DNA of 64,000 nucleotides, from assembly GCA_009777235.1 (NCBI GenBank), contig WRMH01000001.1:62001-126000 (forward strand). Reading direction: 5' to 3'. Below the pieces are notes generated by a model. That model worked only from the letters and a program-made list of their open reading frames with translations. It searched no databases and had not been told where the DNA came from. The stretch comes from Oscillospiraceae bacterium (lineage in GTDB: Bacteria; Bacillota; Clostridia; Oscillospirales; Oscillospiraceae). Positions within the stretch are counted from its first letter, which is position 1, and every line of letters begins with the position of its first letter. Positions 1-64,000 of this stretch are shown piece by piece. The position numbers were made by a program, and so were the translations under genes.

Positions 1-430
1 AATTCCAGTGAGGGGAATAAAGAATCTCAAACCTCCCCATCAGGGACTCGGTAAGCCCTTTTTGTAGCAGAAGCGAAGATGACCCGGTGAGAACGACTTT
101 TAATGCGGAAAGCAATCTGCCGTCTTCATCCCAAAGGAGCTTGACAATCGACGACCAGCCCTTGATTTTTTGGATTTCATCAATAACAAGAATCGCTTCG
201 CGGGACTTGGCGAGAGCGCGGGCTTGCTCCCATTCGTTTCGCAGCCATTCGGCAGAGTTAAGGCTGGGGTCGTCCGCGCTGACAAAATGCGTTTGCATAT
301 CAAGCTCTTTAAGCGCTTGCAAAACAGCGGTCGTCTTCCCCGTTTGCCTCGGTCCGACCACAATTTGAATAAACCGGCGCGGTTCGTTTAGTCTTTCGGT
401 AAGCTGCGCGACCAATTTTCGTTTGAACAT
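1..430 (-). CDS. AAA-family ATP-binding protein (DUF4143-type), C-terminus off window
   Basis: The reading frame starts at an ATG at 430 behind a GGAGGGAGG ribosome binding site and stays open to base 1, so only the first 143 or so residues are present. A Walker A motif (GPRQTGKTT, about residue 27) and a Walker B motif (LVIDEIQK, about residue 90) are followed by a sensor-like LTGSSSLLL stretch. This arrangement matches the AAA domain of the widespread ATPases that carry DUF4143 at the C-terminus, but that half lies outside the window. The role of the family is poorly known; such genes are often mobile and occur in many copies per genome. No partner gene is next to it; a tRNA fragment and palindromes lie upstream. 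Confidence 0.8.
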   Translation of the reverse strand, partial: MFKRKLVAQLTERLNEPRRFIQIVVGPRQTGKTTAVLQALKELDMQTHFVSADDPSLNSAEWLRNEWEQARALAKSREAILVIDEIQKIKGWSSIVKLLWDEDGRLLSALKVVLTGSSSLLLQKGLTESLMGRFEILYSPHWN

Positions 431-760
431 GAGAACCCTCCCTCCAATCACCTTTACATTTTACTCAGTACGTTTTACTGTTTACTCATTATAAAGGTTG
501 AATGTGAAATTGTCAAGCCGTTTCTCTGTCCTCGTACTGGATTAAGCGTTGCCCGGAATCGCATCGGAATAGAACTTCCCATCCAATACACCCGCCCCCC
601 GGCTAAGGAAGCTAAGGAAAAAACCGAAAAACCCCGCACAGTTCCAGAATACCGGGTAGCACATGGTATGACATGAGCCATTCGATAAATCCAGTAACGG
701 CAGGGCTTTCCGACTATTGCAGACTACTATGGGTTACTACAGAAAACGGGGTGCTTCCTA

Positions 761-804
761 CTCCTAAGGAATAGTTGTGCGTTCGATTCGCGCCGGGGGT
801 GCCA
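761..804 (+). other. 3' half of a tRNA (Arg-CCT-like), probable integration scar
   Basis: From 761 the sequence reads as an anticodon loop ctcctaa, a 3' anticodon strand, a short variable loop, a fully paired T arm (gtgcg 777-781, ttcgatt 782-788, cgcgc 789-793, one G-T pair), a 3' acceptor strand cgggggt, a discriminator G and an encoded CCA (802-804). The matching 5' half (D arm and a gcccccg-like acceptor strand) is not found upstream, so it cannot be a working tRNA. Tyrosine recombinases commonly use the 3' half of tRNA genes as attachment sites, so an attL/attR remnant is the likeliest reading; this is inference. Confidence 0.5.
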
Positions 805-893
805 ACTTTCCCATAAACGCACCAAGTGGTGCGTTTATGGGAAAGTTGCGCTAAAACAGAACTGCAAGGTTCAGTTTTAGCGCAGTTTATTTT
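803..893 (+). terminator. Two adjacent long hairpins, terminator-like
   Basis: Directly after the tRNA remnant is a perfect 22-bp inverted repeat with a 2-nt centre (about 803-848, arms reading caactttcccat... and its complement). It is followed by a second hairpin (about 847-882) with arms gcgctaaaacagaac and gttcagttttagcgc, one mismatch, then cagtttatttt. The second could stop transcription on either strand and lies just beyond the end of the minus-strand operon at 940. The rest of 431-760 shows no gene I can support. Confidence 0.5.
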
Positions 894-939
894 CCGGGCA
901 TCGGCTTTGCGGTATAGACTTTCGGGTTTGCCTTTGTTT

Positions 940-2004
940 TCACCATTTCATGCAAATCCGGTTTGTACCGTCATATGTGTATGTGATGTCGCTGATTAGT
1001 CCTCGGATTATATCGGCTTCCATTCCGGCCGCTTGCGTAACATCTCGCGCCTCGCCCCCGTACGTGACGGTAAGCTCAAATGATTCTTGATTGTCCGGGA
1101 AGCTGAAATATATTCCGACCAAATCTTTTTTGTCAATGAGATTTACCGTGAGCTCTTCCGAGAGCAGCCCCGCTTTGTTGCTGTTCGCCCTTGACAAGGC
1201 GTTTGCGACGCAGAAGTTCAGCAATTCGTTGGTAAGCCCGATGAAGTCAAAGTTTTCGGAGTTTATCTCATGCCGGAAACTCTTGATACGGTGAATGAAC
1301 GCTTTTGTCTTTTCCCGGTTTGGCGCGTCAAAGATGACCTCCGGCGGGCCTTCCTCATAGATGCCGCCCTCGTCCATGTAAAATATCCGATTAGACACGT
1401 TTTTGGCAAATTCCATTTCATGGGTAACGATTACCATCGTCATGCCATCCCTTGCCAGACGCCTTATGACTGCCGTCACCTCTCCCACCATCGTCGGGTC
1501 GAGCGCGCTGGTCGGTTCGTCAAAAAGCATTATGTCCGGCTTCATCGAAAGACACCGCGCAATCGCCACCCTTTGCTTCTGACCGCCGGAAAGCTCATCC
1601 GGGTAGTTATCGGCTTTTTCCGCGAGTCCGACTGTTTTCAAGAGCTCACGCGCCGTCTTTTCCGCCTCGTCTCTTTGCATACCCAGCAGCCTTGTCTGCC
1701 CGATGCACAGATTATCCAATACGCTCATATGGGCAAAGAGATTGAAGTTTTGAAATACCATACCCATTTTTTTGCGAACTTCGTTGATGTTGGTTTTCTT
1801 GTCGTTGAGAACCTTCCCGTCAAATTTTATAGTCCCGCCCGTGGGCTGCTCCAACAGATTCAGGCAGCGCAAAAATGTGCTTTTCCCGCATCCTGACGGC
1901 CCTATTATAGTGATAACCTCGCCTTTTTCTATGGTCGCGCTAACTCCTTTTAGCACCTCAAAACTGCCGTAACTTTTTTTCAAGTCCTGTACAATAATCA
2001 TCAT
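940..2004 (-). CDS. Polar amino-acid ABC transporter ATPase with a C-terminal RsbW-like extension
   Basis: Residues 1-245 are a complete GlnQ/ArtP-class ABC ATPase: Walker [10 protein letters not shown] (about 35-43), Q-loop, signature [13 protein letters not shown] (about 139) and Walker [14 protein letters not shown]. It would energise import of polar amino acids by the fused permease encoded just upstream, whose stop overlaps this start by 4 bases. Family members end near residue 245; this one runs on for about 110 residues. The tail has the pattern [11 protein letters not shown]...[11 protein letters not shown]...[16 protein letters not shown], which resembles the weak HATPase fold of the 196-aa protein in the same operon (compare LVAEEMLSLTA and a similar final strand). 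The fold assignment of the tail is inference; the ATPase call is firm. Confidence 0.88.
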
Positions 2005-4253
2005 TTGTCCCTCCTCAAACGCTTGTTAGTCTTGCGGTTTATGAGGTTAAGCAGATAAATCATGATTGACGCCGTAATCAGGTATATCAACGCCACCATG
2101 ATCAGCGGGAAGAAGGCGTCGTATGTGCGGCTGCGTATGATGTCGCCGGCCTTTGTCAAGTCTACGACGGCGATATAACCAACGACTGCGGTCATCTTGA
2201 ACATGGAAATAAATTCGGACATATATACCGGAAACGCCACGCGAACCGCTTGGGGGAACGTCACCGTAAAGAATGCCCCGACCTTAGAAAAGCCCATGCT
2301 CCGCGCCGCCTCGACTTGCCCTTTGTCCACCGTCAAAATCGCGGCCCGTATAATCTCGCCTATGAACGCGGCGCCGTTTGCCCCAAACGCGATAACGGCA
2401 ACTGTCACGCCTCCGATGGTGGTTTTCGCGAAAATCACATAAAACGTGATCATCAGCAATACCACTATGGGCGTGCCTCGCAGAACGGTGATATATATAT
2501 TGCCAAAGACGTTGAGTATACGGTTTTTGCTCATTCTAAGGCCGCAGACGCCAAATCCGAGCAGCGTCGCGAGAGCGAAAGATAAAATCGTGATGACCAT
2601 GCTCACCTGTAAGCCTTCAAGGATCATTTTCCATCGGTTTTCATGGATAAGGTTTCGTTCAAAGCTGGCTTTTAAGCTCTGCCAAAAGCCTGTGCTTTCC
2701 GCCGACCCGTCAGCTGCCGCGCCGTCAAGCACGGCACTTTCCTTGCGTACTGTGACCAAAATCCCTTCCCTGAAAACCGCGTCTGAAAAATCAACCGCCT
2801 GCTTGCGCTCATCGGTGACAGCAATAATCGCACCGGCAAAATCAATCCTACCCGATTGAACGGCAGGAATGATTCCGGCAAAGTCCATCAGTTGGATTTC
2901 AAGCTCCATATCCATGTACTCGGCAAAACGGTAGCCTAACTCAATCTCAAACCCCACAGGCTTTCCGTCTTGAATATACCCAAAAACGTCGTTGTTGCCT
3001 GTGTTAGCGAATACGAGCTTTCCGTTATTGCCGATGTTTGGAAAATCGGGCATGGGAGGCGCGTCAAAGGTATTTATCCAACGTTCCGTCATATCATCAT
3101 AAGTGCCGTCCGCATGAATCTCCCGCAAAAAATCGTTGAAAGATTCCCTAAGCTCCGAGTTATTTTTTCCGAATACAAAAGCCTGGTCAACTTCATGAAT
3201 GGCAGGGAAAAGGGGCATAAGGTCAGGATATATTACTTTGAACCTTTCGGACAAAACGCGGCCCGTAAAGGTGGCGTCAACCTTTCCTTGCCGAAGAGCC
3301 AGTACGGTTTCCGGGCTTGTGTTGAAATGCACTTGTATTGCATCGGGGATATTTTCATTGAGCACTGTGTCCCATATAGAGCCTGTTATTATGGCGAAGG
3401 CTTTCCCCGCGAAATCCTCGGCGCGGAAAACATTCGCGCTCTCATTTTTCTTGGTAATCAGTACCGCGCCGCCCGAACAGTACGGCTCGGAAAAACTGAC
3501 ACTCTCGCCCCTCTCTTTGTTAATGATGAACAGACCCGCCGCAAAATCGGCTTTTCCGGAATTTACGTAAGGAATCAACGCATCCCACGCCATGAGTTGG
3601 ATGTCTATATCCATGTCCATATATTCGGCAAATCGCACAGCAATCTCGATGTCAAAACCCTCCGCCCGATTGTCCACTATATAGCCAAACGGCTCCATCT
3701 CTCCGGCACTGGCAAAAGTGAGGATTCCGTTATTCCCACTGAGTACAATCTCCGGCATAGGCGGAGAGTTTGCGGTATCAAGCCAACGCTTTGTCATGTC
3801 GGCATGAACGCCGTTTTCTTTAATTTCCCGCAAAAAGTCGTTGAACTTCAACCGCAGAGTGTCATTTTCTCCGTTAAAGACAACACCGAAATCATACTGT
3901 GCGAAAGACGGATATATGATTTCCATTTCGGGATTCAATAAAACCCATTTTCGCGCCATTGGTTCATCCAATATCAAGGCGTCAGCTCTGCCATTTTTCA
4001 CCATTTCCATTGCTTCATGCTCATAGATGCAATGAACCGGTATAAAGGAGCCGACATTTTCCTCAAACATTATGTCGAAAGCCTCTCCGGTGGCAAACGC
4101 AATGCGCTTCCCTATGAAATCCTCGGCTGCATACGTGCCGGACTCGGCAGGGGACACGCTTACTTCGGGCTCTTGCAAATTATCCTCTCCGAAACACCCT
4201 GTGAGTGTCAGCAAAAGCAGGGGAACAAGCAAAAACAATCTTCTTTTTTTCAC
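2001..4253 (-). CDS. Lipoprotein fusion: tandem SBP_bac_3 lobes plus amino-acid ABC permease
   Basis: A 750-aa fusion starting at GTG 4253 behind GAGGAAAG. It begins with a lipoprotein signal peptide with lipobox LTGC (about residues 17-20). Residues about 40-165 look like the second lobe of a family-3 solute-binding protein, about 170-275 a first lobe, 275-395 a second lobe, and 400-510 another first lobe, so the lobes appear in circularly shifted order. After a linker, residues about 535-745 form a HisM/GlnP-type inner-membrane permease with several membrane segments and the EAA-like loop [20 protein letters not shown]. Together with the ATPase downstream this makes a complete importer tethered to the membrane. 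The ligand is not predictable beyond a polar amino acid or similar small molecule. Confidence 0.88.
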
Positions 4254-4319
4254 TTAGTCTTTCCTCATTTATACCATGTAGTAAGCCGCCGCCCAAAGAG
4301 GCGGCAGCTTGCGGTTTTG

Positions 4320-4910
4320 TTAAAATTCCATTATAACGATCATTTCCGCCTTTTTATTCCGCGCGCCGATGATTACTTCTTTTGCGAGAGTTTCTATTAT
4401 GGATTTTTCTAATCCGTCCCATTCTTCTTTGTCTGTTTTAGTTGACGCTAAAGATGCCGCGTTTAATTCATCACGGTATGTTGTCAGCGAAAAATACGGC
4501 ATTAGCCCTATGTTCTCGTAGACCATGCGGTCGTAATATGGGATGTAAATTCGTTCAAACTCGCCGCTGTCCGTAAGCAGGCTTTCAAAAATGCCGCTGA
4601 TTTTGCCAAAAAATCCTTGAGTCGCTTTGTTTTTCCCACTCGTAGAAAGAGACAGCATTTTCTCCTTTTTGCTTTGATTCACAACTGTTTCTGCTGTAAG
4701 ACAGAGTGTGAAACGGTTTTCGTCGCTTTCTACATAAAACTCGTATTTTAAGTCGTCGAACAGCCGTGCAGTCAAAGAAAGCATCTCCTCGGCAACCAGA
4801 CGGAGTCTGCTCGCGGACACTGTGGATAATTTGCAAAACTGACCGATTCTGTCCATTTCCGTGAGGATTGTTTCTATTTTTTGCTTTTCGGTGTAAATAT
4901 CAGATTTCAT
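4320..4910 (-). CDS. RsbW-like (HATPase fold) regulatory protein, divergent
   Basis: A 196-aa soluble protein between a STAS gene and the ABC fusion. It has no easily named catalytic motif, but RLRLVAEEMLSLTARL near residues 36-52 sits where the N-box helix of anti-sigma-type ATPases would be. An alternating strand region (YEFYVESDENRFTLCL) and the final strand EVIIGARNKKAEMIVIMEF also fit a GHKL core. The canonical N-box Asn and the DxGxG motif are not evident, so ATP binding or kinase activity is doubtful. Position next to a STAS antagonist suggests a partner-switching role. The tail of the operon's ABC ATPase looks like a second copy of the same fold. Function is inferred from context only. 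Confidence 0.55.
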   Translation of the reverse strand: MKSDIYTEKQKIETILTEMDRIGQFCKLSTVSASRLRLVAEEMLSLTARLFDDLKYEFYVESDENRFTLCLTAETVVNQSKKEKMLSLSTSGKNKATQGFFGKISGIFESLLTDSGEFERIYIPYYDRMVYENIGLMPYFSLTTYRDELNAASLASTKTDKEEWDGLEKSIIETLAKEVIIGARNKKAEMIVIMEF

Positions 4911-5020
4911 TTTTATAACCTGTCCTTTCTATCCGCTTATGACATCAACGACCAATGACAGACCGTAAAAATGATGCAAAGCTTTGTTTTCTCGAAGCAA
5001 GAGCCGCTTGCTGTCAAATA

Positions 5021-5320
5021 TTATACGATTGTTAAAATACCGGAAAAGCCCGTGATTTCAAAAACTTCCATCACCTCCGGCAAGATGTTTTTGAGCGTCA
5101 TGGTTTTGCCGTTTACTTTGACATTTTTCTCGCCCGACAACAGAACGCGCAAGCCTGCCGAGGAAACGTAATCCACCGCCGCAAAATCCAGTTCGATTTT
5201 CTCGGACGATGAAATAGTTTCCGTCAGTATTTCCTGCAGCTTAGGTGATGTGGCGGTATCTAACCGTCCGGTCAGGGTCAAGACGCAGATGTCTCCGTTT
5301 TGTGCTTTATCGATTTCCAT
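5021..5320 (-). CDS. STAS-domain anti-sigma-factor-antagonist-like protein
   Basis: The 99 residues are a single STAS domain of SpoIIAA/RsbV type: an N-terminal strand GDICVLTLTGRLDTATSP and the phospho-acceptor loop DYVSSAGLRVLL near residues 49-60, with the serine pair where RsbW-type kinases phosphorylate. Family members switch partners between an anti-sigma factor and sigma depending on phosphorylation. No sigma factor is nearby; the gene is first in an operon with a divergent RsbW-like protein and an amino-acid ABC importer. A good promoter lies 60-85 bases upstream. Confidence 0.85.
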   Translation of the reverse strand: MEIDKAQNGDICVLTLTGRLDTATSPKLQEILTETISSSEKIELDFAAVDYVSSAGLRVLLSGEKNVKVNGKTMTLKNILPEVMEVFEITGFSGILTIV

Positions 5321-5378
5321 AGCTTTCTTCTCTTTCTCTTTTTTATTTCCAAGGCTTTGTTATCCCTGTTTTTACGCA

Positions 5379-5407
5379 ATTGTATCACATGGCAAGGCAC
5401 TGGTCAA
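5379..5407 (-). promoter_or_regulatory. Predicted sigma-A promoter of the STAS/ABC operon
   Basis: On the minus strand TTGACC (5402-5407) is followed by a 17-bp spacer and TACAAT (5379-5384). Transcription would start near 5372, giving a leader of roughly 50 bases before the STAS start codon. Confidence 0.6.
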
Positions 5408-5560
5408 TAGGCGTCATTATGCTTGGAAATTTTTATGCTGCGTGGCCTTTTTGCAAGATATACAACCTCTATGCGAATCAAATTCCGAAATCTGTATTTG
5501 AACAAATGAATAAATAATATACGTATACAGATACGATGACCCCGTTAGAAACGCCTTTGC

Positions 5561-6925
5561 CTATGGTGTGAGTGCGCGGTAAACCGCCGTTGTAACATTA
5601 CTGTCGGTGTCATTAAATATATACGTCGTCCCGTCTTGTATCTTTATCACTAAAAACGGCGGGTTTTGAGGAAGCATACAGACCGTTACAGCACCATAGC
5701 CTCTCGCGTTAAAATTTCCCTTGTATAAATTCTCAAAGTTGCTTCCGTTTGTTTTAGTCATGACAGGCAGTTCAAATATAAGCTCAACAGAGTCAATCTC
5801 GCCTAACGGAAAACTATACGCGATTCTTGTGTGCTCCACAGTAAACATTGACCCGTCAATGACAAGATTTACAGGCGTTCTTTCCTCTGTCAGCATCCAC
5901 AAGCCGAGAAAGGGCATAGCGACGATAATCAATGCCGTGAAAAACATAAGCACTTTACCTGCGGGTTTGGCGACATTCATAGACATATTCATGCCGATGC
6001 GGTCGTTGACAAGGAATTGTTTGTCGTTAGGATTATAATAAATTAACCCCAAAAACCAGTATTCATCCTCGTCGGCATATACATCGCCCGTATCCGAAGC
6101 GGTGAGCTTTTGCTGTGCGGCGCGTGTGGCAAACTCGGTTTGAAGTGAAATAATTATTATTATAACGGAATATACGAGCGTAGCAATCAAAATGCCCGTT
6201 TCGTTAACCGCAAACGCCCATACCGCAAGGTTGTATGCCGCCGTAATCCACGAGGCGATAATCCAGAACTTACCCCAGTTGTACCGGCGAACGCGGGTCA
6301 GCGCCATGGTGAGCGTCAGGTCCTCGTTAAAAACTTCGGCGCGTATGTGGTAAATGATATAATATAGCCCCCAAAACAATGCAACCGTACCCGCAAATGT
6401 CAGATATATAGGCATAAGCATAGCGTTTGCTTTGCCGCCGACAAGCAAAACATAGAGAACAGGCACAAGTGAGACGGCGAGCGCAAGTAAAAACCAGATG
6501 TTGTTAATCTTGTATACGGGGATTCCTGCGAGCTTAACTTCTGCAAGCCTCTGTCCCGCTACAGAGCTGCGCCATCCTCTTTCATTTTTGAGTGTCATAA
6601 GCCTGCCTCGATGTACGGCAAACACAATCGGATGCGCAACAACAAGCAGTACCATCCACGTCATATACCAAGTCATTGCCACGCCAAAGGAGCTCATAAA
6701 AAACGGCGGCACGAGCAATGGAATGAGCAAAAGTGTGGCAATGCCAAGCCATTTCTTGAACGAATCGCAAATGGAAGTAACGTCAGGGTCGGTTTGCGCC
6801 TCGACAGGCAAAGTTGTTCCGATGATAATATTCTTTTTCGGTTTTATCGTGTTTCTCATCATAATGTAAATAAGCGGTAATATCGGCGCAAAACTCGCCG
6901 CCATAATAATATTAAGTAGCATCAT
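5561..6925 (-). CDS. DUF5808-containing multi-pass membrane protein
   Basis: I start the gene at ATG 6925, behind GGAGG and overlapping the GntR gene by 14 bases; an earlier in-frame ATG at 6982 lacks this site. The 454-aa product has about ten hydrophobic segments, then a soluble loop DEYWFLGLIYYNPNDKQF (about residue 290) that is the hallmark of DUF5808, two more membrane segments, and a C-terminal PH-like beta region (VNLVIDGSMFTVEHTRIAYS...). GntR/YtrA regulators are commonly paired with such proteins in Firmicutes, where the pair has been linked to envelope stress, but the molecular role is unknown. Confidence 0.8.
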   Translation of the reverse strand: MMLLNIIMAASFAPILPLIYIMMRNTIKPKKNIIIGTTLPVEAQTDPDVTSICDSFKKWLGIATLLLIPLLVPPFFMSSFGVAMTWYMTWMVLLVVAHPIVFAVHRGRLMTLKNERGWRSSVAGQRLAEVKLAGIPVYKINNIWFLLALAVSLVPVLYVLLVGGKANAMLMPIYLTFAGTVALFWGLYYIIYHIRAEVFNEDLTLTMALTRVRRYNWGKFWIIASWITAAYNLAVWAFAVNETGILIATLVYSVIIIIISLQTEFATRAAQQKLTASDTGDVYADEDEYWFLGLIYYNPNDKQFLVNDRIGMNMSMNVAKPAGKVLMFFTALIIVAMPFLGLWMLTEERTPVNLVIDGSMFTVEHTRIAYSFPLGEIDSVELIFELPVMTKTNGSNFENLYKGNFNARGYGAVTVCMLPQNPPFLVIKIQDGTTYIFNDTDSNVTTAVYRALTP

Positions 6926-7298
6926 TGTTATTTTCCTCCTCACATTTATATGCTTTGATACAGATGTCAAGCCACTCGTCACTTGACATGCCTGAGAGCT
7001 TTGCCGACGCGGCAGGCAACCGCAGCTCGCCGAGTACCTTATCCGCTGTGGTTACGCTTTTGCCCCCCGCAATCACCGTGCCGCCCCTGCGGTCTGTTGA
7101 GATATGCCCCTCGCTTTTCAGGAATTGATAAGCCTTGTTGACGGTCATCACGTTGACCCCTGTTTCGATTGCTAAAGCGCGTACTGTCGGCAGTTTTTCG
7201 CCGACACTGAGCTTTCCGCTTGCTATGCCTAATACAATTTGGTCGTGTATTTGCCGATAAATCGGCGTTTCGATTGTAAAATCTAACTGCAGCAACAT
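6912..7298 (-). CDS. GntR-family transcriptional regulator, YtrA subfamily
   Basis: This 128-aa protein has an N-terminal winged helix (PIYRQIHDQIVLGIASGKL, then VRALAIETGVNVMTVNKAYQ at about 43-62) and a short C-terminal helical tail, the size and layout of YtrA-type GntR repressors. It starts at ATG 7298 after AAAGGAGGGG. It is translationally coupled to the DUF5808 membrane protein downstream. A 17-bp inverted repeat sits inside the spacer of its own promoter, so autorepression is likely. Confidence 0.88.
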   Translation of the reverse strand: MLLQLDFTIETPIYRQIHDQIVLGIASGKLSVGEKLPTVRALAIETGVNVMTVNKAYQFLKSEGHISTDRRGGTVIAGGKSVTTADKVLGELRLPAASAKLSGMSSDEWLDICIKAYKCEEENNNDAT

Positions 7299-7353
7299 GT
7301 ATCTCCCCTCCTTTCGTTCTCTGTTGTTTCATTATGTATCTGTTGATGTACTT

Positions 7354-7382
7354 ATATTAGCACAACTAATACATATTGTCAA
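7354..7382 (-). promoter_or_regulatory. Promoter with embedded GntR operator
   Basis: The minus strand carries TTGACA (7377-7382), a 17-bp spacer and TAATAT (7354-7359). Within the spacer and -10 box is a perfect inverted repeat, TATTAG-CACAA-CTAATA (7355-7371). A repressor bound there would block polymerase directly. It lies 56-85 bases upstream of the GntR start codon. Confidence 0.7.
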
Positions 7383-7416
7383 CAAGAATTTACTGGTCTG
7401 TGTAAGAATTTACAGG

Positions 7417-8184
7417 TCAAATAATTTCACCTCTGATTTTCCAGCCGTCTATATTAAATCCGCCAATGGAATCTAAAAAATAGTCATTTAATTCAGTTAT
7501 ACTTTTATACATTATTTCATTTTCATTTTTTATCATACATTTTTTTAGTTTATCTAATAAAGCATAGTCATTAATTTTCTTTAAATCTTTGCTTAGACAA
7601 TATTTTTCATCAAAAATATATTGGTATATTTTGGTCTTTGGCGATAATTGTATTCCATTAATCTTACCATAAGAATAAATAATATGATCCAATAGTATGT
7701 AATACAAATACTGAAATTCGTCTGAATTATATTCATAAGCCCTTTTTAGCTGGTCGTAATAATGGCTTGTGGAATATTTTATCATCTCTATTTCAAAATT
7801 ACCTATAGGCTCTATAGGTCTATTGGCAACCAGATATGCTTTTTCTTTCAGTTGTTTCAAAATACCCGTCTTATCAAATATTTCTTTACCATTTAATATT
7901 ATTGAAATTATCCATATTAGTTTATATTCTTCTATTTCCCGTATGATTACCTTTGGGGGGTTAATAAAATATTCAAATACATAATTTGAAAATATTTTGC
8001 TGCCCTGTTCTCTCCAATTTAGTTTATCTGAAGAAACTATAAAAATGTCTATGTCAGAATATTTATTTTGATTTCCTTGTGCATAACTGCCATAAAGCAT
8101 TGCAGCCTGAATATTATCATCTGCTATATAAGGCTGTAAAAATGAATTAATAACATTTTCGATTTTTTCCATAGTGTTTCCCAT
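7417..8184 (-). CDS. MNT-type nucleotidyltransferase domain protein
   Basis: About 255 aa. The nucleotidyltransferase motif LYGSYAQGNQNKYSDIDIFI (about residues 30-50) has the GS and DxD residues of the polymerase-beta superfamily; the C-terminal two thirds is helical and resembles stand-alone aminoglycoside-nucleotidyltransferase-like proteins rather than the short MNT antitoxins. The start is uncertain: TTG 8193, ATG 8184 and ATG 8172 are all in frame and none has a strong ribosome binding site. Base composition is clearly richer in A/T than in the flanking genes, with many AT-ending codons, suggesting acquisition. Substrate unknown. Confidence 0.75.
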   Translation of the reverse strand: MGNTMEKIENVINSFLQPYIADDNIQAAMLYGSYAQGNQNKYSDIDIFIVSSDKLNWREQGSKIFSNYVFEYFINPPKVIIREIEEYKLIWIISIILNGKEIFDKTGILKQLKEKAYLVANRPIEPIGNFEIEMIKYSTSHYYDQLKRAYEYNSDEFQYLYYILLDHIIYSYGKINGIQLSPKTKIYQYIFDEKYCLSKDLKKINDYALLDKLKKCMIKNENEIMYKSITELNDYFLDSIGGFNIDGWKIRGEII

Positions 8185-8231
8185 TTTATCCAATTCTTTT
8201 ATGATTTTTTCTGAGAGAAGTGCAGCATTTC

Positions 8232-8281
8232 CAATCGTTTGAGGAATTCTTTAATTTTTAAAGAATTCCTCCCTGCGATTG
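8232..8281 (-). terminator. Long palindrome, probable terminator of the AI-2E-family gene
   Basis: A perfect 14-bp stem with a 3-nt loop (8241-8271, arms gaggaattctttaa and complement) is flanked by a further pairing block caatcg (8232-8237) with cgattg (8276-8281). It begins 13 bases past the stop at 8295. The central A/T-rich tip replaces a classical U tract, so strength is uncertain. Confidence 0.5.
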
Positions 8282-8294
8282 TTTACATTGCTCT

Positions 8295-9728
8295 TCACCG
8301 GCGCGTGTTGTTGCCGCCGTTTGCGGCCTCCGATGAGGCAATATACTCGCCCAAAATCTGCTTGGCGATCACGGCGATAGGCACGGCAAGGAACATTCCG
8401 GCTATCCCAAAGTAAGCGCCGCCAATTACAACCGCTATGATTACCAAAATCGGATTGATTTTTAGCGAGGATTTCATAATTCGAGGTTCAATGTAATTGC
8501 CGTCAAGCTGCTGGAAAATAAGCAGGCAAACCGCAACTTGGATTGCCGTGGAAAGGTCGAGCGTCAGCAAAGCGAGTACGCTTATAAGTATAGACGCGAA
8601 AATTGATCCGATATACGGTATGAAGTTAAACACGCCTGCCAGCAAGCCGAGCAGGACGGCATAGGGTACGCCAAATATAAGAAGTATACAGGTGACGGAA
8701 GCAAAGTTTATGACCGCGTCTAAACCCTTGCTTGCAATGAAAGTGAGCAAGACCTCATTTACTTGCCTGAGATATTTTACCACGCCCTCTCTTTTGCGCT
8801 GCGTCTTAAACACGGCATTGTTCAGCCTTGTAAAATACTCGGCTATTTTACTTCTGTCCATAAGCAAATAGAGCGATATAACAAGCCCCATAATAACGCT
8901 GAATATGCCTCCGGCAACGCCCATCAAGCTCCTTGCCGCCTGTTCAATACCGGCAGGGTTCAAGACGGCGTTCATGATTTCGCCGGAACCGTCGCGGATA
9001 AACTCATCAATATTAAAGCCCGCCAATACAGAGTCTTCGGGCAGCCTCTCAAAATAGGCAAGTATGGAAGAAATATACCCCGGTATGTTCATGACAAGAT
9101 CAACGATGTTGTTGAAAATCATTGGTATCACAACGCTTGAAAGCACAATGATCACACAAAGCAGCAATATGAATACCGTAATTGTGCTAAGTCCGCGAGC
9201 GTGTTTCAATACAAATTTTAGTTTCAGTTTCTTATAGAGATTTTCTATTGCCCGGTGCGGAATATAGAGAAAATAAGCAAAAAGTATGCCGAAAAGCAGC
9301 GGTCCGAGAACGCCGATAAAGCCGAAAATTCCGGATGCGATTTGAGCCATGTTATCCATCGTCTTATAGATAACTATGAGTATTATGCCGACAATCAGGA
9401 AAGGAAACCATTTCGCCTTGTCAAATTTGCGCCTGTCAACTATTATGCCGCCGGACTGGGCGGTATCGGCACTGGGCGCGTCGGCGACAGTGGCGGCGGT
9501 CTCGGTGTGAGCATTTGCGGCATCGGTAAGCGCGCCGGTGACGGTGGTAAGTTCATCGGCGGCAGGCGTGTCTCGGTATGAGGCGGTCTCAGTCCGGCGA
9601 GTGTCGGCGGTGCGAGCTTCGGTGCTCCCGTCGTTGGCAGTGGGGGCGGTCTCGGTGCGGCCGCCGCCAAATCTCTTTAGCAACGCCCTAAAGAGTGCCT
9701 TTATTTTAGATATAATGCGTCTAAACAA
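8295..9728 (-). CDS. AI-2E family transporter (PerM/YtvI-like) with Ala/Thr-rich N-terminal insert
   Basis: The 477-aa product has a short amphipathic start, then about 75 residues of low-complexity Ala/Thr/Asp sequence (about 20-97), then the eight or so membrane segments and conserved core of the AI-2E transporter family (FNFIPYIGSIFASILISVLAL and the following Q-L-DGNYIEPRIM motif near residue 405). The family includes quorum-signal exporters and Na+/H+ antiporters, so the substrate cannot be told. The start is TTG 9728 preceded by GAGGTGA, which itself is the end of a decayed sugar-permease gene. The insert is unusual for the family, which normally begins close to the first membrane segment. 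Confidence 0.85.
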   Translation of the reverse strand: MFRRIISKIKALFRALLKRFGGGRTETAPTANDGSTEARTADTRRTETASYRDTPAADELTTVTGALTDAANAHTETAATVADAPSADTAQSGGIIVDRRKFDKAKWFPFLIVGIILIVIYKTMDNMAQIASGIFGFIGVLGPLLFGILFAYFLYIPHRAIENLYKKLKLKFVLKHARGLSTITVFILLLCVIIVLSSVVIPMIFNNIVDLVMNIPGYISSILAYFERLPEDSVLAGFNIDEFIRDGSGEIMNAVLNPAGIEQAARSLMGVAGGIFSVIMGLVISLYLLMDRSKIAEYFTRLNNAVFKTQRKREGVVKYLRQVNEVLLTFIASKGLDAVINFASVTCILLIFGVPYAVLLGLLAGVFNFIPYIGSIFASILISVLALLTLDLSTAIQVAVCLLIFQQLDGNYIEPRIMKSSLKINPILVIIAVVIGGAYFGIAGMFLAVPIAVIAKQILGEYIASSEAANGGNNTRR

Positions 9729-9734
9729 ATCAAC

Positions 9735-9893
9735 TCACCTCTTTGCTAAATATTTGCGCATATCCAAGGCCACGGCCACGAGTATCAGCCCGCCTGTTAT
9801 AATTAGGGTATTGGCGTGCCGCCAAACGTAACCGTACCCTTGACGATTCCGTTTAGCATAAGCGATGCGGCCAAGGTCACGATAAAAGGATTT
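9735..9893 (-). pseudogene. Remnant of a ribose/galactose-type ABC permease C-terminus
   Basis: On the minus strand one frame reads NPFIVTLAASLMLNGIVKGT and on to TFGGTPI, then is broken by a stop near 9808; a shifted frame continues as LIITGGLILVAVALDMRKYL and ends at TGA 9735-9737. Joined, these look like pieces of the C-terminal part of RbsC/MglC-family sugar permeases with at least one frameshift and probably an internal deletion. No other sugar-transporter genes remain nearby. Confidence 0.6.
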
Positions 9894-9941
9894 TATCAAA
9901 CTTTGGCAAAAAAGCAAGTGTTTTCGCATTATTCGTAAAAC

Positions 9942-9970
9942 TTTACAAAAACCACAATATATGCTACTAT
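9942..9970 (+). promoter_or_regulatory. Predicted promoter for the activase/NodB-fold gene pair
   Basis: TTTACA (9942-9947), 17-bp spacer, TACTAT (9965-9970), about 85 bases before the activase start at 10055. Confidence 0.5.
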
Positions 9971-10054
9971 ATCCAAAGTAAACAACACATTATGCAAGAC
10001 GGCATCATGATTTTGGCGTATTCGCGCTTGTATTTCTTGCGGAATGAAGGTTCG

Positions 10055-10906
10055 ATGGATGGTTTTATCTCCAATATAGACAGGCTCTGCACGGCAAAAG
10101 GACCGGGAATCCGATCGGCTGTAATGGCTGTCGGCTGTCCCATGAAATGCTTATGGTGCAGCCATCCCGAGCTTATCGGCGACGCGGCCAAGTTTCTATA
10201 CCACCCCAGAAGATGCGTGGGATGCGGTAAATGCGTCGCGCAATCCGGCGGAGGCACTATCTGCTACTATGACGCTTATGAAAAGTATGGAGAAATCATT
10301 TCCGAAAATGAACTCGCGAGCAGACTTTTGACCGATAAAGATTATTATGATACGTCGGGCGGCGGCGTCACATACTCGGGAGGAGACGCGGCCATGCAAG
10401 CCGAATTTTTCTACGACGTTACGCGGCTGCTTAAAAAATCGCAAATCCATGTCGCGCTCGAAACAGCCGGATACTTCCCTTGGGAGAAGCTGGCTCCGCT
10501 CGTTTTTGCGGTTGATCTTGTGTTATATGATATTAAGACGCTAAACAGGGGGCTTCACAGGAGATATACCGGCGTGGATAATCAGCTCATTTTAGAAAAT
10601 GCCTTGCGAATCGCGGACATGGGCAAGGACATGACAGTCCGAATGATACTTATACCCGGAATCAACGACAGTGAGGACGAAATAACGGGGCGGGTGAAGT
10701 TTGTTAAAACACTCGGCAAACACGTCAAACTTGAGATTATAAAATATCAAAAACTCGATCCCGCCAAATATGCGGAAATAGGCATGATAGAAATGATGGA
10801 AGGCACAGATGAGTGTTCCGACGCCACCGCCGACCTCGCCGCCCATAGCGCAAGACAGCTTGGGATAGAAGTAGTTGACAGGAGCATATATGAAGCGATA
10901 CTTTAA
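10055..10906 (+). CDS. Glycyl-radical enzyme activating protein (radical SAM, PflA-like)
   Basis: About 283 aa from ATG 10055; an upstream in-frame ATG at 9992 would add 21 non-conserved residues. The SAM-cluster motif C-x3-C-x2-C is at residues 28-35 (GCPMKCLWC), preceded by KGPGIRSAVMAVGC typical of PFL-activase-like proteins. A single extra ferredoxin-like cluster region (RRCVGCGKCV) follows, then the SGGG.TYSGGDA motif of the radical SAM barrel. Such enzymes make a glycyl radical on a partner enzyme (pyruvate formate-lyase, diol dehydratase and others). No partner is in the window, so its target is unknown. Its stop overlaps the start of the next gene by 17 bases, suggesting translational coupling. 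Confidence 0.85.
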   Translation: MDGFISNIDRLCTAKGPGIRSAVMAVGCPMKCLWCSHPELIGDAAKFLYHPRRCVGCGKCVAQSGGGTICYYDAYEKYGEIISENELASRLLTDKDYYDTSGGGVTYSGGDAAMQAEFFYDVTRLLKKSQIHVALETAGYFPWEKLAPLVFAVDLVLYDIKTLNRGLHRRYTGVDNQLILENALRIADMGKDMTVRMILIPGINDSEDEITGRVKFVKTLGKHVKLEIIKYQKLDPAKYAEIGMIEMMEGTDECSDATADLAAHSARQLGIEVVDRSIYEAIL

Positions 10907-12587
10907 ATTATTGGGTTTTTTGCTGCTTATGGCCGTTATCTTTGCTATTGGGGCATACGATAAAGCGCCGGATTTTAACGAGGGCTTTATTCCGATACAA
11001 CCAACCCCCACATTCCCGTCAGAGAGGGAATCGCCAAATCCCGGCAATGTTGACCCGGTGACAAATAGCCTTGGGCTTCCGGCCGTTATCGAATATGGCC
11101 ATGCCGAAGTGATTTTACACCACAATGACCCTTTTCACGCATACATCCGTTACCCGCAGGCTGGCAACGATACAGATACTTTCATACATGATTGGGCGAG
11201 CGAATTATATGACGACATGGCTATATATTACAACACCGGAGTAGAGATGAGCCCGTCCGAGTTTGGCGAAATAAACGTGCATTTTGACTCTTATCTGATA
11301 GATAACAGATATGCGGGCATACTGCAATTTGGCGAATATAGTTTCATACCGACGGAAATACCGCAGGAAATCATTAAGACATTCAATATTGATCTGACAG
11401 AATTTGAATTTCTTGAGCCCGGAGATATTATTGATTTGGAATATCCCGATCATGTTCTGGGTGTACTCCGGCAGCAGCTGTGTATGCTCGATATAAGGAC
11501 GGAGGGCTACCTTGACTTTATGAATGAGGCTTGGTTTTCATACTTGGTCATCACCCATGACGGTATTCTTGTGATTTTGCCAAAATCCGAATTTTTGCCG
11601 GACAACTTTGAGACAATGGCAGTTACCTTGCCTTACGAAGATTTGGGCGCATCCCTTCTCATAAGAAAACTTGCGCCGCTGCCCGAAATGCCGACGCCGA
11701 TACCTCCGCCGACGCCAACCCCGCCGCCAATACCGGCAGCGACTCCTGGCTATGGTGACGGAGATGGCGATGGCAGCGGAGACGGAGACGGCGGCGGAGA
11801 CGGCAGTGCTGATGGCGGCACGGGCACAGATTTGATCGGCGGCGGTGACAGCGGCGCAGACGGGAGCGGCGACAACGCTTCGTCTGCGGGCGACGGCGAC
11901 GGTGATACAGATGCGGCCGGCGGGGATTTGGACGGCCAAAACCCGGTTGTCGCAGAACCTCAGAGCGGCCCGATAGACCCGAATAAACCGATTATCGCGC
12001 TCTCACTAAACGACGGGCCGGGCATCTATACGGAGGAGTTTGTGAATCTTCTCGAGCAGTATGGAGTCCGCGCCACATTTTGCGTAGCGGGAAATCTCAC
12101 GGGTACGCAAACAGCGGCACTCACACGCGCCGTTGAAGCGGGGTCGGAGGTTGTCGGGATTTCATGGGATCATAAAAATCTGGCAAAACTAAGTGACCGG
12201 GACGTAAGGGCGCAGATAGAAAAAACAAGAGACGCTATAGAGTCCGTCACCGGCACGGCTGTTCCGATGTTTCGGCCTCCTTACGGCAACGTGAGCGACA
12301 CAATGAAAGATGTAGCTACAGAGATGGGTTTGGTAATGATCAAATGGAGCGTTGACCCCGAGGACTGGAAGTACAAGGATTCCGACCATATATATAACGA
12401 GGTCATGCGAGAGGTCAAGGACAAGGCTATCATTATCAGTCAGGCGATCTACAAAACTACCTTTGACGCATATGAGCGCATTATCCCGGAGCTTCTCTTG
12501 CAAGGTTATCAAATAGTGACCGTTTCGGAGCTGTTGAAGCTGACGGAGGGTGATTTGACTCCCGGACAGATTTACTACAACGGATAG
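10890..12587 (+). CDS. PdaC-like secreted polysaccharide deacetylase-fold protein, active site degenerate
   Basis: I start at ATG 10890 (AGGAG six bases upstream), giving 565 aa. Order: N-terminal signal/membrane segment (about 5-22); a DUF4163/DUF3298 (RsiV-like) region about 65-235; a Pro/Thr linker; a 60-residue Asp/Gly/Ser-rich linker; and a NodB fold from about 365 to the end. This order resembles Bacillus PdaC. Key residues differ: the T-F-D-D-G motif reads LSLNDGPG (first Asp to Asn), the first His of H-x3-H is missing (GISWDHKNLAKLS), and the later L-H-D motif reads IISQAI. RPPYG and DPEDWKY remain. It is therefore probably exported but not a normal metal-dependent deacetylase. Confidence 0.82.
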   Translation: MKRYFKLLGFLLLMAVIFAIGAYDKAPDFNEGFIPIQPTPTFPSERESPNPGNVDPVTNSLGLPAVIEYGHAEVILHHNDPFHAYIRYPQAGNDTDTFIHDWASELYDDMAIYYNTGVEMSPSEFGEINVHFDSYLIDNRYAGILQFGEYSFIPTEIPQEIIKTFNIDLTEFEFLEPGDIIDLEYPDHVLGVLRQQLCMLDIRTEGYLDFMNEAWFSYLVITHDGILVILPKSEFLPDNFETMAVTLPYEDLGASLLIRKLAPLPEMPTPIPPPTPTPPPIPAATPGYGDGDGDGSGDGDGGGDGSADGGTGTDLIGGGDSGADGSGDNASSAGDGDGDTDAAGGDLDGQNPVVAEPQSGPIDPNKPIIALSLNDGPGIYTEEFVNLLEQYGVRATFCVAGNLTGTQTAALTRAVEAGSEVVGISWDHKNLAKLSDRDVRAQIEKTRDAIESVTGTAVPMFRPPYGNVSDTMKDVATEMGLVMIKWSVDPEDWKYKDSDHIYNEVMREVKDKAIIISQAIYKTTFDAYERIIPELLLQGYQIVTVSELLKLTEGDLTPGQIYYNG

Positions 12588-12635
12588 TCATATATATTCG
12601 CTACGATTTTCGCTGCGGCTTGGACGCACGACTTG

Positions 12636-12678
12636 GGCATATCCGAACGGGAACTAAGAGCGTCCGTTCAGATATGCC
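12636..12678. terminator. Bidirectional hairpin between convergent genes
   Basis: Arms ggcatatccgaacgg (12636-12650) and ccgttcagatatgcc (12664-12678) pair with one mismatch around a 13-nt loop, between the NodB-fold gene and the convergent hydrogenase operon. Confidence 0.6.
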
Positions 12679-12716
12679 TCAATTTCTTCAATCGCAATGA
12701 TGATATGTTATTCGTT

Positions 12717-14450
12717 TTATAGGCCGCGTTTTACATATTTTGTGTGCAAAATCTCGTGAGCCTTGTGGCTTCCCGGTGAGCCGAAAAACTCCTCGTAGAG
12801 CATTTTTATATCAGGATGTTCATGCGACTTGCGGACAGGCAGGTCTTTGTCCGCTCCGTATATCGCTTTGGAACGAAGACTCACAATGTCAACATTGTTT
12901 CGGACGCTGTCCGGCAAAAATGGCTGACCGCCCCCGTTTATACAACCGCCCGGGCACGCCATGATCTCAATGAAGTGACACTCCACCTCGCCGTCCCTGA
13001 CCTTTTCGAGCAGAGCTTTTGCGTTTGCAAGGCCGGAAGCGACGGCGACCTTTACCTCTATGCCGCCGACATTGTAGGTCGCGTACCTGATCGCCTCGGG
13101 ACCGCGAACCTCCGTAAAATCAATCACATTAAAGCTCTTGTCAAGCCAACTGCTGGCTGTGCGAAGCGCGGCTTCCATAACGCCGCCCGTCGCGCCAAAA
13201 ATCTGACCGGCTCCCGAGCCCGATTCAAACGGGTTATCAAACGCTTCGTCGGCAAGCCCGGCAAAATCTATTCCGGCGGTTTTGATCATACGAGCCAGCT
13301 CTCGCGTCACAATGGCGACGTCAACGTCCTGTACGCCCGCGGCGGACTGATTATCCCTTCTTGCTTCAAACTTCTTTGCCGTGCAGGGGACGACTGAAAC
13401 GACAAAAATGTCTTTGGGATCAATGCCGTGTTTTTGCGCATAATATGTTTTCAAAACAGCGCCGAACATTTGCTGAGGGGATTTGCACGAAGATAAATTG
13501 TCAACAAACTCCGGGAAATAATGCTCGCAATATTTCACCCAGCCGGGCGAGCATGATGTGATGAGCGGCAGCTTGCCGTTATTTTTGATACGCTCCAGCA
13601 GTTCATTTGCCTCTTCCATGATGGTGAGATCGGCAGTCAGGTTCATATCAAAGACCCCGTCAAAGCCAAGTCGTCTCATGGATGCGGCTATCTTGCCGGA
13701 AACACGCGAGCCTGTCGGCATACCAAAGGCTTCGCCGAGCGTAACATGAATAGACGGCGCTGCATAGGCGAAAACTTTTTTTGACGGGTCAGAGATCGCG
13801 TCCCAAACCTTTGCGGTATCGTCTTTTTCCATGAGCGCGCCTGTCGGACAAACGATTATGCACTGCCCGCAGTTTACGCACGGGGAATTCGCTACATTGT
13901 CGCCAAACGCGCATTTGATTTCGGTATCAAAGCCTCTCATGACAGGGCTTATTACGGAAATTGCCTGCACATTCGCACATGACGAAACACAGCGTCTGCA
14001 TAGGATGCATTTTGAATTGTCACGCACAAAAGAAGGCGAAGAGTCATCCGGGAGTGTCTCATTTACATTTCCCTCGAATATATCCTCGTCCACCCCATAT
14101 TCCATACAGAGCCGTTGAAGCTCACAATCACCGCTTCTCGAGCAGGAAAGACATTTTTTATTGTGATCCGAAACGATAAGCTCAAGGGTCTGTTTTCTGG
14201 ATTTCCTGAGCGCGGGTGTGTTTGTACGCGCTTCCATGCCTTCAAAAACCGGAAATACGCAAGCCGCCACAAGCGTCCTGTTGCCCTTTACTTCGGTAAG
14301 GCAGATACGGCACGCGCCTATTTCGTTGAGACCTCTCATGTAACAAAGCGTCGGTATCTGAATGTTTGCGAGTTTTGCCGCCTCCAGCACGGTAGAACCG
14401 CTTGGCACTTGGAGCGACACATTATCTATTTTTACGTTTACCATTTCCAT
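12717..14450 (-). CDS. hydA: NADH-dependent [FeFe] hydrogenase catalytic subunit
   Basis: The 577-aa protein has an N-terminal 2Fe-2S domain (Cys36, 47, 50, 64), a His/Cys 4Fe-4S motif (DHNKKCLSCSRSGDC), two 4Fe-4S motifs (CILCRRCVSSC; CVNCGQCIIVCP) and the H-cluster domain with all three signatures: TSCSPGW, VPCTAKKFE and ACPGGCINGGG. A small-subunit-like tail (LYEEFFGSPGSHKAHE) ends it. It would reduce protons or oxidise H2 with electrons from NADH and, by analogy with HydABC, ferredoxin, in the cytoplasm. It is last in an operon with HydC-, ferredoxin- and HydB-like genes, 17 bases after HydB. Start ATG 14450 follows GGAGGAG. Confidence 0.96.
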   Translation of the reverse strand: MEMVNVKIDNVSLQVPSGSTVLEAAKLANIQIPTLCYMRGLNEIGACRICLTEVKGNRTLVAACVFPVFEGMEARTNTPALRKSRKQTLELIVSDHNKKCLSCSRSGDCELQRLCMEYGVDEDIFEGNVNETLPDDSSPSFVRDNSKCILCRRCVSSCANVQAISVISPVMRGFDTEIKCAFGDNVANSPCVNCGQCIIVCPTGALMEKDDTAKVWDAISDPSKKVFAYAAPSIHVTLGEAFGMPTGSRVSGKIAASMRRLGFDGVFDMNLTADLTIMEEANELLERIKNNGKLPLITSCSPGWVKYCEHYFPEFVDNLSSCKSPQQMFGAVLKTYYAQKHGIDPKDIFVVSVVPCTAKKFEARRDNQSAAGVQDVDVAIVTRELARMIKTAGIDFAGLADEAFDNPFESGSGAGQIFGATGGVMEAALRTASSWLDKSFNVIDFTEVRGPEAIRYATYNVGGIEVKVAVASGLANAKALLEKVRDGEVECHFIEIMACPGGCINGGGQPFLPDSVRNNVDIVSLRSKAIYGADKDLPVRKSHEHPDIKMLYEEFFGSPGSHKAHEILHTKYVKRGL

Positions 14451-14467
14451 TTTCGCTCCTCCTCTCT

Positions 14468-15979
14468 TTAACCTTTATCAATTGCGCCGAATTTACATTT
14501 TTCAAAGCATACGTTGCACTTTATACACTTGCTTTGATCTATCTTGTGCATAGTCTTGACCGCTCCGGTTATAGCGTCCGCCGGGCAGTTTTTCGCGCAA
14601 ATCGTACAGCCTATGCATTTTTCATTTATCGTATAGCTAAGAAGGTCTTTGCATACGCCCGCGGGACATTTTTTGTCCTTGATATGCGCGATATATTCAT
14701 CTTTAAAGAACGTGAGAGTTGAGATGACGGGATTAGGAGCCGTTTGTCCCAACGCGCACAAAGAAGAACTCATTATGTGTCGGCACAGGCTCTCGAGTTT
14801 TTCTATATCGTCGTCCTCGCCTTTGCCGGAGGTAATCTTCTCAAGCATTTCGCAAAGACGTTTTGTGCCTATCCTGCAAGGATTGCATTTGCCGCAGGAT
14901 TCTTCGACCGTAAAGCCCAAGAAATATTTCGCGATATCAACCATGCAGCTATCTTCGTCCATTACGATAAGGCCGCCGGAGCCCATCATTGAGCCAATCG
15001 CCGCAAGCTGTTCATAATCAATCGGCACGTCAAAATGCTTTGAAGGTATACATCCGCCGGACGGTCCGCCTGTCTGCGCGGCCTTGAATTTCTTGCCGCC
15101 CGGCACGCCGCCGCCGATTTCGTCAACGATTTCACGCAGCGTCGTACCCATCGGCACTTCAACCAAGCCGACGTTTGTTACGTTTCCGCCGAGCGCGAAA
15201 ACCTTAGTTCCTTTTGATGTTTCAGTACCCATTGACGCAAACCATTCCGGGCCGTTTTTAATTATCTGCGGAATATTTGCGTATGTCTCAACATTATTGA
15301 GTACAGTCGGGGATTTGAACAAACCCTTGACAGCCGGAAAAGGCGGACGGGGTCTGGGCTCTCCGCGATTTCCCTCAATAGAGGTCATAAGAGCCGTTTC
15401 CTCTCCGCAGACAAACGCCCCCGCGCCAAGCCGTATCTCAAGGTTAAAATTAAAGCCCGAGTCAAAAATATTCTCACCGAGCAAACCATATTCTTTTGCT
15501 TTCCCGATGGCGATTTCCAAGCGTTTGACGGCAAGGGGGTATTCGGCGCGAACATAGATATAGCCTTGGTCAGCGCCTATTGCGTAAGCCGCTATGGTCA
15601 TTGCCTCAATGACGGAGTGCGGGTCGCCCTCGAGAATGGAGCGATCCATAAACGCTCCCGGGTCGCCCTCGTCGGCGTTGCAGCAAACGTATTTTTGCTC
15701 GCCCGCCGCCTTTGCAGCAAACTCCCATTTAAGCCCCGTCGGAAAACCCGCGCCGCCTCTGCCGCGCAAACCGGATTTTTTTAGTATGTCAATGACATCG
15801 CAAGGCTTCATCTCGGTCAACGCCCTGCCGAGAGCCTCATAGCCGTCATAGCCGATATACTCATCTATCTGCTCCGGGTCAATAATACCGCAAAGCCTGA
15901 GCGCGATTCTTCTTTGCTTCTTATAAAATCTTGTATCGCTGAGATTAGTTGATTTGCTTCCGCTTTGAGATTCAATCAT
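14468..15979 (-). CDS. hydB: NuoF/HydB-like flavoprotein subunit of the hydrogenase
   Basis: 503 aa. The NADH- and FMN-binding core ([19 protein letters not shown] near residue 70; [14 protein letters not shown]) is complete, followed by the N3 4Fe-4S site ([15 protein letters not shown]) and a C-terminal pair of 4Fe-4S clusters ([27 protein letters not shown]). It passes electrons from NADH to the catalytic subunit and, in bifurcating relatives, splits them with ferredoxin. Typical HydB proteins are about 600 aa because of an N-terminal thioredoxin-like 2Fe-2S domain; that domain is missing here and is encoded by the separate gene just upstream. Confidence 0.93.
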
Positions 15980-16018
15980 ATATTGATTCCATCCTTCCCA
16001 ATTCGCTTATTCATATGC

Positions 16019-16387
16019 TTATTCATACGCGCAGATGGTGTATTCCATGACGGGAACACCCTCTTTGATATGGCTGCTTATGATCTGCGGTATTTTATCC
16101 GCTGTAACATGAACATATGTAACAATGTCTTTACCGGGCGCAATTACATCCACGATAGGCTCAAGCGTGCATCTGCCGATACATCCGGTTTGAGAAACCG
16201 CGGCATTTGTAACATTTTGATTTTTAAGCTCTTCGGCGATAGCGTCAAACACGGGACGCGCCCCCGCAGCAACACCGCATGTCGCCAATCCCACTACTAT
16301 CCTGATTTTTTCGTTCCCGTCTTCGCCAATTGCCGCGCCTTGCTTCATCTTGTCCCGTATTGCGGCCAGTTCTGCTAATGATTTCAT
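16019..16387 (-). CDS. Thioredoxin-like 2Fe-2S ferredoxin, separate HydB N-terminal domain
   Basis: The 122-aa protein has a thioredoxin-like fold with four cysteines in the C-x(n)-C...CIGRC pattern (VVGLATCGVAAGA near residue 37; QTGCIGRCTLEP near 66-77), the arrangement in the N-terminal domain of HydB and in stand-alone 2Fe-2S ferredoxins. It lies between the HydC- and HydB-like genes on the same strand, so it is very likely a fourth subunit of the hydrogenase complex. Confidence 0.88.
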   Translation of the reverse strand: MKSLAELAAIRDKMKQGAAIGEDGNEKIRIVVGLATCGVAAGARPVFDAIAEELKNQNVTNAAVSQTGCIGRCTLEPIVDVIAPGKDIVTYVHVTADKIPQIISSHIKEGVPVMEYTICAYE

Positions 16388-16464
16388 TTACTTTGCCCCT
16401 CCATGTGCGTTATATACGTGTTGTTTGGTGTGTTTGACCGTGAAATTTAATAATACCGAAAATA

Positions 16465-16956
16465 TCAAGCCTTATACTTTGCCAAAATCTCCGGCACTTG
16501 GTCTTCGGTTACCTTGCCATATACGTCGTCATTGACGGACATTACCGGAGCCAAACCGCAAGCGCCCACGCACCGCAGCGCGTCTATCGAGAAGTTGCCG
16601 TCCGGCGTGCATTCGCCGTCTTTTATGCCCAGCTCTTTTTCAAATCTCTCGAGTATCTTTCCCGCGCCTTTAACATAGCAAGCAGTGCCAAGGCAGATAT
16701 GAATCTTGTGCTTACCCTTTGGCTCGAGGTGAAACTGCGAGTAGAACGTGACAATGCCGTAAATATCGCTGAGCGACATTTGCATCTGTCTTGATATGAT
16801 CTCCAAGACTTCTCTGGGCATATACCCATAGATATCCTGCGCGGCTTGCAAAACAGGCATAAGCGGACCGGGCTGGCTGCGGTGCAGCTCGATTGCCTCC
16901 ATCAGCTTTGCTTCTTGCTCTTTCGTTCCTTTAAATGCGATAGTGGAATCGGCCAT
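16465..16956 (-). CDS. hydC: NuoE/HydC-like 2Fe-2S subunit of the hydrogenase
   Basis: I start at ATG 16956, after GAAAGGAA; a longer in-frame ATG at 17181 would run into the dCMP deaminase gene. The 163-aa product has an N-terminal helical region and a thioredoxin-like domain with CLGTACYVKGA and CVGACGLAPV, the four ligands of the NuoE 2Fe-2S cluster. It is the first gene of the hydrogenase operon and forms the electron-input module with HydB. Confidence 0.93.
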   Translation of the reverse strand: MADSTIAFKGTKEQEAKLMEAIELHRSQPGPLMPVLQAAQDIYGYMPREVLEIISRQMQMSLSDIYGIVTFYSQFHLEPKGKHKIHICLGTACYVKGAGKILERFEKELGIKDGECTPDGNFSIDALRCVGACGLAPVMSVNDDVYGKVTEDQVPEILAKYKA

Positions 16957-17089
16957 ACTTTGAACATTCCTTTCACAAGGCGCACTTGGCGCAATTTTAT
17001 TTTTCTCGCGCAATCTCGCGCAATGTAGTATATCAATATCCGCCCGCATATGCAATGAAAATCGTATTGAAGGCGTCTTTTTACGTGGG

Positions 17090-17584
17090 TTATAAAGAAA
17101 ACCGGGTGCCGTCGAGGATTGAATCATCGTTAAATACCCAGTCGCGTGTGTGAATGACGACATATTTACCGCCCGGTACACGGCAGACGGTTGTTTCTAT
17201 GCCGGAATTTATGATAAGGCGGCGGCACATACTGCAAGGCATTGTGTCCTCAAGTATCTCTCCGGTTTTTGCATCAAGCCCCGACAAATACAATGTAGCG
17301 CCAATCATATCCCTTCGGGCCGCTGAAATAATGGCATTGGCTTCGGCATGGACGCTGCGGCAAAGCTCATAACGCTCACCGCTCGGGATGCCGAGTTCAT
17401 CTCTCATGCAAACGCTGCGGTCGAGGCAATTTTTTCTGCCGCGCGGCGCCCCGTTATACCCGGTGGCGATAATCTCATCATTTAGAACAATAATAGCCCC
17501 GTATTTGCGGCGGCGGCATGTTGACCGCTGCATGACTGTCTCCGCGATATCCAAATAGTAGTTTTCTTTGTCCTTGCGTTCCAT
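17090..17584 (-). CDS. Deoxycytidylate (dCMP) deaminase family protein
   Basis: 164 aa with the cytidine-deaminase zinc motif HAEANAI (about residue 82) and PCSMCRRLI (about 119). An N-terminal MQRSTCRRRKYGAIIVLNDE segment is typical of dCMP deaminases/ComEB. It would convert dCMP to dUMP for dTTP supply. Strong ribosome binding site TACGGAGG at the ATG 17584. It stands alone between the hydrogenase operon and the Fic remnant; the final LDGTRFSL tail is not diagnostic. Confidence 0.88.
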   Translation of the reverse strand: MERKDKENYYLDIAETVMQRSTCRRRKYGAIIVLNDEIIATGYNGAPRGRKNCLDRSVCMRDELGIPSGERYELCRSVHAEANAIISAARRDMIGATLYLSGLDAKTGEILEDTMPCSMCRRLIINSGIETTVCRVPGGKYVVIHTRDWVFNDDSILDGTRFSL

Positions 17585-17756
17585 CGGTTACCTCCGTATT
17601 TACTAATGTCATAATGCGCTTATTTTGGCGATGACGATAGTATTATATATTTTTTTTAGCGAAAAGCAAGGATTGGTTTGCTCGGCACCCTACATATCGA
17701 GTATAGACGATAAAAATGCTGTTATTTAGTGTTTCATCGACTATAAAAGATAAAAA

Positions 17757-18238
17757 TCATTTTACAACCCAATGCCCCGTTTTATCCGAACCGACACGCT
17801 CAATCAGTCCGGCAGATTTTAACACGCTTATCGCGCGCTTTACTGTCGCTATGGATATACCGACCCGCGTTGCTATCTGTAAGACGGTGAAATCGGTGTT
17901 TTCCTTTATTGTTTTTAACACATTTTGCTGTGTCGCAGTAATTTTTACAGGCTCATTTACAGTATCATTTACAAGCTCATTTACAGGATCATCCGGTGAT
18001 ACTGTAACGAGAAGGTCACGATTTTTTAATTCATTATTTTCGCCGAGCAAAAGATTGGCAAAAAAACGGTCAAGATATTTTTGTGTCGCGTGAATGTTCA
18101 GCTTAAAGTTGTTGTAATTTGTACGAACAAGTGCGTTTCGGAAATACCAATATCTGCGAAACCCGTGAGGAAACTTTATCCGCGCTCCCGCTGCTCCGGC
18201 TCGCCTTGTTTCATATAGTTTTCAAGATTGATGTCCAT
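17757..18238 (-). pseudogene. Fic-family protein with the catalytic core deleted
   Basis: A proper start (AAGGAG, ATG 18238) encodes MDINLENYMKQGEPEQRERG and then stops. About 50 bases on, the same strand reads RRYWYFRNALVRTNYNNFKL and on to LDRFFANLLLGENNELKNRD, the region that follows the Fic core in the Fic proteins of gut Clostridia. A winged-helix tail (residues ITATQQNVLKTIK... to the stop at 17757) follows and is intact. The HPFxxGNGR active-site region and everything between is gone, so this is an internal deletion plus a nonsense/frameshift. The last 97 residues could still be made as a small DNA-binding protein from ATG 18050. Family recognition is from memory of conserved phrases. 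Confidence 0.65.
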
Positions 18239-18264
18239 TACGAATCAACTCCTTTTCTTATCCC

Positions 18265-18843
18265 TCAGCCAATTCTCTCTGAATATACTTCGGATATAAA
18301 TGTCACCTTGCTCCTGTCAAGCTCGTGCGGTTCTTTGCCTGTTTTCGCCGTTCCGACTAAAATCGCGATGCCGAAATCATAGCCGTCCGGGAATTTCATG
18401 CGCTTTTTCAGTTCGTCACCGCGAGAGCCGGAGAGCGGAATCCGTGCCATGCCGCAGATAACGCTGCCAAGACCGAGCGAATGAGCGGCAAGGGATACAT
18501 TCTGGCTGAGAATACCGCAGTCCATCAATGCCCAGTCCGAACCGTCCGATGTTACCATCACCATACAGGGCGTATTATAAAATATCTTCCCGCCACGCGC
18601 CATGATGCGCTCATAGCCGGACTTGTCCTCAGCGGAACGCATAACATTCATGCCTTCCGCATCCAACTCGTCAATCAACGCCTTGTCCGTAATCATAATA
18701 ATGTGCCACGGCTGACGGTTCACCGCGCTGGGCGACGCAAGAGCCGCGTCGGTGAGTGCCTTGATTTGTTCGTCCGTGAGCGGCGTGTCCGCAAAATCCC
18801 GGCAGGAAAAGCGAGACATGATGGTTTTTAAGGTTTCGTTCAT
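18265..18843 (-). CDS. Nitroreductase family protein
   Basis: From ATG 18843 (AAGGAG nine bases upstream) the product is 192 aa. It has the FMN-binding start MSRFSCRDFADTPLTDEQ and ASPSAVNRQPWHIIMITD, and the later GLGSVICGMARIP segment of single-domain nitroreductases. It would be an FMN-dependent NAD(P)H oxidoreductase acting as a homodimer in the cytosol. Substrate unknown. It directly follows the excisionase-like gene and precedes the Fic remnant on the same strand. Confidence 0.9.
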   Translation of the reverse strand: MNETLKTIMSRFSCRDFADTPLTDEQIKALTDAALASPSAVNRQPWHIIMITDKALIDELDAEGMNVMRSAEDKSGYERIMARGGKIFYNTPCMVMVTSDGSDWALMDCGILSQNVSLAAHSLGLGSVICGMARIPLSGSRGDELKKRMKFPDGYDFGIAILVGTAKTGKEPHELDRSKVTFISEVYSERIG

Positions 18844-18974
18844 GGTTGTGGGCTCCTTTTTTATCAATGTTATTCACTGGCTTGCTTTGCCGTGAGTTTT
18901 TACACGTTTTCCATTTATTGTGCATGATATGGGGCATGAGGACGGTGTTGTTAAGATATTGTGCTGATTATATA

Positions 18975-19163
18975 TTACTCGTTTGCGCTACCGCCACTCC
19001 GAATCCACTCATTCACTTCGGAAACTTGGAATTTCCATAGCTTGCCGACCTTATGCGCAGGCATATTCTTCTTGGCAATCCAGTTTAACACGGTATCGCG
19101 GCTCACGCCTAAATGCGCGGCTATTTCTTTGATGGAACACCATTTTTCTGCTGTTTCATTCAT
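18975..19163 (-). CDS. Excisionase-like helix-turn-helix protein
   Basis: 62 aa forming one MerR/excisionase-type winged helix: WCSIKEIAAHLGVSRDTVLN, then KKNMPAHKVGKLWKFQVSEV. Such HTH_17 proteins are found in mobile elements and restriction loci. Upstream, a short inverted repeat GCTAC-7-GTAGC overlaps a possible promoter. No integrase or other mobile-element gene remains next to it. Confidence 0.75.
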   Translation of the reverse strand: MNETAEKWCSIKEIAAHLGVSRDTVLNWIAKKNMPAHKVGKLWKFQVSEVNEWIRSGGSANE

Positions 19164-19367
19164 ATTAAAGCCCTCACAGGTTCTATATTAAGCTACACCT
19201 ATAGTAGCATACCACAAAACCAGTCGAATTACAATGATTTTTGATGAATTGTGCAGAACATTTCGATTTTCAATACAACCACATCCGCAAAAGCTCCAAA
19301 ATCATTTTCTCATGAGCGGCGAAACTCCTTTTGTATTTCTTCAAAATAATCGTAAAAAAGTTCTGCT

Positions 19368-19395
19368 TTGCAAATATCACGTTTGCGAATATAAT
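19368..19395 (+). promoter_or_regulatory. Predicted promoter of the P-loop kinase-like gene
   Basis: TTGCAA (19368-19373), 16-bp spacer, TATAAT (19390-19395), 27 bases before the start codon. The rest of 19164-19367 shows no further gene. Confidence 0.45.
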
Positions 19396-19422
19396 ATTTA
19401 CAAAAAACCGGAGATTTATTTG

Positions 19423-20064
19423 ATGAAAAATATTATCATTGTCGGGGCAAGCAGGAGCGGGAAAACGACATTGGCGAAAAGGCTAAACGAAGAATTAGGT
19501 TGTTTTGTCATAAGCCTTGATAAACTTGTTGCCGCGTTTGCCGGAGCGTATCCGCAATTAGATATTAGACTTGCTTGGAATCGTGAAAAGACCACCGAAA
19601 ACTTAGCACCATTCATCGGTCACTTTCTCGGTATGTTTTCTTCCGATAGCGGCAGGGCGAATGAATTATATCTGCAAGCCCATGCGGTAACAGGAAACAA
19701 ATTTGTCATAGAGGGGGCGTATTTTGATTTTAGTAAAATTTCGTCAATTCTGAAAACATATGGGATAGAAGAAATAAAAGATAGGTTTCATCTGATAGGT
19801 TTGGCGCAAAATAATAAAACACCTGATGAATTTTTCAGCGATTTCAGGAAATATGACACTGTGAATGATTGGACTTATAATTTTAGCGATGATGAGCTGA
19901 GAGAGTATATTTCACAAGATGTCATTCCGGCAAATCGCTCAATGACCGACGATTTACTAAAACACGGTTTTACAATTTATGACACGTCAACGCAGCGGGA
20001 GCGGGTATTCGATAAAATTATTGCAGACATAAAATCAGAAATACAACCGAGCGGGGTGCGGTGA
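19423..20064 (+). CDS. P-loop NTPase, adenylate-kinase-like
   Basis: I start at ATG 19423 (GGAG nine bases upstream), because the family motif begins immediately: MKNIIIVGASRSGKTTLAKR. The 213-aa product has this Walker A and a helical remainder with EGAYFDFSKI in the Walker B/lid region, like small-molecule kinases of the AAA_18/shikimate-kinase-like group. The substrate is unknown. It runs in the same direction as the methyltransferase 53 bases downstream, possibly co-transcribed. Confidence 0.7.
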   Translation: MKNIIIVGASRSGKTTLAKRLNEELGCFVISLDKLVAAFAGAYPQLDIRLAWNREKTTENLAPFIGHFLGMFSSDSGRANELYLQAHAVTGNKFVIEGAYFDFSKISSILKTYGIEEIKDRFHLIGLAQNNKTPDEFFSDFRKYDTVNDWTYNFSDDELREYISQDVIPANRSMTDDLLKHGFTIYDTSTQRERVFDKIIADIKSEIQPSGVR

Positions 20065-20117
20065 AATGAAAAATTGTCACAAGGTAGAATACTCATTCAA
20101 AGTGGAGGCTACGATGA

Positions 20118-20957
20118 ATGGCTGATAAAACAAAAACAGGGTGGGAGCGCGAGAACAGGGTGCATTTTGATGATATAGTCGTGAATTACGACAAAATACG
20201 CTGGGATTATCCTGACGAATTATACGCGGACATTTTTGAATATTCGGGAGCGGGGCATAAAACCGCTCTTGAAATAGGCGCGGGAACGGGAAAAGCGACC
20301 GTGCCTATCCTTAACGCGGGCTACGATGTAACCGCCGTTGAAATGGGTAAAAATATGTCGGCATTTATGCTTGAGAAATTTAAGGAATATACGAATTTCA
20401 ATGTAATAACTTCTACTTTCGAGGATGCTGTTTTGCAAGATAATAGCTATGATTTGATATACGCCGCTTCCGCATTCCATTGGGTAGACGCCCAAATCGG
20501 ATGCCCGAAAGTTTTTCGGTTGTTAAAGAACGGCGGTGTGTTTGCCCTGCTCCGAAACAATGTCGCTGACATTGACGATAGCGAAACCTATGATGAAATT
20601 CAAGCGGTTTACGAGAAACATTATTACACCCAACATAAATCGGACAAAAGACCGATTAAAATATCCAAAATGACATATGAAGATTTTTTGAAGCCTGCCG
20701 AGATTTACAGGGGATTTCGTTTTGAAAGTATGGAGCAATACGGGTTTACGGATATAACAATGAAGCTGTATAATGCCGTGCGGATATACGGCGCGGATGA
20801 ATATATTGCGCTTATGGACACCATGTCCGACCACAGAGCTTTGTCGGCGGAAAACAAAGCGGCTTTGTATGCGGGTATAAAGGAAGTTATATTAAAGCAC
20901 GGCGGGCAGTTGAAGATAGATTATATTTACCAGCTATACATAGGGAGAACGCCATAA
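20118..20957 (+). CDS. Class I SAM-dependent methyltransferase
   Basis: 279 aa, ATG 20118 after GTGGAGG. Motif I ALEIGAGTGKATVPILN (about residue 50), acidic residue at the end of strand 2 (VTAVEMGKNM), and motif IV-like YDLIYAASAFHWVD, where the HWVD pattern is typical of Methyltransf_11/25 proteins. C-terminal region is helical. Substrate unknown. Relatives are scattered small-molecule methyltransferases of Firmicutes. Confidence 0.88.
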   Translation: MADKTKTGWERENRVHFDDIVVNYDKIRWDYPDELYADIFEYSGAGHKTALEIGAGTGKATVPILNAGYDVTAVEMGKNMSAFMLEKFKEYTNFNVITSTFEDAVLQDNSYDLIYAASAFHWVDAQIGCPKVFRLLKNGGVFALLRNNVADIDDSETYDEIQAVYEKHYYTQHKSDKRPIKISKMTYEDFLKPAEIYRGFRFESMEQYGFTDITMKLYNAVRIYGADEYIALMDTMSDHRALSAENKAALYAGIKEVILKHGGQLKIDYIYQLYIGRTP

Positions 20958-20961
20958 CATA

Positions 20962-21087
20962 AGCGCAAACGTATCCGAACTACTATTCCCCAATCGCGCT
21001 GACTTCCGCGCATGGCTAATCGAGAACGCCGAAACAAGCGAGGGCGTGTAGCTTATATTCGGAAAAGCAAAAACGGAAATATATTAA
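20962..21087 (+). pseudogene. YdeI-like N-terminal fragment with in-frame stop
   Basis: In one frame the bases read SANVSELLFPNRADFRAWLI, then ENAETSEGV, stop (21049-21051), then LIFGKAKTEIY, stop. The phrase matches the start of YdeI/OmpD-associated proteins, where a Trp normally stands at the stop (EGVWLxFGK), so TGG to TAG is the simplest lesion. The remaining gene is absent; bases to 21182 hold no other gene I can name. Confidence 0.5.
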
Positions 21088-21182
21088 AATTTCGTTAGGC
21101 TAACCCACATAACTCTGCCGAAAAAGTCGGATGCCTATTCAAAGAGCCTATTACAATAATGGCGGAAAGGAGGTCGGGAGTA

Positions 21183-22070
21183 ATGAAACAAGGTTCAGCG
21201 GATATTCTAACACAGTTAAATCTTGCAATGGAGTACATCGAGGCTCATATTGACGATGAAATGGCACTTGCGGATGTGTCAGGTGTTACATCGTATTCGC
21301 CATATCACTTCGGACGATTATTCTACTATATCGCCGATATGCCGCTATCCGAGTACATCCGCAAACGCAAGCTATCACTCGCCGCTATGAAGTTGCAAAA
21401 CGGCAGCGACAAGGTTATTGACTTGGCTGTGATGTACGGATACGACAGCGCGGATAGCTTCAGTCGTGCTTTTGCGCGGCAGCACGGCGTTACGCCTTCC
21501 GCTGCTCGGCAAACGGGTGTGAAATTGACCATTTTCCCGCCGCTCACTTTCCAAATAAAAATCAAAGGAGTGCAAGCAATGAATTGGCGAATTGAGGAAA
21601 AAGAAGCGTTTGAGGTGTTCGGTATCGAGCGTATTTTCAACAACGACGAAACAAGTAAAGTACCGGGGTTTTGGACGGAGATTCAACAAAATGGCGAACA
21701 GGAAAAGCTCTTTTACGCGACAAATGAAGTTATGCCCGAAAAAGGCGAGATGGGGCTTCGTGCCGTATGCGGGTATTGTGAACCGGGCGACAATAGCTTT
21801 CCCTATATGATTTGCGCGTTACGTAAGCCGGGCAGCAATACGGACGGTTACAAAATCGCGCAAATTCCAAAAACTACTTGGGCAGTATTTCGGAGCGAAC
21901 CGCTCCCGCATTACGGCATAGCAATTCCCGAATTATTCAGCCGAGCCTACAGCGAATGGCTTCCCTCATCCGGCTATGACAAAGCAATCGGGCCGGATAT
22001 GGAAACCTACGGACTGGACGATAACGGCAAATGCTATGAGGAAGTCTGGATTCCGGTGCGGAAGAAATAG
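21183..22070 (+). CDS. AraC-family regulator with GyrI-like ligand domain
   Basis: From ATG 21183 (AAGGAGG nine bases upstream) the product is 295 aa. Residues about 10-110 carry the two AraC helix-turn-helix units (LADVSGVTSYSPYHFGRLFY; VIDLAVMYGYDSADSFSRAF). From about 130 a GyrI/effector-binding domain follows (WRIEEKEAFEVFGIERIF to the C-terminal EVWIPVRKK). Proteins of this shape (Rob/SoxS plus GyrI) sense small amphipathic molecules and control efflux or detoxification genes. No obvious target gene is adjacent. Confidence 0.9.
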   Translation: MKQGSADILTQLNLAMEYIEAHIDDEMALADVSGVTSYSPYHFGRLFYYIADMPLSEYIRKRKLSLAAMKLQNGSDKVIDLAVMYGYDSADSFSRAFARQHGVTPSAARQTGVKLTIFPPLTFQIKIKGVQAMNWRIEEKEAFEVFGIERIFNNDETSKVPGFWTEIQQNGEQEKLFYATNEVMPEKGEMGLRAVCGYCEPGDNSFPYMICALRKPGSNTDGYKIAQIPKTTWAVFRSEPLPHYGIAIPELFSRAYSEWLPSSGYDKAIGPDMETYGLDDNGKCYEEVWIPVRKK

Positions 22071-22114
22071 CAAGCAATTTCCCAAAGTAAGAGCAATAGT
22101 GGCGTAAGTCACGG

Positions 22115-22161
22115 ACTGCCTGTCCTGCCCGTTCGTCCGGCAGGCGGGCAGGACAGGCAGT
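22115..22161. terminator. Strong G/C-rich palindrome between convergent genes
   Basis: Arms actgcctgtcctgcccg (22115-22131) and their exact complement (22145-22161) form a 17-bp stem around a 13-nt loop. It sits between the stop of the AraC gene and the stop of the convergent 444-aa gene. No U tract is evident, so it may be an REP-like element rather than a classical terminator. Confidence 0.5.
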
Positions 22162-22172
22162 TCTCGTCTCGC

Positions 22173-23507
22173 TCAATTATAACGAAATTCAAAATTTCCG
22201 ATGAAGTTATTATACTCGAAAGCTGCGGTCAGTTCGTTTCCGAGGTACATCCGCTTTTCATCGAAGTATTCGCCCAACGGCACATCGTGCGTGCTCTTTG
22301 TCCCACCGCTCCAAATCACCAGTTCCCCATTGTCAAAGTTGTTCACGTATTTTGCGAAAAAGGACTTGAGATTGCTCATATAGTCATCCCCGGACATAAA
22401 CCTGAGATGCTTTGTAATGTCATATCCGGTGTGGCTGACACCGTCGGCATTTGTCGCCGAAAAACGCGTCATCCAGAGAGGTTCTTCCTTGAACAACGAC
22501 TTGCCTTTAGGAACTTTTATGAAAAAATCATGACCACCGTGTCCGTCGGAACGTCCGGGGTCGTTTGCGGTTATCATGTAAGTTGTGCCGTTTTCCCAAG
22601 CGTCTTGGCTAAAGCGCCGAGGTGTAAAGAACATAACGAAGTCTTTTGGCGGTGCGGCATCTGTATTCTTCATTTGCGTAATACCGGTGTTTATAGCCTG
22701 ATGTTGCCACATATCGTTAAAATAATACAAAACACGGTGAGGGTTAGTATAAAAACCTTGAACATTAAACGAGGAAAACCCTTTTTCCTCAGCAATACCC
22801 GCGATTGCCGCCTTGCCGATTTCCTGCAACTTCAAATTTGCATAGTAGTATTTCGCGTCATAGTATATATAGCGATCACCTTGATTAAGGCTATAATTTG
22901 CATGAGCGTATGCATCCCCATCGGCTTGATTAAGCAACCAATTCCCAACCACCGACAGCCTGGAAAAATTACCTTGGACATCGTACAGCAACCTTGCATT
23001 GTAATGCGGGTCTGTACCATCGGTCTTGCCTAATGAAACATTGTATGCAAGAAGGTCGCGATACATATTTTCAATGGCGTTGGCAACTGTTGCGCTATCG
23101 GCTTTGCCGGTTATATAATCCCGAATGGCTTCATTCGTATACTCAATTATTCTGGCTATCTCCGGATGACGTTTGTCACCGTTTAATAGTACCGGAGGGC
23201 TATGATTTGCACTTGATACAAATACATCAACACCGGGTTTTGTATATTGCCTGTATAGTTCCTCGTTAAAGATGTTTACATCAGTGTACTCGTTTTCAAT
23301 GCTGCCTGTTTTCGTATATGTTGCAAACAATGCGTCTTCCGAAGCGCAAGGCTGATAGCTGTCATTGCTGCCAATCCAAAATGTCTGCTCAGACAACCCA
23401 GATGTGTTTACGTTCGTTTGCGGCTTTGCGTTGTTGTCCTGCTCATTTGCCAGGTATTCAACACTTTGCGTGTTTGTGCTTGTTAGGGTCACGGCTGCCA
23501 TTCCCAT
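22173..23507 (-). CDS. Uncharacterised 444-aa protein
   Basis: I do not recognise this protein. It starts at ATG 23507 (GGGGG upstream), lacks a signal peptide and membrane segments, and opens with a Thr/Ser/Asn-rich MGMAAVTLTSTNTQSVEYLA segment. It is rich in Tyr, Asn and Asp. Visible features: an alpha-helical stretch about 120-165 (HPEIARIIEYTNEAIRDYIT), an aromatic segment YIYYDAKYYYANLKLQEI, a FFTPRRFSQDAWENGTTYMI block, DPGRSDGHGGHDFFIKVPKG, and a C-terminal beta-rich ending GNFEFRYN. Codon use looks like the neighbourhood and the frame is long, so it is very probably real. It stands alone between convergent and same-strand accessory genes; function unknown. Confidence 0.7.
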   Translation of the reverse strand: MGMAAVTLTSTNTQSVEYLANEQDNNAKPQTNVNTSGLSEQTFWIGSNDSYQPCASEDALFATYTKTGSIENEYTDVNIFNEELYRQYTKPGVDVFVSSANHSPPVLLNGDKRHPEIARIIEYTNEAIRDYITGKADSATVANAIENMYRDLLAYNVSLGKTDGTDPHYNARLLYDVQGNFSRLSVVGNWLLNQADGDAYAHANYSLNQGDRYIYYDAKYYYANLKLQEIGKAAIAGIAEEKGFSSFNVQGFYTNPHRVLYYFNDMWQHQAINTGITQMKNTDAAPPKDFVMFFTPRRFSQDAWENGTTYMITANDPGRSDGHGGHDFFIKVPKGKSLFKEEPLWMTRFSATNADGVSHTGYDITKHLRFMSGDDYMSNLKSFFAKYVNNFDNGELVIWSGGTKSTHDVPLGEYFDEKRMYLGNELTAAFEYNNFIGNFEFRYN

Positions 23508-23631
23508 ATTTTAGCCCCCATAGATTGCTGCATAACAGTATTGTTTTGCATCCATGAAAATATCATTCCTTGATACTATTATCGGAACTTCTACAGGTTT
23601 GGTTAGTATAAATATAGCTCTTTCGCCAAAA

Positions 23632-24174
23632 TTAACCCGCGCCGCTACTGCCATAGTAATCCAGTTTTTCCAATAATGACAGGAGAGGAATTACTAACGC
23701 TGCGGCGGCGGCATTGTGGGCAGCATGAATAATGTCAAATGGAAGCCCTGCAATAATCCACGCTATTGTTGCTTCAAAATTTAATCCAAACATTAACGCC
23801 TGTGCGGGGGCATACATTGTGCCAAAAAGCAACCCATGTAAACCGCACAATACAATACACAACAAAACTTGTAATGTTTTAGTTATTTCTATTTTTCCTA
23901 CAACCATGAAAGAAAGCCAGAGGGGAAGCCATATGTATAAATAAGGCAGCCATGCAACGGAAAACCCATGTAACGCGCCATCAAGTAAAATATGAACGTA
24001 GAGCGGAATCAACGCCCGCCCCCGATACTTCAGCGTACAGACCCCAAGTAACAGTCCAAGGAGATGCGCGTTTGGTATCAGTTTTATTAAGGCCGTTGAT
24101 AGGAACATCAATGCGGCAAACATAGACAGAATCGTCAATTCCCGTGTTGAACGTATGATTTTATAGCTTCTCAT
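23632..24174 (-). CDS. ECF-transporter S-component-like membrane protein
   Basis: From ATG 24174 (GAGGG seven bases upstream) the product is 180 aa with about six membrane segments. Start LTILSMFAALMFLSTALIKL, a short YRGRALIPLYVHILLDG loop and the final HAAHNAAAAALVIPLLSLL helix resemble the S-components of energy-coupling-factor vitamin transporters. No EcfA/EcfT genes are here, as usual for group II S-components that share a common module. The vitamin is not predictable, and no riboswitch is visible in the 60-base gap upstream. Confidence 0.6.
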   Translation of the reverse strand: MRSYKIIRSTRELTILSMFAALMFLSTALIKLIPNAHLLGLLLGVCTLKYRGRALIPLYVHILLDGALHGFSVAWLPYLYIWLPLWLSFMVVGKIEITKTLQVLLCIVLCGLHGLLFGTMYAPAQALMFGLNFEATIAWIIAGLPFDIIHAAHNAAAAALVIPLLSLLEKLDYYGSSGAG

Positions 24175-24234
24175 ATAGAAACCCTCGGGCGTCAAATATA
24201 AACACAAAGGACAAACAGTACGCAACTGATAATC

Positions 24235-24630
24235 CTACAATGTCTTTAGGTAGTCTTCCACAGCTTTGAGAATGGTTTTTGCGCTTATAATCTGCTGATC
24301 TACTTGATTTTTAGAAATTACATAAAAATCGTCGTAGTCACTGTCATTACGCACTTCAAAAGCTCTCTGAATCATTTTTGAGAAATCTTTTGGGAAGTCA
24401 CCCTCTTTGATATATCTGCGTCCGAACTCTGATATAACAGCGGAATGTCTTTTTGAATCAAAACAATCTAAAGCTAAAACCGCTCGTATCGCATGGAGAA
24501 TACAATAGTAAGAACGGTTCGCGGCAGATTTATACGCTTTTGCCTTCGCTTCCCTTATGGCCGACCTCAAACAATCTTCCGCTTTTTCAAGCCTAAGCAG
24601 CATAAGTGATTCTCTGTTGTCGTCAGGCAC
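24235..24630 (-). CDS. HEPN-domain protein
   Basis: 131 aa, GTG start at 24630 with GGGGTGG upstream. The helical HEPN fold is recognisable from LEKAEDCLRSAIREAKAK, SAANRSYYCILHAIRAVL and the motif FEVRNDSDYDDFY. The classical RNase motif is R-x4-6-H; here the His is replaced by Tyr/Asp (RNDSDYDD), so nuclease activity is doubtful. It overlaps the MNT gene by 8 bases and is coupled to it. HEPN/MNT pairs include toxin-antitoxin systems (HepT/MntA), but this variant may be a non-toxic relative. Confidence 0.82.
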   Translation of the reverse strand: MPDDNRESLMLLRLEKAEDCLRSAIREAKAKAYKSAANRSYYCILHAIRAVLALDCFDSKRHSAVISEFGRRYIKEGDFPKDFSKMIQRAFEVRNDSDYDDFYVISKNQVDQQIISAKTILKAVEDYLKTL

Positions 24631-24964
24631 TTAAAACCACCCCATCTCTTAAGACGTTCATATAAAAGGGTAAATCATCGGTATACCTATTAAAGGTCGC
24701 GCAATCGGTGACATTTAAGGATAAAACTATATCATAGTCCAAATCAATATAACCGAGCAGTTCACGTATCCTATCACGCTCTTCTCCCCGATGCTCTAAT
24801 GGAATATCCGCCAAAACCATGATGTCTATGTCAGACTCATTATCATTATCTCCGCGTGCATATGAGCCGTACAGAATCACTTTATCTAACTTATTTCCCA
24901 AACTGACCCGCGCCGCTTGGACAACCTTGCCCGTTATTTCATTTAAGACAGATTGACTGCACAT
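24623..24964 (-). CDS. MNT-type minimal nucleotidyltransferase
   Basis: From ATG 24964 (GAGG eight bases upstream) the product is 113 aa. It carries the motif VILYGSYARGDNDNESDIDI, with the GS and both acidic residues of the active site, and a third Asp in LDYDIVLS. In MntA/HepT systems the MNT protein adenylylates the HEPN partner and neutralises it; here the partner is the next gene, overlapping by 8 bases. The longer frame start at 25003 adds non-conserved residues. Confidence 0.85.
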   Translation of the reverse strand: MCSQSVLNEITGKVVQAARVSLGNKLDKVILYGSYARGDNDNESDIDIMVLADIPLEHRGEERDRIRELLGYIDLDYDIVLSLNVTDCATFNRYTDDLPFYMNVLRDGVVLSA

Positions 24965-25015
24965 GATAAAACCTCGCTTCTTAACGTCATTATACACAGC
25001 CATTGTTGCTATTAC

Positions 25016-25055
25016 AAGCCCCAGCTCGAAAAAGCAACCTTTCGAGTTGGGGCTT
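25016..25055 (-). terminator. Hairpin after the purine operon
   Basis: Arms aagccccagctcgaaa and tttcgagttggggctt pair over 16 bp with one G-T pair around an 8-nt loop, 65 bases beyond the purC stop. No long U tract follows. Confidence 0.5.
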
Positions 25056-25119
25056 GAGCGGGTATGTTTGAGCGCTGTTTAGCGAAGAAGCAAGTGCATA
25101 CTCCTCCCCGCTAACCCCC

Positions 25120-25803
25120 TCAGGGTTCACTCCGGATGACCCTTTTTGACAGCTCCAGCGGGTATATATAATCGCCGTTGTCGGTGACCCGCATATTGCC
25201 GCCGGATATTTCGTCAATGAGCATCAGCTTGCCGTCGGCATCTTTGCCAAACTCGAGTTTTATATCGCAAAGCTCCAAGCCTTTCTCTCGCAAATCATCT
25301 TTTATGACGCCGCAGATGTTTTTCGCAAGCGTCCTAAGCTCGGCATATTCGCCCCGCTTCAAAACCCCGATAGCCAAAAGCGTATCCTCGCTCGCCGGAG
25401 GATCTCCGCGTTTATCGTCTTTTAGCGTCATTTCCACAAGCGCGTCAAGCACAGTCCCCTCGCTGATATAGTCTCCGTAACGGCGGAAAAAACTGCCCAG
25501 AGCTTTATAACGGCAAATGACCTCTAAGCCTCTGCCAAACACGGCGGCGGGCTTTACCGTCATGGTGTTGTCTTTTGCCGAAACAAAATGAGTAGGGTAT
25601 CCTTTTTCTTCAAGCAGCTTAAAATAATACGCGCTCATCTCCAAACCCGCAACTCCGGCGCCGTCCACACTCAGACCGACAGTATTTGAGCCGGGGTCAA
25701 AATCCCCATCCGACCCGGTCATATCATTTTTAAACACGAGCATATATTGTCCGTTATCCTGCATGAATACATCCTTAGTTTTACCTTTATAAATACAGTG
25801 CAT
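25120..25803 (-). CDS. purC: SAICAR synthase (phosphoribosylaminoimidazole-succinocarboxamide synthase)
   Basis: 227 aa, last gene of the purine operon. It joins CAIR and aspartate with ATP to give SAICAR. The N-terminal IYKGKTKDVF motif, the KRGDPPASEDTLLAIGV region and the C-terminal CDIKLEFGKDADGKLMLIDE metal/nucleotide site fit the PurC fold, with the length near the usual 230-240. Start ATG 25803 follows GGGAGGT. The VKPAAVFGRGLEVICRYKAL stretch corresponds to the family VRNIAAGS-type strand. It follows purN-purD by 45 bases. Confidence 0.93.
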   Translation of the reverse strand: MHCIYKGKTKDVFMQDNGQYMLVFKNDMTGSDGDFDPGSNTVGLSVDGAGVAGLEMSAYYFKLLEEKGYPTHFVSAKDNTMTVKPAAVFGRGLEVICRYKALGSFFRRYGDYISEGTVLDALVEMTLKDDKRGDPPASEDTLLAIGVLKRGEYAELRTLAKNICGVIKDDLREKGLELCDIKLEFGKDADGKLMLIDEISGGNMRVTDNGDYIYPLELSKRVIRSEP

Positions 25804-25847
25804 AATTTACCTCCCAAAGCATTAACATTTTTTACGTGCTGTCATTT

Positions 25848-27710
25848 TCAATATCCGTTTTGCGCCAATCCAATATCCGTTCGATAAACCGCCCCCGCAA
25901 ATCGGATTTTCTCCACATCCCGATAGACGGCGTTTCTTGCTTCTTTAAAGTCACCACCAAGAGCTGTCAAGGCAAGCACCCGGCCTCCGTCCGTCACGGT
26001 CTTGCCGTCCTTTATCCTTGTACCCGCATGGAAAACCTCGCTTTTTATATCACCGGGTATGCTGATTTCAAAACCTGTATCATATTTGGCGGGATAGCCT
26101 CTTGACGCCATCACAACGCACACGGCCTTTTCTTTTTTCCACAGTAGCCGTGTTTCGGCAAGACGTTTGTCCGATACGGCCTTTAAGACATCAAGCAAAT
26201 CAGACTCAAGGCGCGGCATCAGAGCTTGCGTTTCAGGGTCTCCAAAGCGGGCGTTATATTCCAGCACCATAGGCCCGTTTGATGTAAGCAGAAGCCCTAT
26301 ATAAATGACTCCCCGATAATCAAAGCCCTCTGACTTGAGCCCGAGCAGTGTTTTTTTTGCAATATCAGAAATACTTTCCGTCAGCTCGGGCGTATAATAC
26401 GGGCTGGGCGAAATGCTTCCCATGCCTCCCGTATTCAGCCCCATGTCATTATCGAGAGCGCGTTTATAATCGCTCGCCGTCTCCATCGGTATAATCGTGT
26501 CGGAATCGGTAAAGCACAGAAGAGATACTTCTTTTCCGGTCAAAAATTCCTCGATGACAACTCGGCTTCCCGCCCGGTCAAAGACATTGTTCACCAACAT
26601 ATCTTTTAGTACACTTTGCGCTTCTTTTTCGTTTTGGCATATTAAAACGCCTTTACCGGCGGCCGTGCCGTCGGCTTTGAGTACGATGGGGTAGCCGCTA
26701 TTTTTTAATATTCGCAATCCGTCTTCAAAATCCGTAACCTCGCTGCAGTTTGCCGTCGGAATGTTATATTTTCGCATAAAACGTTTGGCAAAACTTTTAC
26801 TGCCCTCGAGTTTTGCGCCGGTTTTGCCCGGTCCGAAAATACAAAGGCCGCGCTCGCGAAAAACATCGGCAATACCGAGCGTTAGAGGAATTTCGGGGCC
26901 GACGACCGTCAAATAAATATCGTGAGCTTCGGCAAAGCCGGCAAGTTTTTCTGTATCTGACGCATCTATCTCAATGTTTTCGCCGATTTGCGCCGTCCCT
27001 GCGTTGCCGGGCGCGAAATACAGCTCTGCCTCGGCGTTTTGCGCGAGCTTCCAGCCAATGGCGTGTTCGCGCCCTCCGCTGCCGATAATCAGCACCCTCT
27101 TTTGCTTAAGTATCGCGGGGGAGCGGATCAGCTCGCCGATTTTGCCCTCTGTCAGTGCCCGGACTGCATATACAAGCACTTTATGCTCCGTCTTGAGTAC
27201 GCGCTTTTGCAAAGACCTGGGCGTGTCGTCAAAAAAGACAGGCACAGTGCCTTGCGCTAAAATAGCTCCGGTATCAACGCCGCTGTCAACGATATGAGCC
27301 GTAGCTCCCGTATGTGACACCCCCGCGCTCAAAACCGCCTCGTGAACCTTTATGCCGTAATACCCCATTCCTCCGAAACTCGGCAGCAGCGCAGGATGTA
27401 TATTGATTATTTTGTTTTTGTAAGCGTCTACGATCTCACGCGGGAGTATGGACAAATATCCCGCCAAAATAATAGCGTGGATATCATGTTTATTAAACGC
27501 CGAAAGCAAGCCCGCCGTGTCTTTTTTATCAATAAACACGCTTTCTATGCCATGCTCTTTTGCCCGCGTTAAGGCATATGCGCCGCCGCGGTCGGAAACA
27601 ACAAGGGCGAGCTTGGCTTGCGGTATATCGCCCCTCTCCGTCGCATTTATGAGGGCTTGCAAATTTGAGCCAAAGCCCGATACTAAAACGGCAAGATTAA
27701 ATAATGACAA
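25848..27710 (-). CDS. purND: GAR transformylase - GAR synthetase fusion (PurN-PurD)
   Basis: About 620 aa combining two pathway enzymes. Residues 1-200 are formyltetrahydrofolate-dependent GAR transformylase (VLVSGFGSNLQALI; INIHPALLPSFGGMGYYG; DTGAILAQ); residues 205-620 are the ATP-grasp GAR synthetase (RVLIIGSGGREHAIGWKL; GTAAGKGVLIC; MGSISPSPYYTPEL; LEYNARFGDPETQA). PurD makes GAR and PurN formylates it, so the fusion would pass product directly. I prefer the TTG start at 27710, preceded by AGGGAGAAG and overlapping purM by 14 bases; ATG 27737 is the alternative. The eukaryotic trifunctional enzyme has these domains in another order, with PurM between. Both halves look intact. Confidence 0.93.
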   Translation of the reverse strand: MSLFNLAVLVSGFGSNLQALINATERGDIPQAKLALVVSDRGGAYALTRAKEHGIESVFIDKKDTAGLLSAFNKHDIHAIILAGYLSILPREIVDAYKNKIINIHPALLPSFGGMGYYGIKVHEAVLSAGVSHTGATAHIVDSGVDTGAILAQGTVPVFFDDTPRSLQKRVLKTEHKVLVYAVRALTEGKIGELIRSPAILKQKRVLIIGSGGREHAIGWKLAQNAEAELYFAPGNAGTAQIGENIEIDASDTEKLAGFAEAHDIYLTVVGPEIPLTLGIADVFRERGLCIFGPGKTGAKLEGSKSFAKRFMRKYNIPTANCSEVTDFEDGLRILKNSGYPIVLKADGTAAGKGVLICQNEKEAQSVLKDMLVNNVFDRAGSRVVIEEFLTGKEVSLLCFTDSDTIIPMETASDYKRALDNDMGLNTGGMGSISPSPYYTPELTESISDIAKKTLLGLKSEGFDYRGVIYIGLLLTSNGPMVLEYNARFGDPETQALMPRLESDLLDVLKAVSDKRLAETRLLWKKEKAVCVVMASRGYPAKYDTGFEISIPGDIKSEVFHAGTRIKDGKTVTDGGRVLALTALGGDFKEARNAVYRDVEKIRFAGAVYRTDIGLAQNGY

Positions 27711-28737
27711 TTGATTCTTCTCCCTGTGTGGATTCATGGATTTGACCTATTTTGTAGGCTTTTTCGCCAAATTTTTCAATCTCGGCAATAGCGGCGCCGG
27801 CGTCGGCGTCGTCAACGCATACGACCATGCCTATTCCCATGTTAAATGTTGAATACATCTCAAGTTCGTCAATATTGCCCCACTTTTGAATGAGATTAAA
27901 TATCTCCATATCGGGAACACTATCTTTATAGACACGCATTTTCAGATCACTGCCGCCCGGGAGCATACGCGGGATATTTTCGACCCAGCCTCCGCCGGTA
28001 ATGTTTGCGATACCTTTTACTCTCACACTCGCGATAAGCCTTTCGAGCATTTTGGCGTATATCTTTGTCGGCGTGAGAAGCTCCTCGCCCAATGTTTTCC
28101 CGAGTGAGGCAATATGATCTGTATATTTTAACCCTTTCGCTTCAACGAGCTTTCGCGCCAATGTAAAACCGTTGCTGTGCAGGCCGGATGAAGAGATACC
28201 AATGAGCGTGTCTGTTGGCGCTATGCCGCTGCCGCTTATAATCTTGCTTTTTTCCGCGATGCCGACGGCAAATCCCACAAGGTCATACTCTCCCGGCTTA
28301 TAAATATCGGGCATCTCGCAGGTTTCCCCGCCGATAAGAGCCGCGCCCGATTGCAGACATCCCTCGCTCACGCCCTCAACGATCAGCTCGGCTTTGCGTG
28401 GGTCCAAACCGCCGATACCGATATAATCAAGAAAATACAAGGGTTTTGCGCCCATGCAAATAATATCGTTGACACACATCGCGACGCAATCTATGCCGAT
28501 AGTGTTGTGAATATCCATCTCAAAGGCAATCATGACCTTTGTGCCGACGCTATCCGTGCCGGAGACTAAGACAGGCTTTTTATAGCCCGGCGGCACTTCA
28601 AAAAGCGCGCCAAAGCTGCCCAAACCGTCAAGCACACCGGCAGTTACTGTGCGCGAGGCATGGCGTTTCATGCGTTTTACCGTTTCGTAGCCCGCGTTTA
28701 CGCTGACTCCGGCTTTTTCATATGTCCACTTTTCCAT
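27697..28737 (-). CDS. purM: AIR synthetase (phosphoribosylformylglycinamidine cyclo-ligase)
   Basis: 346 aa, the usual length. It closes FGAM to AIR with ATP. Visible: the start YEKAGVSVNAGYETVKRMKR, SGTDSVGTKVMIAFE, the GIDCVAMCVNDIICMGAKPL signature, ALIGGETCEMPDIY, and the C-terminal NITGGGWVENIPRMLPGGSD. Ribosome binding site GAGGG upstream of ATG 28737. It overlaps the purN-purD start and lies 69 bases after purF. Confidence 0.96.
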   Translation of the reverse strand: MEKWTYEKAGVSVNAGYETVKRMKRHASRTVTAGVLDGLGSFGALFEVPPGYKKPVLVSGTDSVGTKVMIAFEMDIHNTIGIDCVAMCVNDIICMGAKPLYFLDYIGIGGLDPRKAELIVEGVSEGCLQSGAALIGGETCEMPDIYKPGEYDLVGFAVGIAEKSKIISGSGIAPTDTLIGISSSGLHSNGFTLARKLVEAKGLKYTDHIASLGKTLGEELLTPTKIYAKMLERLIASVRVKGIANITGGGWVENIPRMLPGGSDLKMRVYKDSVPDMEIFNLIQKWGNIDELEMYSTFNMGIGMVVCVDDADAGAAIAEIEKFGEKAYKIGQIHESTQGEESIVII

Positions 28738-28806
28738 ATATTGCCCTCTTTTTCGTCTCTCGTCTATTGTCTGCCGTGTCTTTTGCTCTGACCGCTCCGG
28801 TTAAAG

Positions 28807-30180
28807 TCATGCTTTGCTTACGTCTATCGGATATTTTCCGCTAAAACAACCCGTGCAGTAGCCTGTGCCCCCGAGAGATTTTATAAGCCCCTCGGTGCTT
28901 ATAAAGGCAAGGGTGTCAGCGCCGAGTTCTTCTCTTATTTCGTCAATCGTATGTTCATTTGCTATGAAATCTTCAATATTTGGCGTGTCCACGCCAAAAA
29001 AGCAGCTAAAGCGTATTGGCGGCGAGCAAATGCGAAGATGAACCTCTCTCGCTCCGGCTGCGCGTATAGACGCTATTATTTTACGCATTGTCGTGCCTCT
29101 GACTATGCTGTCGTCTACGAGGACGACAGATTTCCCTTGCACGACGGAATTTATCGGGTTGAGCTTTATTCTCACGCCGATTTCACGCTGCGGCTGTGTG
29201 GGTTGAATGAATGTACGGCCGATATATTTGTTTTTTATAAGCCCCGGCTTGTGCGCGATACCTGCGCCAAGCGAATACCCCACGGCGGCGGGCGTGCCTG
29301 AATCCGGTACGCCAATGACGATGTCGGCATCTACGGGGCTTTCCATAGCAAGCGTTTTTCCCGCAAGCTCCCTGACGGCATAAACATCTTTTCCGTCAAT
29401 AACTGAATCGGGTCTGGCAAAGTAAACATACTCAAAAGAACACATTGCCCGGTTTGCGGCAATCCCCGCATTGATGGAACGCAGATTCGAGCCGTCTATG
29501 ACGAGGATTTCCCCGGGTTCTAAGTCTCTGATAAATTCTCCCTCCATCATATCAAACGCGCAGCTTTCAGAAGCCAACACATAGCCTCCGTCCACTTTTC
29601 CGAGCGCGAGCGGGCGGATACCAAAGGGATCGCGCGCGCCGATGATTAGATTTCCCGTCATGACGCCAATTGCGTAACCGCCTTGTATTTCGCTCATAAT
29701 AGTCTTGATTGCCGTTCCTATGTCGCCCATGTCATGCCTTGCTATGAGCGTTGTCACAACTTCGCAATCGCTGCCGGAGCTAAATACGGCGCCATTGTCT
29801 TCCATTTGGGTACGCAGTCTCCTTCCGTTTGTAAGAGCACCGTTAAAAGCGACCGCAATAGAGCCGTTTCTATAGTTTATGACAAGCGGCTGCGCATGGA
29901 TTTGGTAACTTTCGGCTTCATTGCCGTATTTTACATGACCGAGAGCCATACTGCCTTTGAGCAAGCTCAATATCTTTCCGTCAAGCACTTCCGTCACAAG
30001 TCCGACATCTTTGTAGCAACTGATGATACCGTCATTATTTACCGCAAGCCCCGCGCTTTGCTGCCCTCTGTGCTGCAAGCCGCTTAGGCCGAAGAAAACA
30101 AGTTCGGCAACATCCATATGATTTTTCATACATGCCGCGACGATTCCGCATTCTTCTTTCATTTTGTCTCTTTTGTTCAA
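28807..30180 (-). CDS. purF: Amidophosphoribosyltransferase
   Basis: 457 aa. It catalyses the committed step, PRPP plus glutamine to phosphoribosylamine. The N-terminal nucleophile Cys lies in KEECGIVAA; with the TTG start at 30180 a 10-residue propeptide would be removed, close to the 11-residue propeptide of Bacillus PurF. ATG 30162 is the alternative. Glutaminase motifs GLQHRGQQSAG and GALTNGRRLR, and the PRPP loop SVVLVDDSIVRGTTM, are intact. A C-terminal TGYCTGCFSGKYP cysteine group fits the 4Fe-4S class of the enzyme. Confidence 0.95.
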   Translation of the reverse strand: MNKRDKMKEECGIVAACMKNHMDVAELVFFGLSGLQHRGQQSAGLAVNNDGIISCYKDVGLVTEVLDGKILSLLKGSMALGHVKYGNEAESYQIHAQPLVINYRNGSIAVAFNGALTNGRRLRTQMEDNGAVFSSGSDCEVVTTLIARHDMGDIGTAIKTIMSEIQGGYAIGVMTGNLIIGARDPFGIRPLALGKVDGGYVLASESCAFDMMEGEFIRDLEPGEILVIDGSNLRSINAGIAANRAMCSFEYVYFARPDSVIDGKDVYAVRELAGKTLAMESPVDADIVIGVPDSGTPAAVGYSLGAGIAHKPGLIKNKYIGRTFIQPTQPQREIGVRIKLNPINSVVQGKSVVLVDDSIVRGTTMRKIIASIRAAGAREVHLRICSPPIRFSCFFGVDTPNIEDFIANEHTIDEIREELGADTLAFISTEGLIKSLGGTGYCTGCFSGKYPIDVSKA

Positions 30181-30229
30181 AACAACACCGCCATATCGTA
30201 GTTTTATTTTACTCGCGCACTGCTCATTT

Positions 30230-31402
30230 TTAACTTCCGATAACCTTTAATATGCTTTTCAGCTCGACCGCGAGATTTTTCGCTTTTTCCACGTCTGTGT
30301 CAACTACGGTAAAATGCCCCATTTTTCTTCCCTTTTTTGAGAATGTTTTGCCGTATAAATGAACATGCACATTTGGGTATGAGTACGCAAGGTCAAGACC
30401 TATGAGATTTGCTTTGCCATAATTTTGACCGAGAATGTTTACCATGACCGCAGGTGAAATCAAACTTACGTCTCCGAGCGGCAACCCGGTGACGGCGCGT
30501 ATGTGATTTTCAAATTGATTGGCAAAGGTGGCCTCTATAGTATAGTGTCCCGAATTGTGCGGGCGCGGAGCCACTTCATTGACGAAAACATCTCCGTCTT
30601 TAGTGACAAACATTTCGATACAAAATGTACCGACGCCGTCAAATACCGTCATGACTTTTCCTGCTATATCCGCCGCTTTGCGGGCGGTTTCACCGTCAAT
30701 ACCGGCAGAAACAACGGTCATGTCAAGTATGCTGTCTATATGCGTATTTTCCGCTATGGGGTATATTACTTTTTTTCCGAAAGTATCTCTGCAGGCAATT
30801 ATCGAAATCTCTTTTTCAAATTCGATAAACTCTTCCGCCATAAGCTCCGCTCCCGTGGATGAAAGGGATGTAAAAGCGGCTTCAACGTCGTTTTCGGAAG
30901 CGATCAGCGCGTTGCCTTTACCGTCATAACCGCCTGTTGCCGTCTTTAGCATGAGAGGGTACTTCAGATTTCCTTTTTTGCCGCAGGTTCGTATTTCTTC
31001 CGCTGTTTCTATCTTGCAAAACTTTGGGACAGGTATACCGCTGTTTTGCATGGTAGTTTTTTGCGAATATTTATTTTGAATCGCTTCGAGTGCCGTCACC
31101 GACGGATAAATAATATGCCCTTTATTTTCAAGAGCTTTGAGAGCTTTTGTGTTTATGTGTTCGTATTCGTATGTGATGACATCCACGCACTCGGCGAGCT
31201 TGCGATAACCTTTTTCGGCTTCAAATCCTCCGATGATATGATAGTCGCATATGCTGTGCGCGGGGCAATCGGGAGACGGGTCAAGCACCGTGACGTGAAA
31301 TCCGAGCCGCTTGGCTTCGAGTATCATCATCTTTCCAAGCTGCCCGCCGCCGACTATTCCGATTCTTTTGTCCGCAGTTCTCTTTGCTGTAGAGGTATTC
31401 AT
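30230..31402 (-). CDS. purK: N5-carboxyaminoimidazole ribonucleotide synthase
   Basis: 390 aa ATP-grasp enzyme converting AIR, bicarbonate and ATP to N5-CAIR. Start region [20 protein letters not shown], the [15 protein letters not shown] motif, [15 protein letters not shown] and the metal-binding [18 protein letters not shown] are typical of PurK. Its ATG overlaps the purE stop by 4 bases, so the two are translationally coupled. A short Lys/Thr-rich start ([12 protein letters not shown]) precedes the fold. Confidence 0.96.
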
Positions 31403-31908
31403 TTTCGATTCAAATACTCCTCATATCCGGTCTCTTCCAATAACCGGGCCTTTGCCGTAACGGTGTCTTTTAGGTTTTCTTTATAAGCCGCGAGCTTATC
31501 AGCGATTTCTTTGTTATTTACAGACAGTATTGACGCCGCGAGTATTCCGGCATTTTTCGCTCCGCCTATCGCGACTGTGGCGACGGGTATGCCTGCGGGC
31601 ATTTGCACGATGGAATAAAGCGAGTCTTTGCCTTTTAGCTCTTTTGTCGGCATAGGGACGCCTATAACAGGCAGCGTGGTGATAGCCGCGACCATTCCCG
31701 GCAAATGCGCGCTGCCTCCGGCTCCGGCAATGATGACGTAAATCCCGCGCTCCCGCGCTGTTTCGGCGTATTCAAAAAGCCGCTTTGGCGTTCTGTGCGC
31801 GGAGACTATGGTTATTTCATAAGGTATATCCATTTGTTCCAAAAACTCCGCCGCGTCTTTCATCACCGGAAGGTCGGAATCACTGCCCATAATAATTGCT
31901 ATTTTCAA
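31399..31908 (-). CDS. purE: N5-CAIR mutase, class I PurE
   Basis: 169 aa. It moves the carboxylate of N5-CAIR to give CAIR. The signature [36 protein letters not shown] and [20 protein letters not shown] is the complete class I form, which works with PurK (encoded next). The start is TTG 31908 behind AGGAGGAG, with no suitable ATG. Confidence 0.96.
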
Positions 31909-32000
31909 ACTCTATCTCCTCCTGTCTATTCATAATGCGTAATTATTTTACGGCTGATTTTTACCGGAGCGTAATTTTTGCGGCGTATTTGAGGGCAACT

Positions 32001-35000
32001 CTACTCGGTTTGCCGTGAAAAATATTCTGCCGCGTTTTTGAAGATTTTGCACTCACCGGCCTTGAAAACATTCGCGTAAAGCCCCGCCTCAAGCCTGTCA
32101 ACAAGCGGTATCATGCCAAGCACTCTGCCGTTTTCGCTGACAAGCGCGGCTATGCGGCGGCGACTCGGCGCGGAACTTGTAAAGCTCGCCGCTATCTGAC
32201 CGTTTGCCAAGTATTTATCATAAAGCTCACAGCTCATATGCAAAGCGCCGTCTTGCCCCGAAACGGGAACTGTCAATGTGTTTGAGGACAGTCCGTAAAC
32301 CCACGGCGAATCTGTCTGCTCAATAATAATCTCCTCTATCGAGGTATGGTATTGGTTATGCGGATATTTTGCCAAGACTATATCGCCTTGATCGTTATCC
32401 ATTATTTTTCCGCTTTGAATCATACCTGTCTTGAGCAATGCCTTAAAGCCCTCTCCGAGTCCGATTACAAGTCCTCCCCGCTCTGTCACAAGGCCGTTTA
32501 CGGCTTTTTTTACATCGGGATTTCTTAAAATGAGGGCTATCAGCTTTGCGCTGCCGTCAGGCTCTGCTCCCGCAGACATACCCGACGGGATAGCCAGTAT
32601 ATCAGCTGCATTGACCGCTGCGGTTAACCCGGCATAGCTGTCTTTTATAGCTTGCGCAGAGAGCGTCCGAAACAAAAATGTGCTCACATTCGCTCCGGCT
32701 TTCTTAAACTGCCTTTCGAGTTCGTACTCGCCGTTTGAACCGGGAAATATGGGTATCAACACTCGCGGCTTGGAATTTGAGTCCCGCAGCCGGGCGTTTG
32801 ACATCTGCGGCTCGGCGCTATGCGAGTTAGAGCCGCTATCGCAATCGCAAGACGGTGCGCTGCCGTCCGCTTTGTTTTTTCCTTCCGTATTTTTGTATAT
32901 CGGAAACACACTTTCAAGCGCGCTCTCCCAAGCCTCTTTTGCTTTTTCGAGTGAAATTGAAGCTCCGGCTATTTCTATGGTATTTTTATCCGTCGTTGTG
33001 CCGATTTTGATTAAATTATCAAAGATGCCGTCCCCGCCGCCTGCGCTGCTACCGCCGATTTCAATATCCGTTTCCAAAATCATTGAAGCGTACATGGGGG
33101 CAAATAATTCACCGTCAAATCCGCTGTCAAAGTCAAAGCCGATATGGTTGCCGAAAGCCATTTCGCTCACCGCCGCCGCAATACCGCCCACTCCGACTAC
33201 GCTTGCGGCATTTATGCGCCCGCATTGCGCGAGTTCATAAACATACGCCATATTCCTCTTCAAAACATCAAAATCGGGTATTCCGCTCTCGTCTATAGGG
33301 GTTTCAAGTAAATATACAACGCTCTTGCTTTTCTTAAAAGAGCGGGAAACAAGTTTTGACATATCCGCCGTTACTACCGCAAAAGATATGAGCGACGGCG
33401 GTACATTTATGTCCTTGTACGTCCCGGACATACTGTCTTTGCCGCCTATGGCCGGTATTCCAAGCTCGTCTTGCGCCAAAAACGCTCCCATCAAAGCCGC
33501 GTAGGGCTTCCCCCAACTTTCGGGGGCGGTAAGGCTTTCAAAGTATTCTTGAAAACTCAGGCGTACCTTGCGGTAATCGCCGCCCATTGCGGCAATTTTC
33601 ACAACCGACTCCACGACGGCATATAAAGCGGCATGAAACGGGCTTTTATACCCGAGCGCGGGGTTATACCCAACGGTCATGAGCGTTCCAAAATCCGTTT
33701 CACCCTCCATAAGCGGCAGACGCATGGCAAGCCCTTGTTCGGGAGTCGCCTGATTTGCGCCGCCAAACGGCGCAAATACCGCCGCGTTTGCCGCCGTATA
33801 GTCAAAACGTCCGGCAATGCCTTTTTTTGAACAAACATTGATGTCGGAAAGATTTAAAAGCCATGTTTTCTCTATATTTTTTTGAGTTTTTGCTCTGCCG
33901 TCCGTGCCCGTGTCAATGTTCATCTCCAAAGTCCCGGATTTGCAGCCTGTTTCGACAATCTCTTGTGGTGCATTGCCCGGAAAATCCCAATCCGGCGCGT
34001 TTACAACGACTTTCGCTTTGCGCCGCACCCCGCCGCTATTGAGAAACTCCCTGTCTAAGCAGGAAATCTCCGTGCCGCGCCATGTCATGCGGACTTTTCC
34101 GTCGCTTGTGACGTCTGCGAGTTTAGAGGCGAGCAGATTTTCCGCGTCGGCTTCCTGCAAGAACGCTTCCATGTCTTTTTTGTCGAGCAATACCGCCATA
34201 CGCTCTTGAGACTCGGATATGGCAAGCTCCGTGCCGTCAAGACCCGGATATTTGACCGGGACTTTGTCCAGATCAATCTTCAAACTGTCGGCAAGCTCTC
34301 CGACAGCAACGCATACGCCTCCCGCGCCAAAATCGTTGCATTTTTTTATCATGCGAGATACATGAGGTTTGCGAAAGAGCCTGACTATATTGCGCTCTAT
34401 TACCGGATTGCCCTTTTGAACCTCCGCCCCGCCTTTGATTAGGGCATCATCGTCTTGCTCTGCTGAAGAGCCTGTCGCTCCGCCGCAGCCGTCCCGCCCT
34501 GTCGCTCCGCCAACGAGCACAATAACATCGCCCGGCCGCGGTTTGCCCCGTGTAATGTCATCTTTTGGCACAGCCGCCACAAGAGCTCCGCATTCCATGC
34601 GTTTTGCCTTGAAGCCGGGGTCGTATACCTCTATGAGATGACCTGAGGCGAGTCCTATTTGGTTGCCGTATGAGCTGTAGCCGTTTGCGGCTGTTTGCGT
34701 GATTTTTCTCTGCGGCAGCTTTCCCGCGAGAGTGTCTCCTATGGCTTCGCGAGGGTCCGCGCTGCCTGTAAGCCTTATTGCTCCATATACAAAAGCGCGT
34801 CCCGACAGCGGGTCGCGTATGCCCCCGCCCAAACACGTAGACGCTCCGCCAAAAGGCTCCATCTCCGTCGGGTGGTTATGGGTTTCATTCTTAAACATAA
34901 TTATATAGTCAACGGGTTTACCGTCAACCATCGCCGCAGCTTCAATACTGCAAGCGTTGACCTCATCGGACAATTCCATGTCCGCAAGGGCGCCGTTCTT

Positions 35001-35855
35001 TTTTTGTTTTTTCATCTGCATTGTGGCAATATCCATAAGGCAAAGAGGGCGCGGAGCATCGCCATAAACATATTCTTTTGCCTGATCATATCGGGCGCGG
35101 GCGCGTTTTAGACCGTCAGAATATTGGTTTTCTTCGACCCTTACATCTTCAAGTATAGATAAAAATGTGCTGTGGCGGCAATGATCTGACCAATATGTAC
35201 TTAGCACTTTCATCTCTGTAACCGTTGGCTCTCTTTTTTCTTTGATAAAGTAATCGCGGCAGATTTTTAAATTATCCGGCTCCATTGCTATACCGTATTT
35301 TGACGCAAGCACCGCAAGCTCTTTATCGCCGGCTCCGACAAATCCGTTTATAACCTCAATATCACAAGGCTCGGTATATTTTATGGGTTCTGTCGCCGCG
35401 AGAGATATTTCCCGCATTTCAAGCGGATTTATATAGTATGATTTTATCTTGTCAAAATCAGATTGAGATATATCTCCATACAAAGCAATTTGCTTAAATG
35501 ATCGGACTTTTGGCTTTGAGCCGGGGTTTGAGATACGCAAAAGCTGCATGGCAAAATCTTCCCGCTGGTCGTATTGGCCGACGGCCGCTGTCACGGCAAA
35601 AACAAACGCGGCGCCTTTGATATCCGCCGTGCTTGCCGTCTTATTTTTGGGGTCGTAGTGGACAATATCCTGCCCAGCTTCCGAAAAAACCTCACCGATT
35701 GCTTGCTCGATGTTGTCTACACTCTCTATGTCATATCCGTTGAAAATCCGCACGTTGGAAATCGAAGATATGCCGAGAACGGTTTGGATTTCCCGCAGCA
35801 TATCTCTTTCATCAAATCTAAAAGGTTCTCTCTTTTCAATAAGTACACGTTCCAT
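32001..35855 (-). CDS. purL: FGAM synthase, single-chain PurL, with apparently inactive glutaminase domain
   Basis: 1284 aa, first gene of the operon, start ATG 35855 after AAAGGTG. The synthase half is well kept: WSDHCRHSTF (about 217), the ATP site KNETHNHPTEMEPFGGAST, and two PurM-like repeats. A Ser/Asp-rich linker (about 990-1025) leads to the class I amidotransferase domain. There the nucleophile motif G-I-C-N-G-F reads IGLGEGF, with Gly1134 (32454-32456) in place of Cys, and the later S-H-G-E-G-R-F motif reads VSGQDGALHM, without the catalytic His. The enzyme should thus need free ammonia or another glutaminase. No separate purQ or purS is seen here. Confidence 0.95.
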   Translation of the reverse strand: MERVLIEKREPFRFDERDMLREIQTVLGISSISNVRIFNGYDIESVDNIEQAIGEVFSEAGQDIVHYDPKNKTASTADIKGAAFVFAVTAAVGQYDQREDFAMQLLRISNPGSKPKVRSFKQIALYGDISQSDFDKIKSYYINPLEMREISLAATEPIKYTEPCDIEVINGFVGAGDKELAVLASKYGIAMEPDNLKICRDYFIKEKREPTVTEMKVLSTYWSDHCRHSTFLSILEDVRVEENQYSDGLKRARARYDQAKEYVYGDAPRPLCLMDIATMQMKKQKKNGALADMELSDEVNACSIEAAAMVDGKPVDYIIMFKNETHNHPTEMEPFGGASTCLGGGIRDPLSGRAFVYGAIRLTGSADPREAIGDTLAGKLPQRKITQTAANGYSSYGNQIGLASGHLIEVYDPGFKAKRMECGALVAAVPKDDITRGKPRPGDVIVLVGGATGRDGCGGATGSSAEQDDDALIKGGAEVQKGNPVIERNIVRLFRKPHVSRMIKKCNDFGAGGVCVAVGELADSLKIDLDKVPVKYPGLDGTELAISESQERMAVLLDKKDMEAFLQEADAENLLASKLADVTSDGKVRMTWRGTEISCLDREFLNSGGVRRKAKVVVNAPDWDFPGNAPQEIVETGCKSGTLEMNIDTGTDGRAKTQKNIEKTWLLNLSDINVCSKKGIAGRFDYTAANAAVFAPFGGANQATPEQGLAMRLPLMEGETDFGTLMTVGYNPALGYKSPFHAALYAVVESVVKIAAMGGDYRKVRLSFQEYFESLTAPESWGKPYAALMGAFLAQDELGIPAIGGKDSMSGTYKDINVPPSLISFAVVTADMSKLVSRSFKKSKSVVYLLETPIDESGIPDFDVLKRNMAYVYELAQCGRINAASVVGVGGIAAAVSEMAFGNHIGFDFDSGFDGELFAPMYASMILETDIEIGGSSAGGGDGIFDNLIKIGTTTDKNTIEIAGASISLEKAKEAWESALESVFPIYKNTEGKNKADGSAPSCDCDSGSNSHSAEPQMSNARLRDSNSKPRVLIPIFPGSNGEYELERQFKKAGANVSTFLFRTLSAQAIKDSYAGLTAAVNAADILAIPSGMSAGAEPDGSAKLIALILRNPDVKKAVNGLVTERGGLVIGLGEGFKALLKTGMIQSGKIMDNDQGDIVLAKYPHNQYHTSIEEIIIEQTDSPWVYGLSSNTLTVPVSGQDGALHMSCELYDKYLANGQIAASFTSSAPSRRRIAALVSENGRVLGMIPLVDRLEAGLYANVFKAGECKIFKNAAEYFSRQTE

Positions 35856-35885
35856 AACGACACCTTTCAGATATTAGATTTCCCC

Positions 35886-35957
35886 GAATAGCGTAGCTTC
35901 GGTGAATAGCGTAGCTTCGTTGAGCAGCGTTGCTTCGTAACGAAGCTACGCTTCGTT
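35886..35957 (-). repeat. Three 18-bp tandem repeats plus an inverted copy in the purL leader
   Basis: Units at 35886-35903, 35904-35921 and 35922-35939 share gaatagcgtagcttcgkt, and 35940-35957 is an inverted, self-complementary copy. In the purL mRNA leader these can pair in several mutually exclusive ways. Confidence 0.8.
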
Positions 35958-35968
35958 TGATACCGTTA

Positions 35969-36008
35969 TGATAACACGCATATATTGTGTACGTCAATTG
36001 TCGTACAC
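35969..36008 (-). promoter_or_regulatory. pur operon promoter with overlapping 22-bp palindrome
   Basis: On the minus strand TTGACG is followed after 18 bp by TATCAT. A near-perfect palindrome gtgtacg-t-CAATTG-t-cgtacac (35987-36008; only the t/t pair fails) covers the -35 region, the position expected for an operator. It is not the known PurR box or a purine riboswitch sequence that I can recognise. Confidence 0.55.
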
Positions 36009-36064
36009 ACCAAATATTGTGGCATGAAAGCTATAATATTTAACTATTTTTGATAATCCATAAA

Positions 36065-36095
36065 TAGGAATTGGGTTATGATAACCCAATTCCTA
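36065..36095 (-). terminator. Palindromic terminator-like hairpin after rny
   Basis: Arms taggaattgggttat and its exact complement form a 15-bp stem around a single base, 30 bases past the rny stop and upstream of the pur promoter. A classical U tract is not present on the minus strand. Confidence 0.5.
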
Positions 36096-36124
36096 AAACC
36101 GAACTTTTTTTGGCGGTAAAGCCA

Positions 36125-37678
36125 TTATTTTGCGTAATCTTCTACTTTCTGCTCGCGAAGTAAGGTTACTTTTATCTGACCGGGGTACTCAAGCTCATCT
36201 TCAATCTTTTTGGCGATATCACGCGCAAGAATGACCATGTGATCTTCCGATATTTCATCGGGCTTGACCATGACGCGAATCTCACGTCCCGCTTGAATAG
36301 CATACACATTGTCAACGCCCTTGAAGGAAGTGGTGAGTTCCTCGAGTTTTTCAAGACGTTTCACGTAGCTTTCGATATTGTCACGCCTCGCTCCCGGACG
36401 CGATGCCGAAATAGCGTCGGCAGCCTGAACAATGCAAGCGATGATTGTTTTCGCCTCAACGTCGCCGTGGTGCGCATGAATGGCATGTATGACATCATCG
36501 TTTTCCTTGTACTTTTTGGCAAGGTCCACACCGATATTGACGTGGCTTCCGTCAACCTCATGGTCAACGGCCTTGCCAAGGTCGTGCAAAAGTCCGGCGC
36601 GTTTTGCCGTCATTATGTCGGCGTCAAGCTCGGCGGCCAGAAGTCCCGCTATATGCGACACTTCGATTGAATGGTTTAGCACGTTTTGCCCGTAGCTCGT
36701 GCGATAACGCATTCTGCCAAGGATTTTTACAACCTCCGGGCGCAGACCGTGAACACCTGTTTCAAATGTGGCGCGGTCGCCCTCGAGCTTTATCGTCGTA
36801 TCAACCTCGCGCTTGGCTTTTTCGACCATTTCTTCGATTCTGGCGGGATGGATACGTCCGTCCAATATGAGCTTTTCCAGAGAAATCCTTGCCACCTCGC
36901 GGCGGACAGGGTCAAAGCCGGATAAGGTGATGGCTTCGGGCGTGTCGTCAATGATGAGGTCAATCCCCGTAAGCTGCTCAATGGCACGAATGTTGCGTCC
37001 CTCACGGCCAATAATACGGCCTTTCATTTCGTCATTCGGCAAAGGCACCACAGACACGGTTGTTTCGGCAACATGATCTGCCGCGCAGCGTTGAATGGCC
37101 AGAGAAATTTGTTCACGCGCCTTAAACTCGGCCTCTTCCTTGAGGCGTTCTTCAATCTCTCTGATTTTCATTGCGGCCTCGTGCGTGACTTCGGATTCGA
37201 GATTTTTGATGAGCAGCGCCTTTGCTTCCGCCACCGTATAGCCTGATATTTTTTCGAGCACCTCAAATTGGTTGCGCTTGATTGCGGCGATTTCCTCATG
37301 CTCCGCTTCAAGCTCTATTCTCTTTTTTTCGACCTTTTCAGTCTTGCTTTCTATGATCTCCATCTTTTTGTCGAGCATTTCTTCTTTCTGACGGAGACGT
37401 TGCTCTTGTTTGTGCATTTCCGACCGGCGTTCCCGGATTTCACGTTCATGCTCGCTGCGGTTTTTATGTATTTCTTCCTTTGCTTCGAGCAGTGCTTCGC
37501 GTTTTTTGTTTTCTGCGTTTTTTATCGAGTCGTTGATGATTCTTTTGGCTTTTTCCTCTGCGCTTTGGATTTCTCGTTCTGATACTTTCTTACGGTAAAC
37601 AATGCCGAGTAAGAAGAAAACAACGGCTGCTACGACTACGACAGCCGCTGCGATTCCAATTATTACTGGGTTTGACAT
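36125..37678 (-). CDS. rny: Ribonuclease Y
   Basis: 517 aa endoribonuclease that starts mRNA decay at the membrane in Firmicutes. N-terminal membrane helix ([20 protein letters not shown]), a long charged coiled coil (about 30-190), a KH domain ([20 protein letters not shown] near 217) and an HD domain with the metal motif [10 protein letters not shown] (about 365) followed by [11 protein letters not shown]. All key residues are present. Start ATG 37678 follows GGAGGTG. Confidence 0.97.
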
Positions 37679-37759
37679 GATTTATATAAACACCTCCAAA
37701 ATTTGTGATGTGCCTCCCGCGGGTGTTAGATAGCGGGGGCAAGTCACTCTACCCACGAC

Positions 37760-37788
37760 ATTTTATAATCCCGAGCAGTCGGTGTCAA
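37760..37788 (-). promoter_or_regulatory. Predicted sigma-A promoter of rny
   Basis: On the minus strand TTGACA (37783-37788), 17-bp spacer, TAAAAT (37760-37765), about 80 bases before the rny start. Confidence 0.7.
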
Positions 37789-37840
37789 GCAAAAAATATT
37801 GAAATGTAAAGCGCGTGCGACCCGCAAGTTTAAATCACGC

Positions 37841-37869
37841 TTGACAATGAGCGCTTTGTGAACTATATT
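37841..37869 (+). promoter_or_regulatory. Predicted sigma-A promoter of tRNA-Ser
   Basis: TTGACA (37841-37846), 17-bp spacer, TATATT (37864-37869). It lies about 70 bases before the tRNA and back-to-back with the rny promoter. Confidence 0.7.
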
Positions 37870-37940
37870 GGATATGCAAATACTCAAAAATGCGGTATCT
37901 GACGGTAATCAGACTGATACCTACCCAAAATGGCATATGT

Positions 37941-38029
37941 GGAGAGCTGTCCGAGTGGTCGTAAGGTGCAGCACTGGAAATGCTGTGTAGGGCAACCTAC
38001 CGAGGGTTCGAATCCCTCGCTCTCCGCCA
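37941..38029 (+). tRNA. tRNA-Ser (GGA anticodon)
   Basis: 89 nt with encoded CCA. Acceptor strands ggagagc and gctctcc pair fully; the anticodon loop ctggaaa gives GGA (reads UCC/UCU); a long variable arm (tagggcaaccta) is the class II feature of serine tRNAs; T arm gagggttcgaatccctc is intact. It sits between rny and rpmH. Confidence 0.95.
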
Positions 38030-38079
38030 ATTTCTGCAATTTACACCGCAATTTGCCTCAATCAATTTAGTGAATAAAG

Positions 38080-38109
38080 TTGACAGCGGGCGGGATAGTG
38101 TTGTATAAT
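38080..38109 (+). promoter_or_regulatory. Predicted sigma-A promoter of the rpmH operon
   Basis: TTGACA (38080-38085), 18-bp spacer and a consensus TATAAT (38104-38109). The implied leader is about 150 bases and contains the 14-bp tandem repeats. Confidence 0.75.
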
Positions 38110-38162
38110 TTATTTCCGTGTGCATCCGTGCGCGATATGTACTGCGCACTGCGCAATATGTA

Positions 38163-38218
38163 CTGCACACTATGCACTGCACACTATGCACTGCACACTA
38201 TGCACTGCACACTGTGCA
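38163..38218 (+). repeat. Four 14-bp tandem repeats in the rpmH leader
   Basis: ctgcacactatgca repeats exactly at 38163, 38177 and 38191, with a one-base variant at 38205. Related, more degenerate units (atatgtactgcgcactgcgca) begin near 38134. Copy number is likely to vary between strains. Confidence 0.85.
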
Positions 38219-38265
38219 GCATGCGAAGTAAGTTTAGCCTGTGTTATTGAAAGGATTATATAATA

Positions 38266-38400
38266 ATGTTCAGAACGTATCAGCCAAAGAAAAGACAACG
38301 CGCAAAAGAACACGGTTTCCGCAAAAGAATGTCTACCAGAAACGGGCGAAAAGTCCTTGCGCGCCGCCGCAGCAAGGGACGCGCCAAGCTATCCGCGTAA
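38266..38400 (+). CDS. rpmH: Ribosomal protein L34
   Basis: 44 codons beginning [20 protein letters not shown] and ending GRAKLSA, the classical L34 sequence: very basic and of full length. ATG 38266 follows GAAAGGA. The stop codon is directly followed by the rnpA ATG. It is the first gene of the ribosome/membrane-biogenesis block. Confidence 0.97.
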
Positions 38401-38736
38401 ATGAAACACACAACGTCGCTGAATAAGAACCACGAGTTCAGACGGCTGTACAGCAAAGGCAAAAGTGTGGCAGCAAAATGCGTCGTTGTATATGCGCGCA
38501 GAAATGGCGGCGCAGAAAACCGACTCGGAATCACCGTAAGCAAAAAACTCGGGGGAGCTGTGCAGCGAAACCGCATCCGCCGCCGACTGAAAGAAATCTA
38601 CCGTTTGAACGAACACCTGTTGCGCGCCGGATATGATATAATTATAGTTGCGCGGATGAGCAGCCACAATGCGCTATATAGCGAGCTTAACAATAGCATA
38701 CTATCTCTTTTTGCAAAATTGGGTTTATTGAAATGA
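38401..38736 (+). CDS. rnpA: Ribonuclease P protein component
   Basis: 111 aa. The protein subunit of RNase P, which helps the RNA subunit mature tRNA 5' ends. Start SLNKNHEFRRLYSKGKSVAA, the RNR motif AVQRNRIRRRLKEIYR (about 60-75) and GYDIIIVAR are intact. The ATG follows the rpmH stop without a gap; the end overlaps yidD by 4 bases. Confidence 0.96.
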   Translation: MKHTTSLNKNHEFRRLYSKGKSVAAKCVVVYARRNGGAENRLGITVSKKLGGAVQRNRIRRRLKEIYRLNEHLLRAGYDIIIVARMSSHNALYSELNNSILSLFAKLGLLK

Positions 38737-38942
38737 CGCGAGCACTTATTGCTGTAGTAAATTTTTATAGGAAACACCTTTCTTCTCCCGATAAAGCGAG
38801 GTGCAGGTTTATCCCTACGTGCTCCGGCTATGCTCTCCAGGCTCTCGAGAAATACGGCGCAGTAAAAGGCGGCTTTCTGATACTAAAGCGCATTTTCAGA
38901 TGTCACCCATTTTGCAAAGGCGGGTACGACCCCGTACCGTAA
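38733..38942 (+). CDS. yidD: Membrane protein insertion efficiency factor YidD
   Basis: 69 aa with the family signature CRFIPTCSGYALQALEKYGA followed by CHPFCKGGYDPVP. It helps YidC insert membrane proteins and associates with the inner membrane through an amphipathic N-terminus. It overlaps rnpA by 4 bases and is 56 bases ahead of yidC. Confidence 0.96.
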   Translation: MTRALIAVVNFYRKHLSSPDKARCRFIPTCSGYALQALEKYGAVKGGFLILKRIFRCHPFCKGGYDPVP

Positions 38943-38998
38943 ACCCTCTGCTATAAACCAAAATACCGTGAAAGAAACGTTTCAGTTAGGAGATACCC

Positions 38999-40438
38999 AT
39001 GTGTGGTCCATGTGATGCATTATTCGGCGGCATAGCCAGACCTTTTGGCTGGCTGCTTCTAAGCCTTTATAACTTCCTAAACAGCTATGCTTTAGCCTTG
39101 CTGTTTGTCGCTATTATCGTCCGCGCACTCATGCTGCCGTTCCAGATGAAAGGCAAACTCGGCATGATGAGGCAGGGCAGACTGCAGCCCAAAATTGCCG
39201 AGCTGCAAAAGAAACACGGCGCCAACAAACAAAAACTCAACGAAGAGACGGCAAAGCTCTACAAAGAAGAAGGGGTCAATCCTGCCGCCGGATGTCTGTG
39301 GAGCTTTATTCAGTTTCCGATAATGATAGCTTTGTTCTATGCTATCCGCCAACCTCTTTCCCTCCTCATGGGTCTTGGAGAAGAGCTCTCCGACCTTTGG
39401 GAAAAGAAGGGGATATTATATGACAGGCTTGTCGAAATCGGGGCAAATCTTGACGCTCTCGGATTGGGCGCGGAAAGCACAGCAACGGCTGGATATAGCG
39501 AAGTCTATGTCGCGCAGGAAATCACAAACAACTGGAATGCTTTTGCAAATCTCGGGATTCCCGGGCTTCAGCAAATTTATTTTACACTTGGCAATATCAA
39601 CCTTGCTTTGACTCCCCAATATGACCTTTGGAATTTTGACTGGTCAGACTCCGAAATGTGGGTTCCTGCCCTTATTTTATTCTTTTTCCCGGTTCTTTCC
39701 GGCGGAATGCAATTTCTGTCGGCACACATCATGCGTAAGATGTCGCCCACGTCACCCGAAGCCGCGGCGGCGGGCGGCGCCGGTAAGGTGATGAAATTTA
39801 TGCCCCTCTTGTCTGTTTGGTTTGGGTTCATCCTCCCTGCCGCTCTCAGCTTTTACTGGACGATCGGCACGGTTTTACAAATCGGACAGGACATTTGGCT
39901 CACCAAGAAATACTCAAAAGTTCTCGACGCGGAAGATGAAGAAAAAGAGAAAATCCGCAAGGTGAAAGAAGCGGACATTGAGGCAAAGAGGCTCGAGACA
40001 GAGAGATTAAAGGCCGAAGGCTTGGCCGCGCAAAACCGCAACACATCAAAGCGCAACAGGCAAAAAACCAGCAGGCAGCAAAGGCGCGAAAAGGCTGTCG
40101 AATGGGAGAAAAAGAACGCTCCTCCCGGCGCGGCAAAAGATGAGAAGTATGAGCCAAGCAGGGTCGGAAACAGGCGTTATGCACGCGGTCGCGCATACTC
40201 CCCCGACAGATATGAGGGAATCGCCGGTGCTGTCGGCTCAGAGGATACTCTTGCGATAGAAAATACTCCCCAGCCGGAAGATGAGCCGGATGCCGATTTT
40301 GCACAAGAGCGCGTGAGCGACGACGATTTTGCCGGTTACGATGACGATACAGACGACACAGACGGCGCAGACGACGATGACGATTTTGATGATGATGACG
40401 AAAGTGATGATGAAACCGCAAACGACGGTGAAGAATAA
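38999..40438 (+). CDS. yidC: YidC/Oxa1-type membrane protein insertase with long acidic tail
   Basis: 479 aa, start ATG 38999 after TTAGGAG. Five or so membrane segments, the first near 15-45 (LYNFLNSYALALLFVAIIVR), the cytoplasmic coiled hairpin about 60-90, and the core FIQFPIMIALFYAIRQPL and FWYTIG-like end (AALSFYWTIGTVLQIGQDIW). It inserts membrane proteins alone or with SecYEG. Unlike the usual Firmicutes YidC it has no lipobox, and after the last helix it has a basic segment (about 320-375) and a strongly acidic last 50 residues rich in Asp/Glu, an unusual charge-split tail. Confidence 0.95.
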   Translation: MCGPCDALFGGIARPFGWLLLSLYNFLNSYALALLFVAIIVRALMLPFQMKGKLGMMRQGRLQPKIAELQKKHGANKQKLNEETAKLYKEEGVNPAAGCLWSFIQFPIMIALFYAIRQPLSLLMGLGEELSDLWEKKGILYDRLVEIGANLDALGLGAESTATAGYSEVYVAQEITNNWNAFANLGIPGLQQIYFTLGNINLALTPQYDLWNFDWSDSEMWVPALILFFFPVLSGGMQFLSAHIMRKMSPTSPEAAAAGGAGKVMKFMPLLSVWFGFILPAALSFYWTIGTVLQIGQDIWLTKKYSKVLDAEDEEKEKIRKVKEADIEAKRLETERLKAEGLAAQNRNTSKRNRQKTSRQQRREKAVEWEKKNAPPGAAKDEKYEPSRVGNRRYARGRAYSPDRYEGIAGAVGSEDTLAIENTPQPEDEPDADFAQERVSDDDFAGYDDDTDDTDGADDDDDFDDDDESDDETANDGEE

Positions 40439-40496
40439 TAGCCGATAATAGCCTGTGATATTTGAACGTATTCCATAGAAAGGACAGATTATAAAA

Positions 40497-41300
40497 ATGC
40501 TAAAATCAATAGAAGTGCAAGGGCGAACAGAAGACGAAGCAATAGAATTGGCGTTGGAGCAGCTTGGTTTATCCCGAGATGATGTTTCGGTAGAAATACT
40601 TGAGACAGCAAAGAAAGGGCTGCTCGGCATAAAAAACACTCCGGCTATTGTAAAAGTCGAGTATGAATCAGACGATGACGGCGAAGATGAAAAAGATACG
40701 AAAGCGGATAAAGAACCCGAAAAAGTAAAATCAAAAAAAGAGCTAAAGAACGCAAAAACAGCATCCACAACATCAGCATACGAGCCTGTCAGGATTGACA
40801 GTGAGCAATCAAAGCGCGTCCAAACATTCTTAACGGGCTTGTTTGAGCGCATGGAGCTTGACGTAACACTTGATGTTTCGGAAAAAGACGGCTCACTTGG
40901 AGTAAATCTAAGCACAAGCGACCCCGGAGTGCTTATCGGCCGGCGCGGAGAAACGCTTGATGCCCTGCAGCATTTGACAAACTACGTGATGAACCGCGAC
41001 AGCTTCAACCGCGCCAGAATACTTCTTGATTCCGAAAACTACAGGCAAAGGCGCAGCGAAGCCTTAATAAGCCTTGCGACAAGAACGGCGAGCAGGGTTG
41101 TAAAGTATCGCCGCAACATGACCCTTGACCCTATGAACGCGTACGATCGCCACATAATACACTCCGCGCTGCAAGATTACGCAAATATCTCTACATTTTC
41201 CGTAGGCAACGATTCTAATAGGCGTGTTGTGATCGCTTACGGGCAAGGCAAAACAAGCTCAAGCGGCACTGAAACTCCCCAATACAAAGAGTGGAGCTGA
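40497..41300 (+). CDS. jag: RNA-binding protein Jag (KhpB)
   Basis: 267 aa. N-terminal Jag_N domain (IEVQGRTEDEAIELALEQLG; AKKGLLGIK), a charged linker about 60-95, a type II KH domain (VLIGRRGETLDALQHLTNYV) and a C-terminal R3H domain (DPMNAYDRHIIHSALQDY). With KhpA it binds RNA and affects cell elongation and division. The order yidC-jag is the conserved one; mnmE, the usual next gene, is not here. Confidence 0.95.
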   Translation: MLKSIEVQGRTEDEAIELALEQLGLSRDDVSVEILETAKKGLLGIKNTPAIVKVEYESDDDGEDEKDTKADKEPEKVKSKKELKNAKTASTTSAYEPVRIDSEQSKRVQTFLTGLFERMELDVTLDVSEKDGSLGVNLSTSDPGVLIGRRGETLDALQHLTNYVMNRDSFNRARILLDSENYRQRRSEALISLATRTASRVVKYRRNMTLDPMNAYDRHIIHSALQDYANISTFSVGNDSNRRVVIAYGQGKTSSSGTETPQYKEWS

Positions 41301-41369
41301 TAGCACAAATAGCACAGTATAAAACCATCACGCGTCAAAACTTATTATATTATTAGGAGGAAACCCAAA

Positions 41370-41600
41370 ATGATATTCGACAAAATAAAAGCGGTTCTGG
41401 CGGAGCAGCTCGACATTGACCCCGAAAGCATCTCAAGAAACACCGACCTAATGACAGACCTCGGCGCCGATTCACTCGATTTGGTTGAACTCATTATGAC
41501 CCTCGAAGAAGAATACGGCATTAGCGCTGCCGACGAATCGGTTTATGAGAATAAAACCGTCGGCGAAATAGCGGATTATATCGAGACCCTTTTGAAATAG
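41370..41600 (+). CDS. acpP: Acyl carrier protein
   Basis: 76 aa with the phosphopantetheine site DLGADSLDLVELIMTLEEEY; the modified serine is in DSL at about residue 36. It carries acyl chains in fatty-acid synthesis. Strong ribosome binding site AGGAGG. It is away from the usual plsX/fab cluster, between jag and alaS. Confidence 0.95.
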   Translation: MIFDKIKAVLAEQLDIDPESISRNTDLMTDLGADSLDLVELIMTLEEEYGISAADESVYENKTVGEIADYIETLLK

Positions 41601-41636
41601 CCGATAAACACAAATCAGAGATGAAGGTATTTACTA

Positions 41637-44285
41637 TTGAAATGGTATGGTCTTAACGAATTGCGCGAGATGTTCCTCGCGTTTTTCGAAGAAAAGGAGC
41701 ACTTGCGGCTGCCGAGCTTTCCGCTTATACCGCGAAACGACGCATCCCTCTTGCTTATAAATTCGGGCATGGCTCCCATGAAAACATGGTTTACCGGAGA
41801 GCAGGACCCGCCGCGCAAACGTATATGCACTTGCCAGAAATGTATACGCACCGGCGATATTGACAGCGTGGGAAAAACATCGCGGCATGGCACATACTTT
41901 GAAATGCTCGGCAACTTTTCGTTTGGGGATTATTTCAAAGAAGATGCCATAGTCTGGTGTTGGGAATTTCTTACCGAGCGGTTATGCTTGGATAAAAATT
42001 TGCTCACCCCATCGGTCTATGTCGAAGATGAAACTGCCTTTAACATATGGCGTGATGTCGTGGGCATAGACAGCGAGCGTATTGTAAAGCTCGGAAAAGA
42101 CGATAATTTCTGGGATCACGGATCAGGGCCGTGCGGCCCGTGCAGCGAGGTTTATTTTGACCGAGGGGCGCAGTATGGCTGTGATGACCCGAAATGCGCG
42201 CCGGGCTGTGACTGTGACCGCTTTATTGAAATATGGAACAACGTATTTACCCAGTTTAATAACGACGGCTCCGGCAATTACTCCGAGCTTTCGCAAAAAA
42301 ACATTGACACAGGCTTGGGGCTTGAGCGTCTGGCTTGTGTTTGCCAGAGCGTGAGCAATATGTTTGAGGTTGACACAATAGTCAAAATCGTAAACAAAGT
42401 GTCCGAAATCAGCGGCGTTGTTTACGGAAAAGACGCAAACAGCGATTCCTCTATACGCATTATTACCGACCATATGCGAGCGGCGGCAATGATGATTTGC
42501 GACGGTGTTTTGCCGTCAAACGAAGGGCGGGGTTATGTGCTGCGCCGTCTGCTCCGCCGCGCCGCCAGACACGGCAGGCTTCTTGGCATTGATGGCGAGT
42601 TTTTGTGCGGTGTTTGCGAGGTTGTGATTTCCGAAAATATATCCGCATATCCCGACCTTGCCGAAAAAACCGGGTTCATTTTGCGTGTCATACAAACGGA
42701 AGAAGAGAGCTTTGGCAGAACAATTGATGCCGGAATTACTCTCTTGCACGGCTTTATCCAAAACCTCAAATCCTCCGGCAAAACAGTTTTATCCGGCGCC
42801 GACACATTTAAGCTCTATGACACATACGGTTTTCCGCTCGACCTCACCGTTGATATTCTAAAAGAGCACAAAATGACCGCCGACATTGATACTTTTAACG
42901 AACAGATGGAGGCTCAACGCTCTCGCGCCAGAAAAGCGCGTGAAGCTCTTGGCGACTTGGCATGGGACAGAATTGATCTTGGCCTTGATAACACGCCGAC
43001 CGCTTTTGTCGGTTTTGAAAGGCATACCGCCGAGAGTTCCATACTTGCCATAGTCACGCAAGGAGAAATCGCCTCTTCGCTTCGCGATGGAGACGACGGC
43101 ATTATTGTACTCGACAAAACCCCGTTTTATGCCGAAAAAGGCGGTCAATCCGCTGATAACGGCTCGATCTCGGCAGACAATGCAGTCTTTGAAGTTTCAA
43201 ATGTGCAGGAAACGGGCGGCGGAAAATATCTTCACTATGGCAAAATGAAATCCGGCGCGTTATCTGTAAACGACCGTGTCAGCGCATGTATAAACTCCGA
43301 ACGCCGCGCCGCCATTATGCGCGCCCACACGGCGACGCACCTTTTGCAGGAGGCTTTGCGCTCTGTGCTTGGAGAACACATAAATCAAGCCGGGTCGCTT
43401 GTAGAGCCCGATAAAGTGAGGTTTGACTTCACGCATTTTGCCGCGCTCACTCAAGATGAATTGGAAAAAACACAAAGCCTTGTAAACGCGGCGATTTTGA
43501 AAGGCTTTGACGTCGAAATAACGCAAATGTCAATTGATGAAGCTAAAAAACGCGGCGCGACCGCCCTTTTTGGAGAAAAATACTCTGATGTGGTGCGTGT
43601 GGTTAAAATGGGTGATTCTATTGAGCTGTGCGGCGGAACTCACCTTGACAGCACCGCGAAAGCAGGCGCGTTTTCGATAGTCTCCGAGTTTTCGGTCGCT
43701 TCCGGCGTGCGCCGTATCGAAGCTATCACCGGATATGAAACCTTAAACGCCTTGAATACCTCCCGCAAATATCTTGCCGAGCTTGCTTCGATCATGAAAG
43801 TCAACTCTTCCCGAGAGCTTGCGGGCAAGCTCGAGCAAAACTTGGCCGCCATGCGTGATCTGCGGTCAAAGCTGGAAGCCGCGATGTCAAAAGAATTGGG
43901 CGGCGAAGCCAAACGTATGCTCACCGGTGCGCATGATGTCGGCGGTCTTAAAATAATCACTGCGGTATATGACGACACAAGCATTGACATTGATATTGAC
44001 AAGCTCCGCAGCTTAGAGAGCACGCTCCGCGACCTTGAGGCGGGTATCGTTGCGGTGTTTGCCACGGTAAAAGGCGATAAGCTGACTATCATGACGGCTT
44101 GCGGCAAGGCTGCTGTAAACAAAGGTATCAAAGCTGTGGAACTCATACGCGAGGTGACAAAAGAGTGCGGCGGTTCCGGCGGAGGCAAGCCCGAGTTTGC
44201 TATGGGCGGAGGCGGCGATGTGAGCAAGCTGACGGATGCTCTCGGCACTGTATACACATTTGTTAAAAAGAAACTTGACGAGTAA
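41637..44285 (+). CDS. alaS: Alanyl-tRNA synthetase
   Basis: 882 aa, normal length. It charges tRNA-Ala. The N-terminal class II core (GLNELREMFLAFFEEKEHLR; KTSRHGTYFEMLGNFSFGDY), the tRNA-recognition region, the editing domain zinc sites HTATHLLQ and CGGTHLDSTA, and the C-Ala tail ending GGGKPEFAMGGGGDVSKL are all present. The start is TTG 41637 after GAAGG; no in-frame ATG fits. It lies 36 bases after acpP, with no T-box leader. Confidence 0.96.
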   Translation: MKWYGLNELREMFLAFFEEKEHLRLPSFPLIPRNDASLLLINSGMAPMKTWFTGEQDPPRKRICTCQKCIRTGDIDSVGKTSRHGTYFEMLGNFSFGDYFKEDAIVWCWEFLTERLCLDKNLLTPSVYVEDETAFNIWRDVVGIDSERIVKLGKDDNFWDHGSGPCGPCSEVYFDRGAQYGCDDPKCAPGCDCDRFIEIWNNVFTQFNNDGSGNYSELSQKNIDTGLGLERLACVCQSVSNMFEVDTIVKIVNKVSEISGVVYGKDANSDSSIRIITDHMRAAAMMICDGVLPSNEGRGYVLRRLLRRAARHGRLLGIDGEFLCGVCEVVISENISAYPDLAEKTGFILRVIQTEEESFGRTIDAGITLLHGFIQNLKSSGKTVLSGADTFKLYDTYGFPLDLTVDILKEHKMTADIDTFNEQMEAQRSRARKAREALGDLAWDRIDLGLDNTPTAFVGFERHTAESSILAIVTQGEIASSLRDGDDGIIVLDKTPFYAEKGGQSADNGSISADNAVFEVSNVQETGGGKYLHYGKMKSGALSVNDRVSACINSERRAAIMRAHTATHLLQEALRSVLGEHINQAGSLVEPDKVRFDFTHFAALTQDELEKTQSLVNAAILKGFDVEITQMSIDEAKKRGATALFGEKYSDVVRVVKMGDSIELCGGTHLDSTAKAGAFSIVSEFSVASGVRRIEAITGYETLNALNTSRKYLAELASIMKVNSSRELAGKLEQNLAAMRDLRSKLEAAMSKELGGEAKRMLTGAHDVGGLKIITAVYDDTSIDIDIDKLRSLESTLRDLEAGIVAVFATVKGDKLTIMTACGKAAVNKGIKAVELIREVTKECGGSGGGKPEFAMGGGGDVSKLTDALGTVYTFVKKKLDE

Positions 44286-44319
44286 TACTAAAAAATCATA
44301 GATTGAGAGGTGTAAAAGT

Positions 44320-44673
44320 ATGGTAAAGCTAAAGAATGAATATGGAGAAATTGCGATCTCGGGCGAGGTCTTTACGACCCTCACCGGAGATGCCGCCACA
44401 AACTGTTTTGGCGTAAAAGGCATGACTGTACGCTCCGTTACGGACGGTATCGTTCATTTGCTAAAGTCCGAGTACAAAGGCAAGGGTGTTCACGTTGTAT
44501 ATAATAACGATAATACAATATCTATTGAGCTTCATATTGCCGTAGATCAGGGGGTCAATATCCCCGTACTTTGCGAGAGCATTAAGCACGAAGTTAGTTA
44601 TAAGGTCTCTAAAGGCACCGGGGTCGAAGTGAAGCGCGTTGATGTTTTTGTTGACTCGATGCTGCTCGGATAA
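44320..44673 (+). CDS. Asp23/Gls24-family protein (DUF322)
   Basis: 117 aa. EYGEIAISGEVFTTLTGDAA and the C-terminal GTGVEVKRVDVFVDSMLLG are typical of the small YloU branch of the family. These envelope-stress related proteins usually lie just upstream of the DAK2/FakA gene, as here (30 bases). Molecular role unsettled. Confidence 0.9.
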   Translation: MVKLKNEYGEIAISGEVFTTLTGDAATNCFGVKGMTVRSVTDGIVHLLKSEYKGKGVHVVYNNDNTISIELHIAVDQGVNIPVLCESIKHEVSYKVSKGTGVEVKRVDVFVDSMLLG

Positions 44674-44703
44674 TCCGGGATAAAATATTAAGGAGGAGAC
44701 CAA

Positions 44704-46338
44704 GTGACACAGTATATTACCGGCGAACTGTTTAAGAAAATGATAATCAATGCGACAGCCGCCATAGAAATACGCAAACAGGAAATTAACGAACTCAATG
44801 TTTTTCCGGTCCCTGACGGCGATACGGGAATAAATATGTGCCTGACAATATCCGCCGCCGAGAAAGCCCTGACAAACATGACGCCGGGAACGCTTTCACA
44901 TGTTGCCGACGTTACGGCAAGCGCGCTTCTCAGGGGCGCCCGCGGAAACTCCGGCGTTATACTGTCTTTATTGTTTCGCGGATTTTCGCGCAGCTTAAAG
45001 GATATTGACGAAGCCAACGCGTCTCAATTTGCTATGGCGTTGGTTGCCGGAGTAGCTTCGGCATATAAGGCCGTTATGAAGCCGTCGGAGGGCACGATCC
45101 TCACGGTGTCAAGGCTTGCTTCAGACGCGGCCGTCGCTGCCGCCGAGACCCATTCCGATATTGAGGTGGTTATCGAAAAGGCATTGGAAACAGGCTATAT
45201 CGCGCTCTCTGATACTATAAACCTCAATCCCGTCTTGAAGAAAGCCGGCGTTATTGACGCGGGGGCAAAAGGATACCTATACATACTCGACGGAATGTTA
45301 AAAGCTATGCGCGGAGATATGCTCGAGAGAATATCGGATGGCGGCACGGGCGGCCAAAAAGCTGATTTCACACAATATTCCGCCGAGGATATCAAGTTTG
45401 CTTATTGCACGGAATTTATGATCGAGCGCAAAAACACGAGCAAAACAAACCGTTTGCGTGACTTTCTCGATACCCGTGGCGACTCTGTCGTGGTCGTAGA
45501 TGACGAAGAGGTGATCAAGGTACACGTTCATACAAATGACCCGGGCGTTGTTCTCACCGAGGCGCTCACGTATGGCGCGTTACTTTCGATCAAGATTGAA
45601 AATATGCGCGAGCAGCATTCTGAAACGGTGGTCGCCTCCCAAGCGGCGGCATCTGCGGCGGCTTTAGAGCCGCAGGAGCTAAAGGATTTCGGATTTGTAG
45701 CCGTTTGCGCGGGAAAAGGCATGGAAGGGATTTTCCGTGATTTGGGTGTAGACGGTATCATATTGGGCGGGCAAACCATGAATCCATCCACCGAAGATAT
45801 CCTCAAGGAAGTTTCGCAAACACCGTCGAACACTGTGTTTGTACTGCCAAACAACAAGAACATCATCATGGCGGCGGAGCAGTGCATAAGGCTTTCGGAT
45901 AAGCGTGTCATCGTCATTCCCACAAGGAGTATCCCGCAGGGCGTCTCGGCCATGCTCTCTATTGACGGCTGTGATGATGCGGACGAAATGACTTCGCTGA
46001 TGACCGAAGCGGCAAAGCGGATTTATACGGCGCAAATAACGACGGCAGCGCGCAGCTCCGTTTTTGACGGCACAAAAATCAAGAAAGGCTCGCATCTTGC
46101 TTTGCTCGATGATGCTCTTTCCGCGAGCGGCACAGATTTTAATGCCGTTATTGATATTGTCGCCGAAACACTCGGCGCCTTGTCTCCCGAATTTATCACA
46201 ATATATGAGGGCGAAGACGCGAGCGACGATGAGACTAAAACCGTTTTTGAGACGATTAGCGCCGCGGCGCCGGATTGTGAAGTGCTGCAAATACCCGGCG
46301 GTCAACCCGTTTACAGATACATCATCTCCGCCGAGTAA
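44704..46338 (+). CDS. fakA: DAK2/DegV-like fatty acid kinase FakA (YloV)
   Basis: 544 aa, GTG start 44704 after AAGGAGGAG. The N-terminal DhaL kinase domain carries ELNVFPVPDGDTGINMCLT (metal-binding Asp residues) and LRGARGNSGVILSLLFRGF; a middle region follows, and the C-terminal half resembles the FakB-contact domain. It phosphorylates fatty acids bound to FakB for phospholipid synthesis. No fakB gene is in the window. The terminator after it closes the block that begins at rpmH. Confidence 0.92.
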   Translation: MTQYITGELFKKMIINATAAIEIRKQEINELNVFPVPDGDTGINMCLTISAAEKALTNMTPGTLSHVADVTASALLRGARGNSGVILSLLFRGFSRSLKDIDEANASQFAMALVAGVASAYKAVMKPSEGTILTVSRLASDAAVAAAETHSDIEVVIEKALETGYIALSDTINLNPVLKKAGVIDAGAKGYLYILDGMLKAMRGDMLERISDGGTGGQKADFTQYSAEDIKFAYCTEFMIERKNTSKTNRLRDFLDTRGDSVVVVDDEEVIKVHVHTNDPGVVLTEALTYGALLSIKIENMREQHSETVVASQAAASAAALEPQELKDFGFVAVCAGKGMEGIFRDLGVDGIILGGQTMNPSTEDILKEVSQTPSNTVFVLPNNKNIIMAAEQCIRLSDKRVIVIPTRSIPQGVSAMLSIDGCDDADEMTSLMTEAAKRIYTAQITTAARSSVFDGTKIKKGSHLALLDDALSASGTDFNAVIDIVAETLGALSPEFITIYEGEDASDDETKTVFETISAAAPDCEVLQIPGGQPVYRYIISAE

Positions 46339-46367
46339 AAGATTAAAACCAAATATCGCACTAAGGT

Positions 46368-46396
46368 AAGGGGCTGTCGTAAAACAGCCCCTTTTG
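46368..46396 (+). terminator. Rho-independent terminator after fakA
   Basis: aaggggctgt (46368-46377) pairs with acagcccctt (46384-46393) around a 6-nt loop and is followed by a T stretch. It also faces the convergent LiaF-like gene. Confidence 0.88.
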
Positions 46397-46419
46397 AGTA
46401 ATTTGTATTCAGGCAACCT

Positions 46420-47190
46420 TCAGATTCTGTGTATCTCAATACCGCCCAAAGATACATTGCCCGTGATTTTGACTTTTGGCGCACCCTCGCCTTCCGCTCT
46501 GTTTCGGCCTTTAATATCCACTCCGCCCAAGGACGCGTCTATATTATTGCTCACCTGCCATTCGGCGGGAAGATACATCTCTATTGCCCCCAGCTTGCAG
46601 TCAACATCAATCACAGCTCCGTTCGGGCTTACTTTTACGTTATCGAAGTATACCTCGAGCGAGCCCATTTTACATTCTAACTCGGCTGTTTCCAAGGCGT
46701 CCGCGTGCAGATAGCGGCTGATTGCGCCGCACTTCACGCTGATACGCGGATTATTGCTGTCGTCTTCTATATTGATTTCGGTGGCAGCCGCGTTTTCACT
46801 TTTTTCGGACGTATCGCAAAAAGAATAATCAATCTCTATATTGCTGCGTTTTCGAAAGTTTCTTTTCGCGAATAATATGTGAAAGCCCGCCGTCGCCAGA
46901 AGCGTGACGACAACAAGTGTTGGCCACAGCCTAATCGATGGAAGCCCCAACGGACTGCAAAAGATATAATAGAGCGTTGCTATCGGTATCGGCAGCGAGC
47001 CAAAGGACATATTTGCGATACATTGCACCAAAAAGGCGACAGCAAGCGCCGCCACGAGCAAGCTCCAAAATCCGAGACTAACAAATCCGCCAAAGTGATT
47101 TGCGAGAATGAGCGCCGCGATAAGTATAAAAAACACGCCCCAACCCCACGCCCAATTCTTCTTGTAAGTATACTTGAATTTCCTTGCCAT
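46420..47190 (-). CDS. LiaF-like membrane protein
   Basis: 256 aa: four to five N-terminal membrane segments (from WGWGVFFILIAALILANHFG to about 105), then a soluble C-terminal domain of short beta repeats (ISVKCGAISRYLHADALETA; IDVDCKLGAIEMYLPAEW; LGGVDIKG; VSLGGIEIHRI) as in the LiaF/VraT cell-wall stress sensors (DUF2154/DUF5668). It begins 2 bases after the LytTR gene stop, behind GGAGGAG, so the pair is one operon. It probably modulates the regulator in response to envelope changes. Confidence 0.8.
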   Translation of the reverse strand: MARKFKYTYKKNWAWGWGVFFILIAALILANHFGGFVSLGFWSLLVAALAVAFLVQCIANMSFGSLPIPIATLYYIFCSPLGLPSIRLWPTLVVVTLLATAGFHILFAKRNFRKRSNIEIDYSFCDTSEKSENAAATEINIEDDSNNPRISVKCGAISRYLHADALETAELECKMGSLEVYFDNVKVSPNGAVIDVDCKLGAIEMYLPAEWQVSNNIDASLGGVDIKGRNRAEGEGAPKVKITGNVSLGGIEIHRI

Positions 47191-47192
47191 GA

Positions 47193-47642
47193 TTATCTCC
47201 TCCGTATGTTCATTTTTTCTTTTAACGCTTTATAATAATGCCGCGACACGTATATTTGCTTGTGTGTACCGCTAAACATCACTTGACTTGCCGATGCGAG
47301 GTTTCGGTTTATCGCGTATATTTTTTCCGTGTTGACGATCGCGCCCTTTGAAGCTCTTATAAAATAATGCGGCAGCATCTTCTCAAGCTCATAGAGCTTG
47401 TATTTGACTCGAAACGCGTCGTCTTTTGTGTGCGCATATATTTGTTCGCCCTCAGTTTCAAGAAACAGTATGGATTCCAAAGGAAGGTAATATTCTTGCG
47501 AGCCTTTATAGAACACCATTTTTGGCGCGGATAAACCGCGAACATATTCTTGCAGCTTGCCGACAGTCTCGTCAATCCGGCTCGTGCGGACGATGACTTC
47601 GTTTTCCGTCAATCCCTCTATTATTTCAATCTTGAATTTCAC
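47193..47642 (-). CDS. LytTR-domain transcriptional regulator
   Basis: 149 aa, GTG start 47642 after AAGGAG. Residues about 45-149 are a LytTR DNA-binding domain (ILFLETEGEQIYAHTKDDAF; FIRASKGAIVNTEKIYAINR; YVSRHYYKALKEKM). There is no receiver domain; the N-terminal 45 residues are a short alpha/beta region. Small LytTR proteins of this type control their own operon with a membrane partner, here the LiaF-like protein. Confidence 0.9.
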   Translation of the reverse strand: MKFKIEIIEGLTENEVIVRTSRIDETVGKLQEYVRGLSAPKMVFYKGSQEYYLPLESILFLETEGEQIYAHTKDDAFRVKYKLYELEKMLPHYFIRASKGAIVNTEKIYAINRNLASASQVMFSGTHKQIYVSRHYYKALKEKMNIRRR

Positions 47643-47802
47643 TCATAGCGCTCCTTGGGTATGTGTCACATTAAGAAATTAGCCGCATTATATCAAGCAT
47701 ACGCGGAGCTTACAAGAGCAATTTGACAACAGGGGCTTATTTCGCGGCAAGTGGTATAATTATAGTGGCTGACGGGTAGGGGTGAATTTGAGATATTTTT
47801 TC

Positions 47803-47831
47803 TTGACGTATGCCGACCTTTGTGTTATTAT
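47803..47831 (+). promoter_or_regulatory. Predicted promoter of initiator tRNA-Met
   Basis: TTGACG (47803-47808), 17-bp spacer, TATTAT (47826-47831), about 65 bases upstream of the tRNA. Confidence 0.6.
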
Positions 47832-47895
47832 CGTCTTTGCCGCTCGGCAGACTATGTTTTTTTAGCTCGCGTATGTCTGCGCAGAGGCACGCTAT

Positions 47896-47972
<77 letters not shown>

Positions 47973-48042
47973 TTTACGTTTACGCCCCCGGTGATGATAA
48001 ACTCGTCGCTGCGGGCGTACATCTTTGTATGACGCTGCCCGG

Positions 48043-48071
48043 TTGCATATCTGCGGTGTTTGTTATATAAT
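48043..48071 (+). promoter_or_regulatory. Predicted promoter of the hybrid kinase gene
   Basis: TTGCAT (48043-48048), 17-bp spacer, TATAAT (48066-48071), about 85 bases before the start at 48157. Confidence 0.55.
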
Positions 48072-48156
48072 TTGATTAGTTGTTTTTGTGACTTGAAATG
48101 GGAGCTATAGTGAGCAGACCCGGTGTGCGAAAAGTTTAACATCAAGGGAATATTAA

Positions 48157-51100
48157 ATGAGCAAAGAAAAAACGGTAAAAAAGAACAAACGTGTCAAGCA
48201 AAAGGCAGGCAAGCACGTCAAGACAAAAGCGGACGTCAAGGCAGACCGGAAAGCGGACGCGGATGCCAAAGCCAAGCAAAAAGCGGATGCCAAAGAAAAA
48301 CAAAAAGCAGTTTCGGCAGACACGGCAAAAGCAATTGCGGACACTAAAAAAACTAAGAAAACCAAGAAAAGATGGCTAAAGCTGGGGCTTCGGGCAAAGC
48401 TCTTGGTGGTTTTTATCGCGGTCATGGCATTGCCGACAGGACTTTTTACCTTTTTTGCGTGGGATCAGATTTCCGCTCTCAGCGACAGGCTGCGCACTAT
48501 TTCCGTAGACGACTCGTCTGTGGCCATAAACGATATCGCGAGGAATAATATAGAGCGAATGACCACCGACACGGCGGCGGCAATATCCGAATTTCTCTAC
48601 CAGCGCGATCAGGATATACGGCTGCTTGCAAATTTGATACCGTCAGATACGTCATACGAAATCTTTTCGGAAAACAGAAACGGAAATATTATGCCCGTAG
48701 GGGAGTGGATACTCTCCGATGACGGAAATTATTGGATCGAAGCGGGTCTTGATTTGTTTGATGTCTCGCTCGATATATCATCAAATGTAGAAAATAACGA
48801 TATTCAATTGGGGAGCGGCTTTAACTACAGACCTCCCGAAATATTTTCCCAGTACCCAGAGCTTATTCCTCTTTACGATGAAATCACATATATTGACCTG
48901 AGCGGTCAAGAGATTTTCAAATATGTAAACCCCGATACAACCAAAGTGAATTACCCGCTAAACCCGCAAAAGGTTGATGTATCGGACAAAATGAATACAT
49001 ATGTCAGAGCGGAAACATACTGGCAGGAGCTTTTAAAATTAAAGCCCGGTGAAATATATGTTTCGGACGTGATCGGCGCATATGTGGGAACAAACTATAT
49101 AGGCACATATACGCCGGGCGCGCTCAAAAACGATGTCCCCGAAACCCACCCAAACTACGAACAGCTTTTAGAGATTGCAAATCTCCCTGCCGAAGAATTT
49201 ATAAAGGCGGCAAGGCAGCAGGCGTTTGCCAGCTTGGAAAACCCGGTCGGACAGCGTTTTGAAGGCATAGTCAGATGGGCGACTCCGGTGATGGATGCCG
49301 ACGGTGATATCACAGGCTATGTCACTATGGCTCTCAACCATGACCATATCATGGAGTTTGTTGATCACATTACACCCATGAGCGAGAGATACACTGTCGT
49401 GGCGGATGCCGGAGAGGGAAATTATGCGTTTATTTGGGACTACAAATGCAGAAGTATAGCCCACCCCCGCCATCATTCCATCGTAGGCTACAACCCGATC
49501 ACGGGCGAGCCGCAGGTGCCGTGGCTGGAAGGCGGGAATGCGATGTATCGCGACACCTCAAACGGCGGATTCCTATTAGACGACGACAATAGCCCGATAC
49601 CTATATTGGATTTAGACGGAAACACCATGCTTGCCGACGACACGCCATTTTATTTTTGGTATACAAACGGCGGACAGCAGTGGCTCGAGAGCAACCCGTC
49701 ATGGAACAACCTTTCAGGCAATTTAGAAGGCACAAGCTGGGGGGCGTTTTACGAAGCGCACAAGGACGACAGGGAAATTCTCCCGCAATTCGGAGAGCGG
49801 GCGATTAGGGACGGCTCGGGTAATATTATTATCGGAAATGACGGCGCGCCCTTGCTTGACTATCAGTCGCGCCTGAAAACTCCGGCAAGAGCTTTGACCG
49901 CTGCGGGTTTTGTCGGTCTTGACGGGCGTTATCTCAACAACGCGCCTCAATGCACGGGGTGGATGGATTTGACAAAAAACGGCGGATCCGGTTCATTTTA
50001 TATTTTATGGAGCGGGCTGTATAAACCGACGACAGCAGGGGCGATACCGTATTATACAGGCCAATATTCGCCAGAAACACAAGGCAATCTGCGCGGTTTT
50101 GCCTTTGTGGCGATCGGCGCCGGCATAGAAGATTTTACCGCCCCCGTCGCGGATATGGAAGCAAGTATCATAGGCGCGATAAATGACAGCATGGACGAGA
50201 GCATCATACGGCTCGCGCTGACAAGCCTTGCCATATTCTTATTTGTAGTAATCGTATCTGCATTGGTTGCATCCGCAACCACAAAAAACATAAAACAGCT
50301 CGTGACCGGCCTATATCGCTTCCGTATGGGCGACAGGTCTTTTAGAATCAATTCCAAAGCAAATGACGAGTTTGGCGCGCTTGCGGATTCATTTGACGAC
50401 ATGGCCGACAGCGTAGAAAACAGCGTAAAAACTCCGCTTGTTATTACGGATATGGACTTTACGATAGTTTACGCAAACCAAAAAGTTTTTGAAGCTCTCG
50501 GCAAAACGGCGGAAGAAATCGTCGGCACCCGGTATTATGATGTCAGCGTTTATCCTTTCGATTCCGTATACGATCCCATAAAGGCGCTCAACGAGGGGCG
50601 CGACGCTGACATAATGCACAGGGAAGAGGACAATCGCTATTTTATGGGAAAAGCAAATTTCCTCTATGACCATGAGGGCGAAAAATGCGGATATATCATT
50701 TTGACGACCGATGTTTCGGATATCCAGATCGCCCGCAGGCGAGCCGAAAGCGCGAGCGCGGCAAAGAGTAATTTCCTCTCAAATATGAGCCATGAGATAC
50801 GCACCCCGCTCAATGCGATTTTGGGTATGACGACCATAGGCGAAGGCTCGGACAATCTTGAGAAAAAAGACTATGCCCTCCGGCAAATACATAATGCGTC
50901 AAGCCATCTGCTCGGTATAATAAATGATATACTCGACGTATCAAAAATCGAAGCCAACAAATTTGCGCTGTCGCCTGTCAGCTTCTCGCTCGAGGAAATG
51001 CTCGAAAAAGTTATTGACATGATAAGTTTTCGGGTCAATGAGAAAAATCAAATACTTGATGTAAACGTGGATAAAAATATTCAGGGAAACCTGCTCGGCG

Positions 51101-51936
51101 ACGATCAAAGGCTTTCTCAAGTATTGATGAACGTATTATCCAATGCCGTCAAATTTACGGACTATGGCGGCGAGATTTGTTTGGACGTGTCCTTAGAGAG
51201 TGAAGAGGACGATTACTACACCATACGCACCCAAATCCAAGACAACGGGATCGGTATATCACAGGAACAGCAAAAGCGTTTGTTCGAGTCTTTTGAGCAA
51301 GCCGAAGCGAGTACGTCACGCCGTTTCGGGGGCACTGGGCTTGGTCTTATGATCTGTAAGAGTATCGTTGAGATGATGGACGGCAGGATTTGGGTTGAAT
51401 CTGAGGTTGGAAAAGGCTCAAAAGTATCGTTTACCGCGAGGCTTGCCCGTGATAAGAGGCAAAGCTCAAAATGGGTCGGCAGACAGGCGGCGGACAGCGG
51501 CGAGATTCAAGACGAGGCCGTAAGCGAAGCTATAAGCGACGCAAATGAAGACTTTACCGGTCACACCGTGCTTCTTGTTGAGGATGTCGAAATAAACTGT
51601 GAAATCGTGATCGCGCTGCTTGAGCATACTCACCTTACCATCGAATGTGCAAAAAACGGCATTGTGGCGACAAAGATGTTTGAAGCCAATCCTGAAAAAT
51701 ACGACATGATATTCATGGATATTCAAATGCCGGAAATGGACGGATATACTGCCACTAAGCTCATACGGCAGGGGGCGGCCGCCCGCGCAAAGGATATTCC
51801 GATTATCGCAATGACGGCAAACGTCTTCAAAGAGGACATAGACAAATGTATGGAGGCAGGCATGAACGGGCACATAGGCAAACCCGTCTCATATGACAAG
51901 GTGATCGCCATCATCAATAAATACTTAAAGCAATAA
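48157..51936 (+). CDS. Membrane hybrid sensor histidine kinase with HAMP, PAS and receiver domains
   Basis: 1259 aa. A Lys/Ala-rich cytoplasmic start (about 1-72), a membrane helix (about 80-100), a large extracytoplasmic sensor (about 110-690, Cache-like but not securely assigned), a second helix (about 693-715), HAMP (to about 768), PAS (about 770-870), the phospho-acceptor domain with His879 in NMSHEIRTPLNAIL, an ATPase domain (N-box LSQVLMNVLSNAVKFTD; DNGIGIS; GTGLGLMICKSIVEMM) and a receiver with Asp1188 in FMDIQMPEMDGY. It is a complete hybrid kinase of the kind that signals to a response regulator through phosphotransfer; no Hpt or regulator is adjacent. Start ATG 48157 follows AAGGGA. 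Confidence 0.93.
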   Translation: MSKEKTVKKNKRVKQKAGKHVKTKADVKADRKADADAKAKQKADAKEKQKAVSADTAKAIADTKKTKKTKKRWLKLGLRAKLLVVFIAVMALPTGLFTFFAWDQISALSDRLRTISVDDSSVAINDIARNNIERMTTDTAAAISEFLYQRDQDIRLLANLIPSDTSYEIFSENRNGNIMPVGEWILSDDGNYWIEAGLDLFDVSLDISSNVENNDIQLGSGFNYRPPEIFSQYPELIPLYDEITYIDLSGQEIFKYVNPDTTKVNYPLNPQKVDVSDKMNTYVRAETYWQELLKLKPGEIYVSDVIGAYVGTNYIGTYTPGALKNDVPETHPNYEQLLEIANLPAEEFIKAARQQAFASLENPVGQRFEGIVRWATPVMDADGDITGYVTMALNHDHIMEFVDHITPMSERYTVVADAGEGNYAFIWDYKCRSIAHPRHHSIVGYNPITGEPQVPWLEGGNAMYRDTSNGGFLLDDDNSPIPILDLDGNTMLADDTPFYFWYTNGGQQWLESNPSWNNLSGNLEGTSWGAFYEAHKDDREILPQFGERAIRDGSGNIIIGNDGAPLLDYQSRLKTPARALTAAGFVGLDGRYLNNAPQCTGWMDLTKNGGSGSFYILWSGLYKPTTAGAIPYYTGQYSPETQGNLRGFAFVAIGAGIEDFTAPVADMEASIIGAINDSMDESIIRLALTSLAIFLFVVIVSALVASATTKNIKQLVTGLYRFRMGDRSFRINSKANDEFGALADSFDDMADSVENSVKTPLVITDMDFTIVYANQKVFEALGKTAEEIVGTRYYDVSVYPFDSVYDPIKALNEGRDADIMHREEDNRYFMGKANFLYDHEGEKCGYIILTTDVSDIQIARRRAESASAAKSNFLSNMSHEIRTPLNAILGMTTIGEGSDNLEKKDYALRQIHNASSHLLGIINDILDVSKIEANKFALSPVSFSLEEMLEKVIDMISFRVNEKNQILDVNVDKNIQGNLLGDDQRLSQVLMNVLSNAVKFTDYGGEICLDVSLESEEDDYYTIRTQIQDNGIGISQEQQKRLFESFEQAEASTSRRFGGTGLGLMICKSIVEMMDGRIWVESEVGKGSKVSFTARLARDKRQSSKWVGRQAADSGEIQDEAVSEAISDANEDFTGHTVLLVEDVEINCEIVIALLEHTHLTIECAKNGIVATKMFEANPEKYDMIFMDIQMPEMDGYTATKLIRQGAAARAKDIPIIAMTANVFKEDIDKCMEAGMNGHIGKPVSYDKVIAIINKYLKQ

Positions 51937-51982
51937 AAGTATTAAAAGCATTATTAAATGCGGAAATGGAAAGGTTGTAATT

Positions 51983-53113
51983 ATGCAATACAGAAAATTT
52001 GGAAACACGGGAATTGAGATTTCCGTACTGGGCTTCGGGGCGATGCGTCTGCCGGAGATTCAAACGGGCGAGGAATATTCCATAGACGCGGGAAAGGCTT
52101 ATCCTATGCTTATGCGGGCATACGAGCTGGGGGTCAATTATTTTGACACAGCGCCGTATTACTGCCACAAAAACTCGGAAGAAGCGACCGGAAAGGCACT
52201 CAAAACGATCCGGGACAAGGTCTATATCTCGACCAAGATACCGTTTGGCGAGTATAAAAAAACGGGCGATTTGCGCCGTTTCCTGGAAAGAAGCCTAAAA
52301 AAGCTCGAGACGGACTATGTTGATTTTTACCATTTTTGGGGTATCAACAAGGGCACCGCCGACGACATAATCAAAAACAATGTCATGGACGAGGTGCGCC
52401 AGTGCAAGGATGAGGGTTTGATCCGCCATATGTCGTTTAGCTTCCACGACGAGGCCGCGAACATGAAATACATAATTGACAAGGTTGAGGGATTGGCGTC
52501 GGTACTGTGCCAATATAATATTTTAGACCGCTCGAACGAGGATATGATTGCCTACGCCCGATCAAAGGGTCTTGGAACGGTCGCAATGGGTCCTGTCGGG
52601 GGCGGGCGGCTCTCACCGCCAACAGACCTCTATGAAAAACTGACGGGCAAAAAATCAACGGCGACCTATGAGCTGGCTCTGCGCTATGTGATGGGAAATC
52701 CCGATATCTGCTGCGCGTTGGCAGGAATGGAAAACCTTGATATGCTTGAGAAAAACGTCAAGGTAGCAAACATCGCCGGGGAAATAACGGCGGAGGAATG
52801 GGCGGATTTGGGCGACGCCATGAAAGAGGTGGCAAAGCTGCGCGACTTATATTGCACCGGGTGCAAATACTGTATGCCCTGCCCCGAAAAAATTGACATT
52901 CCGCAGATATTTGAGTTTTATATCCACACGCACGTTTACGGACTCGGCGAGGGAATCCGAGGCAAGTATAAGTGGTATAAGAAAAATCCTTGGGGTGAGG
53001 GAAAGACAGCCGCCGATTGCAGCCATTGCGGTCTTTGCGAAACGAAATGCCCGCAAAAATTGGAAATTCGCAAGGAACTGAAACGAGTCTGTGAGGTACT
53101 GGAAAATTTGTAG
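51983..53113 (+). CDS. Aldo/keto reductase with C-terminal 4Fe-4S ferredoxin domain
   Basis: 376 aa. Residues 1-270 form the TIM barrel: KFGNTGIEISVLGFGAMRLP, NYFDTAPYYCHKNSEEATG and the catalytic Asp/Tyr/Lys/His set including KVYISTKIP and DFYHFWG. The tail has two Cys-rich groups, CTGCKYCMPCPEKIDIP (about 287) and DCSHCGLCETKCPQKLEI (about 350), as in the Fe-S aldo/keto reductases of anaerobes, which probably couple to ferredoxin. Substrate unknown. It runs in the kinase direction, 46 bases later. Confidence 0.92.
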   Translation: MQYRKFGNTGIEISVLGFGAMRLPEIQTGEEYSIDAGKAYPMLMRAYELGVNYFDTAPYYCHKNSEEATGKALKTIRDKVYISTKIPFGEYKKTGDLRRFLERSLKKLETDYVDFYHFWGINKGTADDIIKNNVMDEVRQCKDEGLIRHMSFSFHDEAANMKYIIDKVEGLASVLCQYNILDRSNEDMIAYARSKGLGTVAMGPVGGGRLSPPTDLYEKLTGKKSTATYELALRYVMGNPDICCALAGMENLDMLEKNVKVANIAGEITAEEWADLGDAMKEVAKLRDLYCTGCKYCMPCPEKIDIPQIFEFYIHTHVYGLGEGIRGKYKWYKKNPWGEGKTAADCSHCGLCETKCPQKLEIRKELKRVCEVLENL

Positions 53114-53139
53114 AGGGTGTATCAATCAAGCCCGCTCCC

Positions 53140-53916
53140 TCAAGAGCCGGTTGATTTGTACCGCCGCAGCCCGATTTGAAAGAAACCATAACATGGCAAT
53201 AGAAACACCAAGCCAATCAGCGGCGTGACCATAAAAAACGCGCTTTGCTCTCTGTCCAACAAATACAAAAGCGGGTAATACTGAAAAAGAGCCAGCGGGA
53301 TTACAAATGTGAGGAACATCAAAACATTTTTCCCATATACCGAAAACGGATAGCGTCCAAACTCCCGTCCGCCGTCCGTAAAGACGTTCATAAATTCCAA
53401 GCCTTCGATCGTGAAAAACGAAAATGCCGCGTATATGAGAAACAGCCCGAAGAATATCAAGCTCCCGCAAGCTACCATCAGGCATAGCGTCAGAATTTTA
53501 TCAAACGTCCATATAACGCCGCTGGTTGGAATTGCATAGCAAAATACGGCGATAGTTTGAATCAGTCTGCCAAACCGCGTGAAATCCATTTTTGCCGCGA
53601 GGACTTGAAAAATGACATTTCGCGGTCTGACTAAGGCGCGGTCAAATTCGCCGTTGCTGATCATGCGCGGGAACAAATCAAAGCCGCGCCCCAGCATTTC
53701 CGCCATCGAAAACGCCATAAGCACCACGGCAAAACAAAGCAAGGTCTGTTCAAACGCAAAATCCTCTACGATATTAAAGCGCGAGAACATAAAATACACG
53801 CCGAGAAGCGTCGTGAAAGACACAAGAAATTGGCCGAGCGCGGTCAGGAAAAAAGACGTTTTATATTGCATTTGGCTCTTTAGGTGCATGGCAAAAAACT
53901 TCATGTAAAGCCGCAT
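53140..53916 (-). CDS. ABC-2 family exporter permease, second subunit
   Basis: 258 aa with six membrane segments; AKMDFTRFGRLIQTIAVFCY and NGEFDRALVRPRN match the DUF990/ABC2_membrane_6 permeases encoded in ATPase-permease-permease operons. Start ATG 53916 after AAGGAGG, 2 bases after the first permease stop. With the partner it forms the membrane part of an exporter; cargo unknown. Confidence 0.85.
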   Translation of the reverse strand: MRLYMKFFAMHLKSQMQYKTSFFLTALGQFLVSFTTLLGVYFMFSRFNIVEDFAFEQTLLCFAVVLMAFSMAEMLGRGFDLFPRMISNGEFDRALVRPRNVIFQVLAAKMDFTRFGRLIQTIAVFCYAIPTSGVIWTFDKILTLCLMVACGSLIFFGLFLIYAAFSFFTIEGLEFMNVFTDGGREFGRYPFSVYGKNVLMFLTFVIPLALFQYYPLLYLLDREQSAFFMVTPLIGLVFLLPCYGFFQIGLRRYKSTGS

Positions 53917-53918
53917 AA

Positions 53919-54722
53919 TCAGCCTCCTTGCACAATGACTTTTTTAAGCGCCCGGGCCATCAAAAAACGCCCGGCAAGCAGCAAAGCCACAAGCCAGAAT
54001 ATTTGCAAAATAATACCCGCGAGCGCGTCCGTGCCCGCGATATTTCCGCCATAAATCCTAAGCGGCATATTTTGCATCGCCGCGAACGGGAGAATCTCGG
54101 CGACGGCGCGGATCGGCTCCGGGAAAAATGGCAGAGGGATAACCCCGCCCGCGAGAAAATCTGACAATACCGCGGCAATTATCCTGACGCCCGTCGTTGA
54201 TAGTGTATAAAACAGTGAAATGTACATCAGTATAGAAAATGCGATGACGACACCCAGAGCCAGCATAGCCGAAAGCAAAAACAAAAATAACTGCTCCGCG
54301 TTTGGCGGCAAAGCCATTTTGTACGGCTCGGGCACAATAAAAGCCACTATCAAAATCGGCGCGCAGCGCAGAGCCGTCCGCGCCAAACGATTGGCGGACG
54401 CCTGACAAAACCAGCGGCCGTACAGGTCAACCGGGCGCACCATTTCATAAGCTATCCCGCCTTCCGTAATCGAGGCGGCTATATCGTGTTCCCAAAACCA
54501 CATCATAAACAAAGCGAGAAATGCCTGCTGCATCCATATATAAGAAACCGTCTGCGAAAATTCCATCGGGAAAGCGTCAGGATTTGCCCGGTAAAACGCG
54601 GCAAAAGCAAATATCTCCATAAAGCCCCAAGCAAATTGCGTAGCCATGCCCGCGAGCGCGGCCGCGCGGTATTGGAGCGCGTTTATAAACCGTATGCGAA
54701 ACACCGCAAAATATTTTTTCAT
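53919..54722 (-). CDS. ABC-2 family exporter permease, first subunit
   Basis: 267 aa with six membrane segments; the cytoplasmic ITEGGIAYEMVRPVDLYGRW block and start FRIRFINALQYRAAALAGMA are typical of the family. Its start overlaps the ATPase stop by 4 bases and it is followed by the second permease. The two permeases are only weakly alike, as usual for this heterodimer. Confidence 0.85.
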   Translation of the reverse strand: MKKYFAVFRIRFINALQYRAAALAGMATQFAWGFMEIFAFAAFYRANPDAFPMEFSQTVSYIWMQQAFLALFMMWFWEHDIAASITEGGIAYEMVRPVDLYGRWFCQASANRLARTALRCAPILIVAFIVPEPYKMALPPNAEQLFLFLLSAMLALGVVIAFSILMYISLFYTLSTTGVRIIAAVLSDFLAGGVIPLPFFPEPIRAVAEILPFAAMQNMPLRIYGGNIAGTDALAGIILQIFWLVALLLAGRFLMARALKKVIVQGG

Positions 54723-55693
54723 ATGCTGTATTCCTTGTATAGCGCGGCGACCATTTCCTCCGAGGTGACGCCGGAAACAGAAACGTCGGTCAGCTCCGTT
54801 TGTTCCGCGAGGCGGGCGATAGCGTCCGATACGGATAAGTCCGCCGGGTCGAGCGAGATGACAAGCCGCCCCTCTTTCGATTCGCTAAGCGTCATTTTTT
54901 CGCAAAGCGCGGGCGCGTTTCCGCTATATTCAACGATCAGAGTCTTGCGCTCTGATGAGCGTTTTTTCAGTTCGTCAAGACTGCCGTCAAGCAAAATCCT
55001 GCCCTTGCCAATGAGCAAAATGCGCTCTGTCAACGCTTCTATATCATTCATATCATGGGTCGTTAAAATAACGGTCGTACCGCGCTTGGCGTTTAGTTTT
55101 TTGATAAACTGCCTCACGGCGATTTTTGAAACCGCGTCAAGCCCGATAGTCGGCTCGTCGAGAAACAATATTTTGGGATTATGCAGCAAAGAAGCGGCTA
55201 TTTCGCAGCGCATACGCTGGCCGAGCGAGAGCGTCCGCGCCGGTGTTTTCAACAGCTCGCGCAACTCGAGAAGCTCGGTCAGCTCGTTTAAATTATCCTT
55301 GAATATTTTTCCGTCCACTTTATAAATGTCGCGTATCAGCTCAAAGCTGTCAATGATAGGGACATCCCACCAAAGCTGGCTTCGCTGCCCAAACACGACG
55401 CCAATATCCCTGACATGCGCCGTGCGTTCGCGCCACGGTGTCCGCCCGTCAATATCGCACGCGCCGCTGTCCGGCGTCAATATGCCGCACATAATTTTTA
55501 TGGTGGTGCTTTTGCCCGCGCCGTTCGGCCCGATATAGCCCACCATTTCACCGTCCCGGATTGTGAAGCTGACATCACTTAGAGCATGGATAATCTCGTA
55601 TTCACGCGAAAAAAGCGCTTTGACAGCGCGTCCGAAGCCTGCTTGCCGTTTTGCTACGCGAAACGTCTTATTGATTTTTTCAAGGACAATCAT
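54719..55693 (-). CDS. ABC-2 type exporter ATPase
   Basis: 324 aa from ATG 55693; the longer ATG at 55738 adds residues not shared by the family. Walker A GYIGPNGAGKSTTIKIMCGI (about 55), Q-loop GVVFGQRSQLWWDVP, signature LSLGQRMRCEIAASLLHNP, Walker B ILFLDEPTIGLDA and switch His in TTHDMNDIEA. C-terminal 80 residues form the regulatory extension (SERKTLIVEYSGNAPA). First gene of the exporter operon. RSQLWWD is characteristic of the ATPases paired with DUF990-type permeases. Confidence 0.93.
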   Translation of the reverse strand: MIVLEKINKTFRVAKRQAGFGRAVKALFSREYEIIHALSDVSFTIRDGEMVGYIGPNGAGKSTTIKIMCGILTPDSGACDIDGRTPWRERTAHVRDIGVVFGQRSQLWWDVPIIDSFELIRDIYKVDGKIFKDNLNELTELLELRELLKTPARTLSLGQRMRCEIAASLLHNPKILFLDEPTIGLDAVSKIAVRQFIKKLNAKRGTTVILTTHDMNDIEALTERILLIGKGRILLDGSLDELKKRSSERKTLIVEYSGNAPALCEKMTLSESKEGRLVISLDPADLSVSDAIARLAEQTELTDVSVSGVTSEEMVAALYKEYSI

Positions 55694-55751
55694 AAAATTT
55701 TTCCAACTTTCGATCCCTGTCAGACACCCGGACATCATCCGCCAAGACTTT

Positions 55752-56261
55752 TCAAAACCTCCGGGAGGCGAGATACGACTCTAATATCAGCGACGCGGCT
55801 ACCGCGTCAACGGTATTTTTGCGTCGGCGGCCATATTTGCCGACGTTTGTAAGTATCACGTTCGCGCTCTTTGTGGTCAAGCGTTCATCCCATAGCTTGA
55901 CCTCAATGTCTTTAGTTGATTTTGTTTCGCCTGCGGAGTGCGCGGCGGTCGGGGCAGTTTCTCTGTTTTTGGCGTGCGCGGCGCCGTTCGGTGAGAGGGC
56001 GGCGTCGAATATTTGCCTCAGAGAGTGTGCCAAAGCCTCGCTTTTTTCGGCTCTGCGGCCACGGCTGCCGTCCATGTTTTTGGGGTGTCCCACAACAACG
56101 CATGAAACATTGCGGCTTATTGCCTCATCGGCTATTTTGCGCGTTGTTTCCGGCGCGTTTTTACTATGTATCACAAAAGCGTCGCCGACTATCGCGGCGG
56201 ACACATCAGAAACAGCTATGCCGGTTCTCGCGTCACCGTAGTCAACGGCCATGATTCTCAT
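55752..56261 (-). CDS. ruvX: Putative Holliday junction resolvase RuvX (YqgF)
   Basis: 169 aa. RNase H-like fold with the metal Asp in MAVDYGDARTGIAVSD, the VVGHPKNMDG motif and the late Glu/Asp residues in LWDERLTT and NTVDAVAASLILESYL. YqgF-family proteins act in pre-16S rRNA processing. The usual length is about 140; an insert of some 25 residues (about 92-118, Ala/Thr-rich, HAKNRETAPTAAHSAGETKS) lengthens it. The ATG overlaps the upstream stop by 4 bases. Confidence 0.9.
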   Translation of the reverse strand: MRIMAVDYGDARTGIAVSDVSAAIVGDAFVIHSKNAPETTRKIADEAISRNVSCVVVGHPKNMDGSRGRRAEKSEALAHSLRQIFDAALSPNGAAHAKNRETAPTAAHSAGETKSTKDIEVKLWDERLTTKSANVILTNVGKYGRRRKNTVDAVAASLILESYLASRRF

Positions 56262-57547
56262 GAGTTTGAACTTTCCTCGACTTCCCCGCTTTTTTCCTCT
56301 TCGCCTGTATTTGATTCGTCCTCAATGGCGTCAAGCAGATTCCTGTACCAAATCAATGAGTCTAAGAAAGCGCTTGAAAGCTCTTCAATATCTACGCCGT
56401 TTTTTACCATAATGAGTGAGGCGTTGTGCCAATCGGCGCGTTCATACGCGAAGATGAGCTTCATAACCTCGCTTAGCAGCCCTCTTTTCTCAAGTAGCGC
56501 GTCTCTGATTTCGCCGGTCGCGGCGACCTCGTTAATGGCCTTATCGAGCGGCATTTGCAAGATGACGTCGAGCATTGAAAAAAGCCCCGTGATGAAGAGC
56601 GCGCCTGACTTTATCCCCATTTCAAAAGCCGGGGCAAGATTTTCGGCAAATTTGGCGCGAATGAGAGAAAGCCTCGTTACTTCGCTCGGGCGGTCGTCGC
56701 CCATGCCTATTGAGATTGCCACCGACGCCCATTTTTTGACTTCTTTTTGACCTAAGATCGCAACGGCGTTCCGAATGGAGTCAATTTTACGGCTGCGGTC
56801 GGGGTTCATGGCGTTGATAAAACGCAATAAAGATATGGACAGCGCGGGGTCGCGTTCTATCGTCGTCGCGGCCTCGCCCAAATCAAAAGCCTCGTCGTTT
56901 ATGTGTCCGAGCAGGTTTAGCGCGTTGATTTTCAGCGGGGAAATATCAACTACGCCTTTTGTTATGGGTTGGCTGTAAAAATCGCCCGACAAAAGCACTC
57001 CTCTGGCTCCTGAATATTTTTTGAAGCGTTCCATATCCGGGACATCTGTAATGATAAGCCTCGTTTTGAAGATGTAGGGGCGTATTTCGCGAAGCTCCGA
57101 AGTGAAGTTTTCATCGTTGCAGCTGAGCAGCACATAGTCAAAGACCTTTACCGACGTATCCATGCTCATTTTGCGCGGATAGCCGTCTATGGCCAAGCGA
57201 TACCCCTTTCGCTTCAAAATAGCTATTTTCGCGTACGCGGCGTTATCTAATAGCGTATCTTTGTGTATCACGCATACTAATTTGTCGGTGGGTATCTGCA
57301 TAGATAAAGGCATACCCATCAAGAGCTGATATTTGCTGACATTGACAAAAAAGTCATTATCTCCGGCAAAAGGCTCTGTCCCGATATCTTTGATAAACTC
57401 GAGCGATGCCGCGAGCAATTCGCCGCCCAACATTCTATGGTCTTCGGCGCTGCCCAAGAGTTTGTCGCCGTCACCCGTCATCATGCGGTAGGCGTGGACT
57501 TGCATATTCGCGTCAAAGAAAGGCACTGCGCTAAAAAAGAATCTCAA
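56258..57547 (-). CDS. EAL-like/HDOD-domain signalling protein, EAL catalytic motif absent
   Basis: 429 aa, TTG start 57547 after GGGAGGT. The N-terminal half (about 1-200) follows the EAL barrel pattern of YuxH-type proteins (IAILKRKGYRLAIDGYPRKM, GVLLSGDFYSQPIT) but lacks the E-A/V-L motif and most metal ligands, so it is not a working c-di-GMP phosphodiesterase. Residues about 205-390 form an HDOD domain (AATTIERDPALSISLLRFIN; IRNAVAILGQKEVKKWASVA). An acidic tail (DESNTGEEEKSGEVEESSNS) ends it. Such proteins act as signalling scaffolds. It is co-transcribed with ruvX. Confidence 0.85.
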   Translation of the reverse strand: MRFFFSAVPFFDANMQVHAYRMMTGDGDKLLGSAEDHRMLGGELLAASLEFIKDIGTEPFAGDNDFFVNVSKYQLLMGMPLSMQIPTDKLVCVIHKDTLLDNAAYAKIAILKRKGYRLAIDGYPRKMSMDTSVKVFDYVLLSCNDENFTSELREIRPYIFKTRLIITDVPDMERFKKYSGARGVLLSGDFYSQPITKGVVDISPLKINALNLLGHINDEAFDLGEAATTIERDPALSISLLRFINAMNPDRSRKIDSIRNAVAILGQKEVKKWASVAISIGMGDDRPSEVTRLSLIRAKFAENLAPAFEMGIKSGALFITGLFSMLDVILQMPLDKAINEVAATGEIRDALLEKRGLLSEVMKLIFAYERADWHNASLIMVKNGVDIEELSSAFLDSLIWYRNLLDAIEDESNTGEEEKSGEVEESSNS

Positions 57548-57603
57548 ATCATCTTACCTCCCGTGTATGAGTGTGGAGCGGGTGCGGGGTATAGTCTGTG
57601 CAT

Positions 57604-57632
57604 TTGCGAAATTTGCTGCTGTCTGGTATAAT
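57604..57632 (+). promoter_or_regulatory. Predicted promoter of coaW
   Basis: TTGCGA (57604-57609), 17-bp spacer, TATAAT (57627-57632), about 60 bases before the gene. Confidence 0.5.
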
Positions 57633-57696
57633 GAGGTATCAATAATAAGCACTGTTGTAATGCTATATTATACTATAAATATATCAGGAAATGCAA

Positions 57697-58527
57697 ATGA
57701 ATATTAAACTCGGAATAGATATTGGCGGTTCTACGACAAAAATCGTAGGAATCAGCGTGTCCGAAAACGGCGGCGCGGGCGGTCAAAAATGCGTCGGTAT
57801 GCTGCAAGTGAGGGCGGCAGATCAGGTTACGTCCATGTATGGGGCTATCGGAAATTTTTTGCGCACTCATAAGCTCGGCACGTCTGACGTGTCGGAAATT
57901 TACCTGACCGGAGTGGGCGCGTCTTTTATTGACGAGCAGGTTTACGGCATCAAAACGCTCAAGGTCAGCGAGTTTGCCGCTATCGGGCGCGGCGCGCTCA
58001 TACAATCCGGACTCAAGGAAGCTCTCGCGGTCAGCATGGGTACCGGCACCGCTTTTGTGCGAGCCGACGAAAACGGCTCTGTGCATATCGGCGGCACCGG
58101 AATAGGCGGCGGCACGATCATCGGGCTGTCGTCGGAGCTGCCGTGCAGAAACGATATCAACGCCATATTAACCCTCGCGGAAAAAGGCGATTTGAATAAT
58201 GTTGATTTGTTTGTAGACGATATAGTCAGCCGGGATATTGATACTTTGCCGCGCCATCTCACCGCGGCAAATTTCGGCAAGTTAAAGAGCGTTGCGTCCG
58301 ATTCGGATATTGCGCTCGGCATTGTCAATATGGTGTTTGAAACAGTGGGTATGATGGTGGTTTTTGCCCTCAGAAACGATACGGTAAAAGACGCGGTGAT
58401 CACGGGCACTCTCGCGACTTTCCCGCAGGCAAAGCATGTTTTTTCAAAGGTTACAGAGGTGACGGGCATCAATTTCATAATCCCGGACGACGCGGTGTTT
58501 TCAACCGCACTCGGTGCTGTGTCATGA
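57697..58527 (+). CDS. coaW: Type II pantothenate kinase
   Basis: 276 aa from ATG 57697 (AGGAAA upstream; ATG 57691 adds two residues). Acetate/sugar kinase-like fold: KLGIDIGGSTTKIVGISVSE at the start, VSMGTGTAFVRAD and HIGGTGIGGGTIIGLSSELP in the middle, and the C-terminal FIIPDDAVFSTALGA. It phosphorylates pantothenate, the first step to coenzyme A. It converges with and overlaps the DUF3810 gene by 6 bases. Confidence 0.9.
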   Translation: MNIKLGIDIGGSTTKIVGISVSENGGAGGQKCVGMLQVRAADQVTSMYGAIGNFLRTHKLGTSDVSEIYLTGVGASFIDEQVYGIKTLKVSEFAAIGRGALIQSGLKEALAVSMGTGTAFVRADENGSVHIGGTGIGGGTIIGLSSELPCRNDINAILTLAEKGDLNNVDLFVDDIVSRDIDTLPRHLTAANFGKLKSVASDSDIALGIVNMVFETVGMMVVFALRNDTVKDAVITGTLATFPQAKHVFSKVTEVTGINFIIPDDAVFSTALGAVS

Positions 58528-59733
58528 GACAAGCTCCGGGTTTTCGCGAAAATACTCGACCAACATGTCAACGCACGCGCCGTATGACATAATGCCAAGC
58601 TCTTGGCTTTGCGATTTTAAGTATCCGTCGTAAACCGTGTTTACGACGTCGTTTGACACGCCCAATAACCACGACAGGAAGCTGTCGAGAAAATCAAAGC
58701 CTATATTTACCGTCGTCTTAGACGCCCAAAACTCCTGATTTTGCGCCCTGTCTAATTTTACCTCATCGGAAAGGCCGGACATAATCCTGTTCCAGCGGTC
58801 GTAATTTGCGCCGCTCAAAGCGTTTGACAAATAGCTAAGCCCCACCATGTATCCTGAATATTCAAATGTTATGTTGCCGGATGTCACGCAAGCTAAGACA
58901 GCCACGAAGTTTGCTTCGTTTTCGGCAAAAACGCCAAGCTGATGCGCCTGCTCGTGCGCCACGGTCGCGGGCATAAACGCTCCGTGCGCTTGCGTATTTA
59001 TAAGCGATTCGCCCGTCAGGGCAAAGTACATGCCGGTATAGCCCGTCGCCGACATAAGCCATGAGTAAAATGTCATGGGTTTTGGCGCGTAGACTCTGCC
59101 CTGCAGCGACTCAAACTCGCCCGATATATTTTTGTATATTTGCCTTGACTGGTAAAACATCACGCGGCGGTCGAAGATGAGGCTTCCATTTTCGTCACGC
59201 TCCACCTGCACGGACAGCTCGCTTGCTTTTTTCGCGAAAAATTCCGTCACGGCGGCAAGGTCCTCATATGCCGTACCGCTGTCCGAAAATCCGTGTTTTT
59301 CGGCAAATCCCGCCGCATGATAACCGCTGCTTTGCAGCCAACAGAAGATGCCCCATATATATAGAGCTATTGCGAGTATGGGCAAGAAGCGTTTGCCCAT
59401 TGCTTTCCATCTCTCACGTCTCCGCCATGAGTTGACTATCGATTTGATTATGTAGTATATGAGAAAAATTCCCGCGGCTGTGCATAGGATTTCCATAAGG
59501 GCAAAAGGATATATTGACGACATGAGTCCGAAAAAATTACGAATCGGCAGCACAATATATGAAACGACCCAATCCATTACGTTCCGCGACTCGCGGAGTA
59601 TGTAGAAAAGCGCCGTTATGACTACGGGTAAGATATATAACGCTATTTTAACGCCGATGGGCAGTTTTAAGCGAGCGCGGAGATTTTTAAGTTTATTTAT
59701 AAGTTTCTTTGTTAATCCATCATTCTTTTTCAT
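58522..59733 (-). CDS. DUF3810 membrane protein with HExxH motif
   Basis: 403 aa with three membrane segments in the first 130 residues (ALYILPVVITALFYILRESR; ALMEILCTAAGIFLIYYIIK; ILAIALYIWGIFCWL) and a soluble domain carrying TVAHEQAHQLGVFAENEANF (about 258). This zinc-metallopeptidase-like HExxH plus downstream Glu is the hallmark of DUF3810. Substrate and role unknown. Start ATG 59733 after AAGGGTG. Confidence 0.88.
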   Translation of the reverse strand: MKKNDGLTKKLINKLKNLRARLKLPIGVKIALYILPVVITALFYILRESRNVMDWVVSYIVLPIRNFFGLMSSIYPFALMEILCTAAGIFLIYYIIKSIVNSWRRRERWKAMGKRFLPILAIALYIWGIFCWLQSSGYHAAGFAEKHGFSDSGTAYEDLAAVTEFFAKKASELSVQVERDENGSLIFDRRVMFYQSRQIYKNISGEFESLQGRVYAPKPMTFYSWLMSATGYTGMYFALTGESLINTQAHGAFMPATVAHEQAHQLGVFAENEANFVAVLACVTSGNITFEYSGYMVGLSYLSNALSGANYDRWNRIMSGLSDEVKLDRAQNQEFWASKTTVNIGFDFLDSFLSWLLGVSNDVVNTVYDGYLKSQSQELGIMSYGACVDMLVEYFRENPELVS

Positions 59734-59747
59734 TAAGCACCCTTGTC

Positions 59748-60821
59748 TTAACGTCCGCTAAACCTCTTGAGTACATTGTCTCCGATTTCCGACAAGGGCA
59801 GCTCATCGCAGACACCGCCTCTTTTTACCGCTTCCATAGGCATACCATACACAACGCATGACTCTTCGTCCTGACTGATCGTGTAAGCTCCCATTTTTCT
59901 CATCTCGGTAAGCCCTTTTGCGCCGTCCGCCCCCATTCCCGTAAGTATGACACCGACTGAGTTTTTGCCCGCCACTTTTGCCACAGACTCAAACATTACG
60001 TCTACGGACGGACAGTGTCCGCTGACTTTCGCTCCCGGCATGATGTATACGTAATATCCGTTCGCGTCCTGCCGAACATATAACTGTTCATTGCCGCCCG
60101 GCGCTATGAGGACGGTTCCTTGCTGTATTCTGTCTCCGTTTTTTGCCTCGCTTACTTTCATGGCGCAGATTCTGTCAACGCGCTCCGCCCACATTTTTGT
60201 AAATACCGGGGGCATATGCTGCACGATTACGACGCCCGGCGTGTTTGAGGGAAACTTGCGCACTACTTCTATGACGGCCTCAGTGCCTCCCGTCGAGGCG
60301 CCTATGGCGATAAGGCTCTTTGAGCTTGCCGGGGACACTCCGGGGCGCGGCATTGCGCTTGGTGCGGCCGGTCTTGCGGCGAGTTGTGCCGCGGGAGACA
60401 TGGGTTTGTGGTCGGCGTATCTGTGGGTGTGCGCTTTTGACGCCACTTTTATTTTTTGTATAATTTCCGGGATAAACTGGGTTTCGTCAAATCCCGGTGT
60501 TGAGCCGGGTTTGCCGACAAAATCTATCGCGCCGTTGTGCATGGCGTCAAATACGTTGCCTGACAGCGCGCTGATGACGATTGCTTTTACCGTTGGGTGT
60601 TTTGGCATGACGGTCTTTAGAAATTGGTCGCCGCGCATTCTCGGCATTTCCATATCGAGCGCGATAACGTCCGGGCGCAGGTCGGCGATGTTTCTTGAGG
60701 CTTCGACGGGGTCGCCAAAGCTGCCCACGATTTCAATAGACGGTTCTCTTCCGACCTGCCTTGTGAGAAAGGTTCTGAAAAATAGTGAGTCGTCAATTAT
60801 CATTAAGCGGATTTTTGACAT
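59748..60821 (-). CDS. cheB: CheB-type protein-glutamate methylesterase
   Basis: 357 aa from ATG 60821 (GGAG upstream). N-terminal receiver domain with Asp56 in VIALDMEMP and Lys in FVGKPGST, a Pro/Ala-rich linker, and the methylesterase domain with the Ser/His/Asp triad: GASTGGTEAV, VIVQHMPPVFT and LTGMGADGAKG. It demethylates and deamidates chemoreceptors. No CheA, CheR, receptor or flagellar gene is in the window, so the pathway it serves is unclear. Confidence 0.93.
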   Translation of the reverse strand: MSKIRLMIIDDSLFFRTFLTRQVGREPSIEIVGSFGDPVEASRNIADLRPDVIALDMEMPRMRGDQFLKTVMPKHPTVKAIVISALSGNVFDAMHNGAIDFVGKPGSTPGFDETQFIPEIIQKIKVASKAHTHRYADHKPMSPAAQLAARPAAPSAMPRPGVSPASSKSLIAIGASTGGTEAVIEVVRKFPSNTPGVVIVQHMPPVFTKMWAERVDRICAMKVSEAKNGDRIQQGTVLIAPGGNEQLYVRQDANGYYVYIMPGAKVSGHCPSVDVMFESVAKVAGKNSVGVILTGMGADGAKGLTEMRKMGAYTISQDEESCVVYGMPMEAVKRGGVCDELPLSEIGDNVLKRFSGR

Positions 60822-60873
60822 ATATATAGTTCTCCTGCCAATTAAATTATCAGTCCGGATGCAAACAACAATC

Positions 60874-60902
60874 ATTATATAGCATAAGTAATATTCATTC
60901 AA
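60874..60902 (-). promoter_or_regulatory. Predicted promoter of cheB
   Basis: Minus strand TTGAAT (60897-60902), 17-bp spacer, TATAAT (60874-60879). The stretch to 61079 holds no further gene that I can see, only two copies of the phrase catccatgc. Confidence 0.6.
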
Positions 60903-61079
60903 TGGATTTATGAATAAATGTTAAAAGTTCTCTGAAATGTAAATATATATAAGCGACGGTCATAAAATCATTCCTCCCCGATCAGTTGCGTTCATCCATG
61001 CGCAAACGATCGGACGCTCCGCATCCATGCTCCGCTCTCGGAATGATTTTTATGCACGCTCTGACTATTATCCACCACG

Positions 61080-61111
61080 CCAAAAGCCCCTTGAACAAGA
61101 GGGGCTTTTGG
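61080..61111 (-). terminator. Terminator after the DUF4214 surface protein gene
   Basis: Arms ccaaaagcccct (61080-61091) and aggggcttttgg (61100-61111) form a perfect 12-bp stem around an 8-nt loop. The gene ends 122 bases upstream on the minus strand. Confidence 0.75.
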
Positions 61112-61232
61112 TGGGTGAAAGGGACAAGAAGACGTTGGGCGCGTCGGCGGCAGGGATATTTGCCTTTGGAGAGGAATATTGTTTGCCGCCGCCCTTATAA
61201 ACGCCAAAGGACCGCGCCCGCCCAAACATTCA

Positions 61233-64000
61233 TCAGAAGTTGACCGCTGCCGTGTTGTAGACAACAAAGCCGTGCGCCTTGCAAAACAGCTCAAACTCAA
61301 GCGAACCGGCAAAGCCGTGGAATATCAGCACGCGGTCGCCGTGCGAGTTTAGCGCGGCGAGCCAGTAGTTATACCCGCCCGCGTCGGGCTCACGCCCAAA
61401 GAACGCCATGTATAAGTATTCTATAAACTCTTCGTTGCTTAAGTTCTTCTCGTTCATCTCCGCGCTGAACACAAAGCCGTAGACTACCTGTGCCGCGCTA
61501 AGCGAGCCGTCGAGAAGCCCGGTCATCCAATAGTCATATCCGGCCTCGTCGGGTTCACGCCCCAGAGCATTGAGGTAGAGGTTTGTCGAGAAAGAGGCGG
61601 GGGTAAACGGAGCGGGGGTCGGTTTGATGTCCGGCGCAGGCTTTGAATCTGTCGGCGCCTGCGGCGGAGCGTAAGCCGCGATAGTCACAGTCGCGTCCGC
61701 GCCCGCGTCGTAGTTTGTCTTTGCCTTGTAGCGTACATGGTATGTACCCGGCGCGAGGTCTGTTATCTCTGTTTCTGAGGCAGGGACAGATGTATATGAC
61801 GTGTCTGTGTCGAGCTTGTATTCCATTGCATCTGTGACGCCGGTGATCGTACCGTCGTTTTCGCCCGCCGCTGTTTCGTCGGTTTTGAGGAGTCCGGTCG
61901 GCGCGGCTTGGGAAGCGTTTGATACCGTGAGCGTGTAGCTTGCGCTTGCACCTGCGTATGTCGTGTCAGCGGCGATGCTCGCCGAGATAGTGATTGTGCC
62001 CGCGCTGACTATCGTTACTTCACCATCGTCGTCAACCGTTGCTATTGCTTCGTTGCTGCTCGTATATGTTATCGTGCCCACAGAGGGCTGATCTGATGTC
62101 GCAGCATAGGTGAACGCCGCGTCGCCGAATATTTTATCCACATGGCTGCCTGCGAAAGAGAGCGTCTGCGCCTCCAAATCCGTGTGAAGGAATGTCGCCA
62201 CTATCTCAATCACGCCGTCTACCGCGTCGCTTGCGTTTACGGTGTAGTCTTGCGTCACGTTTTGCCCTGCCGTTGTCAGGTTTACAAGCCCTGTGCCGCC
62301 CGTGAACGATAGTGTGTTCGTTGTTGTAGGATCGCCGCCGTCATCGGTTTCGCCGAGGACATAACTTAGCGTTATAATGTCGCCTGCGCGTCCGGTGGCT
62401 GGCGAGAGCGTTACGGCAGTGTCGCCTGTGCCTGTGTCGACATTGCTTATGGTGATGTTATACGGGACAACACCGCCTGCCAGCGTTGCGGTCACATTGC
62501 CTGTGGCGTTGGAGCTACTTACGACGCAGGTGATGGTTTTACCCGCTTCCGCGCCGTTGAGGGTGTAGGTTGCACTTGTCGCCCCGCTGATAGGCACACC
62601 GCCCGCCTGCCACTGATAGCTAAAGCCGGATGTCACATTGAGGGGGCTGGTGCTCACTGTCAATAGCTCCCCGATGGCGTTTGTACCGCTTATGGTCGGT
62701 GTGCCGCTGAGAGCGGGGAGCGTGACATTAACCGTGGCTACTCTTGACGTGACGTCCGTCGCGCCTGTCGCGCTGACCACGCAGTAGTAATAATATGGAC
62801 TGCCCGACGCCGTTAGCGTTGTGGGAATGGTGAGCGTCGCCGTGTTCGCGCCGCCTGCCCCGTCAAGAGACGTACCGCCCGTGTTGCTGTTCACCGTGTT
62901 GCTGTACCACTGGTAACTCGGCGTGTCGCCTGAGGAAACGCTTGCCGCCACGGTCAGGGTTTCCGTTATGCTGCCCTGCGTGACGTTGGTCGTCACAGCC
63001 GGTTGTGTGTCTATGGTGATAACGGGCACCGCCCGCGTGATGGTCATAGTGTATTGATTTGTCGTAGCCCCGTTCTCTGATATGACCCGTACATACACCG
63101 TGTTCTCGCCTACGACAAGGGGAAACGCCGTGACGTCCATGCCGGTCAGTTCCGAGCCAGCAATGTATGCTGCATTATTCCAATAGGTGGCGACCGCGCC
63201 GGTAGTGGTTGTCACCGTGATATTTACCGATGTCGTCGCGTTGGGTTCGGTCGAGGTAATCGTGGCCCTGTTTGATGAGAGCGGGCCTAGCGTCGGGTTA
63301 GTAAGTCCGGCTACGGCTCTCACACTCGCTCCTGTGTTTGTCATAGTGCCGCTGCCTGTAATGGTTCCTCCTATTGTCCCCCCATTAGTAATTGTACCGT
63401 TATTTGTGATTGTACCGTTATTCGTAATTGTAACGGAACCTCTTCTAACTGTAAGTGTTTCGCTTACAGGAACAGTAATCGAGCCTGCAGACGTAATGGT
63501 AACATCTTCTCCAATATCTCCGTAAATCGTTGCATTGCCTGTTATTTGGATATTATAATTACCGGGAACGTCGGCGAAACCATTTATTGCTTCACCCGTA
63601 GAGCTGCCGACAGCGGAAAAAATAGTGCCTCCTTCTATAATAAGAGACACGCCGCTATTATAAAGGCTTATCGCATAACCATGGTTTGTTGAAATAGTTC
63701 CGCCTTTAATCGTTATGGCCGAAGTCGAGGGACATCTTGCGTCAATACCACGCGATTCTCCGTGAATGATTCCGTCATTGACAGTTACCGCCCCTCCCGC
63801 ATAAATTGCGTAGCCGCCAGCGACATTATGTTCAATTCTGCCGCCATTCACAACAATAGCAAGGTTGGATTGTCCACTGGAATAAAGAGTGAAACTGCCG
63901 CCGCCGCTTTGTGAATTAGAAACAGTACCGCCATTAAAATTAAATGTGCCGAGTCCGCTATTCGCAGTATTTGTTGGGTTAAGGTCAATCAGGCGGGTTG
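61233..64000 (-). CDS. Large repetitive surface protein with DUF4214 modules, N-terminus off window
   Basis: The minus-strand frame ends at 61233 and is open through the right edge, so the 922 or so residues here lack the start and any signal peptide. Order: Gly/Asn-rich beta-helix repeats (NGGRIEHNVAGGYAIYAGGA; then several ITNNGTITNGGTI units); a cadherin-like beta-sandwich (YTMTITRA end); two Ig-like repeats with YQW and CVVSATG/CVVSSSN; a Big_2-like repeat (YTSSNEAIATVDDDGEVTIV); a short MBG-like repeat; a Pro-rich linker; and two DUF4214 modules (YLNALGREPDEAGYDYW; YMAFFGREPDAGGYNYW) at the end. Probably a secreted or wall-associated adhesin-like protein; DUF4214 may bind surface glycans or S-layer. 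Confidence 0.9.
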   Translation of the reverse strand, partial: TRLIDLNPTNTANSGLGTFNFNGGTVSNSQSGGGSFTLYSSGQSNLAIVVNGGRIEHNVAGGYAIYAGGAVTVNDGIIHGESRGIDARCPSTSAITIKGGTISTNHGYAISLYNSGVSLIIEGGTIFSAVGSSTGEAINGFADVPGNYNIQITGNATIYGDIGEDVTITSAGSITVPVSETLTVRRGSVTITNNGTITNNGTITNGGTIGGTITGSGTMTNTGASVRAVAGLTNPTLGPLSSNRATITSTEPNATTSVNITVTTTTGAVATYWNNAAYIAGSELTGMDVTAFPLVVGENTVYVRVISENGATTNQYTMTITRAVPVITIDTQPAVTTNVTQGSITETLTVAASVSSGDTPSYQWYSNTVNSNTGGTSLDGAGGANTATLTIPTTLTASGSPYYYYCVVSATGATDVTSRVATVNVTLPALSGTPTISGTNAIGELLTVSTSPLNVTSGFSYQWQAGGVPISGATSATYTLNGAEAGKTITCVVSSSNATGNVTATLAGGVVPYNITISNVDTGTGDTAVTLSPATGRAGDIITLSYVLGETDDGGDPTTTNTLSFTGGTGLVNLTTAGQNVTQDYTVNASDAVDGVIEIVATFLHTDLEAQTLSFAGSHVDKIFGDAAFTYAATSDQPSVGTITYTSSNEAIATVDDDGEVTIVSAGTITISASIAADTTYAGASASYTLTVSNASQAAPTGLLKTDETAAGENDGTITGVTDAMEYKLDTDTSYTSVPASETEITDLAPGTYHVRYKAKTNYDAGADATVTIAAYAPPQAPTDSKPAPDIKPTPAPFTPASFSTNLYLNALGREPDEAGYDYWMTGLLDGSLSAAQVVYGFVFSAEMNEKNLSNEEFIEYLYMAFFGREPDAGGYNYWLAALNSHGDRVLIFHGFAGSLEFELFCKAHGFVVYNTAAVNF

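Follow-up and report, generated by a model that had tools for sequence, protein, structure and literature searches.

We propose that a partner-switching module in this Oscillospiraceae genome probably acts on an amino-acid ABC importer and not on a sigma factor, with a C-terminal tail of the importer's own ATPase as the docking port for a STAS protein. The proposal draws on predicted folds, the loss of catalytic residues, co-location with STAS, kinase and PP2C genes above the level of the controls, and conserved operons.

The operon and its importer

In the window, which is the whole stretch of 64,000 nucleotides that was analysed, the ORF listing gives four same-strand ORFs from 5320 down to 940, encoding a STAS protein, a 196-aa protein (P196), a binding-domain/permease fusion and an ABC ATPase, with the following features:

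5379..5407, minus strand: promoter-like site TTGACC-17-TACAAT with extended -10 (TG), by consensus match alone
5320-5021, minus strand: STAS-only protein, 99 aa, containing DYVSSAGLRVLL
4910-4320, minus strand: P196, 196 aa, degenerate GHKL protein according to its predicted fold
4253-2001, minus strand: substrate-binding/permease fusion, 750 aa, GTG start, lipobox-like LTGC (Pfam, NCBIfam)
~3072-3722 and ~2730-3020, plus one further stretch, minus strand: substrate-binding domains, the second from NCBIfam GlnH
~2025-2546, minus strand: permease domain, BPD_transp_1
2004-940, minus strand: ABC ATPase ORF, 354 aa, GlnQ-type domain and C-terminal tail
1291..2004, minus strand: GlnQ-type ATPase domain (NCBIfam GlnQ, residues 2-240, 3e-89)
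940..1290, minus strand: predicted degenerate GHKL (anti-sigma-like) tail, ~115 aa (AF2, Foldseek, hhalign, motif counts)
803-848 and 847-884, no strand assigned: two adjacent hairpins past the last gene (22-nt arms, 100%; 16-nt arms, 94%)

The intergenic gaps are 110 bases (STAS to P196) and 66 bases (P196 to the fusion), and the fusion and ATPase ORFs share 4 bases (2001-2004), in agreement with the sequence-only reading of four consecutive genes on one strand, the last two overlapping. That reading had also placed the genes behind one good promoter. The site ahead of the STAS gene (-35 at 5407, -10 ending at 5379, ~59 bases upstream) does match the consensus at 10/12 positions and has the extended TG, but 20 sites of equal quality were observed in 7 kb against 9.4 expected, and the promoter is therefore just a plausible candidate. 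No terminator-like site was found on the minus strand in positions 1-7000, the four in this region (9.2 expected) all being on the plus strand. The hairpins at 803..884, the first of which (803-848) occurs once in the genome when up to 2 mismatches are allowed, possibly mark the end of the operon.

The importer genes were found where they had been proposed: the fusion matches SBP_bac_3 (2e-57, in 3 stretches) and BPD_transp_1 (1e-18) of Pfam, and the ATPase is GlnQ-like. Together with a HEQRo-type permease these place the importer in the PAAT (GlnPQ-like) type, SBP_bac_3 and TIGR01726 both scoring above cut-off. The ATPase is matched best by the GlnQ model, yet the 298 bits are under the equivalog cut-off of 379. 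In this genome, whose assembly is ~92% complete, a single GlnQ-type ATPase is matched at E<=1e-50, and it carries the tail.

The claim of a STAS protein with the expected site also stood, the 99-aa protein scoring above the cut-offs of Pfam STAS (7.3e-18) and TIGR00377 (7.6e-21; 74 bits, cut-off 53.45), the latter a family of STAS-only anti-sigma antagonists whose phospho-Ser motif is present. The expected phospho-serine is Ser54 of the SSAG motif (codon 5161-5159), which we take to be the phospho-site by homology to SpoIIAA/RsbV; it is invariant across 7 aligned STAS proteins, and the expected phospho-Ser is retained in 73/84 STAS-only ORFs of the loci.

Degenerate GHKL domains in the ATPase tail and P196

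No Pfam or NCBIfam model recognises the ATPase tail, and searches of PDB sequences with the tail profile gave nothing significant, so that the link to anti-sigma kinases was made by fold and profile comparison only. The AF2 model of the tail (pLDDT 95.2; order beta-alpha-alpha-beta-beta-alpha-beta-beta) matched UsfX in Foldseek with an E value of 2.8e-5 and SpoIIAB/RsbW with ~1e-4; PDB fold matches 1-20 belong entirely to the UsfX/SpoIIAB/RsbW group, and rank 21 is SiaB-SiaC (6kko). The HATPase-like fold suspected for the tail was thus recovered in its predicted structure, and not an unrelated one. By profile, the tails align with the RsbW-like kinases of related loci (hhalign 98.1%; pairwise E 1e-13), which themselves match PDB 6m36 (1.2e-10). 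A spurious tail is ruled out by conservation in 35 sequences together with the pLDDT-95 model.

The window's tail retains the N-box EELTVN, has Tyr77 in place of the adenine Asp and is missing the ATP lid and GGLG; in the profile alignment the lid and GGLG of the kinases are unmatched by the tail. Among the 35 tails, Glu46 is conserved in all (35/35), the N-box Asn in 8 (the window among them) and the adenine Asp in none, an aromatic residue occupying the Asp position in 33/35, while the N-box Asn and the adenine Asp are each present in 27/27 aligned kinases. GGLG is likewise found in 27/27 kinases, partly by construction because the seeds were chosen by the pattern GGLGIF; Asn and Asp were not used in this choice. 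The kinase alignment holds 27 of 44 stretches. Of those omitted, four sit on MATE proteins, one is a fragment and one resembles a sensor kinase; the remaining eleven were dropped to limit the number and by eye keep Asn, Asp and GGLG. Twelve stretches are absent from the tail alignment: one is a second copy in L032, and the other eleven sit on MATE, SDF or other membrane proteins. Judged from its model and its ATP-site residues, the tail looks like a GHKL domain of the anti-sigma type that is non-catalytic.

P196 is also unnamed by Pfam and NCBIfam, and its profile gave nothing significant in searches of PDB sequences. Its AF2 model (pLDDT 79.7) has an anti-sigma-like core and is ~60 residues longer than the kinases; the top Foldseek matches are UsfX, RsbW and SpoIIAB at a modest E value of 9.5e-3 (probability 1.00), which supports the earlier view of P196 as HATPase-fold-like and speaks against an unrelated fold. 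A MerR-like helix-turn-helix was considered for P196, but its matches (Pfam E 0.12, NCBIfam E 0.042) are both below cut-off, and the GHKL fold is preferred. In hhalign, P196 aligns to the tails at 92% and weakly to active kinases, at 8.6%, and the N-box Asn is present in 0/73 members of the family (the window's protein and 72 of 73 references). Hence P196 looks like a degenerate, non-catalytic GHKL protein. The STAS/RsbW pair of the sequence-only reading does not hold in this respect, as neither GHKL protein of the operon looks catalytically competent, and the best candidate kinase lies on another contig.

This candidate is a dCache-HAMP-SpoIIE(PP2C)-HATPase protein of 881 aa, sharing 59% identity across 691 aligned positions with the PP2C receptor of the L095 array described below. 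It is one of eight HATPase_c_2 matches in this genome, two others of which look like sensor histidine kinase ends. No kinase or PP2C phosphatase gene was seen near the window's operon; in some relatives they occur within 8 kb. Elsewhere in this genome, an ECF-like sigma gene, recognised by eye, adjoins another PP2C gene (L048).

Gene neighbourhoods in relatives

The gene order of L086 is identical to that of the window (STAS 72%, ATPase with tail 79% identical), L095 carries STAS-P196-STAS-kinase-PP2C-SBP.permease-ATPase.tail, all on one strand, and L090 has P196, STAS+kinase, PP2C, then the importer; L095 and L096 are on one contig, and L087, L094 and L124, whose contigs equal those of L019, L020 and L022 in length, seem to be the same records as these. 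The expected conservation of the four genes was therefore seen in exact order in L086 and with insertions in L095, but it fails for P196 near most tail-bearing ATPases: P196 lies within 8 kb in 2/28 analysed tail-bearing loci (the window and L023), and also in L022, outside the analysed set. A STAS, kinase, PP2C or P196 gene lies within 8 kb in 13/28 tail-bearing loci versus 0/20 tail-less GlnQ-type ATPases (Fisher 1.9e-4, genomes of one genus not being independent). The controls were the top 20 by E-value, from 13 of the tail-bearing genomes. This test used 28 of 30 tail loci, leaving out L169 (contig end) and L022 (overlapping ORFs hid the ATPase), whose neighbourhood plainly has switch genes; the STAS of L023 was hidden in the count but is present at the locus. 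Because some of the tested loci had also contributed to the local HMMs, detection was favoured at those loci. Chance proximity of switch and importer genes is ruled out by the tail-less controls and the identical order in L086. The other 15/28 tail-bearing loci, some on short contigs, are without any switch gene within 8 kb, and since P196 is also mostly absent, the four genes form one version of a more loosely assembled module. At the level of genomes, 7/15 with strong ATPase tails (E below 1e-13) also hold P196 versus 1.2 expected (p=4e-5), or 6/15 (p=4e-4) without G367, whose P196 match is a fragment with a stop.

Among the 80 of 109 P196 relatives that were covered, a STAS gene lies on the same strand within 500 bases in 57, and 74 have no tail-bearing ABC ATPase in the stretch covered, one of these (L124) having such an ATPase just past the edge. 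P196 and STAS must therefore serve further outputs. Pfam-named neighbours of P196 include HD-GYP-type, cyclase, ClpA/B-type, Na+/H+ exchanger and metabolic proteins, and in one MAG the P196 domain is fused to an MscS-type channel; the family also occurs in Treponema. A GHKL domain was searched for in the C-terminus of the Na+/H+ exchangers beside the P196 gene in L096/L097 and was not found. MATE and SDF transporters carry GHKL-type domains as well, and several of them have STAS, kinase or PP2C genes as neighbours. This nearness is partly selected because most of these examples come from loci chosen by P196 or tail. The GHKL-like labels on MATE, SDF and other membrane proteins were given by local HMMs at E 8e-7 to 5e-3, and two were confirmed by Pfam.

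A proposed switch on transport and its alternatives

In the mechanism that we favour, an RsbW-type kinase would phosphorylate Ser54 of STAS and a PP2C receptor would dephosphorylate it. Both enzymes are encoded in the same gene array in some relatives, and here the dCache-HAMP-PP2C-kinase protein may act in trans. STAS in one of its forms, which by analogy would be the unphosphorylated one, would then bind either the ATPase tail, a SpoIIAB/RsbW-type GHKL domain that would have lost its ATP site and act as a docking port, or the pseudokinase P196, which would compete for it. Binding to the tail may change the dimerisation or the rate of the ATPase, by activation or by inhibition. As the state of STAS would be set by the receptor, uptake would follow the receptor signal without new transcription.

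The gene neighbourhoods are consistent with a switch that gates the importer or one that reports uptake, both of which had been suggested from the sequence. If the importer were the sensor, its idle tail would hold STAS or P196 and transport would free it, so that uptake is reported downstream, much as MalK anchors MalT at the membrane when substrate is not transported (PMC10427625, in the part available). MalT-like LuxR genes do occur in the neighbourhood of 8/12 P196 loci (L086-L097) and MalT-like genes elsewhere in this genome, and P196/STAS adjoin many non-transport genes; however, no MalT-like gene turned up near the window, the arrays of several relatives include an active kinase and a PP2C of receptor type and thus have their own input, and a controlled target is the easier explanation for the GHKL domains of MATE and SDF transporters. 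We consider such a reporting role unlikely. The tail could also regulate the ATPase through dimerisation or by sensing a ligand and have a function unrelated to STAS, in the way of the C-terminal domains of MetN, ModC or MalK. The 15 tail-bearing loci without switch genes would agree with this, and SpoIIAB and RsbW are dimers, which would fit a two-fold ATPase; but none of the 20 tail-less ATPases, taken from 13 of the tail-bearing genomes, has switch genes nearby, and the predicted fold of the tail is specifically that of STAS-binding kinases, which makes a role apart from STAS improbable. That STAS and P196 control a sigma factor encoded elsewhere and have only their transcript in common with the importer appears very unlikely: regulation of sigma factors is the classical role of STAS/RsbW pairs (PMC8256260, as far as its available text goes) and the ECF-like sigma gene of L048 is in line with it, but no sigma factor is among the four genes, the ATPase itself bears a fused anti-sigma-like domain, and unrelated transporters have fusions of this kind too.

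The closest precedent for a STAS switch on an importer is MlaB on MlaF (MlaFEDB of E. coli), where MlaF ends in an extension that serves dimerisation and is not a GHKL domain. According to the accessible part of PMC7367683, the STAS-only protein MlaB partners the ABC ATPase of a lipid transporter by binding the nucleotide-binding domain itself, and its Thr52, which corresponds in position to the residue phosphorylated in other STAS proteins, is near the centre of the interface with MlaF; the authors state that evidence of phosphorylation is lacking. The operon described here differs in the anti-sigma-like tail on the ATPase and in the kinase and PP2C of some relatives. It shares with RsbU/RsbV/RsbW and SpoIIE/SpoIIAA/SpoIIAB a STAS protein with the SSAG serine, RsbW-like kinases in related loci and SpoIIE-type PP2C; the classical output of those switches is a sigma factor, whereas in this operon both GHKL members look non-catalytic and one belongs to a transporter. 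To our knowledge, MalK has no GHKL domain or STAS partner and GlnPQ of Lactococcus no GHKL tail or STAS gene, and SiaC is not a STAS protein. MalT-like genes are near several related loci. In the available parts of the sources, MalK-MalT is alike in physically linking an ABC ATPase to a signalling protein, but its signal runs from transporter to regulator (PMC10427625); the ATPase of GlnPQ is GlnQ-type (PMC8025302); and SiaABCD of Pseudomonas aeruginosa is a phosphorylation pathway in which a small phosphoprotein acts on a diguanylate cyclase (PMC7647112, PMC8457831), with no transporter involved. Among the open-access papers listed in literature searches, no title or opening of an abstract describes a switch of STAS and GHKL proteins that acts on ABC importers or on MATE or SDF transporters.

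Partner switching in bacteria is known from textbooks as a means of controlling transcription. In this operon the STAS/anti-sigma pair seems to have been turned into a regulator that acts directly on nutrient import, a pseudokinase domain being joined to the ABC motor. More tentatively, gut Clostridia and Synergistales may possess a general post-translational transport switch, in which membrane PP2C receptors and RsbW-type kinases would set the phosphorylation of small STAS proteins, and these would act on degenerate GHKL docks of ABC importers, MATE exporters, SDF symporters and further membrane proteins, so that one signal could set several transport routes at the same time. If the proposal is true, uptake would be under fast phosphorylation-based control, a specific way in which MlaB and other STAS proteins might regulate ABC ATPases could be put forward, and the GHKL tail would serve as a label for finding transporters under such control in uncultured gut bacteria.

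The window operon and the ATPase tail

Four genes of the window stand in a row on the minus strand, followed by two hairpins.
Within 5320-940 (-), first gene: STAS protein, 99 aa
Within 5320-940 (-), second gene: P196, 196 aa
Within 5320-940 (-), third gene: fusion of substrate-binding domains and permease, lipoprotein-type, 750 aa
Within 5320-940 (-), last gene: ABC ATPase, 354 aa
803-848 and 847-884: two adjacent hairpins 3' of the ATPase gene

The genes are spaced by 110 and 66 bases and then overlap by 4 bases, no terminator-like site was found on the minus strand in window 1-7000, and the promoter-like site 5' of the STAS gene is a consensus match only. The first hairpin is a perfect 22-nt inverted repeat that occurs once in the genome, and an imperfect 21-nt inverted repeat (76%) at 4907-4974 covers part of the STAS/P196 intergenic region and the start of the P196 gene. 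The STAS, SBP_bac_3, BPD_transp_1 and GlnQ-like ATPase parts received high-scoring names from Pfam and NCBIfam; in the same databases ATPase residues 243-354 had no match, and P196 none above cut-off.

The C-terminal tail of the ATPase (940..1290, minus strand) is an anti-sigma-type GHKL domain. Its AlphaFold2 model (mean pLDDT 95.2) has the order beta-alpha-alpha-beta-beta-alpha-beta-beta, and the top 20 Foldseek matches in the PDB were all anti-sigma kinase entries, namely UsfX (E 2.8e-5), SpoIIAB, RsbW and Rv1364c. The tail profile matched at 98.1% a profile of 27 RsbW-like kinases from related loci, which itself matched RsbW 6m36 at 1.2e-10. When compared position by position, Glu43, Asn47, Asp77, Gly79 and GGLG were each present in 27/27 kinases, whose seeds were chosen by the pattern GGLGIF, while the tails keep the Glu in 35/35 and Gly79 in 34/35. 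The N-box Asn is found in only 8 of the 35 tails, including that of the window, the adenine Asp is found in none (Y, W or F stands there in 33), and the ATP lid and GGLG have no counterpart in the profile alignment. Judged by these residues, conventional ATP binding is not expected of the tail. In the alignment of the 35 ATPase tails, Glu45-Glu46 is invariant and Asp15, Gly79 and Asn110 are nearly so.

With the window tail as sole query, matches were found in 11/99 related genomes, its own included; a 12-row profile matched in 33/391 genomes of the class and a 35-row profile in 20/398 genomes of the phylum. In both profile scans the strong matches were ABC ATPase frames, and the weaker ones included MATE-type and other GHKL proteins.

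Linkage of tail-bearing importers to switch genes

The related operon L086 has the same order as the window (STAS, P196, SBP-permease, ATPase-tail), with identities of 72% for STAS, 69% for P196 and 79% for the ATPase. Other rows add kinase and PP2C phosphatase genes: STAS, P196, STAS, kinase, PP2C, SBP-permease, ATPase-tail in L095; P196, STAS+kinase fusion, PP2C, SBP-permease, ATPase-tail in L090; STAS, PP2C, kinase, SBP-permease, ATPase-tail in L027; and STAS, PP2C+kinase, a symporter with a GHKL-like N-terminus (weak match) and a single-chain SBP-permease-ATPase-tail in L172. In L026 the ATPase is directly followed by a protein with an N-terminal STAS domain. One-polypeptide importers of 910-1151 aa, comprising substrate-binding domain(s), permease, ABC ATPase and GHKL tail, were seen at four loci.
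L172:6653-9385 (+), single-chain importer with GHKL tail
L023:5112-8516 (-), single-chain importer with GHKL tail
L168:6562-9552 (+), single-chain importer with GHKL tail
L170:5259-8714 (-), single-chain importer with GHKL tail

As a control, the first 20 tail-less GlnQ-type ATPases listed, which come from 13 of the tail-bearing genomes, were taken together with flanks of up to 8 kb. Local HMMs found STAS, kinase, PP2C or P196 genes within 8 kb of 13/28 analysable tail-bearing ATPases (STAS at 7, kinase at 9, PP2C at 8) and of 0/20 tail-less ones (Fisher 1.9e-4, genome kinship ignored; mean flank 12.9 vs 14.0 kb). The other 15/28 tail loci have no switch gene within 8 kb, which counts against the switch reading.

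P196 relatives occur in 6/99 related genomes, including its own, and in 31/391 genomes of the class, where strong ATPase tails occur in 15. Both are present in 7 genomes vs 1.2 expected (p=4e-5), in 6 when one fragment is left out (p=4e-4), and in 5 when the window's genome is left out as well (p=0.002); among the 99 related genomes, the tail is found in 4/6 P196 genomes vs 7/93 others (p=0.001). Kinship is ignored in all these values.

P196 and GHKL-type domains on other membrane proteins

The P196 model (pLDDT 79.7, with 54-66 in places within an insertion) follows the GHKL order apart from a long insertion, and its first nine PDB matches were UsfX, RsbW and SpoIIAB entries, at modest E-values from 9.5e-3. 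Its profile is closer to the tail profile (92.3%) than to the active kinases (8.6%). The N-box Asn is replaced by Met or Leu in 73/73 P196 sequences, yet Asn94, Asp165, Glu168 and Ser170 are invariant across the 73 in the A3 alignment of the family, which suggests that another function is under constraint, possibly a different active or binding site.

Scanning genome contigs yielded 109 confirmed P196 relatives, of which 80 enter the locus counts. Among these 80 are Lachnospiraceae, Oscillospiraceae, Ruminococcus, Treponema and Synergistales, and many of the record titles mention rumen or gut. In 57/80 loci STAS is encoded on the P196 strand no more than 500 bases away; a kinase-type domain is present within 8 kb in 30 and a PP2C in 26, and 62 loci have at least one of the three. 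A tail-bearing ATPase is present in 6/80 loci (five arrays); at the P196 locus L124 one lies just beyond the locus edge and is visible in L022.

GHKL-type domains like the ATPase tail also stand at the C-terminal end of MATE proteins, of which nine were labelled; 2 of the 3 submitted to Pfam passed the HATPase_c_2 cut-off, which the MATE protein of the own genome fails. SDF symporters (Pfam SDF, 1e-57 or better) have a weaker GHKL-type match at the N-terminus, two labelled and one more by eye. GHKL-type domains also occur on an EamA-type protein (L163) and on unnamed membrane-type proteins (L147, L149, L124). A Synergistales array, L147:9959-17742 (+), contains P196, STAS, a lysyltransferase-like protein (LPG_synthase_C), an EamA transporter, a GHKL-like-tail protein, PP2C and PP2C+kinase. 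In a Solobacterium MAG, L161:2687-6589 (+) joins a component of the switch to a mechanosensitive-type channel: its 1300-aa product contains MscS channel domains and ends in a P196-family domain.

A proposed partner switch on an importer

The analysis establishes the protein families, predicted folds and gene linkage; STAS-tail binding, STAS phosphorylation and the direction of the effect are inferred. The most likely reading is a partner switch that acts on the importer ATPase through STAS and the tail, as the sequence-only reading had suggested of the importer. A receptor kinase/phosphatase would set the state of Ser54, the expected phospho-serine of STAS; one form of STAS would dock on the tail carried by the ATPase dimer, altering ATPase activity or assembly, and P196, as a pseudokinase, might compete for STAS or carry it. 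A STAS protein is already known to sit on an ABC ATPase in the case of MlaB and MlaF, and for Thr52 of MlaB the authors propose a possible phospho-switch while stating that evidence of phosphorylation is absent (PMC7367683). The main rival is a reverse flow in which, by analogy with the signal from MalK to MalT (PMC10427625), the transporter would inform the regulator; MalT-like genes near several related loci are consistent with it.

The genome of the window has 3 STAS loci, 3 matches to SpoIIE-type PP2C (two strong) and 8 to HATPase_c_2, the best being an 881-aa protein with dCache, HAMP, SpoIIE and HATPase_c_2.
L047:8673-11318 (-), contig C3: dCache-HAMP-PP2C-kinase receptor
L047:12407-14146 (-), contig C3: MATE transporter with degenerate GHKL-like tail (local HMM only)

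The MATE protein is one gene away from the 881-aa receptor. Alignment of this receptor with the PP2C receptor of the L095 array gave 59% identity over 691 positions, which makes it the natural candidate to act on the window STAS. The only GlnQ-type ATPase of the genome at E<=1e-50 bears the tail, in an assembly that is ~92% complete. A second SpoIIE-type PP2C gene, on contig C2, has as its neighbour an ECF-like sigma-factor gene identified by eye (L048:5101-7361, minus strand).

In the open-access literature we found no account of an ABC ATPase that carries an anti-sigma-like domain, or of an importer encoded together with a STAS/kinase/PP2C set. STAS-only proteins whose target is not a known sigma factor have already been described (PMC8256260), and in the SiaABC pathway the target is an enzyme (PMC7647112, PMC8457831). 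We rate the proposed importer-linked switch as a variation on known partner switching and not as a separate kind.
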